From NCBI RefSeq assembly GCF_012516435.1, contig NZ_CP051216.1, positions 3,471,669 through 3,535,668 on the forward strand: DNA of 64,000 nucleotides. The letters are read 5' to 3'. Positions 1 through 64,000 of the stretch are shown piece after piece (within the stretch, counting starts at the first letter, position 1; the number at the start of each line of letters is the position of its first letter). The notes under the pieces are model-generated. The model was not told the origin of the DNA. It did no database searches and saw nothing but the letters and a program-made list of their open reading frames with translations. Source of the stretch: Pseudodesulfovibrio sp. zrk46. Its GTDB lineage: Bacteria; Desulfobacterota; Desulfovibrionia; Desulfovibrionales; Desulfovibrionaceae. The translations under genes and the position numbers were made by a program.

Positions 1-643
1 CGTCGAGCAAGCCTACATACACGGATTCTCCACGATTTACAAGAATTTCCCACAAGGCTAAAGGGCCACCAGAAGCCTTGTCTGTTTTCAAAATGGCCGC
101 AGGAACAGAACGATCTTCGCGCATTTTATCATCAGGCGGAGACTCCTCAAGATTGACGCCCATTCCGAGAATAACGAGAGACCCCTTTTCTTCAAGCAGC
201 ATCCCACCAACCTTCCTATCTTGCTGAAGAAAATCGTTGGGCCATTTCAACTCAATGTGCGTTCCTAATTCTGCAAAAGCTTCAGCAAAAACATAGCCAC
301 ACACTAACGGCAACAGATGGCTCCATAGCTCAAGCCACGGTCCGTCCTCTGGCTGATTCGGCAACACGACGGACACATGAAGATTGCCCGCAGGCGATAT
401 CCAATGACGCCGCAACTGCCCTCGCCCATGGGTCTGATTAACGGCTATAACAGCTCCCCACGCCCCTAACGCCCCCTTCTCAGCCAAATAACGCGCCACC
501 TCCATTGTACTGGTGCATTCGTTAACAACTACGACCGTACAGGACGACTCAACAACACTTCGTTGAAAAGAACCAACACCTTCAAGCTCATAAGGTTGCC
601 ATACACCTAAACGATCAAACTCATTGCTCCATGATTTAGACAC
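1..643 (-). CDS. birA: Biotin--[acetyl-CoA-carboxylase] ligase (BirA), 5' part
   Basis: Activates biotin with ATP and attaches it to the lysine of biotin carboxyl carrier proteins in the cytoplasm. The frame is open from 643 to the window edge, so only the N-terminal 214 residues are present. Visible motifs are the adenylate-binding loop THGRGQLRRHW, the substrate motif ELKWPNDF and KVGGMLLEE, followed by LGMGVNLEESP, in the order expected for the BirA catalytic core. No DNA-binding helix-turn-helix precedes the core, so this is probably a group I enzyme and not a repressor. The start is taken as GTG at 643, with GGAGAAG about 10 bases upstream; there is no in-frame ATG near it. It is divergent from the CCA-adding enzyme. 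Confidence 0.88.
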   Translation of the reverse strand, partial: MSKSWSNEFDRLGVWQPYELEGVGSFQRSVVESSCTVVVVNECTSTMEVARYLAEKGALGAWGAVIAVNQTHGRGQLRRHWISPAGNLHVSVVLPNQPEDGPWLELWSHLLPLVCGYVFAEAFAELGTHIELKWPNDFLQQDRKVGGMLLEEKGSLVILGMGVNLEESPPDDKMREDRSVPAAILKTDKASGGPLALWEILVNRGESVYVGLLD

Positions 644-748
644 GACAATTTGGCTTCTCCGGGTCGCAGGCACCACTCCTTCAGCACCGCTTTCCCAGTA
701 GTAAATTCCTTGTGGCAGCATGGTTTACCTTCTGATAGTAAATACTTA

Positions 749-1858
749 ATGGATATCTATCTTGCTGGCGGAGCCGTCCGCGACCTTATCTTAGGGCACT
801 CAATTACTGATCGTGACTATTTAGTCACCAACACATCACGTGAAGAATTCGTTAAGCGCTTCCCTAATGCACAGCAAGTTGGTCGAACGTTTCCGATTTT
901 TTTGATCAACAAAATGGAGTTCTCTTTCCCTCGAGGAAACTCACTAGACGAGGAAGTAAAATCCAGAGACCTAACTGTCAATGCACTACTACTCAACTCG
1001 CAAGGGGACCTAATCTGTCACCCTCGTTCACTTGAGGACTTAAAAAACAAAGTTCTCCGTCCCGCCTCAAAGCAATCGTTTATTGATGACCCACTGCGTG
1101 TTTTTCGAGCCGCTCGGTTCTGGGCCAAGTTTCCAGATTTCACACCTCACGCGAGTTTACTGGAAACAATGCACTCCGTTTCCCAAAACGGCCATCTAGA
1201 TATCTTACCTGCAGATCGAATTGGCCAAGAAACGATCAAAGCCCTTAACACAATAAAGCCAGGCAATTATATTCGACTTCTCACACAAACTGGATGCCTA
1301 TCTCCTTGGTTCGATGCACTCAATTGTATCTCTCAATCGTCCACAGAGTCTACGGACTTTCTTTCAAACAATATTGTTGAGCATACAGCTCAACTAATGG
1401 ACAAACTCAGCGGCAACGCCAAAGCAGTTTGGATGGGACTATGTCACGGCATCGGAAAAAGACATGGTGACAGCAAGACTCCCTTTCTCCATACACACGA
1501 CATAAATAGAGAGGCTGTAGCAAAAGAACTCGCCAGTAGAATCAGATTGTCCAATGCATTGTCTATTGCAGGCGCCAAAGCTACCCGGTGGCATATGGCC
1601 GCATCACACTACGACAGACTCCCCGCAGACACACGTGTGGACCTTCTCATCGACCTTCATTTAGCAGGAATTCTTGATGAGTCATTTGACCTCGTTGCCG
1701 CTGATAATAATATTTTTTTTCATAAACGGGCTCACACTGACCTTGAAACTATTCTTACAGTCAACCTTAAGTCACGAGATAGAAATCTTGGTCCGAAATC
1801 AGGTGAAATACTCAGAGCTATGCGCGCAAAGAAGTTGGCCGTTCAGACAAAAAAATAA
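749..1858 (+). CDS. cca: CCA-adding tRNA nucleotidyltransferase (class II, HD-like C-terminal region)
   Basis: Adds or repairs the 3' CCA of tRNAs using CTP and ATP. The protein begins with the nucleotidyltransferase fold: IYLAGGAVRDLILG (residues 3-16), the metal-binding pair D21 and D23 in TDRDYLV, RDLTVNAL (73-80) and DPLRVFRAARF (114-124), closest in pattern to E. coli Cca. A C-terminal HD-type region is recognisable near residues 205-240, but the usual HD pair reads CHGIGK (H233, G234), so its hydrolase activity is doubtful. ATG 749 is chosen because the family starts just before the GG-VRD motif; the frame stays open upstream to a TTG at 650. No strong ribosome binding site marks the start. 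The five tRNA genes in this window already encode CCA, so repair may be its main job. Confidence 0.87.
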   Translation: MDIYLAGGAVRDLILGHSITDRDYLVTNTSREEFVKRFPNAQQVGRTFPIFLINKMEFSFPRGNSLDEEVKSRDLTVNALLLNSQGDLICHPRSLEDLKNKVLRPASKQSFIDDPLRVFRAARFWAKFPDFTPHASLLETMHSVSQNGHLDILPADRIGQETIKALNTIKPGNYIRLLTQTGCLSPWFDALNCISQSSTESTDFLSNNIVEHTAQLMDKLSGNAKAVWMGLCHGIGKRHGDSKTPFLHTHDINREAVAKELASRIRLSNALSIAGAKATRWHMAASHYDRLPADTRVDLLIDLHLAGILDESFDLVAADNNIFFHKRAHTDLETILTVNLKSRDRNLGPKSGEILRAMRAKKLAVQTKK

Positions 1859-1868
1859 TGCCTCTGTT

Positions 1869-1895
1869 TTGACAAAAAAATATGGAACGTATAAG
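1869..1895 (+). promoter_or_regulatory. Candidate sigma-70 promoter for the DHH phosphoesterase
   Basis: TTGACA (1869-1874) and TATAAG (1890-1895) with a short 15-base spacer, about 80 bases before the gene at 1973. The -35 is perfect but the spacing is suboptimal; a 17-base spacing would give TAAGAA instead. Confidence 0.4.
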
Positions 1896-1972
1896 AATTA
1901 AGCATTGAATCAGGAATATTCATCGACCTCGATGAACTGAGCAAATTATTCGAATAGACTGGAGATTATCCC

Positions 1973-2884
1973 ATGAGGCTTGTTACCCGCTCCGACTTCG
2001 ACGGCTTGGTTTGCGCAACATTGCTCAAACACCTTGGCGAAATTGACGACTACCTCTTTGCCCACCCTAAGGATCTCCAAGACGGCAAAGTTGAAGTCAC
2101 TAAAAAAGATATTCTTGCAAATGTCCCCTATGTCGAAGGGTGTGGCCTCTGGTTTGACCACCACACAAGCGAACAGGAACGGCTAGGAGACATTGAATTC
2201 GAAGGCATGAGCAAGCCTCTGCCAAGTTGTGCCAGTGTCATTTATGAATATTATGGTGCAGACAAATTCCCAGCAAGCTTCCAAGAAATGATGGATGCGG
2301 TTGACAAAGTTGATTCGGCCAATCTGAGCGCTGAAGAAATAGTCAATCCAACAGGATGGATTCTTTTAGGTTACATAATGGATCCCCGCACAGGCCTAGG
2401 ACGCTACCGCGACTACCGAATAAGCAATTATCAACTAATGCTCGACATGATTGAATACTGTCGTATTCACACAGCCGAAGAAATCATGGAAATTGAAGAC
2501 GTCAAAGAGCGCATTGATAAATACAAAGAAGATGAACCTAAATTCATCCAAATGCTTAAAGACAACACAACAGTTTATGACAATGCCCTTGTGATAGATT
2601 TGCGTGGTCAAGATCCAATTTACTGCGGCAACCGATTCATGATTTACTCTCTATTTCCTGATTGCAATGTAAGCATCCGCGTCATTTGGGGTTTCAAAAA
2701 GCAAAATGTCGTTTTCACTGTTGGCAAATCTATTACCAACCGAACAAGTAAAACTGATATTGGTAAGCTCATGCTCTCTTTCGGCGGCGGAGGCCATGAA
2801 GCAGTAGGAACCTGCCAAGTCTCTGAAAGTGAAGTCTCGGAGACACTGAAAAAGATAATCGACCAGCTCAACAATGACGGCTAA
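1973..2884 (+). CDS. DHH/DHHA1-family phosphoesterase
   Basis: A 303-residue cytoplasmic protein of the DHH superfamily, whose members hydrolyse phosphoester or phosphoanhydride bonds (nanoRNase, pAp phosphatase, exopolyphosphatase relatives). Visible are an N-terminal SDFDGLVCA motif (residues 7-15, metal-binding aspartates D8 and D10), the DHH motif in FDHHTSE (D62-H63-H64) and a C-terminal DHHA1 glycine motif GGGGHEAVGT (about 271-280). It therefore keeps the metal and substrate motifs. Which substrate it uses cannot be told from sequence. ATG 1973 follows GGAG at 8 bases. A lone receiver protein follows 18 bases later and may be cotranscribed. Confidence 0.82.
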   Translation: MRLVTRSDFDGLVCATLLKHLGEIDDYLFAHPKDLQDGKVEVTKKDILANVPYVEGCGLWFDHHTSEQERLGDIEFEGMSKPLPSCASVIYEYYGADKFPASFQEMMDAVDKVDSANLSAEEIVNPTGWILLGYIMDPRTGLGRYRDYRISNYQLMLDMIEYCRIHTAEEIMEIEDVKERIDKYKEDEPKFIQMLKDNTTVYDNALVIDLRGQDPIYCGNRFMIYSLFPDCNVSIRVIWGFKKQNVVFTVGKSITNRTSKTDIGKLMLSFGGGGHEAVGTCQVSESEVSETLKKIIDQLNNDG

Positions 2885-2902
2885 CCTAACGAAAAGAGAC
2901 AG

Positions 2903-3304
2903 ATGTTAAAAAAATTCCTAATTGTCGACGACGATGAGCGATTTACAGCTTTAGTCGCCAAGAAATTATCTGAATACGCGCAATGTGTCGTCTCCAATAG
3001 AGGAGACGATGCACTGTTGCAATTTGAACATCACATGAGGGAGGGAACACCCTTTTATGCTGTCTTCATGGATATTGAAATGCCTCAAATGGATGGCCAT
3101 GAGGCCATTGAAAGAATGAGAAGTATTGAGAACAACAACAAGATTGATCCAAGAAACGCTTTCAAACTTATCATGCTTACCGCGCATGACGATGTAAAGA
3201 ACGTCAGTAAGTCCTTTTTTAAAGGCCATGCAGAAACCTACATCTGTAAATCCAATTTACATGAAAAGCTAATCCCGGAACTTCAGGCGAATAAGATCAT
3301 ATAA
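2903..3304 (+). CDS. Stand-alone response regulator receiver protein (CheY-like)
   Basis: A 133-residue single receiver domain with no output domain. The acidic pocket (D9, D10, D11 in IVDDDE), the phosphoacceptor D57 in VFMDIEMPQMDG, T93 in IMLTAHDD and K116 in YICKSN are all present, so it should accept phosphate from a histidine kinase. CheY normally acts on the flagellar switch, but other single receivers act in phosphorelays; nothing here decides between them, and no kinase lies nearby. It follows the DHH phosphoesterase by 18 bases and ends 8 bases from the convergent unknown gene. Confidence 0.85.
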   Translation: MLKKFLIVDDDERFTALVAKKLSEYAQCVVSNRGDDALLQFEHHMREGTPFYAVFMDIEMPQMDGHEAIERMRSIENNNKIDPRNAFKLIMLTAHDDVKNVSKSFFKGHAETYICKSNLHEKLIPELQANKII

Positions 3305-3312
3305 CTTGCCCC

Positions 3313-4086
3313 TTACTCTTCTCGCAGAGCATTCATTGCAATTGTAATATCTTGCTTGCGTGCTGGGTATATTTCCTTGCAAAAGTCCTTAATAGCTTCT
3401 TTGACAGAAGAGATCCTAGGCAAATCTTGAACGACTGGCAGATTCAATCCATTGAAATCGATTCCATCGAACTTCAAATCATTATCTAATCCGCACCCAT
3501 CAGTAAGGCACGCCAGCCCGATGACATCTTCACGTTCACTTTGTTCGGTATCCATCCTCTTCACGTAGCGAAGCGTACTGCTAGGAGACAGCTCGGTGTT
3601 CACTCGCTCGACCTCATCATTGATATGTTCTGCTAGAGCTCTGAGGCGTAAGTAGTGAACTGTTAAACGCTTCCTACCTGGAACATCTGGATCCGGATAA
3701 TAATGCCCATTTAAATAATCATCAGCAGCTTTTTGTAACAAGTCGTAAGCACGGCATACACACCTTGCATATCGCCCTCCGCCGGTAAAGGCCCAAGGCA
3801 GCTTATCAAAAAAAGGTCTTACGTACTCTGAAGGCACAGGAATGCATGAAGGCACAATATCGAGAGCAATATAGAAGTCTCTTGCTGTAGGAGCATCAAG
3901 AAGCAGTAGGTTTAGCCTAGCAGCAGCCTGACTCAACCGTGGGACCAAACCTCTGAACTCGTCCACCATGAGCTCAAATCCCCTAATCTTATCATCAAGC
4001 TCCCTACGAGTCCCAAAATAGGTCTCAGCCATATCTGTGACAACTTCCTGCTGCAACTGGTCGGCAATATCTCTAAAATCAGTCAT
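3313..4086 (-). CDS. Unknown soluble protein, 257 aa
   Basis: I do not recognise this family. The start is well supported: ATG 4086 preceded by AGGAG at 5 bases. The protein has no signal peptide or membrane segment. The N-terminal third is rich in heptad-like hydrophobic spacing (residues 1-65, DIADQLQQEVVTDMAETYF onwards), followed by a region with CVCRAYDLL and a basic stretch around PGRKRLTVHYLRLRALAEH. Five or so cysteines are scattered, two of them in LACLTDGCG, without a clear metal motif. It converges with the receiver gene and is divergent from the fused acyl-CoA synthetase gene, leaving no operon clue. Codon use looks like its neighbours. Confidence 0.7.
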   Translation of the reverse strand: MTDFRDIADQLQQEVVTDMAETYFGTRRELDDKIRGFELMVDEFRGLVPRLSQAAARLNLLLLDAPTARDFYIALDIVPSCIPVPSEYVRPFFDKLPWAFTGGGRYARCVCRAYDLLQKAADDYLNGHYYPDPDVPGRKRLTVHYLRLRALAEHINDEVERVNTELSPSSTLRYVKRMDTEQSEREDVIGLACLTDGCGLDNDLKFDGIDFNGLNLPVVQDLPRISSVKEAIKDFCKEIYPARKQDITIAMNALREE

Positions 4087-4137
4087 TAGAACTCCTAGCC
4101 TATCGCTGGATTATTATATATATACCCCCTAATCTTT

Positions 4138-4166
4138 TTGACCGCAATTGTGGAGAGGTATATTAG
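4138..4166 (+). promoter_or_regulatory. Candidate promoter of the fused acyl-CoA synthetase gene
   Basis: TTGACC (4138-4143), 17 bases, TATTAG (4161-4166), about 64 bases before the ATG at 4230. A TATATT two bases upstream is an alternative -10 with a 15-base spacer. A small inverted repeat overlaps the predicted transcription start. Confidence 0.42.
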
Positions 4167-4181
4167 ACGGTTATGACCGTC
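4166..4181 (+). repeat. Short inverted repeat at the predicted transcription start
   Basis: GACGGT (4166-4171) and ACCGTC (4176-4181) are exact complements separated by TATG. The position, directly at or after the predicted -10, would suit an operator or a 5' mRNA hairpin. There is no match that I can name. Confidence 0.4.
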
Positions 4182-4229
4182 ACAAGATACGCCACATAAC
4201 ACATTTTAATAATTGCAAAAAGGACAGCC

Positions 4230-6308
4230 ATGCTGCTGAACGAACATAAAAGTAAGGTATTGTTTGCCAAGGCGGGCATTCCGGTCCCATCCGGTGAAGC
4301 CGTTTATCCAGGCCAGGAAAACGAATTCTCACCAAAGTTCCCTCTGCCTTGGTTTCTAAAATCCCAAGTCCTGACAGGTGGTCGTGGCAAGGCTGGCGGT
4401 ATTCTACGCGTAGACGACAAAGCACAATTTGCTAACACAGCGCAAAAACTGTTCAACCTCGATATCAAAGGGCACTCAGTACCTTTCATTCGTGTTGAAC
4501 CTGCCGCTGACATCCAACGCGAATTCTACCTTTCCCTGACTGTATCCCGTGAACGCAAGTGTATTCTGCTCACCGTAGGACGTGAAGGCGGTGTTGAAAT
4601 CGAAAACCTTGGCACTGACAACCTTCTTGTTCAAGAAATACGTTTGCCTGGCGGCTTAGCTCCTAATCAAATTCGTGCAGCCTTCTTCCATCTAGACTTA
4701 GAAAAAGAGTACCTAGCCGGATTTGCTGCCCTTCTGAAAAATCTCTTCAATGGCATGCTGGCCAATGGCATGCTCATGGCAGAGATCAATCCGCTCGTTG
4801 TTACTGGTGACAAAGAGTTCATCGCTCTTGATGGCAAAGTAGAAATTGACGACAATTTTGCCGATATCAATACTGACATGGAAGAGTACTATCAACGTGA
4901 GCACGCCACCCATGAGGAAAATATTGCGCGCGATGCAGGACTTTCCTTTGTCAAACTCCCGGGTTGGGTAGGCCTCATGGTAAATGGAGCAGGGCTCGCC
5001 ATGGCAACAATGGACCTCCTCAACTTCTCAAAACTCCCTGCAAGCAACTTCCTTGATCTTGGAGGTGCGGCAGACCAGGAACGAATGCAAACTGCTCTGG
5101 AACTGCTTTTTGGAGATGATCAGGTCAAAGCTATTTTCATTAATTTATTCGGTGGAATCCTCTCCTGTGAAAAAGTAGCTCTCGCTATGAAAGGAGCTTT
5201 GGGCGGCAAAGCCCCTGCCAAGCCCATTGTAGCACGTATGTCTGGTAAGGACGCAGAGTCTGGTTTGGAAATCCTTAAAAGTCTTGAGGTGGAAAATCTC
5301 CATATCGCCGCAGACATGAAATCAGCCATTGATATTCTCGACACCCTCAAACCTGAAAACGCAATAATTCTAGATTTCCCTGAACCTAAAACAAAGGCCG
5401 CAGAATCCTACCCGGCGTCAAATGGATACACATCTCACGCTAAATTCAGCATCGACAAAAATACGCCTATTCTTGTTCAAGGTATTACCGGCCGCGAAGG
5501 GCAACTCCACACTCGCCTAATGAAGGAGTACGGTGCAAACATTGTAGCAGGTGTCACTCCTTTCAAAGGAGGCCAGGAGATACTAGGGGTCCCAGTTTAC
5601 AACTCCATAGCCGAAGCCAAACGCACCCATGATATCGAAGCATCCATCATTTTCGTTCCGCCCCGTATGGCTGCCGATGCTGTGCTAGAGGCTGCATCTA
5701 ATGATATTCCATGGGTAATCTGCATTACCGAAGGCATAACTCAACACGATATGCTGACAACCTTCGAACAGATTCAAGACTCCCCTACCCGGGTAATCGG
5801 CCCCAACACACCAGGTATCATTGTTCCTGGCCAGACCAAGATCGGTATTTTACCTACTATTCCGTTTATCCCAGGTCCCGTGGCCGTTCTCTCTCGCAGT
5901 GGCACTCTCACCTACGAAGTCGCAGCCCGGTTAACAAATGCAGGCATCGGCCAGTCCTTAAGTGTAGGAATTGGTGGAGATCCTTTCATTGGAACAAGCT
6001 TCGTTGATATGTTTGAAATGATCCGCAATCACGATCAAACTAAAGCAGTTGTAGTGCTTGGAGAAATCGGCGGACAAGCCGAAGAAGATTTGGCGGAATA
6101 TGTTGTTCGTACCGGCTTCGATAAGCCTGTTGTATCGTTTATCGCGGGCCGAACAGCCCCTCCAGGCAAACGCCTTGGACATGCAGGTGCTATATTAGAG
6201 AAAGGAGGCGGCATCGAACACAAACTAGAAACCATGCGACAGGCAGGATTCATCGTCTGTCCGAGCCTCGAAGTTATTGCAGAAGAAACTGCCAACGCTC
6301 TCAAATAA
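4230..6308 (+). CDS. Fused succinyl-CoA-synthetase-like (ADP-forming acyl-CoA) synthetase, beta-alpha order
   Basis: Couples an acyl-CoA thioester to NDP phosphorylation, or the reverse. The first about 370 residues are SucC-like: an ATP-grasp region from [20 protein letters not shown] with [14 protein letters not shown], then the CoA-ligase part with [15 protein letters not shown] and [13 protein letters not shown]. Residues from about 410 are SucD-like: the CoA-binding loop [44 protein letters not shown] and [12 protein letters not shown], whose H651 is the histidine that becomes phosphorylated. So both subunits are joined in one 692-residue chain, beta first. The substrate could be succinate, acetate or another acid. 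ATG 4230 follows AAGGA at 5-6 bases. A glycosyltransferase starts 12 bases later. Confidence 0.85.
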
Positions 6309-6320
6309 CAGGACTCTCTC

Positions 6321-7379
6321 TTGAAAGTACTGCTTCTTGATTTAGGTAAAATTATCCGTGGAGGCCAACGACAGGTATTCTACCTGGCCCGCCGCCTTGC
6401 CCAAACACCAGGCTTTGAGCCACTGGTAGTCATACCAAGAAAAGCCCTTCTCCGTTCCAACTTGGAGGAGGAGGGAATACCATATACGACACTCCCATTT
6501 GCAAGTGATTTCAATCCATTGACGATCTTTCGTTTCATGCGCATTGTAGCTACATTTCAGCCAGCAATCGTGCATACCAACGACGCAAAAGGAGCTTCCC
6601 TAGCAGCACTAACCAAAAAATGTCTTGGCGAATTCAAGCTCGTTCATAGTCGCCGCGTTTCCTATCCCCTCAAACCCGGATGGAGCCGCAACAAATATCT
6701 TCTGGGTGATGCGACGGTAGCTGTTAGTCAAGAAATTCAAGAAGTACTGGAAAAATGTGGCGTGCCCACAACAAAGACTAGCACGGTACATAGTGGTATT
6801 AATGCAGATCTTTATTCTACGGATAAACACGAACATCAAAAACTAACTATTGGCGCAGTTGGCGCCCTGAGTACACAAAAAGGCTTTGAAGTTCTCATCG
6901 AATCACTTAGGGAACTGAAGAAACACTCAGAACTACCTGACTGGCAATGTCTCATTGCTGGAGATGGCCCTCTTCTTCAAGAACTCAAAGATAAGGCTGA
7001 CCAACTAGGCTTAGCGGACTCTATTTTATTTCTTGGCTATAAAGACAGTCGAGAAGTTCTGCCAGAAATAGACATTCTGGCCGTACCTTCAGTAGATGGA
7101 GAAGGCTCAAACGCCGTGATCAAGGAAGGATGGGCCTCCGCAACACCTGTGATCACATCTGATCTTCCTTCCAATTTAGAACTGGTAACTCACGAACAGG
7201 ACGGTCTTGTTTTCCGCAATCGCAATGCTAGCGAATTAGCAAACTGCCTTGCGCGTGTTGCCACCGATGGGAAACTAGCCCAATCCCTTGTTCGCAAAGG
7301 TGCAAACACAGTGCAACGATTCACAGACAAGACAATGGCCGACAAATACATGGCACTGTATCGGAATTTAACTGTATAA
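6321..7379 (+). CDS. Glycosyltransferase, GT-B fold (family GT4-like)
   Basis: Transfers a sugar from an activated donor to an unknown acceptor, probably at the inner face of the membrane for a surface glycan or lipopolysaccharide. The N-terminal domain starts LLLDLGKIIRGGQRQVFYLARRL with the usual glycine-rich acceptor loop. The C-terminal donor domain shows GAVGALSTQKGFEVLIESL, CLIAGDGPL, and EGSNAVIKEGWAS, which carries the E-x7-E type motif, then TPVITSD. No signal peptide or transmembrane segment. The start is TTG at 6321 with AGGA upstream; it lies 12 bases after the acyl-CoA synthetase and a terminator follows at once. Confidence 0.82.
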   Translation: MKVLLLDLGKIIRGGQRQVFYLARRLAQTPGFEPLVVIPRKALLRSNLEEEGIPYTTLPFASDFNPLTIFRFMRIVATFQPAIVHTNDAKGASLAALTKKCLGEFKLVHSRRVSYPLKPGWSRNKYLLGDATVAVSQEIQEVLEKCGVPTTKTSTVHSGINADLYSTDKHEHQKLTIGAVGALSTQKGFEVLIESLRELKKHSELPDWQCLIAGDGPLLQELKDKADQLGLADSILFLGYKDSREVLPEIDILAVPSVDGEGSNAVIKEGWASATPVITSDLPSNLELVTHEQDGLVFRNRNASELANCLARVATDGKLAQSLVRKGANTVQRFTDKTMADKYMALYRNLTV

Positions 7380-7392
7380 ACGACAACATAAT

Positions 7393-7425
7393 AAAGCCTG
7401 ACACAAATAACGATGTCAGGCTTTT
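7393..7425 (+). terminator. Rho-independent terminator after the glycosyltransferase
   Basis: AAAGCCTGACA pairs with TGTCAGGCTTT across a short loop, followed by TTTTT. It lies 14 bases after the stop at 7379. Confidence 0.85.
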
Positions 7426-7498
7426 TCATTATGTCCTCGAAGCTGTCTGCTAGGAACGAAATTTCCGATCTCCTAGCTCTTACCAAATGCTCAAAAGA

Positions 7499-7954
7499 TC
7501 AAGCAAACTCCCCATCAAGAAGTAGATGCGAAAAATAACCTGTAGCAAATGCTACATAAAAGGGAACAAAATCCTTTGCAAACTCTACACTCATTGTAAC
7601 GGCTGGAACTGCCAAAATTGGGACAGGCACCAGCAACATGGCCCACCATGTATGTGTCCAACCACGATGTGATCCAATTGCGGGCAACATGGCAAAGAAT
7701 CCAAGCCAAGCAGCCCAAATATATTGTTTTTGAAAGATCAACCCCAGATCAACGGCTGCGAAAACAACATAGAATAGATTCTGCCCTTTAGAATCTGTGT
7801 CAACATCAGGAAACATTGCTCCAAGAAGGCAAAATCCTATTAAACCCAAAGCGATTAGTGGATTTAGAGCCAACCAACCAAGCATAACCGAACCAATAAG
7901 TCCCATTACGGCAAAGAAAAAACCGCCGGTCAAATGACCTTTATATCCAGGCAT
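7499..7954 (-). CDS. YdjM/DUF457-type membrane-bound metal-dependent hydrolase-like protein
   Basis: A 151-residue inner-membrane protein with about four hydrophobic segments. The family marks are the N-terminal GYKGHLTGG, MFPDVDTDS after the second segment, SHRGWTHTWW around residue 108 and GYFSHLLLDGEFA at the end; these conserved His and Asp residues suggest metal binding as in the YdjM (PF04307) family, whose function is poorly known. It follows the TetR regulator by 16 bases on the same strand, so the pair is probably one operon. No good ribosome binding site precedes ATG 7954, which fits translational coupling to the upstream gene. It ends about 75 bases before the convergent terminator. 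Confidence 0.72.
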   Translation of the reverse strand: MPGYKGHLTGGFFFAVMGLIGSVMLGWLALNPLIALGLIGFCLLGAMFPDVDTDSKGQNLFYVVFAAVDLGLIFQKQYIWAAWLGFFAMLPAIGSHRGWTHTWWAMLLVPVPILAVPAVTMSVEFAKDFVPFYVAFATGYFSHLLLDGEFA

Positions 7955-7970
7955 AATTTAAATATAATAA

Positions 7971-8558
7971 TTAAAGAGTAAAGCCCTTAGGCGTACAGAC
8001 GCTACGCATGATAAAATCACACGCCTCGTCATAAAGACCAGGAATTTCATATGGCGTCAGAAACCGAGTTCGAACTGCACCAACAATATTTGCATAGACC
8101 ATAAATGCAGTCTGAGTAACCGGTAGCTCAACAATAGAACCATCATTTATGCCACGTTCAAGAATCTCTTCGACCATATCGATGAGTTCCTTAAATTTTG
8201 CCCCTATCTTCTGACGATCAAGATCAGGATTATCATCGCTAAATGGTGAGCATCGGATAATAGTAGGGAAAGTCTTCTCATTCTCAATAGTAAAATCTAA
8301 ATAAGCCTTAACGAAAAGACCCAAGGCATCACACCCATTAGTAGACTGTGCAATTTTATCACGCAATACAATGATCATTGTATCGATCAGTTCGCTTCCT
8401 GCCACCATAAACAAGTTTTCTTTGCTGTCGAAATAATGAAATACTAGCCCTGACGCCACTTCAGCATGCTGAGCAACCATCTTCATGGTTGTTCCTGCAT
8501 ACCCATATCGGGCAAACAACTCCTGAGCTGCGACCAGTATCATATCCTTTTTCGACAT
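7971..8558 (-). CDS. TetR/AcrR-family transcriptional regulator
   Basis: A 195-residue repressor-type protein. The N-terminal helix-turn-helix is clear: AAQELFARYGYAGTTMKMV and VASGLVFHYFDSKENLF (residues about 10-50). The remaining helical part should bind a ligand and dimerise. Its target is not visible, but the adjacent YdjM-like membrane protein, 16 bases downstream, is the first candidate, together with its own promoter. ATG 8558 is chosen over the in-frame TTG just before it because AGGGG stands 8 bases upstream. Confidence 0.85.
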   Translation of the reverse strand: MSKKDMILVAAQELFARYGYAGTTMKMVAQHAEVASGLVFHYFDSKENLFMVAGSELIDTMIIVLRDKIAQSTNGCDALGLFVKAYLDFTIENEKTFPTIIRCSPFSDDNPDLDRQKIGAKFKELIDMVEEILERGINDGSIVELPVTQTAFMVYANIVGAVRTRFLTPYEIPGLYDEACDFIMRSVCTPKGFTL

Positions 8559-8707
8559 CAATCAATCCCCTCTGCACTTCTCATTGAACAATATAGATCG
8601 GACAATTGCCACATCGCCGATTCCCCTGAATATCAAAGAATCATTAGTACGACACTCGTCTTAATTCAAGTTCTATCTAAAAAGGACGATAAAGGCTCAG
8701 ACAATAA

Positions 8708-8736
8708 AAGGGCGAGACCAGTCAGGTCTCGCCCTT
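8708..8736 (-). terminator. Rho-independent terminator of sufCB
   Basis: AAGGGCGAGACC pairs exactly with GGTCTCGCCCTT (12 bp) around AGTCA; on the minus strand it runs into TTTTATTGT. It stands 23 bases beyond the sufB stop. Confidence 0.88.
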
Positions 8737-8758
8737 GAAAACGTCTATTGCAAACCGA

Positions 8759-9919
8759 TTACATAGCGTCTGACGCCTGAAGCTCTTCGATCTGCTTATC
8801 AATTTCTTTCTGCAAACGCTCAGGCAATCCCATAATATCCGTATTTAGAAAACCACGAACAATTGTGGAAGTGGCTTCTTCTTCATCCATGCCACGAGCC
8901 ATAAGGTATTCAATCTCATCCTGAGCAATCTTACCGACAGACGCTTCATGAGAAAGCTCTACACCCTCTGCTGTGCCATCCAATTCTGGAATAGCCCATA
9001 TACGCCCATCACCAAGAATCAGTCCCTGACACTCAAGATGCCCCTTACTTGGAATATGATACGCTCCGATATGTCCGCGATTAATAATAGTCCCGCCTGC
9101 TGCAATAGTCCTAGCAATGATCTCACAACGAGTATTCGGAGCATCCATGATCACACGATTGCCCATATCCAAATGAGAACCTTTAGGCGCCACAACCACG
9201 GAATTGAATCGAGCTACAGAATTCTCACCCGTCATCTTAATGGTCGGGTACATCTGAAGATCTTTAACCGGCTTGAGCAAAACATAATTAGAAAGGAACT
9301 TTCCTCCCTCCTCGACAATTCCAGAAGAACGAGGACGAACAGCAACGTCTTCACCCCAATTGTGAACCATAGTGAAGGTCAGGGAAGCATTCTTTTTGAC
9401 AAAGAACTCAGATATCCCCAAATGTGCACCAGCTTTGGTTCCATGAGCGACAGAACAACCGGTAATAATGTGAGCTTCTGCGCCCTCTTCTATGATAACA
9501 ATGTTATGGACGTTCTGCCCGACATTTTCAGATTTAAGCATTAAGCAAGACTGGATCGGATCCTTAATCTTTGCTCCAGCTTTTACACGGATAAAATAAC
9601 CGCCATGAAGATTGTCATGGGCGGACTTGGTAAATTCATCTTTATCCTTGTCTACAAGAGTCCACATATACTCTTTGAGACCATCGTACTTCTTCATGGC
9701 ATCCTTGATGTCCATGATTTCTACGTTCTCATCCATTGACTTGCAGTGCACACTGGACTGGTCCATCTGAAGAAACGAAGCAGAACGAGTTCCCAAATCA
9801 GAAACAACACCAGCCATAAGCAGCTGATCTTTATCTTCTTGAGAAAGGTCGGTCAGATCGGAAATGGCCTCTTGATGAAGGCCCTCAAACTGAAAATCGT
9901 TAAGATCTACATTTTTCAT
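8759..9919 (-). CDS. sufB: SufB/SufD-family Fe-S cluster scaffold protein
   Basis: Scaffold that builds Fe-S clusters together with the ATPase SufC in the cytoplasm. The 386-residue protein shows the beta-helix core of the SufBD family, for example GAEAHIITGCSVAHG, FTMVHNWGEDVAVRPRS, RFNSVVVAPKGSHLDMG and the C-terminal helical part ELSHEASVGKIAQDEIEYLMARG. It is shorter than E. coli SufB (about 495 residues). Only one SufBD protein is encoded, with no sufD, sufS, sufE or sufU beside it. ATG 9919 is preferred over the in-frame ATG at 9958 because GGAG stands 7 bases upstream; it starts inside the last codons region of the sufC operon, 18 bases after the sufC stop. Confidence 0.9.
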   Translation of the reverse strand: MKNVDLNDFQFEGLHQEAISDLTDLSQEDKDQLLMAGVVSDLGTRSASFLQMDQSSVHCKSMDENVEIMDIKDAMKKYDGLKEYMWTLVDKDKDEFTKSAHDNLHGGYFIRVKAGAKIKDPIQSCLMLKSENVGQNVHNIVIIEEGAEAHIITGCSVAHGTKAGAHLGISEFFVKKNASLTFTMVHNWGEDVAVRPRSSGIVEEGGKFLSNYVLLKPVKDLQMYPTIKMTGENSVARFNSVVVAPKGSHLDMGNRVIMDAPNTRCEIIARTIAAGGTIINRGHIGAYHIPSKGHLECQGLILGDGRIWAIPELDGTAEGVELSHEASVGKIAQDEIEYLMARGMDEEEATSTIVRGFLNTDIMGLPERLQKEIDKQIEELQASDAM

Positions 9920-9936
9920 GATATGGCTCCGAACGG

Positions 9937-10695
9937 CTAGTTCATGCAACGCACGCATTCCTGATAGCCGTGCTCGCGGATATGGTCGAGAATGTCACGA
10001 GGACGACCTTCACAGCAAAGATGGCCCTTGTAGAGGACCTGGCCACGGTCAGCGTTGACGTAATCAAGAATATACCCCGTATGAGTAATGATCAGGCCTG
10101 CAGTCTTGGTCTGTTCCTTGCGTTCTTTAAGACTAAGGTCCGGAGCAATGTTAAAATTGCCATCCAAAACATCACGAGCAACTTTGCCGACAAGCTGCAT
10201 ATTCTCCATGTCTACGCCAGATTCTGGCTCATCAAAAAGCACTAAATCAGGCTGCTGAGCCATGAGCTGCAACAATTCTGAACGCTTAATCTCACCACCA
10301 GAGAAACCTGCATTGATGTCTCGATCCAAGAACTCAGTCATATTCACGGTTTCTGCCAGCAACTCGGGATTCACATTTCCCTTACGAGCGCAACGCTGTA
10401 CCAAATGACGAGTGCGTAACCCGTGAATAGTTGGCGGCCGCTGGAAAGACATGCCAACACCCAAACGGGCCCGCTCATACATAGGAGCGTAGGTAATATC
10501 CTCACCCTTGAACAGAATCCTTCCCTTGGTGACTTCATAACCGGAGAAGCCCATCAGGGACATAAGCAGGGAGGTCTTGCCCGAGCCATTAGGGCCGAAC
10601 AGGATAAAGGTCTCCCCTTCGTTTATCTGGAGATTGATTCCTTTCAGAACCTCTTTATCACCAATGTTGACATGCAAGTCTTCTATGGTCAGCAT
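9937..10695 (-). CDS. sufC: SufC-like Fe-S assembly ATPase
   Basis: ABC-type ATPase that energises Fe-S cluster assembly on SufB; soluble, not a transporter. The 252-residue protein shows Walker A GPNGSGKTS (residues 34-42), the signature FSGGEIKR, Walker B LVLFDEPESGVD and the switch histidine in IITHTG. The SufC-type features are the FSGGE signature and MSFQRPPTI Q-loop. A cysteine-rich tail YQECVRCMN is unusual. ATG 10695 is chosen because GAGG stands upstream at good distance; the frame continues further up to 10749 without a better signal. It is the first gene of a two-gene sufCB operon that ends at a strong terminator, matching the minimal two-component SUF-like arrangement described for many anaerobes. 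Confidence 0.9.
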   Translation of the reverse strand: MLTIEDLHVNIGDKEVLKGINLQINEGETFILFGPNGSGKTSLLMSLMGFSGYEVTKGRILFKGEDITYAPMYERARLGVGMSFQRPPTIHGLRTRHLVQRCARKGNVNPELLAETVNMTEFLDRDINAGFSGGEIKRSELLQLMAQQPDLVLFDEPESGVDMENMQLVGKVARDVLDGNFNIAPDLSLKERKEQTKTAGLIITHTGYILDYVNADRGQVLYKGHLCCEGRPRDILDHIREHGYQECVRCMN

Positions 10696-10856
10696 GTATT
10701 TCCTCACTTTGAGTCGATGTGCAAACAGGCTCTTTACTGGAGCCTGCACAGGAAGTCCAGTGATTGATATTGTTACGAATGCTCGTCCAATACAGTCGGA
10801 CGCCCGCTAAAACGTAAGCACTGAAAAGTAAAACGCAACTCCACCGGAGCAGATAT

Positions 10857-11585
10857 ATGGGAAAAAAGAAACGCATCAAAAATCTCGGCGACCTCAAATC
10901 ATTGTCGTTCAACAAAAAAGAAAAGAAAAAAGACGCCTACACTTTACCTTATGAAAAAAAGGCAAGTCATAAACTCGAAGAAGACCGTGCCCAACCTGAC
11001 GACGAAGAAATATTCATGGCCGCTATGCATGGAGTAAAAAATATTAGCGGCAGTGGACGACAAGTGAGCCCTAAGGCCAAGACCGCCCCTGCACCCCTTA
11101 CAATCGACCCAGAAGAACGTGCAAAAAAAGATCTACAACGCTTTCTTCGTGGCGATGTGGAATTTGAACTCGAATACACCGACGAATACATGTACGGCTA
11201 TGTGCGGGGATTAGATATCAAGACCTTTCAGCAGCTCAAAGCAGGAGCTCTTAGTGTAGCCTCTCACCTTGATTTGCATGGCATGACATCTGAACAGGCT
11301 CACGAGAGCCTTCTATTCTTTATTCGGGAGAGCTATATGCAGGGACACCGCTGTGTACTGGTTGTAACAGGGCGAGGTGTCAACTCTCCTGGAGGACAAT
11401 CCATTCTTCGCCGTGAAACAGAATCATGGTTGACTCGAGACCCTCTAAAACGGGCTGTCCTTGCTTTCTGTACCGCACAACCTAAAGATGGTGGTGCTGG
11501 TGCGATATATGTACTCTTAAGAAAACAAAAGAAGGCTGAAGGGAAGATTATTTGGGACAAAATGCACACATGGGAAGAAGTTTAA
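10857..11585 (+). CDS. Smr-domain protein
   Basis: A 242-residue protein with a charged, probably disordered N-terminal half (GKKKRIKNLGDLKSLSFNKK, many Lys and Glu) and a C-terminal Smr domain like the MutS2 C-terminus. The domain marks are LDLHGMTSEQA (residues 138-148) and VVTGRGVNSPGGQSILR (from about 169), the two motifs linked to nicking or RNA/DNA endonuclease activity in the family. A role in ribosome rescue or DNA repair is possible but unproven here. It is divergent from sufC and ends at a terminator shared with cheW. Confidence 0.85.
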   Translation: MGKKKRIKNLGDLKSLSFNKKEKKKDAYTLPYEKKASHKLEEDRAQPDDEEIFMAAMHGVKNISGSGRQVSPKAKTAPAPLTIDPEERAKKDLQRFLRGDVEFELEYTDEYMYGYVRGLDIKTFQQLKAGALSVASHLDLHGMTSEQAHESLLFFIRESYMQGHRCVLVVTGRGVNSPGGQSILRRETESWLTRDPLKRAVLAFCTAQPKDGGAGAIYVLLRKQKKAEGKIIWDKMHTWEEV

Positions 11586-11596
11586 AGCCATTTTTC

Positions 11597-11650
11597 GATC
11601 AAACAAGAAAGGCCCCCATCCGATAGGATGAGGGCCTTTCTTGTTTGATC
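11597..11650. terminator. Bidirectional terminator between the Smr gene and cheW
   Basis: A 25-bp stem with one mismatch (GATCAAACAAGAAAGGCCC and its partner GGGCCTTTCTTGTTTGATC) around GATA. T-rich runs follow the GC core on both strands, so it can end transcription of both convergent genes. Confidence 0.88.
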
Positions 11651-11655
11651 TGCTA

Positions 11656-12204
11656 TTACGCAGGAGTTGCTGCAAGAGCTTCTTCTGCGGGAGCCTGCTC
11701 TGCTCCACCGCCAAGGCCTGCCATTTCTTTAGCCATAGCAAGCTCGTCAGCAGAGAAGATTTTATTAATATCAATAATGATGATGAACTGTTCATTCTGA
11801 CGTCCCATGCCCTTGATGTATTCAGCATTGATAGCCGCACCCATCTTCGGTGCAGGCTCAATGGTATCAGGTGTCATCTCAAACACTTCACGCACAGAAT
11901 CAACCAACGCGCCCATTACAGTAAATTCACCGTCGAACTCTATTTCTACAATTATAATACAAGTATCAACAGTGTCTTCGCCCTTCGACATACCCAGTTT
12001 CATCCGCATATCTACTACCGGCACAGCATGACCACGCAAGTTGATAACACCACGCATAAATTCCGGCGTACGAGGGATCTTAGTAATGGAAGTAAGTTCC
12101 AAAACTTCCCTAACAGTGCCGATATCCAAGGCGAAGATTTCCTTGCCAAGCGTAAACGTCAAAAACTGGTTGATATCTTTCAGGGCTTCATCAGTCATTT
12201 TCAT
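11656..12204 (-). CDS. cheW: Chemotaxis coupling protein CheW (copy 1)
   Basis: Adaptor that links chemoreceptors to the kinase CheA. The 182-residue protein covers a full CheW domain from LTFTLGKEIFALDIGTVREV to IDINKIF, including IPRTPEFMRGVINLRGHAVPVVDMR, the most conserved stretch, and ALVDSVREVFEM. An alanine-rich tail of about 25 residues (GGGAEQAPAEEALAATPA) follows and is not part of the fold. A second CheW lies at 61059-61559. No receptor, cheA or cheR is adjacent, so the partner receptor is unknown. Confidence 0.92.
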   Translation of the reverse strand: MKMTDEALKDINQFLTFTLGKEIFALDIGTVREVLELTSITKIPRTPEFMRGVINLRGHAVPVVDMRMKLGMSKGEDTVDTCIIIVEIEFDGEFTVMGALVDSVREVFEMTPDTIEPAPKMGAAINAEYIKGMGRQNEQFIIIIDINKIFSADELAMAKEMAGLGGGAEQAPAEEALAATPA

Positions 12205-12348
12205 TCCCCCGAGTTATTGAGGATTTTTCAACGTGTCTCCCGTCCGCCCTTCCGGACATTGACTCTGACGGGCACCCTTTACTAAAAAAACGATCATATC
12301 GTTATCCTTCAGATATACTTCAATTTCGAAAAAAACCATTATAAATGT

Positions 12349-12371
12349 GAGTTAAAAACATTTTTTAACTC
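12349..12371 (-). repeat. Perfect inverted repeat upstream of cheW
   Basis: GAGTTAAAAA and TTTTTAACTC (10 bp each) are separated by CAT. On the minus strand a TATAAT (12338-12343) follows directly, so the repeat sits where the spacer and -35 of a cheW promoter would be. It could be an operator; the T-rich arms could also be a weak terminator. Nothing else marks this 290-base gap apart from the tRNA promoter and a GC-rich segment at 12231-12280. Confidence 0.45.
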
Positions 12372-12454
12372 AATTGAAGCACGCATGCCATGGTCCAATA
12401 GCATGAATATCAACAATAAATTAAGACAATTTGACTTTTTTTCTAAAAAACCAG

Positions 12455-12483
12455 TTGACATCTCATGAGGTCACACGTAGAAA
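12455..12483 (+). promoter_or_regulatory. Promoter of the first tRNA-Pro/tRNA-Thr unit
   Basis: TTGACA (12455-12460), 17 bases, TAGAAA (12478-12483), about 13 bases before tRNA-Pro. The same -10 and downstream bases recur before the second unit. Confidence 0.82.
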
Positions 12484-12495
12484 CACTCCTCGCGT

Positions 12496-12572
12496 CGGGA
12501 TGTAGCGCAGCCTGGGAGCGCACTTGAATGGGGTTCAAGGGGTCGGAGGTTCAAATCCTCTCATCCCGACCA
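12496..12572 (+). tRNA. tRNA-Pro (anticodon GGG), copy 1
   Basis: A 77-base cloverleaf with acceptor CGGGATG/CATCCCG, D arm, anticodon stem CTTGA/TCAAG around loop ATGGGGT (anticodon GGG), a 5-base variable region, T arm GGAGG/CCTCT with loop TTCAAAT, and encoded CCA. Reads proline codons CCC and CCU. Sequence identical to copy 2. Confidence 0.95.
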
Positions 12573-12574
12573 AA

Positions 12575-12625
12575 CGAAGAAGTACCCCGGTGAGCCGACG
12601 AGATATTCGGCTCACCATTTCTTCG
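12575..12625 (+). other. Hairpin in the tRNA-Pro/tRNA-Thr spacer
   Basis: GGTGAGCCGA (12589-12598) pairs with TCGGCTCACC (12607-12616), and an outer CGAAGAA/TTCTTCG helix (12575-12581 with 12619-12625) extends it. No T-run follows, so it is more likely an RNA processing structure than a terminator. The same hairpin occurs in copy 2 with changes only in the loop. Confidence 0.6.
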
Positions 12626-12640
12626 AAAAAAGACCATAAT

Positions 12641-12716
12641 GCTGACGTAGCTCAATCGGTAGAGCGCATCCTTGGTAAGGATGAGGTAGGCAGTTCAATC
12701 CTGCTCGTCAGCTCCA
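12641..12716 (+). tRNA. tRNA-Thr (anticodon GGT), copy 1
   Basis: A 76-base cloverleaf: acceptor GCTGACG/CGTCAGC, D arm GCTC/GAGC, anticodon stem CATCC/GGATG around TTGGTAA (anticodon GGT), T arm GGCAG/CTGCT and encoded CCA. Reads ACC and ACU. Identical in all three copies of this window. Confidence 0.95.
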
Positions 12717-12722
12717 TTTTCA

Positions 12723-12751
12723 GGCCATCTGTAATCAGATGGCCTTCTTTT
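12723..12751 (+). terminator. Terminator after the first tRNA-Thr
   Basis: GGCCATCTG and CAGATGGCC form a 9-bp stem with TAAT loop followed by TTCTTTTA. Confidence 0.82.
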
Positions 12752-12955
12752 ATGTGAAGCCCCCACAGAGAACACTAGTAAGAATTCACGCGACACAATT
12801 CAGTATAATACGAGTCAACAACTCTTCTACTTCGCCACTATCAAAGGAGAGCCAAATTGATTTTCTATAAATTTTAAGTTGCCTTTTCAAGCCAGTTTAT
12901 GTAGCTACTTTTTCCGGCAGAGAGGAGTCCATATATCTGCTTTGCCATCAAGAAT

Positions 12956-13031
12956 GCTGACGTAGCTCAATCGGTAGAGCGCATCCTTGGTAAGGATGAG
13001 GTAGGCAGTTCAATCCTGCTCGTCAGCTCCA
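12956..13031 (+). tRNA. tRNA-Thr (anticodon GGT), copy 2, stand-alone
   Basis: Same 76 bases as the other two tRNA-Thr genes, with encoded CCA. It lies alone between the two cassettes. The 204 bases before it (12752-12955) hold no open frame or clear promoter that I can support; flanks differ from those of the cassette copies, so it was not duplicated together with tRNA-Pro or has lost it. Confidence 0.95.
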
Positions 13032-13039
13032 GAAATAAC

Positions 13040-13070
13040 AACGCCATCTCTCCTGATGGCGTTTTTTTTA
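13040..13070 (+). terminator. Terminator after stand-alone tRNA-Thr
   Basis: AACGCCATC pairs with GATGGCGTT around a six-base loop, followed by a long T run. Confidence 0.9.
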
Positions 13071-13099
13071 TTTTTCTTTTTATTTGGCTTTTCAGGGGG

Positions 13100-13128
13100 T
13101 TGACATCTGTCCAACTCTCACTTAGAAA
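13100..13128 (+). promoter_or_regulatory. Promoter of the second tRNA-Pro/tRNA-Thr unit
   Basis: TTGACA (13100-13105), 17 bases, TAGAAA (13123-13128). The spacer differs from that of unit 1 while the -10 and everything downstream is the same, so the duplicated block starts near the -10. Confidence 0.82.
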
Positions 13129-13140
13129 CACTCCTCGCGT

Positions 13141-13217
13141 CGGGATGTAGCGCAGCCTGGGAGCGCACTTGAATGGGGTTCAAGGGGTCGGAGGTTCAAA
13201 TCCTCTCATCCCGACCA
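13141..13217 (+). tRNA. tRNA-Pro (anticodon GGG), copy 2
   Basis: Identical in all 77 bases to the gene at 12496-12572, including the GGG anticodon and encoded CCA. Confidence 0.95.
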
Positions 13218-13285
13218 AACGAAGAAGTACCCCGGTGAGCCGACGAAATCTTCGGCTCACCATTTCTTCGAAAAAAGACCATAAC

Positions 13286-13361
13286 GCTGACGTAGCTCAA
13301 TCGGTAGAGCGCATCCTTGGTAAGGATGAGGTAGGCAGTTCAATCCTGCTCGTCAGCTCCA
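13286..13361 (+). tRNA. tRNA-Thr (anticodon GGT), copy 3
   Basis: Identical to the other two tRNA-Thr genes. Its last ten bases are part of a long perfect inverted repeat with the downstream terminator, a feature the other copies do not have. Confidence 0.95.
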
Positions 13362-13411
13362 TATTTAAAGGCCACTAGGTAATCCTAGTGGCCTTTAAAT
13401 ATGGAGCTGAC
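13352..13411. terminator. Palindromic terminator overlapping the tRNA-Thr 3' end
   Basis: A perfect 28-bp stem (13352-13379 with 13384-13411) around TAAT. The left arm begins inside tRNA-Thr (GTCAGCTCCA) and continues through ATATTTAAAGGCCACTAGG; the right arm is its exact complement and ends ATGGAGCTGAC. The inner GGCC stem followed by TTTAAATAT resembles a terminator for the tRNA, and it may also stop the convergent flagellin-like gene. Confidence 0.8.
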
Positions 13412-13427
13412 CAAAACACAAAGCCCC

Positions 13428-14267
13428 CTATCCGTTAGTATCGATAACTCCGCCAGTATTTCGGGCAATGAGATCAGCCAGCAACTTTTCCAAAGAGTAA
13501 TCAGGACTAGATGGCATCCTGTACTGAACAGCTTGATCTAATAATTGCGCCTGCCCTTCAAGCTGAATTTTCTGAGACTCCAAAGTGTCGGTCTTACTCT
13601 CATACATATCTTCAACAGTGGAAGAAAACGACTTCAGATTGTCAACATAGCTCTTTTGGGTCGCCAACGAACCATCTAACGCTGCCCCACTAAGATCAGA
13701 CCAATTGACCGAGGAGCTCCCTGCGTCAACGGCATGAAAAGAAATATTGAAACCTCCATTCGTACTAGACTGGATGTACACTTGCCCACCAGCTGAAATT
13801 TGGTCGGTTCCCCATTGAGAACTATCCAGCATATAAATTCCATTGAAATCAGTGGAGCTTATCGTACCGGTAATCTTATCTTTAAGGGCATTATAATCGG
13901 CTTGGACGACACTGCTAGATGCGTCTAAATCTCCAGCTTCTATATCTTCGATAATCTTTTCCATAGCTTCCAGAGAATCTACAATATCAGCCATAGCATT
14001 CTTGGCTACACCCATCATTGAAGCGGCTTCACCGACATTACGACCTGCCTGACGTGTTGAATCTGCATCAGCACGAAGAGAACCTGAGATTGCCTGCTCA
14101 AACGGATTGGTAAACGTCTTAGCTTTCACAGCTTCGCCGAGCACCATGCTCCGCAAATCTTGCCCGACTCGAGATGCTCCAAACAACTGATTTGTTAATA
14201 AATCTTGCTGAAGAAGCTGCTGGGAATAATTCACTATGAAATTCTTTTCCACATCGGTAAGAGCCAT
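13428..14267 (-). CDS. Flagellin-like protein without canonical flagellin ends
   Basis: I place this 279-residue protein near the flagellins: residues about 70-150 contain a helix pair of flagellin D1 type (GEAASMMGVAKNAMADIVDSL, then IEDIEAGDLDASS and ISSTDFNGIYMLD), where flagellins have NGI/FNG..LLD. The normal N-terminus (NTN..A..AQ..L) and C-terminal D0 helices are not recognisable; instead it starts MALTDVEKNFIVNYSQQLLQQ and ends with a helical stretch and a GGVIDTNG tail. No signal peptide. A near-consensus sigma-28 promoter upstream supports a flagellar role. It could be a minor filament protein, a cap or junction-associated factor, or an exported regulator. ATG 14267 follows AGGAG at 6 bases. 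Confidence 0.68.
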   Translation of the reverse strand: MALTDVEKNFIVNYSQQLLQQDLLTNQLFGASRVGQDLRSMVLGEAVKAKTFTNPFEQAISGSLRADADSTRQAGRNVGEAASMMGVAKNAMADIVDSLEAMEKIIEDIEAGDLDASSSVVQADYNALKDKITGTISSTDFNGIYMLDSSQWGTDQISAGGQVYIQSSTNGGFNISFHAVDAGSSSVNWSDLSGAALDGSLATQKSYVDNLKSFSSTVEDMYESKTDTLESQKIQLEGQAQLLDQAVQYRMPSSPDYSLEKLLADLIARNTGGVIDTNG

Positions 14268-14304
14268 ATATTCTCCTGACGAAACTTATGCTTTTCCGTC
14301 TATT

Positions 14305-14331
14305 ATATCGGCCAATCAAGATGTTTCTTTA
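14305..14331 (-). promoter_or_regulatory. Sigma-28 (FliA) type promoter of the flagellin-like gene
   Basis: On the minus strand TAAAGAAA (14331-14324), 11 bases, GCCGATAT (14312-14305). The consensus known for flagellar sigma-28 is TAAAGTTT, 11 bases, GCCGATAA. It lies about 38 bases before the start codon. Confidence 0.8.
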
Positions 14332-14429
14332 GAGGAGGAGGAACATTTTTTAAAAACCGGATTTCAACGCACTCCCTCTTGATTTCATTAAACCAAGTCA
14401 TGTACACAGTGTGAAAATGGAAGAAATAT

Positions 14430-15455
14430 ATGCGAATACTCAACATTGACGGACATTACTTCGTAAAGCCATTCCGCAAAATGGGGCATGATGTGCTGAC
14501 CATTGGTCCACGCAGCAATAGCGATATCGTGCTTAGCAAGGCCATTTCTCTAAGAGGATTATTGAGAATTCTCGAAAAGCACAACTTTCACCCCGACCTG
14601 GTTGTTTGGAGTGACATATGCAAACCCCCATCAGTACTTGGCTTTGAGGCTCTTCCTGCAATCACAGTTGGTTATTCAATCGATCAATACTGCAACCCAT
14701 GGCATGCTCCTTATAGAGCAGCTTTCGACCTGATGTTGGTGGCCCAAAAAGACTACCTCCCCATGTTCGAAGATAAGCAATTGCACAATAAATATGAATG
14801 GGCTCCCCTCTTTTGTAATCCCCACAAAGATAAGAACTTGAATCAGGAACGAGACATCCCTTCAAGCTTTGTAGGAACGGTTGAAGGCTCAATCAACAAG
14901 GCACGAAGATCATTTCTGAATGCCTTCAAAAAAGGACATCCATTAATAATTACACAAGGCAATTATGTGCCGATTTACAACCGCTCCCAAATAGTTTTGA
15001 ACCAAAGCGCCGTTGGAGAGTTGAATTTTCGTATCTTTGAAGCCATGGCCTGCGGTGCAGTAGTGCTCACAGAAGACACAAATAATGGACTACACGACCT
15101 TTTCACAAACGGTAAGAACATCCTCCTCTACCCAAGAGGCAACCCCATGGCGGCCGCAACAATCGCTAAAACAGCCCTGTCGAGCCCTGATGAATTGAAT
15201 GCAATAGCCTGCCGTGGCCGTAGAGAGGTAATGGCATACCATTCATCTACAGTCCGGGCGAAGTACATTTTGAGTAAAGTACATGAATTGGCTAACTCCG
15301 GGCCAACATGGAGGCTGCAGAACCAATCTATCATACGAAAATATATGGCTAATACATGCAACATGCTTGCAGTAGACGAAGCCCTGCCTCTAACCGAGGA
15401 CCATCGTGAATTTTACATTCAAGTTGGCAAGCAAATGCAGGCCGCTTCGATATAA
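14430..15455 (+). CDS. CgeB-like glycosyltransferase
   Basis: A 341-residue cytoplasmic GT-B type protein. The C-terminal half shows the pattern of CgeB-like and GT1 enzymes: VGELNFRIFEAMACGAVVLTEDT (about residues 190-213) followed by GLHDLFTNGKNILLYP. The N-terminal half is a Rossmann-like domain without a clear family. The donor and acceptor are unknown. Related proteins in motile bacteria often lie in flagellar glycosylation loci, and this gene is divergent from the flagellin-like gene, so modification of flagellar protein is a reasonable but unproven guess. ATG 14430 follows GGAAG at 6 bases. Confidence 0.75.
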   Translation: MRILNIDGHYFVKPFRKMGHDVLTIGPRSNSDIVLSKAISLRGLLRILEKHNFHPDLVVWSDICKPPSVLGFEALPAITVGYSIDQYCNPWHAPYRAAFDLMLVAQKDYLPMFEDKQLHNKYEWAPLFCNPHKDKNLNQERDIPSSFVGTVEGSINKARRSFLNAFKKGHPLIITQGNYVPIYNRSQIVLNQSAVGELNFRIFEAMACGAVVLTEDTNNGLHDLFTNGKNILLYPRGNPMAAATIAKTALSSPDELNAIACRGRREVMAYHSSTVRAKYILSKVHELANSGPTWRLQNQSIIRKYMANTCNMLAVDEALPLTEDHREFYIQVGKQMQAASI

Positions 15456-15482
15456 CTAAACAACAAACCTCAGTAATTACAC

Positions 15483-15513
15483 AAAAAAAAAGGGCCGATC
15501 ACAAGATCGGCCC
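15483..15513 (-). terminator. Terminator of the ilvBN operon
   Basis: GGGCCGATC pairs with GATCGGCCC around ACAA; on the minus strand it is followed by nine Ts. It also lies just behind the convergent glycosyltransferase gene. Confidence 0.88.
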
Positions 15514-15543
15514 TTCGTATTGGAAGAGTTAACTAATAATCAT

Positions 15544-15822
15544 TTATTGAACATATTGAGCCATGGTTCCAAATACATCATGTCCACTGTCATGTCGCTC
15601 GACGCCAAGCACATCTTCGAGTTTATCAACCTGCTTAATCATCTGATCTAATCGTTCTTCAACCTTTACCAACAACCAAATCTTACTTGTAGAGCCGCCA
15701 TTCACAGGCATGCATGCAATCCCTTCGACATTGTATGCTCGACGAGCAAATAAGCCACAAATATGAGACATGACCCCAGGATGGTTATTCACAGTTAATT
15801 CAATGACTGTCTGCTTACACAT
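15544..15822 (-). CDS. ilvN: Acetolactate synthase small (regulatory) subunit
   Basis: Regulatory subunit that binds valine and activates the large subunit. The 92-residue protein is one ACT domain (IELTVNNHPGVMSHICGLFARRAYNVEGIA, residues about 6-35) and ends with MAQYVQ. It is much shorter than IlvH (about 160 residues) and matches the short E. coli IlvN/IlvB-type subunit. ATG 15822 has GGAGGTG six bases upstream and overlaps the end of ilvB by 8 bases, so the two are translationally coupled; an in-frame ATG at 15837 lacks such a signal. Confidence 0.9.
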   Translation of the reverse strand: MCKQTVIELTVNNHPGVMSHICGLFARRAYNVEGIACMPVNGGSTSKIWLLVKVEERLDQMIKQVDKLEDVLGVERHDSGHDVFGTMAQYVQ

Positions 15823-17491
15823 TGGATTCACCTCCAATCATCTCGGAATTTGCTGCTCCAGGAGGAACCATTGGATACACGGGCTCATCGAAACTAATCG
15901 GCACATGAATCAAAGCAGGCCCTGGCTGAGCCAGAGCTTCCGCTAACATTTCCCCTGGGTCCTCGGCAGACGCAAAATCATATGTTCTTATGCCGAACCC
16001 TTCGGCAATCTTGATAAAATCAACTCTCTTTACATAGTCAGAAGCAAAGTAACGCTTTCCATAAAACAAGTCCTGCTGCTGGCGAACCAAACCAAGTGCG
16101 TTGTTATTTGTAAGAATAATCTTAACGTTAACATCATTCTCCATAGCAGTAGCCAAATCCTGAATATTCATCATGATGGAACCGTCACCACTAAAGCAAA
16201 GAACTTGGCGTTCAGGAGCGGCAAAGGCTGCCCCAATGGCTGCGGGCATACCAAATCCCATGGTACCGAGCCCCCCAGAGGTCAACCACTGACGAGGCTG
16301 TGAAAATGGATAGGCCTGAGCTGTTCTCATCTGATGCTGCCCAACATCAGTACAAACTATCGCGTTCTCACCAGCCAACTCAGCAGCCTTAAGAATAACA
16401 CCATAAGGGGAAGCAGGGTTATCTGCTTCAGGAATAACCATGGGATTGTCTTGTTTCAATCTACCAATGTCAGCAAGCCATTCACTTCGATCCGCTTGGG
16501 TAATATACGGAATCATAGCCTGTAGAGCATCGCACACATCACCGGTGACGGATGCATGAGCTGTTTTGATTTTATCTAGTTCACTAGGATCTATATCAAT
16601 ATGTACTATTTTCGCATTAGGACAGAATTCTGCGACCTTACCAGTAGCACGATCATCAAAACGAACTCCTGCGGCAATAAGAAGATCACACTCCTCAAGT
16701 GCCATATTGGTGTAGCGAGCGGCATGCATACCGAGCATTCCCAAATTCAGCGGATGATCAAAAGGAATAACTCCTAACCCCATAAGGGTCAGAGCTGTAG
16801 GAATTGATGACTTCTCAGCAAAATCCCTGGCAACCTCTGAGCAACAAGACTGAATGATACCGCCGCCCAAATATAAAATTGGCTTTCGAGACTCATTAAT
16901 CATCTTCGCAGCATGTTCCACTTCTTGGACGAAAAGTTCAGGTCCTGCGTCGCGAATTCCAGGCTCGGGCCATTCCTCGAACTCCAGAACCGCCATCTGC
17001 ACATCTTTTGGAACATCGACAACAACTGGGCCAGGGCGACCGGAACAAGCAATTCTGAATGCGTTTGGAATAACATCCATTAACTCTTCAACAGAACGGA
17101 CCAGAAAATTATGTTTGGTAATGGGAACCGTGAGGCCGTAGGTATCGACCTCCTGAAAGGCATCCGTACCGATCATGCTCTGTGGTACCTGACCGGTAAT
17201 ACAAATGATTGGAATGGAATCAAGCTTAGCATCAGCAATTGCTGTCAAAGTATTCGTGGCACCCGGGCCGGATGTCGCAAAGAATACTGCGGGCTTTCCC
17301 GTAACCCGAGCCATACCTTGAGCTATAAAGCCAGCCCCTTGCTCATGTCTGGTGAGGACATGCTTGATGGCGTCAGTCTGCCCCAAAGCGTCGTACATAG
17401 GGAGATTGGCACCGCCGGGAATCCCAGCGATCGTTTTAATGCCCTGCCTCTCCAACAGTTTAATAATAATCTCAGCGCCTGTAAGTTTCAT
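15815..17491 (-). CDS. ilvB: Acetolactate synthase large (catalytic) subunit
   Basis: Thiamine-diphosphate enzyme that condenses two pyruvates to acetolactate, or pyruvate with 2-oxobutyrate, the first shared step of valine, leucine and isoleucine synthesis. The 558-residue protein shows the catalytic glutamate in TRHEQGAGFIAQG, GPGATN, the central domain with GGGIIQ and GVRFDDRATGK, and the diphosphate-binding GDGSIMMNIQDLATAMEND. Length is normal. ATG 17491 follows GAGGAGG at 7 bases; the longer frame to 17611 would run through the attenuator and is rejected. Expression is probably set by the leader peptide and attenuator just upstream. Confidence 0.95.
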   Translation of the reverse strand: MKLTGAEIIIKLLERQGIKTIAGIPGGANLPMYDALGQTDAIKHVLTRHEQGAGFIAQGMARVTGKPAVFFATSGPGATNTLTAIADAKLDSIPIICITGQVPQSMIGTDAFQEVDTYGLTVPITKHNFLVRSVEELMDVIPNAFRIACSGRPGPVVVDVPKDVQMAVLEFEEWPEPGIRDAGPELFVQEVEHAAKMINESRKPILYLGGGIIQSCCSEVARDFAEKSSIPTALTLMGLGVIPFDHPLNLGMLGMHAARYTNMALEECDLLIAAGVRFDDRATGKVAEFCPNAKIVHIDIDPSELDKIKTAHASVTGDVCDALQAMIPYITQADRSEWLADIGRLKQDNPMVIPEADNPASPYGVILKAAELAGENAIVCTDVGQHQMRTAQAYPFSQPRQWLTSGGLGTMGFGMPAAIGAAFAAPERQVLCFSGDGSIMMNIQDLATAMENDVNVKIILTNNNALGLVRQQQDLFYGKRYFASDYVKRVDFIKIAEGFGIRTYDFASAEDPGEMLAEALAQPGPALIHVPISFDEPVYPMVPPGAANSEMIGGESNV

Positions 17492-17535
17492 TTCGAGCCT
17501 CCTCTCTTCCCGTCTTGTCCAGCGGGGCCCGGAAT

Positions 17536-17567
17536 GAAAAACCCCCGCCGGTTGCACCGACGGGGGT
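17536..17567 (-). terminator. Attenuator hairpin in the ilvBN leader
   Basis: On the minus strand ACCCCCGTCGG pairs with CCGGCGGGGGT (one mismatch) around TGCAA, followed by TTTTTC. It stands between the leader peptide stop and the ilvB start, where an attenuator terminator is expected. Confidence 0.85.
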
Positions 17568-17595
17568 TGTAAGTCTGCAAAACTCTGCAATCCCA

Positions 17596-17706
17596 CTAGG
17601 GTGCGTGCCAATCGACATCACCTACTACTACGTCTACTACTACGCAGAATACCACGTCCTCTAGTAGGACAGCGGAAGAGTGGAAATTGATGTCGAAAGT
17701 ACGCAT
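17596..17706 (-). CDS. ilvBN leader peptide, 36 aa, valine-rich
   Basis: A short frame starting ATG 17706 and ending TAG. It carries ten valine codons, eight of them in VVFCVVVDVVV, plus two leucine codons (LL) and one isoleucine. It starts about 25 bases after a good promoter and ends about 30 bases before the attenuator hairpin. This is the layout of ribosome-mediated attenuation known from ilv operons of enterobacteria: stalling at valine codons when charged tRNA-Val is scarce would favour an antiterminator. The ribosome binding site is modest (AAGG, 11 bases). The GTAGTAGTAG repeats are part of the coding region. Confidence 0.85.
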   Translation of the reverse strand: MRTFDINFHSSAVLLEDVVFCVVVDVVVGDVDWHAP

Positions 17707-17736
17707 ATTTAAAAAAACCTTTTCGTTTCTGGAAAA

Positions 17737-17765
17737 TATATATTCAGAACCCACTAATTGGTCAA
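17737..17765 (-). promoter_or_regulatory. Promoter of the ilv leader and ilvBN
   Basis: On the minus strand TTGACC (17765-17760), 17 bases, TATATA (17742-17737). Transcription would start about 25 bases before the leader peptide. Confidence 0.78.
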
Positions 17766-17936
17766 GCTATTTTTTTTAGACAAACTAGTCTCTTACCAAA
17801 TCAAAAATTATTATCTACTAAATGCATTTGTTGATGGAATAGATCATTTCCCTCAAAATAGTTTCACCGCACCCTTCAAAAATTGATTCCCCCAGCCACT
17901 CAATTACTAATTATTATACTAATATTATTATTTTTA

Positions 17937-18104
17937 TCACAATCTATCTACCGCCAACCAAAATGCACCAGCCCCAACAGCCAACCTGACTATATGTCCA
18001 ACGTGAAAATGATATCCCCAGTCAAGCCCAAACATAGCCACCAAAGCCACAAAAAAACCAACAAGAATAAACTTACGCCAAATGTTTAATCTTAACACAT
18101 TCAT
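17937..18104 (-). CDS. Small membrane protein, 55 aa
   Basis: Two hydrophobic segments (FILVGFFVALVAMFGL and HIVRLAVGAGAFWLAVDRL) separated by a short WGYHFH loop suggest a small inner-membrane hairpin protein. ATG 18104 has GGAG nine bases upstream. I do not know the family. It starts just beyond the terminator of the Lon gene and lies upstream of the ilv promoter, so it may be read through from that operon. The opposite strand has an open frame across the same bases, which I consider spurious because it lacks a start signal. Confidence 0.55.
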   Translation of the reverse strand: MNVLRLNIWRKFILVGFFVALVAMFGLDWGYHFHVGHIVRLAVGAGAFWLAVDRL

Positions 18105-18120
18105 TGATTTATTCTCCAAT

Positions 18121-18150
18121 AAAAAAGGGTTGCGATTTCTTCCGCAACCC
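18121..18150 (-). terminator. Terminator of the hsp20-lon operon
   Basis: GGGTTGCG and CGCAACCC form an 8-bp stem, followed on the minus strand by TTTTTT. It lies 37 bases beyond the Lon stop codon. Confidence 0.82.
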
Positions 18151-18186
18151 TTTCATTTAAAGATTAACAGTGTCAACTAATAATCA

Positions 18187-20670
18187 TTACTTCTTTCTAG
18201 ACTTCTTTGGCTTATTATCCTTGTCCTCATCATCCTTTCCGTAAGCCATTAGTTCGTCAACGAGACGCCTCAACTTAGAATCCACCAATGCGTTAATTGT
18301 ATTCGTTGGGAACTTGCCGGTCTTTCCACGAACACCAGCCTTGATACCTGTTAAAATTTCAATACCTTCATCTATGTTTTTAACAGCCCAGATATGAAAC
18401 TTTCCCTCCTTAACAGCATCAATAACTTCGTCACGCAACATTAAATCCTTAACATTCGGATACGGAATCAAAACACCTTGCTTACCAGTGAGACCTGTGT
18501 GCTTACAGGTAAGGTAAAACCCCTCTATCTTCTGGTTTACACCTCCGATTGGTTGCACTTCTCCGTACTGATTCACAGACCCTGTAACGGCAACATACTG
18601 CCGAATAGGCTTATCTGACAGACTAGAAAGTAAGGCGTACAACTCTGTGGATGACGCAGAATCTCCATCTATTCCCCCGTAGGACTGTTCAAAGGCAATA
18701 CTTGCTGCTAAAGACAAAGGCTTATCTTGAGCAAAGCGATTGCGTAGAAAACCAGAAAGGATCAACATACCCTTGTTGTGCGTTGGGCCAGACATGTCGG
18801 CTTCACGTTCAATATTAATAATCCCTTCCTTACCCAGCGAAGTGACTGCTGTAATACGTGCGGGCTTTCCAAATGAATAGTCCCCCATAGAATAAACAGC
18901 TAACCCATTAACCTGACCAACAACTTCTCCATCTGTATCAACAAACAAAGAACCTCGATCGATCATTTCCTGAATTCGTTCCTCAACCTGGTTAGACCGA
19001 TATCGCTTCGCCTCCACAGCATCCTTGACGTGGGCCCCAGTAACCACCTCAGACTTTGCCTGGCTCGCAAAATACTCAGCTTCACTCAGCAAATCTGACA
19101 TAATTGGAAATGCAGTAGATATCTTCTCCTGCCGACCAGCCCAACGAACAGCCTCTTCCATAATAGCTGCCACACCAGTTGCATCAAATGGTCTTAACTC
19201 ATTCTTTTCAGTTTCTGCCCTGATGAATCGTGCCACCTGCTCAACAGCTTCAAAGCTGCGCTCCATGCTAGACTCATAATCCACTCGAACCTTGAAGATC
19301 TTGGCGACATCTTCATCATAGTGCTTCAAAAGCGTATAAAGATAAGGACTACCAAGAACAACTACCTTTACTTCCATTTCAATGGGTTCTGGCTTTAGCC
19401 CTGTTGCACTAATAAAATAATAAGGGTCAAATGTTTCAATCTCGATATTAGAGGTCTTCAAAGCCCTCTTGAGAGTCTGCCAAACCCCTGGCTCCATTAT
19501 TGCGTCCATAAGGTTGATAACGAGATAACCGCCATTCGCTTTAACAAACGAACCAGCCTTAATCTTTGTATAATCAGCATGCCAACCGCCTGAATGATCT
19601 TGAACACGCTCAATACTACCGAAAAGATTACGATAAGTGGGGTAAGACTCAAAAATTACCGGAGGTCCTTCCAGTTCAGAATTATCTACCAGCAAATTGA
19701 CCTGATAAGGTTGAAACACAACTTCTGGACTCGGCCCTCCCATTATCAATCCAGGAATTGGACCTTGCTTTGGACCACCTCCCAAAGCCTTGATGTTGTC
19801 CAGCGAATCAGCCATGTGCTCTAATACCGCATCTAGATACTTCAACACCTTTTCATCTGGATAATTTTCGCGCAAAGGCTTCATAAATTCCTGCGCAAGA
19901 GCAGAAAACATAAGGCGATCGACTTCCTCATGCTTCTTAACCACTTCCTTCTGTAAGCTCTTAAGCTCCTGAACTATAATATCTATTTCTTCCTTGAGTT
20001 CCATACGCTTGTCACGCAAGCGTTCAAACTCATCGCGAGGAAATCGACCATTCTCGACCATTTCTTCCAACTCAATAATGCGCTTAGGTTCACCATCTAT
20101 CAGTGGCACCACATCTGGACGTTGGATTGGACCCATCTGCATACGTACAACCACTAACCCAGTATCCTTAACCTGATCCTCAATAGCCTTGTAGAAACTC
20201 ATCACCTTCTTTTCATGAGCTTCAGCAATTGCATTCTTTCGAGCTATATATTCTTCGCTTTCAAAAAGCTGGGGAACCTCACGCTTCACACTATCAAGGA
20301 AGTCTTGCATCTCCTTCTTGAAACGGCTTCCTTGTCCTGCCTTAAAACGAAGTTGAATTGGGGCTTCGCGCCGCTTGAAATTATTCACATAGCAAAGATC
20401 ACATGATATCCCCCGCTCATTGCCCATGTCAGCCAGCAACTTCTTGACAGACGAAAGACGCCCAGTTCCGGGCTCTCCTGTAACAAAAATATTGTACCCC
20501 TTCTTCTGCATCCCCATACCAAAACGAAAGGCTTCTACACCGCGCTTCTGACCGATAATACCGCTCTGCGGCTCCAAATCATCTGTAGTATTGAACCCCA
20601 ACTGATCCGGATTCAGCGTCCACTTCAGCTTCTCAACAGGAACCACCGTAGTTGACTTCTTGGTAGGCAT
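18187..20670 (-). CDS. Lon-family (LonB-type, S16) ATP-dependent protease
   Basis: An 827-residue cytoplasmic AAA+ protease of the LonB/YcbZ-like group. The N-terminal part has an ATPase-like region (IGQKRGVEAFRFGMGMQ, GYNIFVTGEPGTGRLSS as Walker A) and a long coiled insertion. The C-terminal protease domain shows the catalytic pair Ser671 in IDGDSASS and Lys714 in NQKIEGF, 43 residues apart as in E. coli Lon. Walker A lacks the usual final GKT lysine (TGEPGTGRLSS), a feature seen in several members. ATG 20670 follows GGAG at 8 bases. It starts 16 bases after the small heat shock gene, so folding help and proteolysis are co-expressed. Confidence 0.88.
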   Translation of the reverse strand: MPTKKSTTVVPVEKLKWTLNPDQLGFNTTDDLEPQSGIIGQKRGVEAFRFGMGMQKKGYNIFVTGEPGTGRLSSVKKLLADMGNERGISCDLCYVNNFKRREAPIQLRFKAGQGSRFKKEMQDFLDSVKREVPQLFESEEYIARKNAIAEAHEKKVMSFYKAIEDQVKDTGLVVVRMQMGPIQRPDVVPLIDGEPKRIIELEEMVENGRFPRDEFERLRDKRMELKEEIDIIVQELKSLQKEVVKKHEEVDRLMFSALAQEFMKPLRENYPDEKVLKYLDAVLEHMADSLDNIKALGGGPKQGPIPGLIMGGPSPEVVFQPYQVNLLVDNSELEGPPVIFESYPTYRNLFGSIERVQDHSGGWHADYTKIKAGSFVKANGGYLVINLMDAIMEPGVWQTLKRALKTSNIEIETFDPYYFISATGLKPEPIEMEVKVVVLGSPYLYTLLKHYDEDVAKIFKVRVDYESSMERSFEAVEQVARFIRAETEKNELRPFDATGVAAIMEEAVRWAGRQEKISTAFPIMSDLLSEAEYFASQAKSEVVTGAHVKDAVEAKRYRSNQVEERIQEMIDRGSLFVDTDGEVVGQVNGLAVYSMGDYSFGKPARITAVTSLGKEGIINIEREADMSGPTHNKGMLILSGFLRNRFAQDKPLSLAASIAFEQSYGGIDGDSASSTELYALLSSLSDKPIRQYVAVTGSVNQYGEVQPIGGVNQKIEGFYLTCKHTGLTGKQGVLIPYPNVKDLMLRDEVIDAVKEGKFHIWAVKNIDEGIEILTGIKAGVRGKTGKFPTNTINALVDSKLRRLVDELMAYGKDDEDKDNKPKKSRKK

Positions 20671-20686
20671 ATCGCTTTCTCCGTAG

Positions 20687-21103
20687 TTATTTCTTCTCGA
20701 TTTGAATTGTCTGACCAAGTTGTGTTGGGCACTTGGGTAAGCGGACTTCTAACACTCCATTCTTGAACTCAGCCTTCACATCTTCAGTTTTAATAACACA
20801 AGGTAGCTTTACTTCTTTGCGGAATGTCTGTGTTTTAGTCTTGTTACCTATTGGTTCAACTGTCTCAGCAGCAATAATCAAACGTCTGTCAAATACTGAA
20901 ACATCTACATCATCTGGATTGACATTTCCAAGTTCCATTCGCGCAACAAGTGTGCCGCCCTCTTCACTAATATCCAGATCGCCCGCAATTCGGCAGACCA
21001 TAACGGGTAAATCAAAATCCGAACACAAGTCATCAAAAAGCCTGTCCATCTCGTGGCGCATCCGGCTGATTTCGTCCTTGCTCCAACGCTTCAGATCGGC
21101 CAT
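20687..21103 (-). CDS. Small heat shock protein (Hsp20/alpha-crystallin)
   Basis: ATP-independent holdase chaperone. The 138-residue protein has the alpha-crystallin domain from about residue 40: DISEEGGTLVARMELGNVNPDDVDVSV, then FRKEVKLPCVIKTEDVKAEFKNGVLEVRLPK, where GVLxVxxPK is the family motif. The N-terminal arm (WSKDEISRMRHEMDRLFDDL) is typical. ATG 21103 has AGGAGG 9 bases upstream; the longer frame to 21175 would include an unlikely hydrophobic lead. First gene of the operon with Lon. Confidence 0.92.
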   Translation of the reverse strand: MADLKRWSKDEISRMRHEMDRLFDDLCSDFDLPVMVCRIAGDLDISEEGGTLVARMELGNVNPDDVDVSVFDRRLIIAAETVEPIGNKTKTQTFRKEVKLPCVIKTEDVKAEFKNGVLEVRLPKCPTQLGQTIQIEKK

Positions 21104-21177
21104 GGAAACAAACCTCCTGTCCTTTCGCATCGGGGAAAAATAAAGAATAGGCCATATAATTATTATAAATATCACAA

Positions 21178-21205
21178 ATTATAAATCTACGACAAGTGAA
21201 CTCAA
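21178..21205 (-). promoter_or_regulatory. Promoter of the hsp20-lon operon
   Basis: On the minus strand TTGAGT (21205-21200), 16 bases, TATAAT (21183-21178), about 70 bases before hsp20. No CIRCE-type inverted repeat is visible. Confidence 0.65.
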
Positions 21206-21235
21206 GATCTTTTGTGAGTTTCACCACACAAAAAT

Positions 21236-21266
21236 AAAAGGCCTGTCGTAATACGGCAGGCCTTTT
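21236..21266 (-). terminator. Terminator after the GGDEF-EAL operon
   Basis: AAAAGGCCTGTCG pairs with CGGCAGGCCTTTT (one wobble) around TAATA; on the minus strand TTTTATTTTTG follows. Confidence 0.88.
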
Positions 21267-21300
21267 AGAAAACATGGATAACTATTAACTAGCGTACATC

Positions 21301-21483
21301 TCACAGTCGCTTGAACAAACTCGATACAGCAAGAACAACAAAGCCACTAGAAACAAGCCAAAATGGTTGGACCAACTCTTCCAAAGCAGGAACAGACATA
21401 ACATCAAGATGAATAAAAATACCCAGCAAACCGACTATAACGCCGAGCATCCAGGTAAGAAGTTGCGGTGCACTTAAATTCAT
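21301..21483 (-). CDS. Small two-segment membrane protein, 60 aa
   Basis: Two hydrophobic stretches (LLTWMLGVIVGLLGIFIHL and FWLVSSGFVVLAVSSLF) flank a short acidic linker, so it should be a helical hairpin in the inner membrane. ATG 21483 has GGAG 8 bases upstream. It follows the c-di-GMP protein by 33 bases and precedes the operon terminator, so it is probably cotranscribed. Function unknown. Confidence 0.65.
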   Translation of the reverse strand: MNLSAPQLLTWMLGVIVGLLGIFIHLDVMSVPALEELVQPFWLVSSGFVVLAVSSLFKRL

Positions 21484-21516
21484 GAAAAAGACTCCAGACA
21501 TTCAATCGACAAATAA

Positions 21517-23655
21517 TCATGACAATGATTTCAACAACTCAAAAGCTTCACTCTTTGGAACAGGTTTCGAATAGAGATACCCTTGCCCATAGTCACATTG
21601 CAAGGAATACAACAAATCTCGTTGACGCTCTGTCTCTATGCCTTCAGCCACAACTTTAAGCCGTAAACTATGCGCCATATTAACGATAGCCCGAACTATT
21701 TCAATATTCTCAGGCGACTTCTCCATGCGCCTTACAAAGCTCAAATCAATCTTCAACTGATCCATTGGAAAACGCTGAAGATAACTCATAGAAGAATACC
21801 CTGTACCAAAGTCGTCAATTGATAACATAATGCCAAGGGACTTCAAAGCATTGAGACGACCGGTCGATTCCATTGCGTCAGTCATAACCACTGTCTCTGT
21901 TATTTCAAGCTTCAACCGATGCGGCGGCAAACCAGACTTTTCTAGAATCTGCTCCACGTCTGCCACCAAAGATGAAACGCCAAATTGCTTTGCTGAAATA
22001 TTGACAGCGATAGTAAGATTCTCCGCTCTTTGATCTACTTTTCGCCAATTGCTAAGACTAAGGCAGGCTTCCTCTAATATATGAGCACCTAAATCTACAA
22101 TCAAACCAGTTTCTTCAGCTACAGGAATAAACTCGCCAGGATTGACCATGCCACGCTCAGGATGAATCCATCTCGCTAACGCCTCAAAACCGTAGAGTTT
22201 GCCATCAGAAAGATTAACTATCGGTTGATAAAAAACTTCAAACTCTTTGTTGTCCAATGCACGCTTTAGATCACTCTCTAATTCAATGACATTAACAACG
22301 CCTTCCCGCATCTCTGGTGAGTATTCGACGTAACGATTTTTGCCACGTCTTTTTGCCTTAAACATCGCTAACTGTGAGTTATGAATGAGATTGTCGCGAT
22401 CCGCCTCTCCATTAACAGCCATATCGAGTCCGAGACTTGCCGTCAGAGGAAACTCAGTGTCATCAATCACAAACGGATCGTCAAAACAGGCACGAACCTT
22501 TTCAACCATCGTCCTGATGTCATCCTTACAACAATCTTCTTCAAACAAAACAATAAACTCATCCCCACCAAATCGAGCCAAGGTATCCGCATTCCTCAAA
22601 ACAGATGAAAGTCTTGAGCCCACTCTTTTAAGGACCTTATCTCCTACTCTATGGCCGTAATGATCATTGATGACTTGAAATCGATCGAGATTTATAAATA
22701 AAATACCATAGTGCTTTCCCTGACCAAGAGAACGTTTAATTGCTCTTCCCACCCGGTCATGAAAGAGGACTCGATTAGGCAAACCTGTTAATGGATCATG
22801 AAGCGAGTTATGCTTGAGCTGCTCCTCCATCCGCTTCCTGTTACTCACATCACGAATACTTGTCCTTACGCCAAGCGAATTACCATTCTCATCGGCAATT
22901 GAGTGTTTTACCAAACTGACCCATTTCACTTTTGCATCAGCACGATTAATGCGGAAATCAACAGCTCGCCCTTCGCCTGATAAAGTGTCGGACATATAAT
23001 TCTGCCAAGCAAGAATATCATCATGATGAATTATTCGCTCGAGAAAACAGGAGTCCTTAATGAAACGATCCGGAGGATAACCGCTGATTCTTTCACATGA
23101 CGGAGAGATGTATATTGGTTTCCCATCCGATCCGATCCAACTCTCCCAATCATAATTGTAATCAGCGACCATGCGATATCGCTGCTCTGAATCTTCCAAA
23201 GCAGTCTTTGAAGCTTCAAGCTCTCTAATAGTCCGTTCCAGTCTCTTGGTTGTTTCTTCCAAGCCACGCTTATTTCGATGGAGTTCAGAAAAAGTATGAA
23301 CTTTACTACGTAAAATCTCAGGCTCCACGGGCTTAAAAAGATAGTCTACCGCCCCAAGCTCATAGCCTCTAAAAACATGCCTTTGTTCTTTGCTGATTGC
23401 CGTAATAAAAATGATCGGCAGATTCTTGGTATAATCTATTTCTCGTAAATGCTCAGCGAGAGCAAACCCATCCATCCCAGGCATCATTACATCAAGTAAA
23501 GCGACTCCAAAATCGTACTTCTCGACAAAATCCAGGGCCTCTCGCCCCGATTCGGCCATCACCAAATTGAGGTCGTTGTCCCGTAATATTCCTTCTATGA
23601 GTTTCAGGTTGATTCGCTCATCATCAACCACTAGCACATCTACGATATTATTCAT
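21517..23655 (-). CDS. Response regulator with PAS, GGDEF and EAL domains (c-di-GMP turnover)
   Basis: A 712-residue cytoplasmic protein. Domains: receiver (1-120; D11, D12, phosphoacceptor D55, K108), a coiled linker, PAS (about 158-275), GGDEF (about 285-450) with intact GGDEF at 363-367 and an inhibitory RxxD site (RNAD, 354-357) five residues upstream, then EAL (about 460-712) with FEALARW (490-496), VNISAKQF, EITETVV and DDFGTGYS (614-621). Both enzyme active sites appear complete, so it may make or break c-di-GMP depending on receiver phosphorylation and PAS signal. No partner kinase lies nearby. Confidence 0.93.
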   Translation of the reverse strand: MNNIVDVLVVDDERINLKLIEGILRDNDLNLVMAESGREALDFVEKYDFGVALLDVMMPGMDGFALAEHLREIDYTKNLPIIFITAISKEQRHVFRGYELGAVDYLFKPVEPEILRSKVHTFSELHRNKRGLEETTKRLERTIRELEASKTALEDSEQRYRMVADYNYDWESWIGSDGKPIYISPSCERISGYPPDRFIKDSCFLERIIHHDDILAWQNYMSDTLSGEGRAVDFRINRADAKVKWVSLVKHSIADENGNSLGVRTSIRDVSNRKRMEEQLKHNSLHDPLTGLPNRVLFHDRVGRAIKRSLGQGKHYGILFINLDRFQVINDHYGHRVGDKVLKRVGSRLSSVLRNADTLARFGGDEFIVLFEEDCCKDDIRTMVEKVRACFDDPFVIDDTEFPLTASLGLDMAVNGEADRDNLIHNSQLAMFKAKRRGKNRYVEYSPEMREGVVNVIELESDLKRALDNKEFEVFYQPIVNLSDGKLYGFEALARWIHPERGMVNPGEFIPVAEETGLIVDLGAHILEEACLSLSNWRKVDQRAENLTIAVNISAKQFGVSSLVADVEQILEKSGLPPHRLKLEITETVVMTDAMESTGRLNALKSLGIMLSIDDFGTGYSSMSYLQRFPMDQLKIDLSFVRRMEKSPENIEIVRAIVNMAHSLRLKVVAEGIETERQRDLLYSLQCDYGQGYLYSKPVPKSEAFELLKSLS

Positions 23656-23797
23656 CTTTCAAAAAGTGTTGAGTAAATATTTTTGATTATTCTTTATTAC
23701 CAAGTATCACTTTAGCGTAAAAGATCAAAAATTGTTTTTATAATTTCCCATAAATTTTCGTCAGCTTTATCCACACTCCCGCCATCTATATATCGAT

Positions 23798-23824
23798 TTG
23801 ACAAAACAATTCTTGAATTATAGA
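23798..23824 (+). promoter_or_regulatory. Candidate promoter of the DUF493 gene
   Basis: TTGACA (23798-23803), 15 bases, TATAGA (23819-23824), about 33 bases before the start. The spacer is short, so this is tentative. Confidence 0.38.
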
Positions 23825-23856
23825 CCGCAGGTTCTATTGCCATAGGAGGAAACACA

Positions 23857-24117
23857 ATGACCAACCAGCACGAACAATTTCAAAATATTCTGGACGAGCA
23901 TCATCAATGGCCTTGTCCATATCTGTTCAAATTTATTGTTCCTACGGAGAACCTCTCTAAGGTTATGGATCTTTTTCAAGGCGAAGAAGTAAACACTCGC
24001 GAATCCAAGAATGGGAAATACACCAGTGTGAGCGTTGAATCTAACATGTGCTCCAGCAAAGATGTTATGGAAGTATATGCAAAAGTTTCAGCCATACCAG
24101 GTGTAATGTCCCTTTAA
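23857..24117 (+). CDS. DUF493/YbeD-family protein
   Basis: An 86-residue soluble protein with the YbeD pattern: YLFKFIVPTENLSKVMDLF near residue 22, a central hypervariable loop and the end KVSAIPGVMSL. E. coli YbeD precedes lipB and is loosely tied to lipoylation, but its function is not settled. The start has AGGAGG 7 bases upstream, so it should be well expressed. It stands alone, divergent from the c-di-GMP protein, with 181 bases before nifU in which I see no other gene. Confidence 0.8.
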   Translation: MTNQHEQFQNILDEHHQWPCPYLFKFIVPTENLSKVMDLFQGEEVNTRESKNGKYTSVSVESNMCSSKDVMEVYAKVSAIPGVMSL

Positions 24118-24298
24118 TCTATCTTCCTTCCTCTCTTTTTCAGAAAAACCGATCAAATTAGTCAGGTTTTCTTCAATCACGGCTTTACATGCCCTCTAGC
24201 CGTACTTACAATACACTGATACGATTGCACGATCGTTTCGGCTTCTTTTGTCGTAAGATCAATACATATGAAATATTTATTTTATTCAGGAGACTCAC

Positions 24299-25150
24299 AT
24301 GTGGGAATACACAGACAAAGTTAAAGACCACTTTTTGAATCCCCGCAATGCAGGCAAGCTGGAGAACGCTGACGGAATAGGAGAAGTCGGCTCTTTGGCA
24401 TGCGGCGACGCATTGACTCTTTATATAAAAGTTGAAGAAGGCATAATCACCGACGCGAAATTCCAGACCTTTGGCTGCGCAAGTGCCATCGCATCCAGCT
24501 CTGCCTTAACAGAACTGCTTATTGGTAAGCCTGTTGAAGAAGCTGAAAAACTTACAAACAAAGATATCGCCGAGTACTTGGGCGGATTACCTCGCGAAAA
24601 AATGCACTGCTCGGTTATGGGCCAAGAGGCATTGGAACAAGCCATTAAAAACATGCGTGGAGAAGCAGGAACGAAGGCTGAACATTCTCACGAAGGCGAA
24701 CTCATTTGTGAATGCTTTGGGATCTTTGATGAAGAGATACTCCGCGCCATCAAAGAGAACGATCTCAAAACCGTTGAAGATATCACAAACTTCACCAAAG
24801 CTGGTGGTGGTTGCGGAAAGTGCTTAGATGACCTTGAGCGCCTGCTCAACGAATCTAAAGGGGAAGGCGTCTGCGAAACTCCTTCCGCTCAACCGGAGTT
24901 CCCGGCAAAAGGCATGACGAACATACAGCGTATGCATCTGATTGAATCCGTAATTGACGATGAAATTCGTCCCATCCTTCAGAATGATGGAGGCGACGTC
25001 TCTTTGGTAGACATCGACAAAGACACAGTTGTCGTCAAGTTGCTCGGCATGTGCTCCAACTGCCCGTCCAGTAAGCTAACCCTGACCAACTTGGTTCAAG
25101 GCAAGCTCCAAGAAAAGGTAGACCCGGCAATCATCGTTAAGGAAGGCTAG
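24299..25150 (+). CDS. nifU: NifU, full-length Fe-S cluster scaffold
   Basis: Scaffold on which NifS-derived sulfur and iron are assembled into clusters. Three domains in 283 residues: an IscU-like N-terminus with C35, C60 and C104; a central BFD-like [2Fe-2S] domain with C137, C139, C172 and C175; and a C-terminal Nfu domain with CSNC (C252, C255). All expected cluster ligands are present. In this group of anaerobes NifUS acts as a housekeeping system; no nitrogenase genes are in the window. ATG 24299 follows AGGAG at 6 bases. First gene of nifU-nifS-cysK-cysE. Confidence 0.95.
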   Translation: MWEYTDKVKDHFLNPRNAGKLENADGIGEVGSLACGDALTLYIKVEEGIITDAKFQTFGCASAIASSSALTELLIGKPVEEAEKLTNKDIAEYLGGLPREKMHCSVMGQEALEQAIKNMRGEAGTKAEHSHEGELICECFGIFDEEILRAIKENDLKTVEDITNFTKAGGGCGKCLDDLERLLNESKGEGVCETPSAQPEFPAKGMTNIQRMHLIESVIDDEIRPILQNDGGDVSLVDIDKDTVVVKLLGMCSNCPSSKLTLTNLVQGKLQEKVDPAIIVKEG

Positions 25151-25154
25151 TCAA

Positions 25155-26339
25155 ATGAAAACTATCTATATGGACAACAACGCCACCACGCAGGTAGCAC
25201 CGGAAGTCTTTGATGCAATAAAGCCATACTTCATGGATTTATACGGCAACCCGTCCTCAATGCACCGTTTCGGAGGTCAAGTTGGAGTTGAAATCAAAAA
25301 AGCTCGCGAACAAGTTGCCAAGTTACTCAACTGCGATCCCAAAGAAATCATCTTTACCTCATGCGGTTCGGAATCTGACAACACCGCTATTCGCTCTGCT
25401 CTCAATGCTCAACCAGACAAGAAACATATCATCACTACTCGTGTAGAGCATCCAGCGATTCTAAGTCTGTGCAAATACCTGGAAAAAAAAGAAGGATACG
25501 ACGTAACTTATCTTGGAACGGACGAACATGGCCGCTTGGATCTGGATGAATACAAAAGCGCCATTCGAAAAGATACAGCCATAGTTTCCATCATGTGGGC
25601 CAACAATGAGACTGGTAATATTTACCCAATTGAAGAAATGGCAAAAATTGCTAAGGAAAATAATGTTTTTTTCCATACTGATGCGGTGCAAGCTGTAGGG
25701 AAAATTGCCATCGACCTTGAAAAGACGCCCATCGACATGCTTTCCCTATCGGGCCATAAACTACACGCCCCCAAAGGGGTTGGGGCCCTTTTCGTTCGCA
25801 AGCGTCTTCCCTTCCGCCCCTTCCTAATCGGAGGGCACCAGGAAGGCAGCCGTCGCGCTGGAACTGAAAACACTACAGGTATCGTTGCATTAGGAAAAGC
25901 CTGTGAACTCGCACATGAGCATATGGAAGCAGAAAACACTGAGGTGAAGGCCCTTCGTGATAAGCTGGAGAATGGCCTGCTTGCAGCAGTCCCGGACTCA
26001 GTTCTCAATGGGGATAGGGATAACCGTTTACCTAATACTTCTAACATTTCATTTGGTTATGTTGAAGGCGAAGCTATCTTGTTGATGATGGACCAACTCG
26101 GCATCTGCGCAAGCTCAGGCTCGGCATGCACCTCGGGAAGCTTGGAGCCTTCCCATGTTCTTCGTGCCATGGGCGTTCCGTTTACTTTCGCTCACGGTTC
26201 TATCCGTTTTAGCCTTAGCCGTTTCAATACAGAAGAAGAAATCGACTTCGTATTGGAAAATATGCCCAAAATCATAGAGAACCTGCGTAAACTTTCTCCC
26301 TTCTCTGCGGAAATAGAATTGCCCACGGCTACCAGATAA
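25155..26339 (+). CDS. nifS: Cysteine desulfurase NifS
   Basis: PLP enzyme that takes sulfur from cysteine as a persulfide and passes it to NifU. The 394-residue protein shows [14 protein letters not shown], the EHPAI histidine, HTDAVQA, the PLP lysine K202 in SGHKLHAP, and the active-site cysteine C325 in [17 protein letters not shown], the class I loop. It starts four bases after the nifU stop, so the pair is tightly coupled. Confidence 0.95.
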
Positions 26340-26350
26340 CAGGAGCTCCC

Positions 26351-27271
26351 ATGAACATTGCACATGATATGACTGAACTTGTTGGCAAAACACCAATGGT
26401 TCGTCTCAACAAGCTCTCAGAAGGCCTAGAAGCCACTGTTGTTGCTAAACTCGAGTTTAACAACCCCTGCGCTTCGGTTAAAGATCGCATCGCAAAGAAC
26501 ATGATAGATGTGGCCATGGCTGAAGGCAAAATTGATCAAGATACTGTCTTGGTTGAACCGACCAGTGGCAACACAGGCATCGGGTTAGCCTTTGTCTGTG
26601 CTGTGAAGGGATTACGCCTCATCCTGACAATGCCTGAGTCCATGTCAGTAGAACGTCGTAAACTCCTTAAAGGATTTGGAGCCGAACTGATACTGACTCC
26701 AGCGCAGGAGGGTATGAAAGGTGCAATTGCCAGAGCTGAGAAGATTGTGAAAGAACACGATAATGCTTTTATGCCCATGCAATTTGAAAATCTGTCTAAC
26801 CCAGACATTCACCGAAAAACTACTGCTTTGGAGATATGGGAAGACACAGATGGTGAGGTTGACATTTTCGTTGCAGGTGTCGGCACAGGCGGAACCATCA
26901 CTGGTGTAGCCGAAATTCTCAAAGAGAAAAAAGCGTCTGTCACCGCTGTGGCTGTTGAACCTGCCAGATCTCCCGTACTTTCAGGCGGAACTCCTGGCCC
27001 ACACATGATTCAAGGTATTGGCGCAGGCTTTGTACCCGGGGCACTAAATACCGACATTATCGACGAGGTTATTCAGATCGAAAACGAAACAGCCTTTGAG
27101 ACCGCCAAGAGACTTATCGCCGAAGAAGGCATTCTCTGTGGCATTTCCTCTGGCGGCAACTGTGCGGCTGCTCTCGAATTGGCAAAACGGCCAGAGAACA
27201 AAGGGAAAATGATCGTTTTCATCATTTGTGACACTGGCGAACGCTACCTCAGTACCCCATTGTTTGAATAA
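26351..27271 (+). CDS. cysK: O-acetylserine sulfhydrylase (cysteine synthase A)
   Basis: Makes cysteine from O-acetylserine and sulfide, which a sulfate reducer has in excess. The 306-residue PLP enzyme shows K44 in [17 protein letters not shown] (71-76), the glycine loop GTGGTITG, and GISSGGN. It follows nifS by 11 bases with AGGAG at 6 bases, and feeds the cysteine used by NifS. The C-terminal part keeps the usual length. Confidence 0.95.
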
Positions 27272-27280
27272 GGAGAGAAC

Positions 27281-28201
27281 ATGTCAAATAGAGATTACTC
27301 CCTCTCTGACGTGGTTGCCCTTCTTGTTGAATCAGGAGACAACGCATCTACGTTCTATCGCTACTCTGACGACGTCCCCATGCCATCAGTGGAAGTCCTT
27401 TCTGAAATAGTTGAAGATCTCAGGACAGTTCTTTTCCCAGGGTATTATGGCCCATCGGAGATCACTCCGGACACAATGCCCTACTACATAGGTTCCACTT
27501 TGGACCGAGTGGAACGCCATCTGGCAGATCAGATCAACCGAGGTTACTGTTTTGTATGCGACAAAAATAAGGTAGATCGATGCCAGGACTGCGAAACGCG
27601 CTCCAGGAATATGGCCCGTGCATTCATTACCAAACTACCAGAGATACGAGAACTCCTGCTCTCTGATGTTGAAGCCGCATACGATGGGGACCCTGCAGCA
27701 AAAACCCATGGCGAAACCATCTTTTGCTACCCATCTATCCGGACGATGACTAACCACCGCATTGCTCATGAACTATACAAACTCGGCGTAGACATAATCC
27801 CTCGCATCATTGGAGAAATGGCTCATTCAGACACAGGAATCGACATTCACCCTGGAGCGACCATTGGTAGATCTTTTTTTATGGATCATGGCACTGGCAC
27901 TGTAATTGGTGAGACTTGTGTGATTGGAGATAACGTTCGAGTTTACCAAGGTGTTACTTTAGGGGCAAAGAGTTTTCCCAAAGGTGATGACGAACGCCTT
28001 ATAAAAGGACTCCCCCGACATCCCTTGGTGGAAGATGATGTGATCATTTACGCTGGTGCTACAATTTTAGGTCGGGTCACTATTGGCAAAGGGGCAGTTA
28101 TCGGAGGCAATGTTTGGATAACACGTGATGTTCCGGCAGGCGCACAAATTGTCCAGTCCCGAGCCATGCAACAGTCGTTCTCGGACGGTGGCGGTATTTA
28201 A
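27281..28201 (+). CDS. cysE: Serine O-acetyltransferase (EpsC-type)
   Basis: Acetylates serine to O-acetylserine for CysK. The 306-residue protein has a helical N-terminal domain and a left-handed beta-helix with hexapeptide repeats from about residue 185: IDIHPGATIGRSFFMDHGTG, IGETCVIGDNVRVYQGVTLG and GATILGRVTIGKGAVIGGN. A paired CxxC insertion (C90, C93, C101, C104; C-x2-C-x7-C-x2-C) sits in the N-terminal part and could hold zinc or a cluster; E. coli CysE lacks it. Last gene of the operon, 10 bases after cysK, with AAGGAG before the start. Confidence 0.92.
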   Translation: MSNRDYSLSDVVALLVESGDNASTFYRYSDDVPMPSVEVLSEIVEDLRTVLFPGYYGPSEITPDTMPYYIGSTLDRVERHLADQINRGYCFVCDKNKVDRCQDCETRSRNMARAFITKLPEIRELLLSDVEAAYDGDPAAKTHGETIFCYPSIRTMTNHRIAHELYKLGVDIIPRIIGEMAHSDTGIDIHPGATIGRSFFMDHGTGTVIGETCVIGDNVRVYQGVTLGAKSFPKGDDERLIKGLPRHPLVEDDVIIYAGATILGRVTIGKGAVIGGNVWITRDVPAGAQIVQSRAMQQSFSDGGGI

Positions 28202-28222
28202 TCCTCACCACACTCAATCATA

Positions 28223-28257
28223 AAAAAGGGAAGGTCGATAAACGATCTTCCCTTTTT
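28223..28257 (+). terminator. Terminator of nifU-nifS-cysK-cysE
   Basis: AAAAAGGGAAGGTCG pairs with CGATCTTCCCTTTTT around ATAAA (one wobble). T and A runs flank it on both sides, so it may also end the convergent gene. Confidence 0.85.
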
Positions 28258-28275
28258 CATTTTCTTATCAATATC

Positions 28276-28839
28276 TTAACGAATAAAACCCTGCAGATAA
28301 TCCTGTGCTCGTCGCATTACAAACATCCCAGGAATCACAATAATTACAGCTACAATACATTCCGGCAAACCATGGACAACTGCGATACTAAGCGCGACTT
28401 CAGGTTGCATATAGCCCAAAAAAGTCGCCATTCCCAAGAATCCCATAGTGTTGGTTAACGTTCCAGTCACTGCCGCAACACCCAAACGAACGTAATCATT
28501 ATAGTCTCGCAAACACAGGTAAACAACATAAGGAGTCAAGCCAACGAACATCCTTGGCAACAATGCAACAAAAGGATCTGAAGCCATAGGTGTTCCCGAA
28601 GTGAACATGCTTGTCAGCCCAAACACAGTTCCCACAATCATGCCAGCTGGCCATCCTTCTAATAAACTAGCTAGAATCGTAGGCAGATGCATTGAAGTTG
28701 CATACTTTACTTGGGTAGGCACAGGAATAAAACCTAGATCAGTTGTACCAAGAAAAACCGTAAACAGAATCAACCCGCCTACAATAGGAAGATTGACCAT
28801 GTGAGAATGGCTGGATTTGGTTTCGTCGCTGAAAGACAT
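28276..28839 (-). CDS. ECF-type transporter substrate-binding (S) component
   Basis: A 187-residue inner-membrane protein with about five to six hydrophobic segments and the S-component look: GFIPVPTQVKYATSMHLPTILASLLEGW, MIVGTVFGLTSM and DPFVALLPRMFVGLTPYVVYLCL. S components bind a vitamin or metal and need a shared A/A'/T energising module, none of which is next to it, so it would use a module encoded elsewhere. The substrate is not clear. It follows the TPR protein by 44 bases on the same strand. Confidence 0.75.
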   Translation of the reverse strand: MSFSDETKSSHSHMVNLPIVGGLILFTVFLGTTDLGFIPVPTQVKYATSMHLPTILASLLEGWPAGMIVGTVFGLTSMFTSGTPMASDPFVALLPRMFVGLTPYVVYLCLRDYNDYVRLGVAAVTGTLTNTMGFLGMATFLGYMQPEVALSIAVVHGLPECIVAVIIVIPGMFVMRRAQDYLQGFIR

Positions 28840-28883
28840 AGTCCAGCCGCTACCATACTTTCTAATTCAACAACACCCCGTTA

Positions 28884-29501
28884 TTAATTCAAGCCAGAAA
28901 CCAAGTCAGCTACAGGCTTCCCATTGGGAGCCTTCGCATTTGGGTCAATAGACAACAATTCTTCCCATACCCGCTTAGCATTAACCTTATCGTTGAGGTC
29001 ATGCAGATAGACAATTCCCATATTGAAACGGGAGACCTTATGATTTTTATCCAGTTTAACGGCCTGACTAAAAGCATTAATGGCCTCTTGAAAGCGCTGT
29101 GTGCGTCGATACATAACACCAAGATCTGACCAGACTCCCACATTCATGGGTCTGATTTCCAGAGCGCGCTCATATGCATTCACAGCCTTACCAGGTAAAT
29201 TGTTGTCAAAACAATAATTACCAAGTTTGATCCAACCGTTTGGATCAGTTGGATTTGAATTGGCCGCACTTTCCAAGCTATTCAACGTATTCATATTGGC
29301 TGTAGGCGTAGGCTGCTGTTGCCCTTGTTGCACCGCGGCAGTCTGTGTACCACCTTTATTCCCAAGATAAAGCACGGTAATGGTATTACCGACAAAAGCT
29401 CCCACTAATAACGCTGCAATCACAAACATAATACAAGAAGTCTTTTTGATATAATGCTCCTTGATTTCATCCTGTTCACGCTGTCTTTTGTGTACGCCCA
29501 T
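28884..29501 (-). CDS. Membrane-anchored TPR protein
   Basis: A 205-residue protein with an N-terminal cytoplasmic basic segment, a single transmembrane helix (CIMFVIAALLVGAFVGNTITVLYL, about residues 24-47), a Gln/Pro-rich linker and two to three tetratricopeptide repeats: PNGWIKLGNYCFDNNLPGKAVNAYERAL, VWSDLGVMYRRTQRFQEAINAFSQAV and SRFNMGIVYLHDLNDKVNAKRVWEEL. TPRs mediate protein contacts; it faces the periplasm if the anchor is uncleaved. AAGGAG precedes the start. It resembles CcmI/NrfG-like proteins in architecture, but no cytochrome assembly genes are here. Confidence 0.8.
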   Translation of the reverse strand: MGVHKRQREQDEIKEHYIKKTSCIMFVIAALLVGAFVGNTITVLYLGNKGGTQTAAVQQGQQQPTPTANMNTLNSLESAANSNPTDPNGWIKLGNYCFDNNLPGKAVNAYERALEIRPMNVGVWSDLGVMYRRTQRFQEAINAFSQAVKLDKNHKVSRFNMGIVYLHDLNDKVNAKRVWEELLSIDPNAKAPNGKPVADLVSGLN

Positions 29502-29716
29502 ATTGTCTCCTTATATATCTTCAATTCTGATAGCTGAGTGGTAGAGTCGGGTTTATATCAGCCCACACAGCCGGTGGCTATTAAAATCATGCACCAATTG
29601 TGTGCAAATGTAGAGCAGCCCTTGACTTCCGATGCGGCTTATACCAATCTGTCGCGATTCTTTGTGCCGAGACTAATAACTATAGAAATATATCCCTGTC
29701 GGAGGACCTTAAAGAC

Positions 29717-32533
29717 ATGAGCGACTACAAAAAAACCCTGCTCCTGCCCAAAACCAAATTTCCCATGAAGGCCAATCTCAAACAGCGTGAACCTGAGATG
29801 TTAAAGTTCTGGGAGGAGACCAAGGCGTATGACGCCATGGTCGCCGCTGGAGATGCAGACAACGAATACGTTCTTCACGACGGCCCGCCATACGCCAATG
29901 GACACATTCACATGGGCACCGCACTAAATAAGGTTCTCAAAGACATCGTTGTAAAATCCCGCAACATGCAGGGACAGAAAGCCCAGTACGTTCCCGGCTG
30001 GGACTGCCATGGCTTACCTATCGAACACAAGGTGGAACAAGAGCTCAAGAAAAAGAAAAAAGAGCTCGACACTCTGACCATCCGTAAAATTTGTCGCTCC
30101 TATGCATCCAAGTGGCTAGACACCCAGCGCAAAGAATTTAAGCGCCTCGGCGTCCTCGGCGTTTGGGATGAGCCTTACATGACGATGAAGCCTGAGTATG
30201 AGGCAGCCACTGCCCGCGAACTTGGTCGCTTCATGGAGCGAGACGGGGTTGTACGCGGTAAGAAACCTATCTACTGGTGTTGCGACTGTCGCACCGCCCT
30301 GGCCGAAGCCGAGGTAGAGTACGAGGACCACACTTCACCGTCCATCTACGTCCGATTCCCTATGGCCGATGAAAACGCCAAGAAAATTGAGGACATCGAC
30401 ATTTCCAAACTCTACGTCGTCATCTGGACCACCACACCGTGGACCATCCCCGACAACATGGGTGTGGCAGTACACCCAGACTTCGACTACGTATTAATTG
30501 AAGTCGACGACGCCTATTATGTCCTAGCAGAAGGCCTGCTCGAAGAATGCGCTGAAAAATTCAGCTGGGATGCACCTAAGACCATCGCCACCGTCAAGGG
30601 CGCTGACCTTGAAGGACTCAAGGCCAAGCACCCCATCTATGACCGCGAATCACCAGTTGTTCTGGCCGACTACGTCACCCTGGAAACTGGTACTGGTTGC
30701 GTTCATACCGCTCCCGGCCATGGTCGCGAGGACTTTGAAACCGGCCTCAAGTATGATCTTGAAGTATACTCTCCCATGAACGACAAGGGCGAATTCCTCC
30801 AAGAAGTCGAACATTTTGCCGGGCTAAATGTCTGGGATGCCAACCCTAAAGTTATCGAAAAGCTGACAGAGCTGGGCAATCTCCTGGCCAAAGAAGAAAT
30901 TTCTCACTCCTACCCCCACTGCTGGCGCTGTAAAGAGCCGGTCATCTTCCGCGCTACGACACAATGGTTCGTAGGCATGGATGAGAACGACCTGCGTAAG
31001 CGCTCTCTGGATGCAATTCGTAACGATGTTGAATGGGTTCCTGGCTGGGGTGAAGAGCGCATCTATAACATGGTTGCCAACCGCCCAGACTGGTGTATCT
31101 CCCGCCAACGCAACTGGGGTGTCCCCATCTCTGCGCTGATTTGCGAAGACTGCGATGAGACTTGGTTCGACGCCCAGTGGGTCTACGACATCTGCGACAA
31201 GTACGCAGAGCACGAAACAGGCTGTGATTACTGGTTCGAAGCCCCCATTGAGGAGATTGTGCCCGAGGGCCTTAAGTGCGCAAAGTGTGGCGGAACTCAC
31301 TGGAAGCGCGAAACCGACATCCTGGACGTCTGGTTCGACTCCGGCACCAGCTTTGCCGCTGTGGTCGAACAACGTGAGGAAACCCGTTTCCCTGCCGACC
31401 TGTATCTGGAAGGTTCTGACCAGCATCGAGGCTGGTTCCACTCTTCCCTGCTCGCTTCAGTGGGTACTCGCGATGTGCCGCCCTACAAGACCGTCCTGAC
31501 CCACGGCTACGTGGTGGACGCCGAGGGGCGCAAAATGTCCAAATCCATCGGCAACGTGATTGCCCCGCAGGAAATCATCGACAAGTTTGGCGCAGAAATC
31601 CTGCGCATGTGGGTGTCCGCCTCCAACTACCAGGAAGATATCCGAATCTCCGATGAGACTCTGAATCGCCTGGTGGACGCCTACCGCCGCATCCGCAATA
31701 CCTGCCGCTACCTTCTTTCCAACCTCAACGACTTTGACCCCAAAAACAAAATCGCTGTAGAAGAAATGCTACCTCTGGACCGCTACGCGCTGGACATGGT
31801 TTCCCGTCACCACACAAGCATCCAGGAAGCATACAAGAAGTTTGAGTTCCACAAGGTCTATCACACCTTGCACAACTTGTGCGTGGTCGACCTGTCGGCA
31901 TTCTACCTAGACATTATCAAGGACCGCCTCTACGTGGAAGAACAGGATGGGATCAAACGCCGATCTGCTCAGACCGTTCTCTGGCAAATCCTGTTGATGC
32001 TTCTCGAAGACATGGCTCCGGTTCTTTCCTTCACCGCAGAGGAAGCCTTCCAGAGCCTTCCAGAAGCCATCAAGGACGACCTTGACCAGACTGACACTGT
32101 CTTTGCCCTGCGCTTCGCCCCGGACGCCACACACCTGTCCGACAAAGAGCGCGCCATTTGGGAAAAACTGGCAGCTGTTCGCGGTGTGGTCAACAAGGCC
32201 ATTGAGCCCAAACGCAAGGACGGTGTCATCGGCAAGTCCCTGGACGCTGAGATCACCCTCTACGCCACCGACGAGATTTGCGAATTAGTCTCTTCCGACG
32301 AACTTGATCCAATGGAATTCTTTATCGTCTCAAAAATCAACTTGGCAAACTTGGCAGATGCTCCGGCAGATGCCTTCGCTGGAGAAGAGTTTAAGGACGC
32401 CAAAGTTGGCGTTGTCGCTGCATCCGGTGAAAAGTGTGAACGCTGCTGGCGCATCAGTGAAGACCTGGGCACTGATCCGGAATTCGCCGACGCCTGCCCG
32501 CGTTGCACGGCAGTGCTAAAAAACCTGGTATAA
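29717..32533 (+). CDS. ileS: Isoleucyl-tRNA synthetase
   Basis: Charges tRNA-Ile. The 938-residue class I enzyme shows the HIGH-type motif HIHMG (residues 63-67), an editing domain with [11 protein letters not shown], the KMSKS motif in RKMSKSIGN near residue 600, and a C-terminal zinc site from the CxxC pairs CERCWR and CPRC. Normal length for the bacterial type. ATG 29717 is used; GGAGG lies 11 bases upstream, and the frame upstream to 29600 has no signal. GC content and codon use are higher and more biased than in neighbours, as for highly expressed genes. No T-box is evident in the 215-base upstream gap. Followed closely by lspA. Confidence 0.96.
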
Positions 32534-32540
32534 GAGCGTC

Positions 32541-33029
32541 ATGAACCGATATAAAATCGCATCCATATGGGCGGTGGCCTTGGTCGTTCTCGACCAGGTC
32601 ACCAAACTGTGGGTGTCGTCCACCATGGAAGTGTGGACAGGAAAAGCCCTTATTCCGGGCTTTTTCAATTTGGTCCACGTTCTCAATCGTGGCGCGGCAT
32701 GGGGATTCCTTGATAGCGAACATATCGATTGGCAGCGTCCCCTTTTCATTGTCATCACTTTTATAGCCCTTGGTTTCATCAGCTTCATGTTAAAAAACAC
32801 CGAAGAAAGCGACAAATGGATGATCGTTGGACTCGGTTTCATAATAGGTGGTGCCTTAGGGAATCTCATTGACCGTATTCGCTTAGGTGTAGTGGTCGAT
32901 TTTCTCGATTTCTACATAGGCAATTACCATTGGCCAGCCTTCAATGTGGCTGACATTGCTTTAACAGTTGGTGCTTGCTGCATCATTTTGTCCATGTTTC
33001 TTAATCGACATAAATCCGAATCCGCATAG
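32541..33029 (+). CDS. lspA: Signal peptidase II (lipoprotein signal peptidase)
   Basis: Removes signal peptides from lipoproteins at the conserved cysteine; four-helix inner-membrane aspartic protease. The 162-residue protein has LDQVTK (18-22), NRGAAWG, GGALGNLIDR (103-112) and the catalytic aspartates D120 (VVDFLDF) and D138 (FNVADIA). Starts seven bases after ileS, the usual ileS-lspA arrangement, and precedes a lipoprotein gene that would be its substrate. Confidence 0.95.
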   Translation: MNRYKIASIWAVALVVLDQVTKLWVSSTMEVWTGKALIPGFFNLVHVLNRGAAWGFLDSEHIDWQRPLFIVITFIALGFISFMLKNTEESDKWMIVGLGFIIGGALGNLIDRIRLGVVVDFLDFYIGNYHWPAFNVADIALTVGACCIILSMFLNRHKSESA

Positions 33030-33061
33030 AAGATTCGACAAACACATCAGGAGCTTAGTTC

Positions 33062-33289
33062 ATGTTTGCCGATTTCTCCGCTCTCACCACAAATCAATGG
33101 ATTGTTATTATCGCAGCCGTGGCCGCCTGCTTTTCTTTCAGTGCTTGGACTATCCTAGATGCTTGGAAACGGGATTTTGAATCCGCCAATGAAAAAGTTC
33201 TGTGGATGCAGATATGTATTTTTGTTCCCATCCTGGGCTCTCTCGCGTATCTTTTCCTCGGTAGAAAACGAGGGAGCAAACGCGTATGA
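33062..33289 (+). CDS. PLDc_N-type small membrane protein
   Basis: 75 residues, two hydrophobic segments (IVIIAAVAACFSFSAWTIL and QICIFVPILGSLAYLFLGRK) and the PLD_N pattern WTILDAWKRDF and PILGSLAYLFLGRKR, seen at the N-terminus of phospholipase D-like cardiolipin synthases but here as a lone unit. Likely an inner-membrane protein. Its last four bases overlap the start of the next gene (ATGA), so the two are cotranslated. Confidence 0.78.
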   Translation: MFADFSALTTNQWIVIIAAVAACFSFSAWTILDAWKRDFESANEKVLWMQICIFVPILGSLAYLFLGRKRGSKRV

Positions 33290-34236
33290 ATAAAATTGCC
33301 AAGCATCTTTCAACAGTTATCGCCATCATCGCCCTTTTTACAGCATCGGCATGTGTATCCAAGACAGATATTGAAACACTTCAATTGGAACGGCAGCAGG
33401 ATTTAAATCGAATTAAGCAGCTTGAAGCAGAACTGGAAGAATCCCGACAACTTCTCAAAGAAGAAATTGAGAATTCCCAAAATCCAGTTCGCCAACGCGC
33501 TGCGGACATGTGGGCCGAAATGCAGACCCTGCGAACCGAAATGGCTAAATTTCGTGGGGAAATGGATCTGATGCATATCCGCATGGATCGTCAAATCGGC
33601 GACTCTAACTCCACAATGACTATGGATGGCTTGAAAGACCAACTAGACGAAATCGAATTCGTTCTGGAAAACCAACTTCAAGTGGACCTGCCAAAAATCC
33701 GTGAAGAACGCGCAGCAAGCCTTGCTGCCCATGCACAGGCTGTAGAAACGACCTCAACATCTTCAACTGTGGTCGGAGCACCAACCGCCTCTGAAACTGT
33801 AACCCAAAGCATTCCTGCCGCATCTCAAGCAGCACCAACTCCACCAACAACGAACGACACTGATCCAGCCAAAGCACTCTATGATAAAGCTTATACCCTC
33901 TACAAAGAAGGTCAGTTTGAAAAGGCTCGATCCTACTGGGCCGAGTTCACTGACACCTTCAAGGGACACGCATTTTCTGCCAGTGCCTTTTTTTGGCAAG
34001 GTCAATGTTATTACAAGCTAAAAGACTACGCTCGTGCAGCTATTCTTTTTGAAGACGTCATCGAAAAGTTCAAAAAGAGTTCCAAATACAAATCTGCTTT
34101 GCTTAAGGCAGGCTACTCATGGAACTACCTTGGCAAACCTGAGTTAGCCAAAATGCGCATGGAAGAAGTGGTCAAAAAATTCCCCAAGTCAGTTGAAGCA
34201 ACCCAAGCTAAGCGTTTTCTGGATAAAGCCAAATAA
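33286..34236 (+). CDS. cpoB: CpoB/YbgF-like lipoprotein with TPR repeats
   Basis: A 316-residue lipoprotein: signal peptide with lipobox TASAC (C23 is the lipidation residue), a coiled coil (about 25-130, KTDIETLQLERQQDLNRIKQ), a Ser/Thr/Pro-rich linker, and C-terminal TPRs (LYDKAYTLYKEGQFEKARSYW, SAFFWQGQCYYKLKDYARA, ALLKAGYSWNYLGKPELAKM). This is the architecture of CpoB, which in E. coli coordinates cell-wall synthesis with outer-membrane constriction through Tol-Pal. No tol or pal genes are adjacent; the E. coli protein is not lipidated, so it may be a functional relative only. Confidence 0.82.
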   Translation: MNKIAKHLSTVIAIIALFTASACVSKTDIETLQLERQQDLNRIKQLEAELEESRQLLKEEIENSQNPVRQRAADMWAEMQTLRTEMAKFRGEMDLMHIRMDRQIGDSNSTMTMDGLKDQLDEIEFVLENQLQVDLPKIREERAASLAAHAQAVETTSTSSTVVGAPTASETVTQSIPAASQAAPTPPTTNDTDPAKALYDKAYTLYKEGQFEKARSYWAEFTDTFKGHAFSASAFFWQGQCYYKLKDYARAAILFEDVIEKFKKSSKYKSALLKAGYSWNYLGKPELAKMRMEEVVKKFPKSVEATQAKRFLDKAK

Positions 34237-34301
34237 TTATAATCTAACGGGACTTGCGATGTAACGTCCCGCTATGCAATACTGCTCATTCAGGATTTAT
34301 T

Positions 34302-34742
34302 ATGAAAGAAGTGATCAAAGGTTTTAGAAAAATCGTCTATCTCAGTTTTCCCCCGGAGTCCTCTGGGCGCCCCGTCGTGTGCAACCTCACTAGGTTATTC
34401 GACCTTAACTTCAACATTCTGAAGGCGGACATAAGCCCTCGTCATGAAGGCTCCATGACTCTGGAAGTCTCCGGCCTGGAAGAAGACTTTCACAAGGGTA
34501 TCGGCTATCTCAAAGAGAATGGTATTCGCATCACTCCAGTTGCCCACAAGATTTTTCGCAACGAAGAATCCTGTGTCCACTGCGGCCTGTGCACAGCTAT
34601 GTGTCCTACGGATGCCCTATACCTCGAAAAGAGTGATAAGACAGTTGTTTTCGACGTGGACAAATGCTCTGCTTGTGGCATGTGTACCCGCGTCTGTCCG
34701 GTCAAGGCCATGACCTTAGATCTGGATGAAAATAGACAGTAA
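34302..34742 (+). CDS. NIL-domain ferredoxin with two [4Fe-4S] clusters
   Basis: A 146-residue protein. The N-terminal NIL domain (about 1-80, KIVYLSFPPESSGRPVVCNLTR style) is joined to two ferredoxin motifs: C91-x2-C94-x2-C97-x3-C101 (CVHCGLCTAMCP) and C122-C125-C128-C132 (CSACGMCTRVCP). NIL-ferredoxins of this kind are linked in methanogens and Desulfovibrio to sulfide-based homocysteine formation with a DUF39 partner, which is not in this window. ATG 34302 follows AGGA at 7 bases; an earlier in-frame ATG at 34254 has no signal and would add an odd cysteine-rich stretch. Confidence 0.85.
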   Translation: MKEVIKGFRKIVYLSFPPESSGRPVVCNLTRLFDLNFNILKADISPRHEGSMTLEVSGLEEDFHKGIGYLKENGIRITPVAHKIFRNEESCVHCGLCTAMCPTDALYLEKSDKTVVFDVDKCSACGMCTRVCPVKAMTLDLDENRQ

Positions 34743-34765
34743 ACGATCAATCTCAGGGGATCGGT

Positions 34766-35284
34766 ATGAGTGAAGAAAAACGGACTTTCTCCCGCGTACC
34801 AGTGCGACTCAAAGGATACGCTCGTTACATGCAGTCTATTGAGTCGCCACAGTTATTTACGAGCGACTCTGTTGAGGATGTGTGCAATCGCGAGACCCTG
34901 TTTCGAAACAGTAAGCTTCCAGATGATCTGACCGCATTCCTTGGTGAGATGGACCGTAAACTTGACCGAATCCTCGGCCTTCTTAGCAAAGACTATATAC
35001 GAAGCGACTTCCCTGTAGATATTGAAATCCTCGAACTCTCTGCTGCCGGGGTAAAATTTCGCACTAAGGACCAAGTTGAAAAAAACTGCCCCTTGGAAGT
35101 CATTGTGATGCTGAGCCAACTCCCCCTGCGTATGGCTAGCAGCAAAGGGCGCATAGTTGGAAAAGAAGAAGATACAGGGCTCTACCGATTCGAATTTGTT
35201 GATACACGAGAGTCAGACATGGAAGCCATTGTCCAATTCGTTTTTCAACAGCAACGAGAACAGATCAGAAACTCCAAAAAATAG
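34766..35284 (+). CDS. PilZ-domain protein
   Basis: A 172-residue protein. The N-terminal RxxxR motif of PilZ (R10-VPV-R14 in FSRVPVRLKG) is present, and IEILELSAAGVKFRTK stands for the second c-di-GMP motif, where the usual D/NxSxxG reads LSAAG with a glutamate earlier. The central part has a helical insertion. Likely binds c-di-GMP, though the weak second motif makes this uncertain. It stands 16 bases before CheZ, suggesting motility control. Confidence 0.75.
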   Translation: MSEEKRTFSRVPVRLKGYARYMQSIESPQLFTSDSVEDVCNRETLFRNSKLPDDLTAFLGEMDRKLDRILGLLSKDYIRSDFPVDIEILELSAAGVKFRTKDQVEKNCPLEVIVMLSQLPLRMASSKGRIVGKEEDTGLYRFEFVDTRESDMEAIVQFVFQQQREQIRNSKK

Positions 35285-35299
35285 CTTTAGGAGCATCAC

Positions 35300-36037
35300 A
35301 TGACCGGCAACGAAGAACTCGTCAAAGAGATGATGGAAGAAGTTTCCGAGCAGCTTGTTGAGAGCCTCAAGGACTCCATCACCTCTGCCGTAGAAAAGGA
35401 AATTGCTAAAAATCTTTCCAAATCCCTCCTCGAAGGAGAGTTCTACCGACGTGTGAATGATGATCTCCAAGACGGGCTGAAGCAAATCTACCAAGAGGTC
35501 AAGGCTGCTCGTGGAGGCAGAGAAATCAAGAGCATCGCAGCCGATATCGACCCGGAAGAGCTCTTTAGCGAAACTTCAGACCAACTCGATGCAGTACTAA
35601 AAACCACAGAAAAAGCTGCCGTTGAGATCATAGACATCGTTGAGAATCTTCAAGAACTCCAGGGTTCTGTTGCAAAGATTGTTAAGGGGTTCGAGTCTGG
35701 TGGTGTTACCAAACAGGACCGTGAAAAACTCAAAGAAATCAACGACACATTAGGAATGGATCTGTCCACCATCATGGTAACGCTCAGCTTCCAAGATTTG
35801 ACCGGCCAGCGTATCAAAATCATTATTAACTCCATCCGCCAAGTTGAAAAAATCGTGCGTGAAGTCATGCTCTCAACAGGCCTTATGATCAAGCAAAGAG
35901 AGGAAGAACCGGAGAAGGATATCGACAGTCTTTCCGAAGAAGCCAAGTCAGAAGCCACTTCCAAACTTTCCGGCCCTCAAACAGACACTAACCAGGGCGA
36001 CGTGGACGACCTGCTCGCCTCCTTAGGCCTAGACTAG
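35300..36037 (+). CDS. cheZ: Chemotaxis phosphatase CheZ
   Basis: Dephosphorylates CheY-P. The 245-residue protein is a long helical hairpin with the CheZ core VTLSFQDLTGQRIKIIINSI (about 160-179); Q165 and Q170 lie in the catalytic glutamine region. The C-terminus ends DVDDLLASLGLD, the CheY-binding tail typical of CheZ. It follows the PilZ gene by 16 bases. CheW is elsewhere in the window, and a lone CheY-like receiver at 2903 is a possible partner. Confidence 0.88.
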   Translation: MTGNEELVKEMMEEVSEQLVESLKDSITSAVEKEIAKNLSKSLLEGEFYRRVNDDLQDGLKQIYQEVKAARGGREIKSIAADIDPEELFSETSDQLDAVLKTTEKAAVEIIDIVENLQELQGSVAKIVKGFESGGVTKQDREKLKEINDTLGMDLSTIMVTLSFQDLTGQRIKIIINSIRQVEKIVREVMLSTGLMIKQREEEPEKDIDSLSEEAKSEATSKLSGPQTDTNQGDVDDLLASLGLD

Positions 36038-36061
36038 TCAACAATAACGACACACAATGAG

Positions 36062-36095
36062 AAAATCCGTCCCGATAAAAATCGGGACGGATTTT
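36062..36095. terminator. Bidirectional terminator between cheZ and mgtE
   Basis: AAAATCCGTCCCGAT and ATCGGGACGGATTTT (15 bp, perfect) around AAAA, T-rich on both strands. Serves cheZ and the convergent mgtE. Confidence 0.92.
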
Positions 36096-36116
36096 ATTTT
36101 TTATCTCTGTGGACGC

Positions 36117-37448
36117 TTAGAGCAAGACCAGCCCAGCAAGACCCAATAGCAGAAGAAATCCCATGGAGTCCGTTATGGTGGTCAGGAAGATGCTCGAGGC
36201 CTGAGCAGGATCTCGTCCCATCTCTTTTAGCACCAGTGGGATGGACGCACCTGCAAGAGCGCCAAGGATCATATCCAGTCCCAAAGCCAGCCCCATCACA
36301 GAGGCTAACACAGGCTTGCCTGTCGTGAAATAAATCGCGGAGACAACCAATGTTGCAATGATCATCCCGTTCAGTAATCCGATACGCAATTCACGCAGCA
36401 CTGCAATCCACGCACGCTTACGGTCAAAACGCTCCATCGCAAGCTGACGGATCATTACAGCCAGGGCTTGCTGGCCTGTATTGCCCGCCTGATTTGCCAC
36501 CAACGGCATAAGTACGGCCAGAAAGGCCATCTGTGCGATATTGCCTTCAAAAAGATGAACGACCCAAGCGGAAAAGGTTGAGAAAAGTACATTGATAACA
36601 AGCCATGGTAAACGCATACGCACAGAATACAACCACGGAGAATCCGTGGTTTCATCCGCACCAGCACCAACCATAGTCTGCATATCTTCTGATGCCTCTT
36701 CGTGAATGATGTCAATGACGTCATCAACGGTTACGACACCAAGGAGCCTGTTACCAAAATCCACGACAGGAAGTGCGAGCAGGTTGTAGTGTGCAATAAG
36801 GTGCGCCACTTCTTCCCTGTCCACGCTATAACTTACTGTAATCAAATTCTGGGTCTTGACCAGTTCTTTGAGAACAACACCACGCTTTGCAAGAAGCAGG
36901 TCACGCAGAGAGACAACCCCAACAAGGCGGTCCTTAGCGTCAGTCAGATATGCGTAGTAGGGAATTTCCTTGTCTTCGACCTCTTCACGAAGCTTAGCAA
37001 TTGCCTGGTCCGCAGTAAGGTCCTGATCTAAAATCACCACCTCGATGTTCATGACACCACCGGCGGTATCCGGATCAAAGGTCAGGAGCGTCTTAAGTTC
37101 TGCCCTATCTTCGGCGGGCACCCGGCGTAAAAGAGCCTGCTGGAGCTCATAATCCAATTCTTCAAGAAGGTCGGTCGCATCATCGGGAGACATTTGTTCC
37201 ACAATGCGAGCAGCCAGTCCTCGATTAAGACTTTGAATTAGCACCTTCTGATCATGATTTTCCATCTCCGCAATGGAATCTGCAGCGTCCTTGGTGGGAA
37301 GCTGCTTGATAAATTTAACCTGATCTGCAATGTCGAGCCCTTCTATCGTCTCGGCAGCATCGGCAGGGTGCTGAGCTTCGATCTCGGCGGCGGTCAAACC
37401 GTCGACAATCTCATTCTCTTGTTCTCGAATTTCCTCTTTCACGCTCAT
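36117..37448 (-). CDS. mgtE: MgtE magnesium transporter
   Basis: Mg2+ channel of the inner membrane gated by cytoplasmic Mg2+. The 443-residue protein has the N domain (about 20-125, AEIEAQHPADAAETIEGL onwards), two CBS domains (about 130-255, GGVMNIEVVIL... and VVDFGNRLLGVVTVDD), and about five membrane segments at the C-terminus with GNTGQQALAVMIRQLA and LALGLDMILGALAGASIPLVL, the pore signatures. Length is normal. No Mg2+ riboswitch was identified upstream. Confidence 0.93.
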   Translation of the reverse strand: MSVKEEIREQENEIVDGLTAAEIEAQHPADAAETIEGLDIADQVKFIKQLPTKDAADSIAEMENHDQKVLIQSLNRGLAARIVEQMSPDDATDLLEELDYELQQALLRRVPAEDRAELKTLLTFDPDTAGGVMNIEVVILDQDLTADQAIAKLREEVEDKEIPYYAYLTDAKDRLVGVVSLRDLLLAKRGVVLKELVKTQNLITVSYSVDREEVAHLIAHYNLLALPVVDFGNRLLGVVTVDDVIDIIHEEASEDMQTMVGAGADETTDSPWLYSVRMRLPWLVINVLFSTFSAWVVHLFEGNIAQMAFLAVLMPLVANQAGNTGQQALAVMIRQLAMERFDRKRAWIAVLRELRIGLLNGMIIATLVVSAIYFTTGKPVLASVMGLALGLDMILGALAGASIPLVLKEMGRDPAQASSIFLTTITDSMGFLLLLGLAGLVLL

Positions 37449-37609
37449 GGGGAGAAGACCTAGCCCAAATCCACTTCAAGGTCAAAACAATAGGACATTG
37501 ATCGCGTTATATATTTGTGAAATGTTTCATCAACCGCCCCACCTCTTGACGAAAGTCAGAACGTGCTTTACTTGCCAACAGTTACATTACTTTATAATGG
37601 AAGAGAATA

Positions 37610-38479
37610 ATGTCTACCAACACCTTCGATGATTTTTTCCAAGCAGAAGCCCGCATGTTCCTTCTCGCAACTATCCGCATTGCTTTAGCGGAAGACGGCG
37701 CAGACTTAACATCCTTGGGGCTTTTCTCTGAAAATGACATGGCACAAGCCATGATTGTTGCAAAACAGGACACAATAGTGGCAGGCCTTCCAATTATCCC
37801 TATGGTTCTAGAGTTTGGAGGGGAAGATTGCCAATGCCATCTCAATGTTGATGACGGAGAGCTGGTGTCAGAAGGCACCATGGTGGCTGCTCTACAAGGC
37901 CCAGCGATTCAGTTACTCAAAGCCGAACGGGTTATCATGAATTTCCTTTGCCACCTTTCCGGAATAGCGAACATGACAGCAGAATATGTCAAAGCTATTG
38001 AGGACACGGAAACACAACTCCTGGATACAAGAAAGACCCTCCCTGGACTTCGCTTCCCTGAAAAATATGCAGTACTTGCTGGTGGAGGCAAAAATCACCG
38101 CCTGACATTGTCTGACATGCTCATGCTAAAAGACAACCATATTGATCGTGCAGGCTCCATCACCAAGGCGGTGGAGGCGCTCTTGAATGCCCACTCTCCG
38201 TGCCCCCCCATCGAGGTAGAATGCCGTAATCTGGAAGAGGTAGAAGAAGCAATCCAGTGTAAAATCCAACGAATTATGTTGGACAACATGGATACAGAGA
38301 CAGCAACAAAAGCCCTAAGCATTATCCCTGACTCAATCGAGACCGAAATAAGCGGCAATATTAATTTAGATAATATTCGCAAAGTGGCAGAGATCGGCCC
38401 GGATTACATATCGGTTGGCAAACTGACCCACTCGGCACCGTCAAGTGACTTCAGCATGCAATTCATACCGCTAAGCTAG
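37610..38479 (+). CDS. nadC: Quinolinate phosphoribosyltransferase
   Basis: Converts quinolinate and PRPP to nicotinate mononucleotide. The 289-residue protein shows LLDTRKTLPGLRFPEKYAV, GGGKNHRLTLSDMLMLKDNHI and the C-terminal IEVECRNLEEVEEAI and ISVGKLTHSAPSSDFS, the conserved motifs of NadC. First gene of nadC-nadA-nadB; ATG 37610 follows GGAAGAG. Confidence 0.95.
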   Translation: MSTNTFDDFFQAEARMFLLATIRIALAEDGADLTSLGLFSENDMAQAMIVAKQDTIVAGLPIIPMVLEFGGEDCQCHLNVDDGELVSEGTMVAALQGPAIQLLKAERVIMNFLCHLSGIANMTAEYVKAIEDTETQLLDTRKTLPGLRFPEKYAVLAGGGKNHRLTLSDMLMLKDNHIDRAGSITKAVEALLNAHSPCPPIEVECRNLEEVEEAIQCKIQRIMLDNMDTETATKALSIIPDSIETEISGNINLDNIRKVAEIGPDYISVGKLTHSAPSSDFSMQFIPLS

Positions 38480-38490
38480 AGAGGAAAATT

Positions 38491-39531
38491 GTGGAAGATT
38501 CCATCAAAACAATCACCCAAATCAAAAAAGAAATGGGCGACAAGCTCGTTATTCTTGGGCACCACTACCAATCCGATGATATCATTAATTTTACCGACAT
38601 CCGGGGAGACTCTCTAGAATTGGCCCGTCAAATTGGCCAGTTGGATGCCGAACACATAGTTTTTTGTGGTGTTTATTTTATGGCAGAATCTGCTGCCATC
38701 CTGCGCCGACAAAACCAAAAAATTCACATTCCTGACACCTCCGCCACCTGCCCAATGGCTGACATGGCTGAGGCAAATCGAGTAGAGAAGACACTTGAGA
38801 TTCTCCAAAAGAATGGTCGCAAGGTAATCCCCCTCACCTACGTTAACTCTTCCGCTGCAGTGAAAGGTGTGGTTGGTCGGTACGACGGGTCTGTCTGCAC
38901 CTCTGCCAACGCTAAGACGATGTTGGAATGGGCCCTTAAGCAAGGGGACGCAGTCCTTTTTCTTCCCGACAAACAGCTCGCACGCAACACAGCAAATCTA
39001 CTGGAAATCCCTAAGAGCAAGCGTCTCGTTTTGTCCGAAGGGGTTATAGAAGGCGATCCTGAACTCCATATAGATCCGTCAACCGCCGAAGACAAACAAC
39101 TCATTGTTTGGCCCGGTTACTGTCCTATCCATCAGGATTTCACCCTTGATTCCATCAAGACCATTCGCGAGAATGAACCTGAAGCGAAAATCGTAGTTCA
39201 CCCAGAGTGCGGTCAGGAAGTCGTCAAGGCATCAGACGGCAATGGTTCCACTACCTTTCTCATCAAGTATGCAAACGAAGCCCCAGCAGGATCCACTGTG
39301 TATATTGGCACAGAAACAAACCTTGTGAACAGGCTCGCTAGCCAACATAAGGAAACGAAAGTGATCAAGCCATTGGCCGTCAGTCTCTGTGAGGACATGG
39401 GTAAGATCACTGTGGACAATCTAGCTGCACTTCTCAAAGATATCGACAACTCCACTCCTGTGGATGTCGATGAGGAGATAAAAAAAACAGCTCGAATCGC
39501 TCTCGAACGCATGCTGAAAGTGTGTGCATAA
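38491..39531 (+). CDS. nadA: Quinolinate synthase
   Basis: [4Fe-4S] enzyme that joins iminoaspartate and dihydroxyacetone phosphate to quinolinate. The 346-residue protein has LVILGHHYQSDDI, the cluster cysteines in VFCGVYFMAESA, SVCTSANA and VHPECGQEV, and YVNSSAAVKG. Start is GTG 38491 with GAGG upstream, 11 bases after nadC. Confidence 0.95.
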   Translation: MEDSIKTITQIKKEMGDKLVILGHHYQSDDIINFTDIRGDSLELARQIGQLDAEHIVFCGVYFMAESAAILRRQNQKIHIPDTSATCPMADMAEANRVEKTLEILQKNGRKVIPLTYVNSSAAVKGVVGRYDGSVCTSANAKTMLEWALKQGDAVLFLPDKQLARNTANLLEIPKSKRLVLSEGVIEGDPELHIDPSTAEDKQLIVWPGYCPIHQDFTLDSIKTIRENEPEAKIVVHPECGQEVVKASDGNGSTTFLIKYANEAPAGSTVYIGTETNLVNRLASQHKETKVIKPLAVSLCEDMGKITVDNLAALLKDIDNSTPVDVDEEIKKTARIALERMLKVCA

Positions 39532-39555
39532 CCTATCAACCCTACGAGGTTGACC

Positions 39556-41145
39556 ATGATGGATTTCCGTCTCAATTGTGATGCACTAGTCATCGGCTCC
39601 GGTATTGCAGGTGGTGTGGCCGCACTCACCTTGGCCGAAAAAGGGCTCGACGTTATCGTAATCACTGCAGGTGAAACGCTTTATGTAGGTAATACGGCTC
39701 TGGCTCAAGGAGGCATAGTCTACCGTAGCGAAGATGATGATCCACGTATTCTGGAAAAGGACATCTTAACCGCGGGATGGAAACACAACTTCACCCGTGC
39801 AGTTCGCTTTCTTTGTAGAAAAGGACCTGAAGTTCTGAAAGACGTTTTTCTCGATAAGTATCAAATTCCTTTCAACCAACGCGAGCCCGGTGATTGGTAC
39901 CTGACCAAAGAAGGTGGACATACCCTTGCCCGCATCCTCTACTGTGATGACCACACAGGTAGAAACATTATGGATGTACTAGCTCGCGAGGTAGAATCGC
40001 ACCCCAACATCCGAGTATTAACCAAGCGGACAGCAATCGACCTCCTAACAACCCAGCACCACGCCAAGCACTTAGATTTCAAGTACAGCTTATCCAACCA
40101 ATGTGTTGGCTCCTATGTTTTTAACGAGGAGCTTGGCAAAGTGGAAACCATTTTGGCAAAACACACAGTTTTAGCCACTGGTGGCATTGGACAAGTGTAT
40201 CTCCACACCACCAACACAACTGGTTCCATTGGTTCAGGTTTAGCCATGGCATCTCGTGCTGGAGCGCGGCTCATGAACTGCGAATACATCCAGTTCCACC
40301 CCACAGCAATGTTTGGAGGCTCCAAGCGAGGTGAACGTCGATTTCTTGTATCCGAAGCGGTTCGTGGCGAAGGAGCTGTCCTAGTAAATTCCAAGGGCGA
40401 CCCCTTTATGAAGCGACACGATCCCCGTGCAGATTTAGCTCCGCGTGACATTGTCACTCGCGCTATCATGGACGAGATGCTTCATTCAGGTGAAGATTGC
40501 GTCTACCTCGACACGTCAGGTGTCAAGAAAGATGTTGAAACAAGATTTCCCACCATCTACCAACGATGCAAACAGATTGGTGTGGATATGAAAAAGGATC
40601 TCGTGCCCGTCGTGCCGGCCGCACATTACTTCTGTGGTGGCATACTTGTGGATAATCGTGGGCGCACCACTCTAGACAATCTGTATGCTGCAGGCGAATG
40701 CAGTTGCACAGGTGTTCACGGAGCGAATCGCCTGGCCTCAACTTCTTTATTGGAGGGTATGCTATGGGGCCACAGCACCGGCCAAGATATAGCATCCCGT
40801 ATGACAAAGAGTGCCAAGTTGGGACGTAAACTCAACGACTCCATACCCGACTGGATTCCTGGTCGTGATATCCATGACGAAGACCCCGCACTCATCGCCC
40901 AAGACTGGGCACGCATCCGAAACACTATGTGGAACTATGTTGGGGTGTCCCGAACTCAAGGACGCTTGAACCGCGCTTTTTCCGACTTGCGCAAGCTCAC
41001 TAAAGACTTACAAGATTTCTATAGCGATACAGCACTTAGTAAGCCAATCATCGACCTTTTTCATGGTTCCCAGGCAGCCTATATCATCACCTTGGCAGCC
41101 CTTCGAAATAGAGAAACTAAAGGTTGTCATTATCGGGCCGACTAG
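39556..41145 (+). CDS. nadB: L-aspartate oxidase
   Basis: FAD enzyme that oxidises aspartate to iminoaspartate; anaerobes can use fumarate as acceptor. The 529-residue protein shows the dinucleotide fold IGSGIAGGVAALTLAEKG, QFHPTA, the active region GEGAVLVNSKGD and RADLAPRDIVTRAI, and AAGECSCTGVHGANRLASTSLLEG. ATG 39556 lies six bases after GAGG; a TTG at 39550 is less likely. The operon nadC-nadA-nadB gives de novo NAD synthesis. Confidence 0.94.
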   Translation: MMDFRLNCDALVIGSGIAGGVAALTLAEKGLDVIVITAGETLYVGNTALAQGGIVYRSEDDDPRILEKDILTAGWKHNFTRAVRFLCRKGPEVLKDVFLDKYQIPFNQREPGDWYLTKEGGHTLARILYCDDHTGRNIMDVLAREVESHPNIRVLTKRTAIDLLTTQHHAKHLDFKYSLSNQCVGSYVFNEELGKVETILAKHTVLATGGIGQVYLHTTNTTGSIGSGLAMASRAGARLMNCEYIQFHPTAMFGGSKRGERRFLVSEAVRGEGAVLVNSKGDPFMKRHDPRADLAPRDIVTRAIMDEMLHSGEDCVYLDTSGVKKDVETRFPTIYQRCKQIGVDMKKDLVPVVPAAHYFCGGILVDNRGRTTLDNLYAAGECSCTGVHGANRLASTSLLEGMLWGHSTGQDIASRMTKSAKLGRKLNDSIPDWIPGRDIHDEDPALIAQDWARIRNTMWNYVGVSRTQGRLNRAFSDLRKLTKDLQDFYSDTALSKPIIDLFHGSQAAYIITLAALRNRETKGCHYRAD

Positions 41146-41276
41146 AGTTTACTCTTTGTAAAGCCATTACCACAAAATGCTTTGGGGTAAATGCCATTGA
41201 TTCTCTAGAAAATAAGCTTTCTTTTAAAGCTATTATAACACTCTGCCTTAAAGATATTAAAGCAGAGTTCAAATCA

Positions 41277-41317
41277 CAAAAAAAGAGGGGCGTTCGATCA
41301 AGTCGAGCGCCCCTCTT
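41277..41317 (-). terminator. Terminator of trkA-trkH
   Basis: GAGGGGCGTTCGA pairs with TCGAGCGCCCCTC around TCAAG (one wobble), with a T run on the minus strand. The nadB stop is 130 bases away on the other side, with nothing else visible in between. Confidence 0.85.
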
Positions 41318-41334
41318 CATTTGATTTAGAAAAA

Positions 41335-42798
41335 CTATTTGCGCCAAAACTCTGGCACAAACAGGATAATAACCGTATAGATTTCCAATCGTCCTAACAC
41401 CATACAAAATGTTAGTACCCATTTAGCGGTATCCGGCAGCCAAGCAAAATTGTCTGTCGGACCAACCCCACCAATACCAGGACCAATGTTACCTATACAT
41501 GCAAGAGATGCAGCAAATGAAGTAACAACATCCACTCCTGTTGCTGCCACAATAAAGGCTGCCAACACGAATAATCCTATCCACAAAATAAAGAAGCCAA
41601 AGACACCAGTAATGACATCGTCTTGAACAACAGTCTTGCCCATCTTAACCCGATTGACTGAACGGGGATGAATCAGACGGAAAAGCTCCTTGTAGGAATG
41701 CTTGCATAAGACCATTATTCGCATGACCTTCATGCCGCCTCCAGTCGAACCGGCACACCCTCCCACGAACATGCAAAACAACAGGATAGCTTGGGTAATA
41801 CCAGGCCACAATTCATAGTCTGCAGTGGCAAAACCCGTAGTAGTCAAAATAGCGGCCACTTGAAATGAAGTGTAACGCACAGCTTCAGAAATACTATCGT
41901 AATTACCAGCAGAGTATACAGAAATAGTCAGTATACTTACAAACACTAAAGTCATTACTGTAAAGACTCGGAATTCTGGGTCTTTCCACATGACACTGGG
42001 ACGCCACTTGAGAAGCAAATAGTGCAGGGAAAAGTTTACACCCGCGATGAACATAAACACAGTAATGACATAGTCGATATAAGCACTATTGAATGCGGCA
42101 ACAGAAGTATTCTTGGTTGAAAAGCCGCCAGTCGCCATTGTTCCAAAAGTGTGACAAGTGGCATCAAAGAAATCCATACCGCCGAGCATGAGCAGAATAG
42201 TTTCAATCACACTAAATAAGACATAAACCTTCCAGAGCGTCATGGCCGTATCTTTGATACGGGGCTTAAGCTTATCAGGCACAGGACCAGGCACTTCCGC
42301 TTTGTACAACTGCATACCGCCAACACCGAGGAATGGCAGAATCGCGAGAGAAAGCACGATAATACCCATACCACCAAGCCAGTGTGTCAAGCTCCGCCAA
42401 AACAGGATGCTACGAGGCACAGCCTCAATATCGGACAGGACAGACGACCCTGTCGTACTGAAGCCTGATAGGGATTCAAATACACAGTCAACAACAGATT
42501 CAAAAGTCCCACCAAGATAAAAAGGCAACCCACCAAAAGCCCCTGCTGCAAACCAGCCAAGAGCAACAATAGCCATCCCCTCACGATGGGTCATAACAGA
42601 GGATGACTTGGATGCCTCTGGGTCGCGAAAAGCAAAAAACAACAGTACGCCGATAGCGATAGTAATAGCCATCGACAAAGCAAGAGGAGTTGCGGTTCCA
42701 TCTTTGTAATAAAAGGCCCACGCCAACGGAAGAACCATGGTCATCCCCACACATGCGATCAATGCGCCAATGACGTGAAGGACGTATTTCCAACGCAT
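41335..42798 (-). CDS. trkH: Potassium uptake channel TrkH
   Basis: Membrane subunit of Trk potassium uptake. The 487-residue protein has about ten hydrophobic segments and four pore-loop signatures with their glycines: SGFSTTGSSVL, TFGTMATGGFSTKN, TTTGFATADYELW and NIGPGIGGVGP. Starts directly after trkA, so the two are one unit. Confidence 0.95.
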   Translation of the reverse strand: MRWKYVLHVIGALIACVGMTMVLPLAWAFYYKDGTATPLALSMAITIAIGVLLFFAFRDPEASKSSSVMTHREGMAIVALGWFAAGAFGGLPFYLGGTFESVVDCVFESLSGFSTTGSSVLSDIEAVPRSILFWRSLTHWLGGMGIIVLSLAILPFLGVGGMQLYKAEVPGPVPDKLKPRIKDTAMTLWKVYVLFSVIETILLMLGGMDFFDATCHTFGTMATGGFSTKNTSVAAFNSAYIDYVITVFMFIAGVNFSLHYLLLKWRPSVMWKDPEFRVFTVMTLVFVSILTISVYSAGNYDSISEAVRYTSFQVAAILTTTGFATADYELWPGITQAILLFCMFVGGCAGSTGGGMKVMRIMVLCKHSYKELFRLIHPRSVNRVKMGKTVVQDDVITGVFGFFILWIGLFVLAAFIVAATGVDVVTSFAASLACIGNIGPGIGGVGPTDNFAWLPDTAKWVLTFCMVLGRLEIYTVIILFVPEFWRK

Positions 42799-44169
42799 CT
42801 AGAAGAACTCCACTGTCGTGGTCAGCACTTTTTCCACTTTAGGAATGTTCTGCCGAGTCGAAATAATAATAAGACGATCCTCTGGCTCTACCACAGTATC
42901 ACCTCGAGGAATAACAACCTCATCCTTACGCTGGAAGCAAAGGATCAGACACCCACGAGGGAAATTGATATCTTTGACAGCCTTACCAACAATGGGAGAT
43001 CCATCATGCGCAACGGCTTCTAAAGCTTCTGCTTCTTCTCCTCGGATATTCACAGAAGAAATGATTTTTCCTCGTCGAATAAAATGAAGCAACGAGTTAA
43101 TTGCAGATTGACGAGGACAAACCACATAATCAATACCTATAGGCTCGATAAGAGGCATATATCCAAAATTATTGACTCGAGTTACAGTACGCTTTGCCCC
43201 AAGGGATTTGGCAAGCAAACAGGTCAGGATGTTGGTTTCCTCGTCGCCAGTAACAGAGATAACCATATCCATATCCTGAATATTCTCCTCCCGAAGAATT
43301 TCCTGATCGGTAGAATCACCCATCAAAACGATAGGTCGATCCAAGCGTTCAGAAAGGAACTCACACCGCTTCTGCCGATTCTCCAGCAAACGGGTATGAT
43401 AATACTTGTTATCTAAAGCCTTGGCGAGCTTGTAGCCAATATTACCACCGCCGATAATCATGACCTCACGTACAGGCTCAACATCGATGCCAAGCCGCTT
43501 TACAATCTCCTCCTGGTCACGGATATCGCACACAAAATAAACCACATCGCCTGGCTTAATCTCATCAAGACCGCTGGGAATAATGAGTTCTCCGTCACGC
43601 ACCAGTGCTGCGATTACGATACCGAGTTCGTCGCCAATCTTTTCACGCAGGTGAAGAAGCTTAGTGCCCATGACCGGGCTATCGTCAGGAAGATTGATTC
43701 CAATCAGACGTATCTTTCCTTCGGCAAATTCGTTGATTTCGACAGCGCCAGGAACACTCATCAGGCGCAACACAGAGTTTACGACTTCTTCATCAGGATT
43801 GATGATCTTGGTAATGCCAGCCCCTTCATCCATTAGCAGGTGCTTGTAGCTAGTATACATACCGCTTCGAACCCGGGCGAGTTTTGTGACTTCCGGTCCT
43901 GCAAGCATATTAGCAAAAAAACAAGCGATAAGATTGATCTCGTCGCTGTCAGTGACTGCTAGAAATATGTCCGCCTTTGAAATACCAGCTTGCTCCAAGA
44001 TCTCAGGGCTACTGCCAGAACCTTGGATTGTCTGCACATCAGAAGCTTCAGCCAACTTCCTGAGCGCCTCAGAACTCTTGTCGATAACCACTACTTCTTT
44101 ATTCTCAACAGCAAGTCGCTGTGCTACGTGATAGCCGACCTCGCCGGCGCCGATAATTATGATCCGCAA
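42799..44169 (-). CDS. trkA: TrkA, NAD-binding regulator of potassium uptake
   Basis: Cytoplasmic ring that gates TrkH. The 456-residue protein carries two RCK units, each with a Rossmann domain (GAGEVGYHVAQRL at about 7-19 and GGGNIGYKLAKAL near 236) followed by an RCK_C domain. Start is TTG 44169 with AAGGAG about seven bases upstream. Cotranscribed with trkH. Confidence 0.95.
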   Translation of the reverse strand: MRIIIIGAGEVGYHVAQRLAVENKEVVVIDKSSEALRKLAEASDVQTIQGSGSSPEILEQAGISKADIFLAVTDSDEINLIACFFANMLAGPEVTKLARVRSGMYTSYKHLLMDEGAGITKIINPDEEVVNSVLRLMSVPGAVEINEFAEGKIRLIGINLPDDSPVMGTKLLHLREKIGDELGIVIAALVRDGELIIPSGLDEIKPGDVVYFVCDIRDQEEIVKRLGIDVEPVREVMIIGGGNIGYKLAKALDNKYYHTRLLENRQKRCEFLSERLDRPIVLMGDSTDQEILREENIQDMDMVISVTGDEETNILTCLLAKSLGAKRTVTRVNNFGYMPLIEPIGIDYVVCPRQSAINSLLHFIRRGKIISSVNIRGEEAEALEAVAHDGSPIVGKAVKDINFPRGCLILCFQRKDEVVIPRGDTVVEPEDRLIIISTRQNIPKVEKVLTTTVEFF

Positions 44170-44274
44170 TGGTGCTCTCCTTAGAAATGAGAATGCGCAA
44201 CCTCAAGAGTTGTACCCGTCTTTCAAAATCAGTGCAATACCACGAGAAAACAGGCTAACCAAGTCGCACAAATC

Positions 44275-44313
44275 AAAAACGTAGGCGGTCCGGCTCATGC
44301 GGGACCGCCTACG
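44275..44313 (-). terminator. Terminator after the sulfite reductase genes
   Basis: CGTAGGCGGTCC pairs with GGACCGCCTACG, followed on the minus strand by TTTTTG. It ends the redox operon 30 bases beyond the reductase stop. Confidence 0.9.
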
Positions 44314-44342
44314 ATGCGTTCGATCAAATAATTCGGTGAGTC

Positions 44343-45002
44343 TTATAGAATAGCAGCCTTAACTGCGTCAATGCCAACCTTTTTAAGAAGCAGTGAAGAC
44401 CGGCTTCGCTTGGCTGAATTATCCTTATAATATTCCATAAACCGACCGACAAGTTCAATGGCTTCGGCTCGAGACAAGTCTTCGGCCAGTACGTCCGCAA
44501 TGCGCGGCTTACCCGAAGCATTACCGCCCACAACCATGGTCCACCCTTTCTTCTTGCCGATGAGACCAATATCACGCACATAACTTTCTGCGCAACACAT
44601 GGGACAACCAGACACTCCCACTTTGAGTTTGGCTGGCAGTTCTTTGCCCACAAACATTTCTTCAAGTTCTAAACCAAACCCAAGAGAATCACGCACACCG
44701 AATTTACAAACTTCAGTACCTGGACAGGCCTGAACATAGTGAACACACAAACCGACAGCCGGACCGATGTCCATCTTAAGATCCTCCCAAACAGCGTCGA
44801 CCTGCTCTTCTTCTAAGCCGACAAGAGCAATACGCTGACCGGAAGTAATCTTCATAATTGGTACTTCAAATTTTCTGCCGACACGGGCCAGAGCTTCGAG
44901 AACGTCAGGATTCACCAACCCCACAGGTGTACGAGGGACAATGGCGTAGGTCTTTTTGTCACGCTGAAGAATCGCTCCCTTGGGAGAACCTTTCTCACTC
45001 AT
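44343..45002 (-). CDS. Low-molecular-weight assimilatory-type sulfite reductase, copy 1
   Basis: A small siroheme-[4Fe-4S] reductase of 219 residues, the size of the known Desulfovibrio vulgaris assimilatory-type enzyme. The cluster ligands are all present: C93-x5-C99 (ACPGTEVC) and C133-x3-C137 (GCPMCC). The N-terminal part (TPVGLVNPDVLEALARVG, ITSGQRIAL) is the siroheme half-domain. It would reduce sulfite (or nitrite) with six electrons if the partner donor is available. It forms a tandem with a second copy upstream; its physiological role in sulfate reducers is unclear. Confidence 0.88.
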   Translation of the reverse strand: MSEKGSPKGAILQRDKKTYAIVPRTPVGLVNPDVLEALARVGRKFEVPIMKITSGQRIALVGLEEEQVDAVWEDLKMDIGPAVGLCVHYVQACPGTEVCKFGVRDSLGFGLELEEMFVGKELPAKLKVGVSGCPMCCAESYVRDIGLIGKKKGWTMVVGGNASGKPRIADVLAEDLSRAEAIELVGRFMEYYKDNSAKRSRSSLLLKKVGIDAVKAAIL

Positions 45003-45029
45003 TTCAGAAACTCCTATAAGAGAAGATAA

Positions 45030-45695
45030 TTACGAGCCATGTATGGCTTCCAATACCGCATCGAAGCCGACACGCTCGACAAATCGCGCAGTGCGTTCTT
45101 TCTTTTTGGCGTTTTCACGGTAAAAATCAAGTGCTTTACCGATGACAGCAAAGGCCTCTTCTTCGTTCAAACCTTCACCCAGCACGTCAGCCTTGCGCAC
45201 GGTCTTGCCGGCGTTGCCGCCAAAGACCACGGTCCACCCTTTCTTAGTGCCAACCAACCCAATATCCCGAACAAAGGGCTCAGCACAGCACATGGAGCAT
45301 CCAGCAACACCGGACTTTAACTTTGCAGGCAGATCAAAAGTGTTAAGAAAATCCCTTAGCTTAGCAGCAAAGGCAAAAGAATCCTGCATACCTAATCGAC
45401 ACGCCCGGGTGCCAGGACATGCCTGCACAAAGTATTTACAAGTATCCCCGATATTACCAAGACGCTCAACCACGTCCTGTAAATGATTCACCGGGATATC
45501 GAGCAACTGGATGCTCTGCTTGCCAGTCACCCGGATGCCGGGCAGACCAAACTCCTTTACCACACCGTTAATGACGTCCAATTGCTCGGCAGAAACATCG
45601 CCCAACTTTGTCCGGGCTATAAGAGAATAACGCCCTTTACCACAAGGACGGCAGGCCCCCTCGGGCAATGTTTTGATATATTCTTCTATTTCCAT
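45030..45695 (-). CDS. Low-molecular-weight assimilatory-type sulfite reductase, copy 2
   Basis: A second siroheme-[4Fe-4S] protein, 221 residues, with the four ligands C93, C99, C133 and C137 at exactly the same numbers as in copy 1 when ATG 45695 is used, which supports that start. It carries an extra pair in its N-terminus (EGACRPCGKG, C15 and C18) that copy 1 lacks. The frame is open upstream to 45758, but the start there would add a hydrophobic lead without signal. The two copies differ clearly in sequence, so they are old paralogs and not a recent duplication. Confidence 0.85.
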   Translation of the reverse strand: MEIEEYIKTLPEGACRPCGKGRYSLIARTKLGDVSAEQLDVINGVVKEFGLPGIRVTGKQSIQLLDIPVNHLQDVVERLGNIGDTCKYFVQACPGTRACRLGMQDSFAFAAKLRDFLNTFDLPAKLKSGVAGCSMCCAEPFVRDIGLVGTKKGWTVVFGGNAGKTVRKADVLGEGLNEEEAFAVIGKALDFYRENAKKKERTARFVERVGFDAVLEAIHGS

Positions 45696-45735
45696 TGGCA
45701 TCTCTTGGTACATTTTGATTGAGTAAAGTAAAAAT

Positions 45736-45775
45736 CCAATCCCGACGCACGGTTTCATACCACGCGCGGGATTGG
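45736..45775 (-). terminator. Hairpin, likely terminator, between cupin and sulfite reductase genes
   Basis: CCAATCCCG and CGGGATTGG (9 bp) enclose a partly paired GC-rich segment, and on the minus strand TTTTTACTTT follows. It may partly separate the ferredoxin-cupin genes from the reductase genes. Confidence 0.65.
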
Positions 45776-45814
45776 AATAATAGCTTCAAGTAAGCAGGTT
45801 TATTATCCATCGAT

Positions 45815-46132
45815 TTAAATCGGAGGAGCAATAGTGACCAGCACACGCATGTCGGTGATGGCCTTGACTCCGTGCGGTTCCGCAATCTCGGACACCAATA
45901 CATCACCGATATGGGCAGGCATGGACACACCATCTGCGCCGAGGAATTCGCCCTCACCTTCCAGGATAGTCAAGGTCAGCTCCCCTTCCAAATCATGGGA
46001 GTGAACTGGCAGTTGCTGTCCTGCCTTGAAGTTGAAGTTGATCACCTTCATGAACTCCGATTCATGAACCAAATAGTTGGAAAAGGTCAAATCCTTGAAA
46101 CCATGTTCTTCAAACAGTTCTATCTTCTTCAT
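45815..46132 (-). CDS. Cupin-domain protein
   Basis: A 105-residue single-domain cupin: VHSHDLEGELTLTILEGEGEF (metal-binding histidines and a glutamate) and EPHGVKAI as the second motif. Such proteins bind metal and small molecules; which one is unknown. AAGGAGG precedes ATG 46132. It is in the same direction as and 15 bases after the ferredoxin, and appears part of the redox cluster. Confidence 0.82.
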   Translation of the reverse strand: MKKIELFEEHGFKDLTFSNYLVHESEFMKVINFNFKAGQQLPVHSHDLEGELTLTILEGEGEFLGADGVSMPAHIGDVLVSEIAEPHGVKAITDMRVLVTIAPPI

Positions 46133-46147
46133 GTCCAGCCTCCTTGG

Positions 46148-46936
46148 CTAGAAATTCAGCGGAACCATCTCTAGGACGCCGCCAGTACGGGAAATTGTCA
46201 CACGGGTGGTTGAAGGAGCCTTTCCTGCACGCTTCACAGCTTCACCGAGAATAGTACTCATAGAAGAGCAGCACGGCACTTCCATTTCCAGCACAGTGAT
46301 AGACTTTAAGTCATTCTCACCGATGATTGCAGCCAACTTCTCAACGTACTCCATCTGGTTGTCGAACTTGGGGCACCCCATCAAGACCACACGGCCAGCC
46401 AGGAACTTGGAGTGGTAATCAGGACAGGCAACAGGCACACAGTCAGCAGTCAGCAGCAGATCAGCCTCTTTAAGGAACGGTGCTGCCGGAGGCACAAGGC
46501 GCAGCTGTACAGGCCAGTGACTCAGAGCTGAACCGGCTGCCGGAGCCTGTGCTGCAGGGATATTAGCCTGACCACAGGGACTCAAGGACTGCACGGCTGA
46601 GCCGGGGCAACCGCCCATAGGCTTAGGGCCGCCCGCAGGCTTATCCAGACGCAAGCTCTCGGGGCTAGGCATGTGATCGGGGACCGCACGGCCCTGCGAC
46701 TTCAGGTGTTCGGCAACAGCTTCGGGGTCAAAATCCTCTGCATCGCGGACTTCCACCTTGAGCGCACCAGTAGGGCAATCTCCCAGACATGCGCCCAGAC
46801 CGTCACAATAGATTTCCTTCACGAGCTTTGCCTTGCCATCCACAATGGCCAGAGCGCCTTCCTCACAAGAGGGAACGCATTCACCGCAACCGTTACACAA
46901 ATCTTCGTCGATGGTGATCATTTTTCTCAGAGCCAT
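46148..46936 (-). CDS. Ferredoxin-type redox protein with C-terminal cysteine-rich domain
   Basis: A 262-residue protein. The N-terminal ferredoxin part has one full cluster motif (C14, C17, C20, C24) and a second one, C44-x5-C50-x3-C54 in YCDGLGACLGDCP, where the second cysteine is replaced by Leu; the CDGLGAC form occurs in related proteins. A Pro/Gly/Cys-rich linker leads to a C-terminal domain with ADCVPVACPDYH, MGCPKFDN and VPCCSSM. Such ferredoxins often accompany hybrid cluster protein or nitrogen-stress genes. The C-terminal cysteines may hold a further cofactor. Confidence 0.8.
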   Translation of the reverse strand: MALRKMITIDEDLCNGCGECVPSCEEGALAIVDGKAKLVKEIYCDGLGACLGDCPTGALKVEVRDAEDFDPEAVAEHLKSQGRAVPDHMPSPESLRLDKPAGGPKPMGGCPGSAVQSLSPCGQANIPAAQAPAAGSALSHWPVQLRLVPPAAPFLKEADLLLTADCVPVACPDYHSKFLAGRVVLMGCPKFDNQMEYVEKLAAIIGENDLKSITVLEMEVPCCSSMSTILGEAVKRAGKAPSTTRVTISRTGGVLEMVPLNF

Positions 46937-46969
46937 AATGTATACCTCTCTCTGGTTTTCTCAATAAAA

Positions 46970-48286
46970 TTATATTCGTGCCACACCAAGGAAAATAGCG
47001 TGGAGACTCACAACAATTACAATGAACAAAGTTCGGGCATTTTCAGCAGAAAGGCCGGGGAGACGATAGCTGATCTGCTTATGCACACACGCGGACACAC
47101 AATCGCCACACATGGTGCAAGAGATGGCGGGCTTACCCAGTTTCACCCTGCTTTCGTCCAACGCGTTGTAGCGACACCTAGTGAAGCATGCTCCGCACTT
47201 AGTACAGTCGCTGCCCACACGAATTCGCCACGGAGAAATCTTGCCAAACACGTTTGCGACCAACCCCATAGGGCAGAAGGCCGTACAGTGGGTCATCATG
47301 CCCGCCTTGCGGGAGATGAAGACCATTATACCGACGCCAATCAATCCGAACACAGCAGCGTAGCTCACTGCGGTCACGCCCGGAATGCCCATGGACCGCA
47401 TCTGTAATGCGGCACCGATACATAGAATCAGCGTGATCATACGACTTGCCACACTCAACCGGCTGAGCAGCGCATTATGAGCTGGGCGCGGCCCCAAACG
47501 ACTCATGACATCATCCCATGCTCCAATGTAGCACAGATGACTGCACCATGCAGGTCCTACCAGTAACAAAGTTACGGAGAAGAGGATGATCATAAAGAAG
47601 CCCTCTCCCCGAAAAACCGGACCGGCAGCGATAAGCGCAGGTACAGGCAAGTGGAGGTTACCGGTCATAAGCATCTCGTTCATGCCCATCAAGCCCAATG
47701 CCAACTGCCCAAAAAAAACTGCGGAGAACATTGCCCAGAGACGAGGACGGCAGACTCGGTGTCCCTTAGGGGGCAACATCTTGCCGCCGATCCACTGTGC
47801 ATAGAAGCCAAGGAGCATGATTTCCAACCAGCCCCAGCCAGGAAAATATCTGTCCGCCAACAAGATGGGGAACGAAACCTTAGACCGGGCCACGGTGAGA
47901 CCAAACACCACCAATATGAACATGACAGCTCGGGTTGTCGCTTGTATTTCATTCCTGTCAAAGAACTCACGGCAGGTTTGGCCGAGCAGAGCCCAAATCG
48001 CCAAGGCATCAAAAACGATAAGTCCGCCCATTATGTACGCCAGACGCTTCCAAGGCATATCCAAAGCCTGCCTGAAACGAATAAACTCCACGGTTGTATC
48101 AGCCCATATACATCCGCCCCACAACAATGTCGCTATGAGGATCAACCTGACCCAAGCCTGGCGGGTGAATATCAATCCGATCATGAGCGCGAAGGCTGCA
48201 GTCAGTCCGAAGTCGCCTTGCCGAAGAGCATGCGCTCCCAAAAGCAACAACGCGAAGATGGGTATAGCCAGAATGGATCGCTTCAT
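46970..48286 (-). CDS. Membrane polyferredoxin (NapH/NosR/CcoG-like)
   Basis: A 438-residue inner-membrane protein with about eight to ten hydrophobic segments, a CxxxC pair in the membrane region (WCSHLCYIGAWD) and two cytoplasmic ferredoxin motifs near the C-terminus (CTKCGACFTRC and CTMCGDCVSAC), plus another HCTAFCPMG motif. This layout suits electron transfer from the quinone pool to soluble partners, such as the ferredoxin and reductases downstream. It is first in the operon, 33 bases before the ferredoxin gene. Confidence 0.83.
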   Translation of the reverse strand: MKRSILAIPIFALLLLGAHALRQGDFGLTAAFALMIGLIFTRQAWVRLILIATLLWGGCIWADTTVEFIRFRQALDMPWKRLAYIMGGLIVFDALAIWALLGQTCREFFDRNEIQATTRAVMFILVVFGLTVARSKVSFPILLADRYFPGWGWLEIMLLGFYAQWIGGKMLPPKGHRVCRPRLWAMFSAVFFGQLALGLMGMNEMLMTGNLHLPVPALIAAGPVFRGEGFFMIILFSVTLLLVGPAWCSHLCYIGAWDDVMSRLGPRPAHNALLSRLSVASRMITLILCIGAALQMRSMGIPGVTAVSYAAVFGLIGVGIMVFISRKAGMMTHCTAFCPMGLVANVFGKISPWRIRVGSDCTKCGACFTRCRYNALDESRVKLGKPAISCTMCGDCVSACVHKQISYRLPGLSAENARTLFIVIVVSLHAIFLGVARI

Positions 48287-48335
48287 TTCTCGTTTCCTTC
48301 GCCCTCAATATGGAGATTTTTTTTGACGGGAACCA

Positions 48336-48347
48336 TGACTTAGGTCA
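48336..48347 (+). promoter_or_regulatory. Candidate Crp/Fnr-type operator in the divergent region
   Basis: TGAC-TTAG-GTCA, a palindromic half-site pair with four bases between, 50 bases from each start codon. Its position and form fit a site for the adjacent Crp/Fnr protein acting on both directions. A partial repeat TTGACGGGAA precedes it. Confidence 0.42.
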
Positions 48348-48389
48348 ACTTATGCAAATCACATCACAAAATCAGGAGACTTTTTTGAA

Positions 48390-49064
48390 ATGGACAAACT
48401 GGACGCCGTTAAATCCGTAATGTTTTTCGAGGGTTTGCCTCAAGAGAAATTCAACAAGCTTGCAGAAATATCCATTATAAAAAAGTATGACAAGGGACAG
48501 ATTCTTTTTGAAGCAGATGTCCCCGCAAATGGTTTTTTTGCTCCTATAAAAGGACGCGTGAAAATTTTCCGAACATCTCCTTCTGGCAAAGAGCAAATTC
48601 TACACGTCTTTGGTCCAGGTGAAGCCTTTGGTGAGGTTCCTGTGTTTGAAGGAGGCACCTTCCCTGCCCACGGTCAGGCCATCGAGAAATGTGAAGCCCT
48701 GTTCTTCCCTCGCAGAGAATTTGAGAACATGATCAAAGAAGACCCAGATCTCGCCATGAAAATGATGGCAATGCTTGCCCAGAAGCTTAGAATTCTTGTA
48801 AATAAGATTGATGACCTCAGCCTCAAAGAGGCTCCCTCTAGAGTGGCCTCTTATTTACTCTTACTCCGCTCTTCACAAGAATCTGATACTTTCAAACTAG
48901 ATCTCCCCAAAGGCCAAATAGCCTTCTACCTCGGAACTATTCAGGAAACCCTTTCACGTATATTTAAAAAATTCAGCGAACAAGAAATTATTGAAATCAA
49001 CGGCAAAGAAATCACGATCTTGAACATGGCTGAATTAGAAGAGATCGCCAATGAAGGCCGCTAA
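48390..49064 (+). CDS. Crp/Fnr-family transcriptional regulator (HcpR-like)
   Basis: A 224-residue regulator: N-terminal cyclic-nucleotide-binding fold (about 10-120, with GGTFPAHGQAIEKCEALFF) and C-terminal helix-turn-helix (KGQIAFYLGTIQETLSRIF, about 175-195). No N-terminal Fnr-type cysteine cluster is visible, and the cAMP-binding residues are not all kept, so it may bind heme or another ligand as HcpR does. HcpR of this group controls hybrid cluster protein and ferredoxin genes in nitrosative stress; the divergent redox operon is the obvious target. GGAG precedes ATG 48390. Confidence 0.82.
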   Translation: MDKLDAVKSVMFFEGLPQEKFNKLAEISIIKKYDKGQILFEADVPANGFFAPIKGRVKIFRTSPSGKEQILHVFGPGEAFGEVPVFEGGTFPAHGQAIEKCEALFFPRREFENMIKEDPDLAMKMMAMLAQKLRILVNKIDDLSLKEAPSRVASYLLLLRSSQESDTFKLDLPKGQIAFYLGTIQETLSRIFKKFSEQEIIEINGKEITILNMAELEEIANEGR

Positions 49065-49097
49065 AGTAATAATATGAGCCTGCTTAACGTTATTCAT

Positions 49098-49127
49098 AAA
49101 AAAGGGGAGCATGATGCTCCCCTTTTT
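49098..49127. terminator. Terminator between the regulator and the binding protein
   Basis: AAGGGGAGC pairs with GCTCCCCTT around ATGAT, with A and T runs on both sides, so it serves both convergent genes. Confidence 0.85.
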
Positions 49128-49145
49128 CTTCTCTATCAAATCAAA

Positions 49146-49997
49146 CTAGTGATCATATTGTTTGGCGTACTCGGCATCGTTATACATACCTTCACCATAC
49201 AAATCTTTTCCATAATTTTCGATGATTGCTTGACCATCTTTCGATCCGAGGAAGTTAATAAACTTCATAGCAAGTTCATGATTCGGCGCCCCATTAGGCA
49301 TAGCGAGAGCGTGGTATGTATTGATGAGGAACGGATCTCCACGAAACAACACTTTCAGATTACCCATCTCTTTCTTACCGGCAACCCAAGTGCTGCTATC
49401 GGTCATAAAATAACCATTTATTTCATTCGCTTGCTTCAAAGTAGCCATCATAAATGCCTTGGTGATGATATACCAATCACCTGAAGGTATGATGCCAGCC
49501 TTACCCCAAATAGCAAGTTCCTTCTTATTGGTTCCAGAATTATCACCACGAGACATAAAAGGATGCTTAGCTTTGGCAATACGGGCATAGGCATCAGCAG
49601 CAGTCTTGGCCTTGGAGATGCCTGCGGGATCATTCTTAGGACCAACAATATAAAATTCATTTGAACCAATCAAAGTTCGTCCAACAGCCCAACCATCTTT
49701 CACAGCCAGCTTCTCTGCGGCAGGAGCATGCACCATACAAGCATCAACCTGCCCAGCTTTGAGAAGTTTGAGAGATTTACCTGATCCGGCCTTCACCCAA
49801 CACATGGTGGTCCCATGCTTGGCGTTAAAGGCTTCAGCCAAGACTTTCAGTAGGCCAAGTTCTCCGGGGCTGCCTGTGGCCACCTTGTAAACAACTTTGC
49901 CGTCGCCATAAGATGACTTACACGTCACATCGCTGGCATTCGCCATTGCTACCATCAACAACAACATAAGAGAGATCAAAGCCAAATGTTTCATCAT
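49146..49997 (-). CDS. tupA: TupA-like tungstate/molybdate ABC transporter substrate-binding protein
   Basis: A 283-residue periplasmic protein with an N-terminal signal peptide (LMLLLMVAMANA). The TupA/PstS-like features are VATGSPGELGLLKVLAEAF, VDACMVHAPAAEKL, DPAGI and SRGDNSGTNKKELAIW. Tungstate and molybdate are needed for formate dehydrogenases and aldehyde oxidoreductases of sulfate reducers. No permease or ATPase gene is next to it, so these are elsewhere. ATG 49994 is an equally possible start (GGAG seven bases before). Confidence 0.8.
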   Translation of the reverse strand: MMKHLALISLMLLLMVAMANASDVTCKSSYGDGKVVYKVATGSPGELGLLKVLAEAFNAKHGTTMCWVKAGSGKSLKLLKAGQVDACMVHAPAAEKLAVKDGWAVGRTLIGSNEFYIVGPKNDPAGISKAKTAADAYARIAKAKHPFMSRGDNSGTNKKELAIWGKAGIIPSGDWYIITKAFMMATLKQANEINGYFMTDSSTWVAGKKEMGNLKVLFRGDPFLINTYHALAMPNGAPNHELAMKFINFLGSKDGQAIIENYGKDLYGEGMYNDAEYAKQYDH

Positions 49998-50135
49998 GTC
50001 ACTCCTTAAAGTTAGCTAGATGGAGCCCCAAGTAGCACAGAAAAACTATGCTGAATCGGACATAATACTCCTTAATATTTTGACACCATTGAAATATGAT
50101 TGAATTCACTAAGAGTATAAAACTGCAACGGAAAA

Positions 50136-50163
50136 AGCCCGCTACGCAAATGCGTAGCGGGCT
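50136..50163 (-). terminator. Terminator of rpsT
   Basis: AGCCCGCTACGC and GCGTAGCGGGCT (12 bp, perfect) around AAAT, followed on the minus strand by TTTTTCC. Confidence 0.9.
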
Positions 50164-50191
50164 ACAAAAGACTGTAGCGACCTAATCGAAA

Positions 50192-50458
50192 CTAAGCTTC
50201 GATTTTGTTGATGGCAGTCTGAAGGCGAGAGATGCGGCGCTTAGCCTGGGAGGCGTGAATGACCTTCTTACGGGCAGCCTGGTCCAGGATAGAGGTAGCA
50301 ACCTTAAGGGCCTCATTGGCCTTTGCAATATCATTTTCCTCGATAGCAACACGAACAGCCTTAACGGTGTTCTTGATGCGGGTCTTGGAAATACGGTTGC
50401 GGGCGCGACGCTTCAAGCTCTGACGATGCCTTTTCAGGGCGGATTTGTGATTAGCCAA
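50192..50458 (-). CDS. rpsT: Ribosomal protein S20
   Basis: Small-subunit protein that binds the 5' domain of 16S rRNA. The 88-residue basic protein starts ANHKSALKRHRQSLKRRARN and is of normal length. The start codon is TTG 50458, with GGAG eight bases upstream and no ATG nearby. E. coli rpsT also starts with UUG, and that codon is part of its translational autoregulation, so the same control may act here. It has its own strong promoter and terminator. Confidence 0.96.
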   Translation of the reverse strand: MANHKSALKRHRQSLKRRARNRISKTRIKNTVKAVRVAIEENDIAKANEALKVATSILDQAARKKVIHASQAKRRISRLQTAINKIEA

Positions 50459-50531
50459 GGTAATTTCTCCTGATCAAATTTATTATCTATTAAAAAGCTA
50501 TTGCTTGCGATTCTTCCCAAAGGGAGTGCCT

Positions 50532-50559
50532 TTTATATGGACTCTCCCTCCGATGTCAA
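50532..50559 (-). promoter_or_regulatory. Promoter of rpsT
   Basis: On the minus strand TTGACA (50559-50554), 16 bases, TATAAA (50537-50532). It lies in the gap after the glyS stop, 75 bases before rpsT, leaving a leader of about 65 bases with a CTCCC-TTT-GGGAA hairpin. Confidence 0.85.
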
Positions 50560-50577
50560 GCATTTTCTAGACGAAAC

Positions 50578-52689
50578 CTAAACTTGCAACGCATTGAAAT
50601 CGGCAAGACGGCCCAGCTTATCTACCAGAGCCTTAAGCAGATTCAATCGATTCAAACGGACATCCACGTCATCGCACATGACCATAACATTATCGAAAAA
50701 AGCATCTACGGTTGGACGAAGTTCGCGCAGGAGCCCCATCAGGCCGGCAAAATCATTGCTCTCCCACAGATCGTCAAAACGAGGAGCCATCTCCTCCAAC
50801 TTTGTACCAAACGCGGCTTCAGCATCTCCCTCGAAAAGCTCAGGAGAATAGGCCCCTGACAGCTCCTGACCTGCCTCATCGCCCTGCTTGCGAATGATGT
50901 TGGCAGCACGTTTAAAAGTCAGTACGGCCTGTTCAAAATCCTCTTCTTTAGTGAAATCGGACAACGCTTCAAGGCGAACTTTGAGGGTACGAATATCATT
51001 GAAGTCTGCACTCAGAGCTGCATCAACAGCACGGGTGTCAAAGCCCATGCCTGTGAAGTAGGCACGGAGACGTTGCCCAAAGAAATCCAACAGGTTGACG
51101 AAAGATTCATCCTGCTCAACCTTCCACTTGATATCTTTGCTGTATGCGTCTTGGGCGGCCTTGATAAAAACCTTCAGGTCGATATCCAGCTCATGTTCCA
51201 TGATGATACGGGCGATACCAAGAGCACAGCGGCGGAGCGCATATGGATCGTTGGCTCCGGTAGGCTTTTTACCCAGACCAAAGCATCCAGCCATTGTGTC
51301 GACCTTATCGGCCATGGATACAAGTGCACCAGAAAGACTGGACGGCACCGGAGTCTCTGGACCAGCAGGCAGGTACTGTTCGTAGATACCGCGCGAAACA
51401 ATCTCACTCTTTCCAGCGCGTTCAGCGTAAATACCACCCATCTTACCTTGCAAGGAATCAAACTCGATAACCATCTCGGAAACGAGATCCGCCTTAGAAA
51501 GACGTCCGGCCTCGGCGTACTTTTCAATCTCGCCAGGCAAAATAGACTTGGATTCACCCAGCTTTTCAGCAAGCTTGCCACACAGGATCTCAATACGACG
51601 GGCCTTGTCGCCCACTGAGCCCAATGGACCAAGGAAGACCACATTTTCGAGCTTATCGAGCCAAGTCTGGAATTTAACCTTAGTATCAGCTTCCCAGAAG
51701 AAGCGTGCATCCTCAAGGCGAGCCTTAAGCACTCGCTCCCACCCTTTCTTAACCAGAGCCACATCAGTGGGTTCCAAATTGAGGGTTGTCAAGAAGTGCG
51801 GCATAAGTTTGCCATCAGGTCCCTGCACACCAAAGGACTTCTGATGAGACTGCATGGAGGTCAGCAGAACCTCACGAGGCAGTTCAAGATAGAGGTCATC
51901 GATATCACCGATGATCGGCATGGGAAATTCAACAAGGTTGGCGACTTCTTCCAGCAAACCGTTAGTCCAGACAATTTCGCCCCCCAATTCTTTGGCGAGG
52001 CGGTTGCCCTCTTCCACGATGGTCTGCTTGCGAACCTCAGGGTCAATGACAACGTTGCAGTCATTCTCAATGATAGAAAAATAATCAGCAGTAGAATTGA
52101 CGGTATGCGGACCATGTCCCATAACGCGATGGCCACGGGTAGTGCGCCCTGCAGTCATGTTCTCAATGGAGAATTCCACGACATCGGCATCCAGCAATGC
52201 CAGCAGCCAACGTAGCGGACGACCGAAGGCGTAGTCATAATTGCCCCAGCGCATCTTCTTAGGGAAGGAAAGAACGGAAATAGCCTTGAGGCAAATTTCC
52301 GGGAGAATCTCAAAAGTCTTGCCACCACCGACAACCTTCCTAGCTGCCAAGTATTCCCCTTTACCGGTGTCCATCTTAAACAGATCGGCTTCATCGACAC
52401 CCTGGGTCTTCGCAAAACCAGCGCCAGCTTTGGTCAAGTTGCCCTCTTCATCATAGGCAATGCGAGTAGGCGGGCCTGTGACGGTCTCCTCTTCCTGACG
52501 CTGTGTGTCAGCAATGGTGGCTACATGCGCGGTGATGCGACGTGGCGTGGCATAAGTGGCCACTCCACCATTCTCCACCATGGCTTCATCCAGCAACTTG
52601 GCAAAGGTCTCTTTAAGTTCCGCAGCCAGCTTCGGCACAAAGCGAGCAGGCATTTCCTCGGTTCCGATTTCCAGTATGAATTCGGCCAT
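50578..52689 (-). CDS. glyS: Glycyl-tRNA synthetase beta subunit
   Basis: Together with GlyQ charges tRNA-Gly in the alpha2-beta2 bacterial type. The 703-residue protein begins with the family motif AEFILEIGTEEMPARFVPKL and has the tRNA-binding C-terminal part with FFDNVMVMCDDVDVRLNRLNLLK. Length is normal. Starts 36 bases after glyQ. Confidence 0.96.
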   Translation of the reverse strand: MAEFILEIGTEEMPARFVPKLAAELKETFAKLLDEAMVENGGVATYATPRRITAHVATIADTQRQEEETVTGPPTRIAYDEEGNLTKAGAGFAKTQGVDEADLFKMDTGKGEYLAARKVVGGGKTFEILPEICLKAISVLSFPKKMRWGNYDYAFGRPLRWLLALLDADVVEFSIENMTAGRTTRGHRVMGHGPHTVNSTADYFSIIENDCNVVIDPEVRKQTIVEEGNRLAKELGGEIVWTNGLLEEVANLVEFPMPIIGDIDDLYLELPREVLLTSMQSHQKSFGVQGPDGKLMPHFLTTLNLEPTDVALVKKGWERVLKARLEDARFFWEADTKVKFQTWLDKLENVVFLGPLGSVGDKARRIEILCGKLAEKLGESKSILPGEIEKYAEAGRLSKADLVSEMVIEFDSLQGKMGGIYAERAGKSEIVSRGIYEQYLPAGPETPVPSSLSGALVSMADKVDTMAGCFGLGKKPTGANDPYALRRCALGIARIIMEHELDIDLKVFIKAAQDAYSKDIKWKVEQDESFVNLLDFFGQRLRAYFTGMGFDTRAVDAALSADFNDIRTLKVRLEALSDFTKEEDFEQAVLTFKRAANIIRKQGDEAGQELSGAYSPELFEGDAEAAFGTKLEEMAPRFDDLWESNDFAGLMGLLRELRPTVDAFFDNVMVMCDDVDVRLNRLNLLKALVDKLGRLADFNALQV

Positions 52690-52725
52690 TTTAATACTCT
52701 TTTATTGTAAATTCGCGTGGTAAGC

Positions 52726-53595
52726 CTATTTCTTCAACATGGGGTAGCCCATTTCCTCACGCTGATCTGCGTAGAGACGGGCGATCTTGGACGCCAAATT
52801 ACGGACACGACCAATATATGTAGCGCGCTCGGTGATGGAAATGGCACCGCGGGCATCCAGCATGTTGAAAGAATGGGAGCACTTCAGGCAGCAGTCGTAT
52901 GCAGGCCAGGGCAAACCTTCTTCACAGAGATTAAGGCATTCGGCCTCATATTTGTTGAAGAGGTCAAACAGCATATCTGCGTTGGAAAGCTCAAAGTTGT
53001 ACTTGGACATCTCCACTTCGTTCTGATGGAAGACATTACCGTAGGTGATCTCGTCATTCCACTTCAAATCGTAGACAGACTCCTTCTCCTGCAAGTACAT
53101 GCAGATGCGCTCAAGTCCGTAAGTGATTTCCACGGACACAGGCTTGAGATCGATGCCACCAACCTGCTGAAAGTAGGTAAACTGGGTTACTTCCATACCG
53201 TTGAGCCATACTTCCCAACCAAGCCCCCATGCTCCAAGAGTCGGAGATTCCCAGTCATCCTCAACAAAACGAATGTCATGAGCCTTGGCATCAATACCAA
53301 GTGCAGACAATGATTCTAGGTAGAGTTCCTGGATATTGTCCGGAGACGGCTTCAGGATAACCTGGAACTGGTAGTAATGCTGCAAGCGATTTGGATTTTC
53401 ACCGTACCGACCATCAGTAGGACGTCGGGATGGTTCCACGTAAGCTGTCTTCCACGGCTCGGGACCGATCACACGGAAAAAGGTTGACGGATTGAAAGTA
53501 CCCGCACCACACTCAATGTCCATAGGCTGCACAACAGCGCAGCCGTATTTGGACCAAAAATCCTGAAGTGTTAAAATAACATTCTGAAAATTCAT
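52726..53595 (-). CDS. glyQ: Glycyl-tRNA synthetase alpha subunit
   Basis: Catalytic class II subunit. The 289-residue protein has [60 protein letters not shown] and the class II motif [10 protein letters not shown]. The frame is open upstream to 53904 inside the recO region, but ATG 53595 with GGAG at 6 bases is the family start. Confidence 0.96.
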
Positions 53596-53608
53596 CAGCT
53601 TCTCCAAC

Positions 53609-54367
53609 TCATACCTTTTTATACATACCATTATCCCAGGACAAACCCAGGTGATAGGCAACGAACAGTTCGACCAACTGGCTGGTTTGCCGGCGCACCT
53701 CCGCGTCCATGGCAACTTTGGCCCAATCTGAGGGCCGACTTTGCTGAATCCAATCGAGTGAACGCAACACGCCAGTAGAAATTGGTCGAGCAAGACCCTG
53801 TAACGGTTTCCCGACCGAAAGACAAGAGGCACAGGCAACCTGCCCCTTTTCGACACCAAATTGATACCCGTTTTCCATGCCCACTGGCATGCCACATGCC
53901 CCACACACTAAAAAGTCCGGTGTAAACCCCATATCAAAAGCTAGCTTAGCCCTGAAAAGCCATGGGACGAAGTCTGTACTGCCACCCCCCAATTCCAGCA
54001 TCATTAATGTCTCTAGCAAAAGTTCGTAAGCGGGAGCACTATCCGACGGTTCCACTTCCACAGCTTCAACAAACTTGACGCAATTGACAGCAATACCAGT
54101 GCGAAGGGAATCCTTTCGAATTTCAGGAAAATTATGAAGCAATGCCCCTTCTTCAAGGACCGTATAATCGCCTCGTTTGCTAGTACCAATTGTGAAAAGG
54201 ACGTGGCTGAGAGGATCAAGACAGCCAACGAAGCGACGACGACTGCGACTGCCACCAAAAGCAAAGGCGTTGAACACGCCTCTAGTAGGAGTAAGAAGGC
54301 GAACCCAAACATCCGCCTCGCGAAAACGCCCGACCTTTAATACAAGGGCCTTTTCCGTGGCATTCAT
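53609..54367 (-). CDS. recO: DNA repair protein RecO
   Basis: Loads RecA on gapped DNA with RecR and anneals strands. The 252-residue protein has the N-terminal OB fold ([35 protein letters not shown]) and a C-terminal helical part with a four-cysteine zinc site CGACG...CASC (about 160-190). It follows rodZ by 32 bases, with GGAGG before ATG 54367, in the same direction. Confidence 0.93.
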
Positions 54368-54399
54368 GCCACCTCCAACATATTATTAAAATGAGAGCC

Positions 54400-55404
54400 C
54401 TACTCCATGCCAAACCGGAGAGTCTGAATGTTACCCTGAGTATTATCCAATGCGTATGGGGTACCATTGTACGTTACGGTTACACCTGCAACATTGCCAA
54501 TGCGAATACGACGAGGGCTATTAAACATAAGACGTAAAGGCTCACCCTGCTTGAGCACGAAATCTCGCGCCATCTTGGTTTCATCTCCGCGCCACACGCC
54601 AATCCAGCATCCCTTTTCAGTAGTTGCACGAATGACCAGCATATGATCATACTTCTGCTTTTCTTGCCTTGTCACTTCAGGCGTTGATTCATCAGGAGTA
54701 ATCGCTGAGAGTTCAGGCTGAGACTCAGACTGAGAACCTGCAGCCGATTCAATTTCTACCTCAGAAGCTGCCTGAGGCATCTCTGACTCGGCTGAGTCTT
54801 CTACTTGAGACACCTCATCTTCAACAACCTCCCCGTCCTTCACAGTCGTACCTTCTACAACCGAATCAACCTGCGCATCTTCTTGAGAAGATTCAACTTC
54901 ATAAGCTTCATTCTCTGCTATAGGCGAATCAGGCACATCAACTTCATCAACCTGCTCTATAGCAGGTGCACTTGATGCAATCTCATTGTCATTCTTGGCC
55001 TTAAAATTCATCACCAACAAGACGACTACACCGACAAGTACAACAAGTACGAGCACCAAAGGCCAAATGGAACGTCGCTTAACTTCAGGAGAATCTCCCT
55101 CCTGAAAAGCTTTTTCAGCCGCAGGAGATACTTCATAAATTTTTTCTTCAGGTCCATCAGCCTCATCTTGATACTCACGATCCACGACCATAGCCATTTC
55201 ATCAGAATCTAAACCAAGATAACGCGCATAACTTTTCACGAAACCTTTGGCATAAACAGGATGGGGTAAGGCCGCCTTGTCGCCACTTTCCATGGCAACA
55301 ATATTAGTTCGGCTTATCTTGGTCGCTTCCATAACCAATTCAATAGTTAACCCTTTCCGTTCACGCTCTTTCCGAAGAGCATCACCCATTTCCTGAAAAT
55401 TCAT
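54400..55404 (-). CDS. rodZ: RodZ-like protein (HTH_25, transmembrane, DUF4115)
   Basis: Links the MreB cytoskeleton to the cell wall in rods. The 334-residue protein has an N-terminal Xre-like helix-turn-helix (about 1-70, FQEMGDALRKERERKGLTIE), a single transmembrane helix (113-134), a long acidic Ser/Glu-rich periplasmic linker (about 140-250), and a C-terminal DUF4115 domain (VIRATTEKGCWIGVWRGDE). ATG 55404 follows GGAG at 6 bases; the earlier ATG at 55422 lacks this. Confidence 0.85.
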   Translation of the reverse strand: MNFQEMGDALRKERERKGLTIELVMEATKISRTNIVAMESGDKAALPHPVYAKGFVKSYARYLGLDSDEMAMVVDREYQDEADGPEEKIYEVSPAAEKAFQEGDSPEVKRRSIWPLVLVLVVLVGVVVLLVMNFKAKNDNEIASSAPAIEQVDEVDVPDSPIAENEAYEVESSQEDAQVDSVVEGTTVKDGEVVEDEVSQVEDSAESEMPQAASEVEIESAAGSQSESQPELSAITPDESTPEVTRQEKQKYDHMLVIRATTEKGCWIGVWRGDETKMARDFVLKQGEPLRLMFNSPRRIRIGNVAGVTVTYNGTPYALDNTQGNIQTLRFGME

Positions 55405-55427
55405 GAATGTCTCCATTTCCATATATA

Positions 55428-56366
55428 CTAGTCCATGTACTCGATAACCGAACTCTGCTTCAACTTATCAAAATACTCTTCGAAAATCTTATTACGCTTC
55501 TCTTCGGTCAACTGTTTAAACAGATCATCTCGCACTTCTTCCAGAGGGACCAGACGATCTTCGACGATTTTAACAGGCGAGAGAAGAGACTCTTTGCCTT
55601 GAACTGTAACAGGAGAAGAGACTCCTCCCTCGGAAACACCTTCGATGGAATCCTTCCAGTCGTCAGCCAAATCCCCCCATTCAACCTCACCGATAGAACC
55701 ACCTTCATCCTTATTCGGTCCAATGCTATATTTGGCAGCGGCTTCGGCAAAAGTCATCTCGCCATCTTCTATACGCTTTTTCACCTCAAGAGGAGCAACA
55801 TCAGACGGAAGCATAATGATCGCCAACGATACCAGCTTCTCCAACACATAGTCATCACGACGGGCCTTATACTCAGCCTCAATCTCGCTATCAGTTACCA
55901 AAACCTTACTATGTACCATGTATCCAAGAAGCTCTTGCTTCTCGATGATCAACTTGAGTTTCTGACGAAACTCAGACAGGTTCACCCCATCTTTCTTGAG
56001 CATTTCAAGAAACTCATCATCCGTAAGCCCACGTTCTTCTTTTACCTTTTCTATTTCCTTGTCAATCACGTCATCAGAAACAACGACTCCGTACTTCTCA
56101 ATTTCCTGAGCTAAAAGAGCATCGTTTACCATGCGCTCCAATGTCTGCTTGCGCAGCTTGGCCAACTGGTCTTTCTCTCTATCGTTCAGTTGACGATTCC
56201 CGATCTGAGCATAGATGGGCTTCATTTCTTCTTCCAGGTCGTACTGAGTGATGATTTCATCGTTAATCTTAGCAACGATTCTATCAAACACCACTTCTTC
56301 GGCCATGGCTGTCATAGGCATAAGCAAGACCAATGCCCACACAGTCAAAGTCATATTTCGGAACAC
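55428..56366 (-). CDS. surA: SurA-like periplasmic chaperone
   Basis: A 312-residue secreted protein with signal peptide (cleavage after TAMA, about residue 22). It has a SurA N-terminal domain (VVFDRIVAKINDEIITQYDLE, and LEKLV) and a parvulin-like region (FAEAAAKYSIGPNKDEGGSIGEVEWGDL). The parvulin active-site residues look incomplete: no RHIL-like histidine motif is visible, so it may act as a chaperone for outer-membrane proteins and not as an isomerase. The start is GTG 56366 with GGAG 6 bases upstream. Confidence 0.82.
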   Translation of the reverse strand: MFRNMTLTVWALVLLMPMTAMAEEVVFDRIVAKINDEIITQYDLEEEMKPIYAQIGNRQLNDREKDQLAKLRKQTLERMVNDALLAQEIEKYGVVVSDDVIDKEIEKVKEERGLTDDEFLEMLKKDGVNLSEFRQKLKLIIEKQELLGYMVHSKVLVTDSEIEAEYKARRDDYVLEKLVSLAIIMLPSDVAPLEVKKRIEDGEMTFAEAAAKYSIGPNKDEGGSIGEVEWGDLADDWKDSIEGVSEGGVSSPVTVQGKESLLSPVKIVEDRLVPLEEVRDDLFKQLTEEKRNKIFEEYFDKLKQSSVIEYMD

Positions 56367-56463
56367 GCATTACTCCTTAAACGCGCTCCCATGAGAGCGC
56401 TTAACGATCTATTTTTGACGGATTCTAGTCTGTTTGTAAAAACTATGCAACGAACGCGCCGAC

Positions 56464-57459
56464 TTAGCTATCAGTCGCATTTAAGTTAACGTCTTTCATC
56501 GTTTTGCTATCAGCATCATCGGCAATCGGCGACGCCACATTCTCTGCAGCTTCTGTCAAGAGGTGACTGCTGACTGAAATCTTTGCAATTATCACACTTT
56601 CTGCCAACCACGTTTCGAAAGCGTCACGCAATTTAATTTCCAAAAGCGCCTTCTCCACTAGAGGATACGCCTGTGCTGGAGCCAACACTTTAGCCGGACT
56701 CCGTTCCAACAACACGAGAGCTTCAAAACCAAAACGATCGGTCAACACACCACTGGATTGCCCTGGCTCAAGACCTGAAATGGCATTCTTCCAAGCAGCG
56801 GACAGTCGGCCCTCCCGTACAACAACCTCGCGGGCTTCAACTTCGCCAAAGGCTGTTGCAAGATTTCCCGAGTCATGCTCTTCCATATATTTTTCAACAG
56901 CCCTACCAACTAATTCTCGACTTGGCCCCCGAACTACAAGAATGCGCAAACTTTCTGGCAAATAAAAATCGGAGATATGTTCACGGTAATATTGCTGCGC
57001 TTCTTTGTAATCAATCTTGATCTTTGGCCTAAGCACTTGCTGGAAGAATTTTTTCATACCCAAATGATTCTTGAGCTGTTTGCGCCAAGCTTTAAGGTCA
57101 ATATATTCCTCAACTAGCATCTGATCGAAGGCGCCCTCAGGATAGTCGGCCCTTACTACCTCTTCTGCTTTGAGTAACTCATGCTCAGTCACAGGCAATT
57201 CTCGTTTCGCCAACTCTTGTAATACTAACTCCTGAACAATAAGATCAGTTAGGATATCACCATACTCACCCCTTAGCTTCTCCACACTTGGTACGTACGT
57301 ACCTGCTGTGTCTGCCTGAAACTGATCATGCTGAAATTCTAACTGAGAAAGATAAATTGGGTCACCATTCACTCGAGCAATGATACCCATGTCATCAGCT
57401 TCATTTGAACAGCCAAAAACAAGAAGAATAGCAACCAATATTAAAACCTTGCGCAACAT
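56464..57459 (-). CDS. SurA/PpiC-like lipoprotein chaperone
   Basis: A 331-residue lipoprotein: signal peptide with lipobox LVFGC, then SurA_N-like (ARVNGDPIYLSQLEFQHDQF) and a degenerate parvulin domain (ESLRILVVRGPSRELV...GLEPGQSSGVLTDRFGFEALVLLE). The C-terminal part is a helical extension. It probably faces the periplasm as an anchored chaperone. ATG 57459 is used with weak signals; the frame continues to 57507 and overlaps the mfd end by 29 bases. Confidence 0.78.
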   Translation of the reverse strand: MLRKVLILVAILLVFGCSNEADDMGIIARVNGDPIYLSQLEFQHDQFQADTAGTYVPSVEKLRGEYGDILTDLIVQELVLQELAKRELPVTEHELLKAEEVVRADYPEGAFDQMLVEEYIDLKAWRKQLKNHLGMKKFFQQVLRPKIKIDYKEAQQYYREHISDFYLPESLRILVVRGPSRELVGRAVEKYMEEHDSGNLATAFGEVEAREVVVREGRLSAAWKNAISGLEPGQSSGVLTDRFGFEALVLLERSPAKVLAPAQAYPLVEKALLEIKLRDAFETWLAESVIIAKISVSSHLLTEAAENVASPIADDADSKTMKDVNLNATDS

Positions 57460-57478
57460 CACAACACTCACATCTTTA

Positions 57479-60400
57479 TTACTGCAGTTTTGTGTTTGCA
57501 GACTCAAGAAGCATGCTCAACTCTTCTGCAGTGTTCTCTAAAGCCAATCGCATGGATTCCGGATCCTTGAAACGCAATTCCAACTTTGCTGGCGGTAAGA
57601 CTTTTGCATAGTCCGCCCGATCATTAACCCAACCGATGAGGCGTTCCGGCTTAACAGGCATCACATTGTCTCCCCAAGAAATCACCACACGTCCAGGATA
57701 AAGTTCCGCCCTATCTACCTGAAGAAGTGAAAGACTTTGCTTTATACGCAAAACACCCAAGAAGGTCTCCAATTCCTCTGGCAAATGCCCGAAGCGATCC
57801 TTAATCTCGGCCTCTAGCTCACGCAAAGAAAGCTCGTCTTTAGCAGCTGAAAGTAATTTATAAAACCTCAGACGTTCTTTTGCATCAGGAATGAAACCGC
57901 CAGGGATGTGTGCTTCGAAAACAAAATTCAATTCTGGCTCAGATGCACGCAAGGCCTCTTCGCCTCGTACTCTCCGCACTTCTTCTTCGAGCATTTCGAG
58001 AAAAAGATCCAAACCAATTTTAGCGATTTGTCCGGACTGCGCCTCACCAAGAATATTCCCTGCACCACGAAGACGCAAATCCTCCATTGCGATCTTAAAT
58101 CCTGCACCCAAATAATCCATGTCCAGAATGATGCGCAAGCGTTTGCGAACAATTTCTGAAATATCATCTATATGCGGCACTACAAAATATGCGTACGCCT
58201 GTCGATCTGAACGCCCAACTCGACCACGAAGCTGATAAAGTTGCCCTAAACCAAAAAGCTGAGCTTGGTCCACAATCAAAGTATTCGCATTAGGGAAATC
58301 TAAACCCGATTCGACTATAGAAGTACAGACGAGCACATCCAGTTCCCCATGCCAAAAACCGCGCATAGTTTCTTCAAGAACCTTTTCGGTCATCTTACCA
58401 TGAGCCATCCCCACTTTGGCATCAGGTGCAAGTCTCCGCACATATTCGGCAACCCTCTCCAAACCATTCACGCGGTTATATACCCAATAAACCTGTCCAC
58501 CACGATCTAATTCACGACGTAGAATAGCCTTAAGTTCCAAATCATCTCTTTCGGCGATGGCAGTTTCCACGGGCTTGCGATCTTCAGGCGGCGTTTCAAT
58601 AACGGAGAGCCCACGGATGCCGGACAAAGACAACTGCAAGGTGCGTGGAATGGGTGTAGCTGTCAGAGTCAAAACATCAATATTTTGCCTAAACTGCTTA
58701 AGCTTTTCTTTATGTTTAACACCGAAACGTTGTTCTTCATCCAGTATCAATAAACCAAGGTTAGGCAACTCAACATCTTTAGATAAGATGCGATGAGTAC
58801 CAATCAATATATCTATTTCTCCTCGAGCGGCAGCCTCAAGAATAGTCTTCTGACGTTTCCGGGTAACAAATCGGCTCAGCAAACCAATGCGCACAGGAAA
58901 ACCTTCCATGCGCTTTTGAAAAGTTTGGTAATGCTGCTCAGCTAACACTGTTGTGGGACAAAGCAACGCAGTTTGAAGTCCTTCCAAGGCAGCTCTAAAG
59001 GCAGCACGTAAGGCAACTTCTGTTTTACCAAAGCCAACATCCCCACAGACTAGTCGATCCATAGGCTCTGGCTTTTCCATGTCACGGAAAACATCCTTCA
59101 CTGCTTTATCTTGATCAGGCGTCTCCTCAAAACCGAAAGTAGCCTCAAATTCGGAATACATGTCATCCAGAGGTCCGTAACTGAACCCCTTGGCAATTCG
59201 CCGAAAAGCATACATTTCTACAAGATCATGAGCTATTTTTTCAATAGCCTTTCGCACACGAGCAGTGGTCTTAGCCCATCGTGTGCCACCCAATTTGTCC
59301 AAAGATGGCTGTTTAGCTCCCTCAGGCCCTTTGAAACGCTGAACCAAATTAAGCCGATCCACAGGAAGATACAGTTTATCGTCACCAGAAAAGAAAAGCA
59401 GCAAATAGTCATTGGAAGCATCTCCCAACTTCATGGAGTGCAATCCGCCAAACTGAGCTAGACCATAATCACGATGGACCAACAAGTCCCCTTCATTGAG
59501 GTCTTCATACCGCTCCAAGCCTTTAAATGCCTTATCGTGACCAGCATGAACCTTTGGTGGCTCGGGTTGAAGAACTTCCTCACCCAAAATACGAGTCTGG
59601 CTCCACCCAAGCTCCATCCCCTTACGCAAAGGAGAAACGACAGCGAACAAACCACGCTTTGTGGGAGAGTAATCAAGATTGAGCGGCAACTGCTCTTGTT
59701 CTGCAAGAGACAAAAACTTTTTACGCGATCGTTCAGTCCTAAAGCTCAGAATGGTTTGAAAAGAAGATCGTCCCCATTCTTTTAAACCACCCATAAGTGC
59801 AGACCACGGGCGACGCGTTGCATCTGGCTTCCAGAACAGATCTGTAAAATCACTATAAGGCGTCTCAGACAGATCAATGCCGTTCCGCTCACTACCTATA
59901 GTAAGTTCTTCAAATACGATCTGACGATTTTCTCGCCAAACCTGTCGAGCCGTGTCATAAGTACGACAGAAAAACCTAAAAGGCCAACGAACACCTTTTT
60001 GCCGGGCTTCTTCGTCAACGTAGTCACGCCAAGCCTGCCCCTGATCCTCTAATCGCGCCCGCAAAGCTCCACCAGAGGACAGTAAAAACACCGATTTTTT
60101 AGGGAAATAGGTCTCTACACCTACAGGATTCGCGTAATATATACCTGGCCACACGAACCCGTCATTATTTTCAAGACGATCTATCAGAGAGTGCTCTTCT
60201 GTAGCAGAGATTTCACCGGTCTTACGCAGTTTACTCCAAACCACACGAGCGTCGTCTGCATAAGAATCTGTAGTGACACCTGGAGAGACAGGCAGTAACA
60301 CAACTTCCGCCAAATCTGCCTTTGAGCGCTGTGTCGCTGAATCAAAAAGACGAATTTCCTCCAGCATATCTCCAAAAAACTCTAAACGAAGTGGCTGCGA

Positions 60401-60955
60401 ATAGCCTGGAGCATGTATATCAAGGATGTCTCCTCGCATAGCCATATCGCCCGGTTCAGAAACCAACTTGCGGCGCACATAGCCCCAAGAAACAAGTTGA
60501 TCAAGGAGGATATCCGGAGACATCTCCTCGCCTTTTGACAAGGTAACCCAGTTTTCTCGAAGAACATCAACACTAGGCCAATGGGGCAGCAAATTGTCAG
60601 CAGTCATAAGCACGCCACAAGGCTTACTACCGTAGGTCATCCCATATAGTGCAGCCCACCGCTCACTCCAAGCATTCGCATCAGGCCTGCGTGAAAGATA
60701 AGGAGGCAAACCAATCCAATCTTGCTCCCATACAGGTGTCTCTGGGTTAGATTTTCTTTTGGAAAAAAGCTGTAGAAGCGCCCGCATTTGCTTAAATTCG
60801 GCCGCCCCAGGTACTACAATAACAGCATTATGCCCATGCGCTAACAGAGAATTAGCGACAAAAGCCTGAGTAGCAGGTCCACTCTTAAAAACACGGACCG
60901 AATTGGTCTTGCCCTCAATAAAATCGTTTATAGCGCCGGGAAATATGGATGACAT
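57479..60955 (-). CDS. mfd: Transcription-repair coupling factor Mfd
   Basis: Removes stalled RNA polymerase from DNA lesions and recruits UvrA. The 1158-residue protein has the N-terminal UvrB-homology part, the RNA polymerase interacting region (LNEGDLLVHRDYGLAQFGG), the RecG-like motor with Walker A GDVGFGKTEVALRAAF and DEEQRFGVKHKEKL, HRILSKDV, and the C-terminal TRCF domain (HIPGGFIPDAKERLRFYKLL). Length is normal. It starts the operon mfd - surA-like genes - rodZ - recO - glyQ - glyS in this order, reading downstream. Confidence 0.96.
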   Translation of the reverse strand: MSSIFPGAINDFIEGKTNSVRVFKSGPATQAFVANSLLAHGHNAVIVVPGAAEFKQMRALLQLFSKRKSNPETPVWEQDWIGLPPYLSRRPDANAWSERWAALYGMTYGSKPCGVLMTADNLLPHWPSVDVLRENWVTLSKGEEMSPDILLDQLVSWGYVRRKLVSEPGDMAMRGDILDIHAPGYSQPLRLEFFGDMLEEIRLFDSATQRSKADLAEVVLLPVSPGVTTDSYADDARVVWSKLRKTGEISATEEHSLIDRLENNDGFVWPGIYYANPVGVETYFPKKSVFLLSSGGALRARLEDQGQAWRDYVDEEARQKGVRWPFRFFCRTYDTARQVWRENRQIVFEELTIGSERNGIDLSETPYSDFTDLFWKPDATRRPWSALMGGLKEWGRSSFQTILSFRTERSRKKFLSLAEQEQLPLNLDYSPTKRGLFAVVSPLRKGMELGWSQTRILGEEVLQPEPPKVHAGHDKAFKGLERYEDLNEGDLLVHRDYGLAQFGGLHSMKLGDASNDYLLLFFSGDDKLYLPVDRLNLVQRFKGPEGAKQPSLDKLGGTRWAKTTARVRKAIEKIAHDLVEMYAFRRIAKGFSYGPLDDMYSEFEATFGFEETPDQDKAVKDVFRDMEKPEPMDRLVCGDVGFGKTEVALRAAFRAALEGLQTALLCPTTVLAEQHYQTFQKRMEGFPVRIGLLSRFVTRKRQKTILEAAARGEIDILIGTHRILSKDVELPNLGLLILDEEQRFGVKHKEKLKQFRQNIDVLTLTATPIPRTLQLSLSGIRGLSVIETPPEDRKPVETAIAERDDLELKAILRRELDRGGQVYWVYNRVNGLERVAEYVRRLAPDAKVGMAHGKMTEKVLEETMRGFWHGELDVLVCTSIVESGLDFPNANTLIVDQAQLFGLGQLYQLRGRVGRSDRQAYAYFVVPHIDDISEIVRKRLRIILDMDYLGAGFKIAMEDLRLRGAGNILGEAQSGQIAKIGLDLFLEMLEEEVRRVRGEEALRASEPELNFVFEAHIPGGFIPDAKERLRFYKLLSAAKDELSLRELEAEIKDRFGHLPEELETFLGVLRIKQSLSLLQVDRAELYPGRVVISWGDNVMPVKPERLIGWVNDRADYAKVLPPAKLELRFKDPESMRLALENTAEELSMLLESANTKLQ

Positions 60956-60999
60956 GCTGGTATGACCGCTCTGTCGGTGGGTTGGACTGAAAAAAAACG

Positions 61000-61035
61000 A
61001 AAAACCGCCTTACTCCCTATCGGGAGAAAGACGGC
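61000..61035 (-). terminator. Terminator of the second cheW
   Basis: CCGCCTTACTCCC pairs with GGGAGAAAGACGG (mismatches at two places) around TATC; on the minus strand TTTTTCGTTTTTTT follows. It stands before the mfd start, so mfd needs its own promoter. Confidence 0.78.
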
Positions 61036-61058
61036 TTGTCATTAACTAATTATGGAGC

Positions 61059-61559
61059 CTAGACGCCAGTCAGGGCTTCCACTTCTTCATTGTCGAGAAG
61101 AGAATCAAGATCGAGCAAAATAAGCAACCTGTCGTCCAGCTTGCCCACGCCGTCAATATACTCAGAATCCATGCCGGCTACGACAGGAGGCGGCGGCTGA
61201 ACTTGGCTTGCTGGCAATCTAAGTACCTCTGAGACAGAGTCAACCACAAAGCCAACAATGATCATATCGATTTCGATGACAATAATACGTGTATACTTGT
61301 CATGCTCTTTTGACTCCAACCCAAAACGACTGCGCATATCAACAATAGGAATGACCTTTCCGCGCAGATTTATGACCCCCTCAACAAACTCAGGAGCTCG
61401 TGGCACATTGGTGATCTCCATGGTCCGGATAATTTCCTGCACCTGAAGAATATTGACTCCGAATTCTTCTTCGCCAATGCTGAAAGTGACCAGTTGAATC
61501 AATTTTTGGTCAACTTCTACCTCATCAACATCCACCATATCTTCGGCTTCGACGCTCAT
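61059..61559 (-). CDS. cheW: Chemotaxis coupling protein CheW (copy 2)
   Basis: A 166-residue CheW. It shares the core with copy 1 (VPRAPEFVEGVINLRGKVIPIVDMRSRFGL, VDSVSEVLRLPAS, GVGKLDDRLLILLDLDSLL) but differs clearly, so these are old paralogs that may serve different receptor sets. An acidic N-terminal extension EAEDMVDVDEVEVDQ is not part of the fold. ATG 61559 has GAGG five bases upstream; the ATG at 61580 is less likely. Confidence 0.9.
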   Translation of the reverse strand: MSVEAEDMVDVDEVEVDQKLIQLVTFSIGEEEFGVNILQVQEIIRTMEITNVPRAPEFVEGVINLRGKVIPIVDMRSRFGLESKEHDKYTRIIVIEIDMIIVGFVVDSVSEVLRLPASQVQPPPPVVAGMDSEYIDGVGKLDDRLLILLDLDSLLDNEEVEALTGV

Positions 61560-61893
61560 ATCCACCTCATGAAAAGTCATTTTGAATGCGCTTGTCGAAC
61601 ATTTTTTAACGTCATAAATGTGTCAACCGCCATCATTTTTGTCAATTAAAATGTGTAGCCATATGAAATTGTTGCACAAGCCAATATTGTAACCCTTTTT
61701 TTATAAAAAAAACAACATACCGGATATCCATCAAATCATTCATTAAAGACAAATACGTGTTCATTCTTCACTCAACAGGAGACGTATCCATGGTATTGAC
61801 GCCTTAAAAATAAAGGACTAACGTATGCTCAGCTTCAGTCGCACATGATTGAAATTGTTTGAAATTTATTAAACAAAGGACGGACTGCACCAT
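61560..61893. other. 334-base gap between cheW copy 2 and the small orphan gene
   Basis: No open frame that I can support. It contains TTGACA-like runs on both strands and the candidate promoter at 61639-61667. The rest is AT-rich with no clear hairpin or repeat. Confidence 0.5.
61639..61667 (+). promoter_or_regulatory. Candidate promoter of the small orphan gene
   Basis: TTGTCA (61639-61644), 17 bases, TATGAA (61662-61667). It would give a leader of about 220 bases before the gene at 61894, which is long; a nearer promoter may exist. Confidence 0.3.
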
Positions 61894-62109
61894 ATGGGTC
61901 AATACGCCGCCTTCGGGGACACCCCTTCTCTCATTGATCAGGTTAAAATTCTGGCTGACGATGAATTACTAGACTTTTGGGAAGAAACCCAACAACTTGC
62001 AAAAATGTTGGATCAGCAGCAAGAAGTCGACTTCGACTATAACCCAGAATATGAAAGGGTAATCCTACAAGAGTTGCAGTTTAGAACATGCTGCAAAAGC
62101 CAATTCTAA
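61894..62109 (+). CDS. Small unknown protein, 71 aa
   Basis: A soluble, acidic 71-residue protein (GDTPSLIDQVKILADDELLDFWEETQQLAKML), mostly helical, ending in two cysteines (RTCCKSQF). I do not know the family. AGGA lies before ATG 61894 at a wide spacing. It has its own terminator, which supports it as a real transcription unit. Confidence 0.6.
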   Translation: MGQYAAFGDTPSLIDQVKILADDELLDFWEETQQLAKMLDQQQEVDFDYNPEYERVILQELQFRTCCKSQF

Positions 62110-62131
62110 AAAAATTACAAACAATGAAAAA

Positions 62132-62160
62132 GAAAACCTAGCTCTTGCGGCTAGGTTTTC
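62132..62160 (+). terminator. Terminator of the small orphan gene
   Basis: GAAAACCTAGC and GCTAGGTTTTC form an 11-bp stem around TCTTGCG, followed by TTGTATC. Confidence 0.82.
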
Positions 62161-62171
62161 TTGTATCTTAC

Positions 62172-62216
62172 CTAATAAAAATCCCCAGAAGCTTTGCTTC
62201 TGGGGATTTTTATTAG
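62172..62216. terminator. Long palindromic terminator between the orphan gene and ugd
   Basis: A perfect 21-bp stem (62172-62192 with 62196-62216) around TTT, T-rich on both strands. It ends ugd on the minus strand and backs up the hairpin just before it. Confidence 0.9.
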
Positions 62217-62230
62217 TATTACTACAATGG

Positions 62231-63568
62231 TTATCTTACCGGCACACGCCCGATGCTAAAGTATGCGAATCCAGCCTCTCCCATTCGCTCAGGCACATAA
62301 AGATTACGGCCATCAAAAACAATAGGTGCTTTGAGCATACTCTTAATTTTCTCGAAATCAGGATCACGGAACTGATTCCAATCAGTTACCACAGCCAAAG
62401 CATCTGCACCTTCCAGCACGTCATACTGGCTATCCATGATCTCCAGCCCATCCAAATCCCCTACTTCTTCACGAGCACGCTCATTGGCGACAGGATCAAA
62501 TGCCTTTACCTTCATTCCGAGAGCGGTAAGGTCTTTAATGACCTCAACTGCCGAAGCCTCGCGTATATCGTCAGTATTGGCTTTAAAAGCAATACCCCAC
62601 AGAGCCAATGTCTTTCCAGCAACCCCGCCCTGAGCGTCATAATATGCTTTAACCTTATCGGCCAATACGTGTTTCTGACGATTATTAACATCATCAACAG
62701 ACTGGATGAGAGTCGCTTCGTAACCATTTTCCTTGGCAGTTCCAATGAGTGCCTTTACGTCCTTAGGAAAGCAAGAACCACCATATCCTACACCCGGATA
62801 AATAAAACTGTAACCAATACGACTGTCTGAACCAATGCCGGCACGAACCTCGGTAACATTGGCCCCAACACGCTCACAAATATTAGCGATCTCATTAATA
62901 AAAGAAATCTTCGTTGCAAGCATGCAGTTCGCAGCATACTTAGTCATCTCGGCAGAACGAACTCCCATGACGATAAGTTTCTCACGACTACGCGCAAATG
63001 GGGCATAAAGCTGTTTCAGCACCTTGGCAGACTCCTCGTCTTCAGTACCAACAACAACACGATCCGGCTTCATAAAATCAGAAACGGCATCGCCCTCTTT
63101 AAGAAACTCAGGGTTAGACACAACATCGAAATAAATATCTTCTCCCCGCTTCTCAAGCTCTTCCGCGATAATGCCCCTCACACGATCAGCTGTCCCCACA
63201 GGCACTGTAGATTTGTCCACAATAATTTTAGGAGAAGTCATATTTTGACCGACTTCACGAGCTACTGCATCAACAAAACTAAGGTCGCACGTACCATCAT
63301 CACCACAGGGGGTTCCAACTGTAATAAATACGACCTGTGCATCGGCCATACCTTCAGCAAGGTCTGTCGTGAAGACTAAACGCCCTTCCGCATTATTTCG
63401 CTTTACCAATTCTTCGAGACCTGGTTCATAAATATGGACTTTACCATCACGAAGAGTCTCAACAACCTTGGGATTAACGTCAACGCACGAGATATTATTA
63501 CCCATTTCGGCAAAACAAGCTGCAGAAACAAGCCCCACATACCCTGTACCGACAATACAAACATTCAT
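62231..63568 (-). CDS. ugd: UDP-glucose 6-dehydrogenase
   Basis: Oxidises UDP-glucose to UDP-glucuronate for surface sugars. The 445-residue protein shows the NAD-binding fold CIVGTGYVGLVSAACFAEMG, IITVGTPCG style motif FITVGTPCGDDG, the catalytic cysteine C266 in GYGGSCFPKDVKAL and K210 in MTKYAANCMLATK. Length is normal. GGAG precedes ATG 63568. It is divergent from pdxJ. Confidence 0.95.
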   Translation of the reverse strand: MNVCIVGTGYVGLVSAACFAEMGNNISCVDVNPKVVETLRDGKVHIYEPGLEELVKRNNAEGRLVFTTDLAEGMADAQVVFITVGTPCGDDGTCDLSFVDAVAREVGQNMTSPKIIVDKSTVPVGTADRVRGIIAEELEKRGEDIYFDVVSNPEFLKEGDAVSDFMKPDRVVVGTEDEESAKVLKQLYAPFARSREKLIVMGVRSAEMTKYAANCMLATKISFINEIANICERVGANVTEVRAGIGSDSRIGYSFIYPGVGYGGSCFPKDVKALIGTAKENGYEATLIQSVDDVNNRQKHVLADKVKAYYDAQGGVAGKTLALWGIAFKANTDDIREASAVEVIKDLTALGMKVKAFDPVANERAREEVGDLDGLEIMDSQYDVLEGADALAVVTDWNQFRDPDFEKIKSMLKAPIVFDGRNLYVPERMGEAGFAYFSIGRVPVR

Positions 63569-63759
63569 TATTAATTCTCCGAATAGAGTTTATTCTTTTC
63601 AACAGGCTCAGCGGATACCCTTACTATGCTTTCCATGTCAATATTAAGAAAAAGCAGTCTCGGAATCGTCACAGACACGACCTGTGGTTGCCATTCAATT
63701 CAAGAAGGCTTAATCAGTGAGGATATTCAGTCCTTAAAGAATTAATCAAGGAGATATAC

Positions 63760-64000
63760 ATGCCAACACTAGTAGTCAACGTTGATCACGTCGCGACTCT
63801 CAGACAAGCCCGCATGGGTATAGAACCAGAACCCGTCTCTGCCGCCTATCTGGCTGAAATGGCAGGAGCAACAGGTATTATTGTCCACCTTCGAGAAGAT
63901 CGTCGTCACATTCAAGATCGCGATGTTGAGTTGATCAAAAAGACCTGCAACACCCGCCTTCATCTGGAAATGGCTGCCACCAAGGAAATGCAGGAAATAG
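63760..64000 (+). CDS. pdxJ: Pyridoxine 5'-phosphate synthase (PdxJ), 5' part
   Basis: Condenses 1-deoxyxylulose 5-phosphate with 3-amino-1-hydroxyacetone phosphate in vitamin B6 synthesis. The visible 80 residues match the N-terminus: [38 protein letters not shown] and [20 protein letters not shown] lies six bases before ATG 63760. It runs past the window edge. Confidence 0.93.

Follow-up and report, generated by a model that had tools for sequence, protein, structure and literature searches.

A predicted hcp-less form of the hcp-frdX locus with two small siroheme reductases in the sulfate-reducing bacterium Pseudodesulfovibrio sp. zrk46

What might two small siroheme reductases reduce, and from where might they draw electrons, when they lie behind genes for a membrane polyferredoxin, a ferredoxin and a cupin, opposite a Crp/Fnr-type regulator? 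A preliminary description had reported this set of genes in the window, the 64,000-nucleotide stretch of the chromosome analysed here, and the open reading frames and Pfam domains agree with it. The features are as follows.

44343-45002, minus strand: SiR-B, a single-repeat siroheme-[4Fe-4S] reductase of 219 aa, alSiR / group I Dsr-LP / NirB-C-like (Pfam, NCBIfam)
45030-45695, minus strand: SiR-A, a paralog of SiR-B, 221 aa (open reading frame 45030-45758, likely start ATG at 45695)
45730-45775, minus strand: terminator-like hairpin between the cupin and SiR-A genes (18 pairs with one bulge, a loop of 5, then AUUUUU)
45815-46132, minus strand: cupin, 105 aa (Pfam Cupin_2)
46148-46936, minus strand: FrdX-type ferredoxin, 262 aa (Pfam Fer4, N-terminal part)
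46970-48286, minus strand: NapH-like membrane polyferredoxin, 438 aa (Pfam Fer4_5)
48335-48348, minus strand: predicted HcpR operator TTGACCTAAGTCAT, 62 bp upstream of the polyferredoxin gene
48390-49064, plus strand: HcpR ortholog of the Crp/Fnr family (Pfam cNMP_binding and HTH_Crp_2; recognition helix GTIQETLSR)

In 16 loci fetched from outside the genus, orthologs of the regulator (40-54% identical) stand together with hcp and frdX, and all 27 aligned rows that cover the recognition helix, of 29 in total, read ETLSR there. The solved structure closest to the regulator is DNR (1.9e-27); in the HcpR of P. gingivalis the heme ligand is Met68. The operator TTGACCTAAGTCAT upstream of the operon is identical in 9 of the 10 genus loci and fits TTGAC-N4-GTCAA in 9 of 10 letters, the last letter being T. 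An FNR-like HcpR motif, wyTTGACnnnnGTCAArw, is described for some delta-proteobacteria in the available text of PMC1274295.

We counted a site wherever at least 9 of the 10 letters in TTGAC-N4-GTCAA matched, and took the expectation from single-letter shuffles. Such a site lies ahead of 30 of 31 hcp genes (shuffles predict 0.3; the remaining gene begins at the edge of its locus), 14 of 31 polyferredoxin genes (shuffles 0.2) and 11 of 78 SiR-B genes (shuffles 0.5), some of the latter being stand-alone genes in other genera. The other 67 SiR-B genes, a number that includes copies inside operons and two loci fetched twice, lack a site immediately upstream, so a link to HcpR does not extend to the SiR-B family in general. 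Within this genus hcp lies elsewhere, and in 10/10 genomes (the own genome and nine relatives) it is preceded by a site of this type. A whole-genome scan allowing up to 2 mismatches returned 28 matches versus 34 in the control, so only the best operator sites carry weight. The HcpR-like control proposed earlier thus gains from regulator orthology, the recognition helix and a conserved predicted operator, and HcpR control of the operon appears well supported.

The closest known system is the HcpR / hcp-frdX regulon of delta-proteobacteria, which, in the available text of PMC545781 and PMC1274295, has an orthologous regulator of the same type, frdX and a polyferredoxin. The operator here is FNR-like, as these sources give it for Desulfuromonas, Desulfotalea and Geobacter, whereas the Desulfovibrio HcpR motif of 2004 is CRP-like (TTGTGA-N6-TCACAA; PMC545781). 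For D. vulgaris and D. desulfuricans G20, the same 2004 paper already placed 'putative sulfite/nitrite reductase, polyferredoxin' genes in the predicted HcpR regulon. In the other genera sampled by us, what stands ahead of the polyferredoxin is a sulfite-reductase-like gene of the form fused to a ferredoxin (DsrLP), which may or may not be the gene meant in 2004. Unlike the known regulon, the locus here lacks hcp and has two single-repeat siroheme reductases. Judging by gene content, orthology, gene order and operator, we assign this locus of a sulfate-reducing bacterium to the hcp-frdX nitrosative-stress type, as a variant without hcp that carries NirB/alSiR-like reductases; the assignment is predicted from the orthology of the regulator, its ETLSR helix and the operator common with hcp.

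The order polyferredoxin-ferredoxin-cupin-reductase is kept in all 10 genus genomes examined, with SiR-A directly after the cupin gene in 10/10, the second reductase adjoining the first in 6/10 and hcp in none of the 10 loci. FrdX lies within 4 kb of a reductase in these 10/10 genomes versus 7/114 others, and within 4 kb of hcp with no reductase in 48/114 genomes outside the genus. These counts cover 124 of 125 tallied genomes with one FrdX match each, and the total of FrdX near hcp, 49/114, is a lower bound, since G008 and G136 have a second, lower-scoring FrdX near hcp that is uncounted. Mutual exclusion of hcp and reductase beside FrdX did not hold outside the genus (1/49 vs 6/65, p 0.24). 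Five loci (L056, L079, L100, L111 and L115) have polyferredoxin, cupin and reductase with neither FrdX nor hcp in the same gene run, and each carries a TTGAC-N4-GTCAA-type site before the polyferredoxin. A scan of genome contigs yielded three relatives and led no further. Conservation of gene order, which the preliminary description had offered as a check, therefore stands within the genus and gives way to variation outside it. The locus has apparently been rearranged, with a direction of change that we infer. Together with HcpR control, the gene order kept within the genus makes nitrosative stress, one of the two stresses suggested earlier, the likeliest setting.

The polyferredoxin has two CX3C motifs and two ferredoxin motifs of 4 Cys each, and each of these twelve Cys is retained by at least 97% of 31 aligned rows. 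A crude scan gives it about 9-11 hydrophobic segments. It resembles NapH and MauN in its CX3C(P) motifs and two C-terminal ferredoxin motifs, but is longer and scores 44.3 bits against the NapH subfamily cut-off of 213; the earlier label 'polyferredoxin' thus holds for a NapH/MauN-like membrane type and not for NapH proper. The 262-aa ferredoxin is 44-84% identical to 47 others. As two loci were fetched twice (L098 = L143 and L101 = L138), the numbers of ferredoxin, cupin and SiR-B rows behind the operator-site and conserved-residue tallies each contain two doubles. The name frdX is taken from its position beside hcp and HcpR, not from comparison with a named FrdX. The protein joins an N-terminal ferredoxin domain, the only part covered by Pfam, to a C-terminal alpha/beta domain; five Cys from the linker to the C-terminus (110, 166, 188, 222 and 223) are invariant. 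A Foldseek search with its predicted model gave no match at E 0.001 or better; VIA-align rows are largely confined to residues 2-94, and a single row, a beta-carbonic anhydrase, covers residues 156-261 (Z 7.2). These model-based results do not show a new fold. Three His of the cupin, His44, His46 and His87, are each present in 97% or more of 37 aligned rows and are likely a metal site.

Both small reductases match Pfam NIR_SIR (1.1e-23 and 3.9e-27) and NIR_SIR_ferr. Their four cluster Cys (CX5C...CX3C) are invariant across 59 aligned relatives, which bears out the complete cluster ligands read earlier in both copies, and a Lys pair is retained with them in SiR-B and nearly the whole family. 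For both, the best NCBIfam profile is NirB (SiR-B E 2.3e-52), at 178.5 and 135.4 bits versus a membership cut-off of 578. The siroheme domain of the NirB large subunit aligns over their whole length, but they lack the FAD/NADH part and no NirD was found beside them. They are single-repeat, small siroheme-[4Fe-4S] proteins free of a peripheral ferredoxin domain, as group I Dsr-LP / alSiR proteins are. D. vulgaris DVU1597, as PMC3448663 describes it in its available text, is likewise small, with one NIR_SIR_ferr half domain plus NIR_SIR, coupled siroheme-[4Fe-4S] ligands and no extra ferredoxin domain; the likeness is to this description, not to the DVU1597 sequence, and the reductases here differ in standing in tandem in an HcpR-type operon.

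Based on these features, we consider it fairly probable that the locus is an HcpR-controlled, hcp-less hcp-frdX locus whose siroheme enzymes, fed by polyferredoxin and FrdX, reduce nitrite, hydroxylamine or NO. The signal, sense of regulation, electron path, substrate and role of SiR-A given here are those we infer. HcpR, from the divergent gene, would sense NO or a related signal and act at TTGACCTAAGTCAT by activation or relief of repression, raising the polyferredoxin, FrdX and cupin in parallel to hcp elsewhere on the chromosome; SiR-A and SiR-B would be raised too, via read-through or a promoter of their own. Electrons could pass from the quinone pool to the polyferredoxin, and/or from cytoplasmic ferredoxin to FrdX, and on to the siroheme-[4Fe-4S] enzymes. 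The NirB siroheme domain reduces its substrate to ammonia. By homology with it, nitrite, hydroxylamine or NO would most likely be reduced to ammonia here, with SiR-B as the main enzyme and SiR-A as a divergent partner, in a hetero-oligomer or with changed specificity. HcpR and frdX are required for NO resistance in C. difficile (PMC12915319), and D. desulfuricans 27774 induces hcp and a cupin gene in response to NO (PMC5701242), as the available text of these papers reports. Hcp, which detoxifies NO, often belongs to this gene set in related bacteria; here two siroheme reductases stand in it instead, under the same predicted switch, which suggests that these little-understood enzymes help remove toxic nitrogen oxides and could give sulfate reducers facing nitrite a further means of detoxification. 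Operator and gene order link single-repeat siroheme reductases, described as sulfite reductases, to a predicted NO-response regulon, and the named partners (polyferredoxin, FrdX and cupin) make their substrate and electron donor directly testable. We put forward only tentatively, as rather doubtful, the more specific idea that the small 'assimilatory-type' siroheme reductases of sulfate reducers, in this lineage, draw on quinol/FrdX to turn NO, hydroxylamine or nitrite into ammonia and have replaced Hcp beside FrdX and polyferredoxin, as a SiR-A/SiR-B hetero-oligomer.

The reductases could instead be sulfite reductases of the alSiR type: when HcpR lowers sulfate reduction under NO stress, they would hold cytoplasmic sulfite at a low level or provide sulfide, and their co-location would serve sulfite and not nitrogen oxides. 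The small single-repeat type does include DVU1597, a small assimilatory-type sulfite reductase (PMC3448663), and HcpR is a predicted repressor of sat and apsAB in Desulfovibrio (PMC545781), both according to the available text. We find this unlikely: the closest profile is NirB, and the operator is common to hcp and polyferredoxin genes, sulfur genes being covered by the whole-genome scan alone. In structure searches the SiR-A model comes out closest to sulfite reductases, F420-dependent ones among them, as expected of any member of the fold, and profile and fold fail to separate nitrite from sulfite reductases.

The least probable of the readings, in our judgement, has the operon supply electrons to Hcp in trans via polyferredoxin and FrdX, the siroheme proteins being electron carriers or NO-binding sinks without turnover. 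The many hcp-FrdX loci that lack a reductase, several with a polyferredoxin, the operator kept by hcp and the loss in SiR-A of this species of a near-invariant Arg (QR motif, here Ser) would suit it, but the retained Lys pair and cluster Cys of SiR-B and the runs of polyferredoxin, cupin and reductase apart from FrdX and hcp argue against it. Quite improbable, too, is a division into two units, with HcpR governing only polyferredoxin, ferredoxin and cupin and the reductases separately transcribed, neighbours by genome history. The hairpin of 18 pairs with its AUUUUU makes joint transcription of all five genes uncertain in this species, and none of 11 SiR-A-type genes has an HcpR-type site directly upstream; against this, the reductase adjacency recurs not only in 10/10 genus genomes but also in six genomes of three other genera, the locus likewise without hcp, and in L037, L042 and L044 the cupin to SiR-A gap is about 1-4 nt, with no room for a hairpin. 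In a consensus scan, promoter- and terminator-like sites were no commoner than in shuffles; the bulged hairpin is unlisted there.

SiR-A and SiR-B, earlier called clear paralogs, are 42% identical and look like old paralogs; a recent tandem duplication was rejected on a quick SH-aLRT tree only, from which 10 rows judged near-copies were omitted. In that tree SiR-A forms long branches, its row from L046 groups beside SiR-C, a third small siroheme gene, and a SiR-B-like gene at another place in the same genus (L045) branches away from the other genus SiR-B rows. The SiR-B family is widespread and slowly evolving, and SiR-A evolves faster. The extra Cys pair noted in SiR-A exists as CRPC near the N-terminus, but among 10 genus orthologs only that of this species has the second Cys, and we rejected the pair as a functional site. 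Placement of SiR-C beside hcp was also rejected: the Prismane match next to it in L004 is the CO dehydrogenase CooS (NCBIfam 690 bits, cut-off 478). When the neighbours of stand-alone SiR genes were clustered, no partner emerged that most genera share.

A point against the nitrogen-oxide reading is that the genome also encodes NrfA and thus has a route from nitrite to ammonia in any case. Presence of a SiR was not associated with absence of NrfA in 149 genomes (p 0.31), weak SiR matches of G006, G063, G076, G084 and G131 (E about 1e-11) being left out. For HcpR-linked SiR, a set of 22 genomes chosen by hand from the locus comparison, there is a weak association, uncorrected for testing or relatedness (p 0.04), with NrfA in 8/22 genomes versus 35/54.

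Open reading frame and Pfam checks bear out the layout proposed in the preliminary description, five minus-strand genes opposite a plus-strand regulator gene. The features, with two predicted elements, are:

48390-49064, plus strand: gene for HcpR, a divergent Crp/Fnr-family regulator
48335-48348, minus strand: predicted operator
46970-48286, minus strand: NapH-like polyferredoxin gene
46148-46936, minus strand: gene for an FrdX-type ferredoxin, named by its place beside hcp/HcpR
45815-46132, minus strand: cupin gene
45730-45775, minus strand: terminator-like hairpin
45030-45695, minus strand: gene for SiR-A, a small siroheme-[4Fe-4S] reductase
44343-45002, minus strand: gene for SiR-B, the tandem second reductase

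The genome (a single contig of 4.08 Mb) encodes three small siroheme genes, and two adjacent NIR_SIR genes at 2.06 Mb, which we take to be dsrAB.

Conservation of gene order, the check proposed for a joint system, held within the genus; the order varies beyond it. In all ten genus genomes (this one and nine from a family draw of 149), regulator, polyferredoxin, ferredoxin, cupin and SiR-A are in the same order, with TrkA and TrkH beyond. Six of them have SiR-B after SiR-A and one has a SiR-B-like gene at another place; in the remaining three none was found. Other genera have an orthologous locus of varying completeness with regulator, DsrLP (a ferredoxin-fused sulfite-reductase-like gene), polyferredoxin, hcp, ferredoxin and cupin. 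In 124 genomes, each represented by a single FrdX hit, hcp starts within 4 kb of FrdX in 0/10 genus genomes versus at least 49/114 others, and a SiR does so in 10/10 versus 7/114; among those 114 genomes the two show no significant mutual exclusion (p 0.24). A polyferredoxin-cupin-SiR run occurs separately at five loci (L056, L079, L100, L111, L115), 7-11 kb from an hcp-FrdX pair in four, and an operator-type site precedes each polyferredoxin, which supports a functional unit. When the SiR alignment was searched class-wide, 141 of 297 genomes gave a match, this genus accounting for 34; the listing of non-matching genomes is incomplete. The DsrLP gene between HcpR and polyferredoxin in other genera (L126:1034-1678 and orthologs) is shortened; by eye, its protein keeps a CX3C motif and seemingly lacks the first CX5C.

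The site TTGACCTAAGTCAT lies in the intergenic stretch 62 bp upstream of the polyferredoxin gene, with the same 14 letters at nine of the ten genus loci and a diverged form at the tenth (L046). We scored sites by 9 or 10 letters matching TTGAC-N4-GTCAA, with expectations from single-letter shuffles. Such sites precede 30/31 hcp genes (0.3 expected; the 31st begins at the locus edge), 14/31 polyferredoxin genes (0.2), 8/15 DsrLP genes (0.2), 14/51 ferredoxin genes (0.4) and 11/78 SiR-B genes (0.5), and none of 13 SiR-C (the third small siroheme gene) or 11 SiR-A genes. In the genus, hcp sits outside the operon locus and bears a site in all ten genomes; outside it, hcp does so in 4/6 genomes without hcp at the FrdX locus (13/15 with the nine genus relatives). 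The regulator's recognition helix reads ETLSR in all 27 rows holding it (29 rows in total). Sites and helix agree with the FNR-like HcpR motif wyTTGACnnnnGTCAArw, given for some delta-proteobacteria (PMC1274295).

With up to 2 mismatches allowed, the own-genome site list was no richer than the control. Its notable members are the operon's site, one upstream of hcp and two others. A candidate further HcpR target is marked by TTGACGTAAGTCAT, which has the gene of a second NapH-like polyferredoxin on one side and an SBP_bac_3 gene on the other (L159:465-2396, C1 ~0.706 Mb). A perfect TTGACCTAAGTCAA half-site palindrome (L157:1501-1514, C1:1809680) lies between an RsmG-like ORF and a 371-aa hypothetical ORF, neither of which gives a clear target.

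HcpR would raise the operon jointly with hcp; polyferredoxin and FrdX would supply electrons to the siroheme enzymes, and these may act on nitrogen oxides, perhaps NO itself among them and perhaps with ammonia as the product. HcpR and frdX protect C. difficile against NO (PMC12915319), P. gingivalis HcpR is reported to bind NO at heme (PMC12750200), and D. desulfuricans 27774 responds to NO by inducing hcp and a cupin gene (PMC5701242). In the model of the last source HcpR2 represses its targets until NO lifts the repression, so HcpR could work here either as an activator or by derepression. As early as 2004, 'putative sulfite/nitrite reductase, polyferredoxin' genes of Desulfovibrio were predicted to be under HcpR (PMC545781). 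In the literature searched, which includes few subscription journals, we met no description of an hcp-less locus of this kind that carries two small reductases in tandem.

The operon is not a simple substitute for the ammonia-forming nitrite reductase NrfA, since this genome and four of the other genus genomes encode NrfA (leaving out a further weak hit in G104). NrfA is rarer in genomes with HcpR-linked SiR (8/22) than in other SiR genomes (35/54; p 0.04, with no correction for kinship or for the number of tests).

Both reductases, SiR-B (219 aa) and SiR-A (~221 aa), are siroheme-[4Fe-4S] proteins of the single-repeat type. Among NCBIfam profiles they match NirB best (2.3e-52 and 2.5e-39), over its siroheme part, with scores far under the NirB whole-protein cut-off. 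The predicted SiR-A structure (pLDDT 94.7) matches solved sulfite and nitrite reductase structures; this model confirms the fold and does not thereby indicate the substrate. All 59 aligned relatives keep the four cluster Cys, and nearly all keep a Lys pair ahead of the second Cys motif. SiR-A of this species has Ser for a near-invariant Arg, and the second Cys of its CRPC pair is absent from all other genus SiR-A rows (10 rows). The closest named record found, from a Humidesulfovibrio MAG, is 44% identical to SiR-A.

A quick tree places the SiR-B sequences from six genus genomes together with reductases that are locus-linked in two other genera (SH-aLRT 96); the relatives around them are widespread and evolve slowly. 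SiR-A falls in a separate, fast-evolving part, its exact position unsure. The nearest rows are 89% (SiR-B) and 67% (SiR-A) identical. One of these two genera (L093, L096) likewise has its SiR-B ortholog after the cupin gene, with TrkA/TrkH ~2.4 kb beyond. Near stand-alone SiR-B genes of five genera (L050-L054, L081 and relatives) a gene resembles a chemotaxis receptor by eye, and in three genera another cupin gene is immediately upstream (Cupin_2 in L081). At L004:2651-7344 of the own genome (C1 ~3.107-3.111 Mb), SiR-C is divergent from genes for a Crp/Fnr protein, CO dehydrogenase (CooS) and a CooC-like ATPase; SiR-C loci of three other genus genomes (L047-L049) gave no match to these alongside.

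A hairpin tailed by AUUUUU separates the cupin gene from SiR-A in this species; the 128-nt stretch folds at a minimum energy of -33.2 kcal/mol, and 2 of 200 shuffles were equally stable. The reductases may therefore be expressed at a lower level than, or apart from, the upstream genes in this species. The cupin-SiR-A gap is ~1-4 nt in L037, L042 and L044.

Pfam labels only the ferredoxin part of FrdX. Five Cys in its linker and C-terminal domain are shared by all 48 sequences compared and could form a further metal or cluster site; the domain is alpha/beta (residues ~140-262). Just past the HcpR gene, a minus-strand gene (49146-49997) encodes a TupA-like solute-binding protein (132 bits against a cut-off of 400), and this neighbour likewise adjoins the HcpR gene in L037 and L038.
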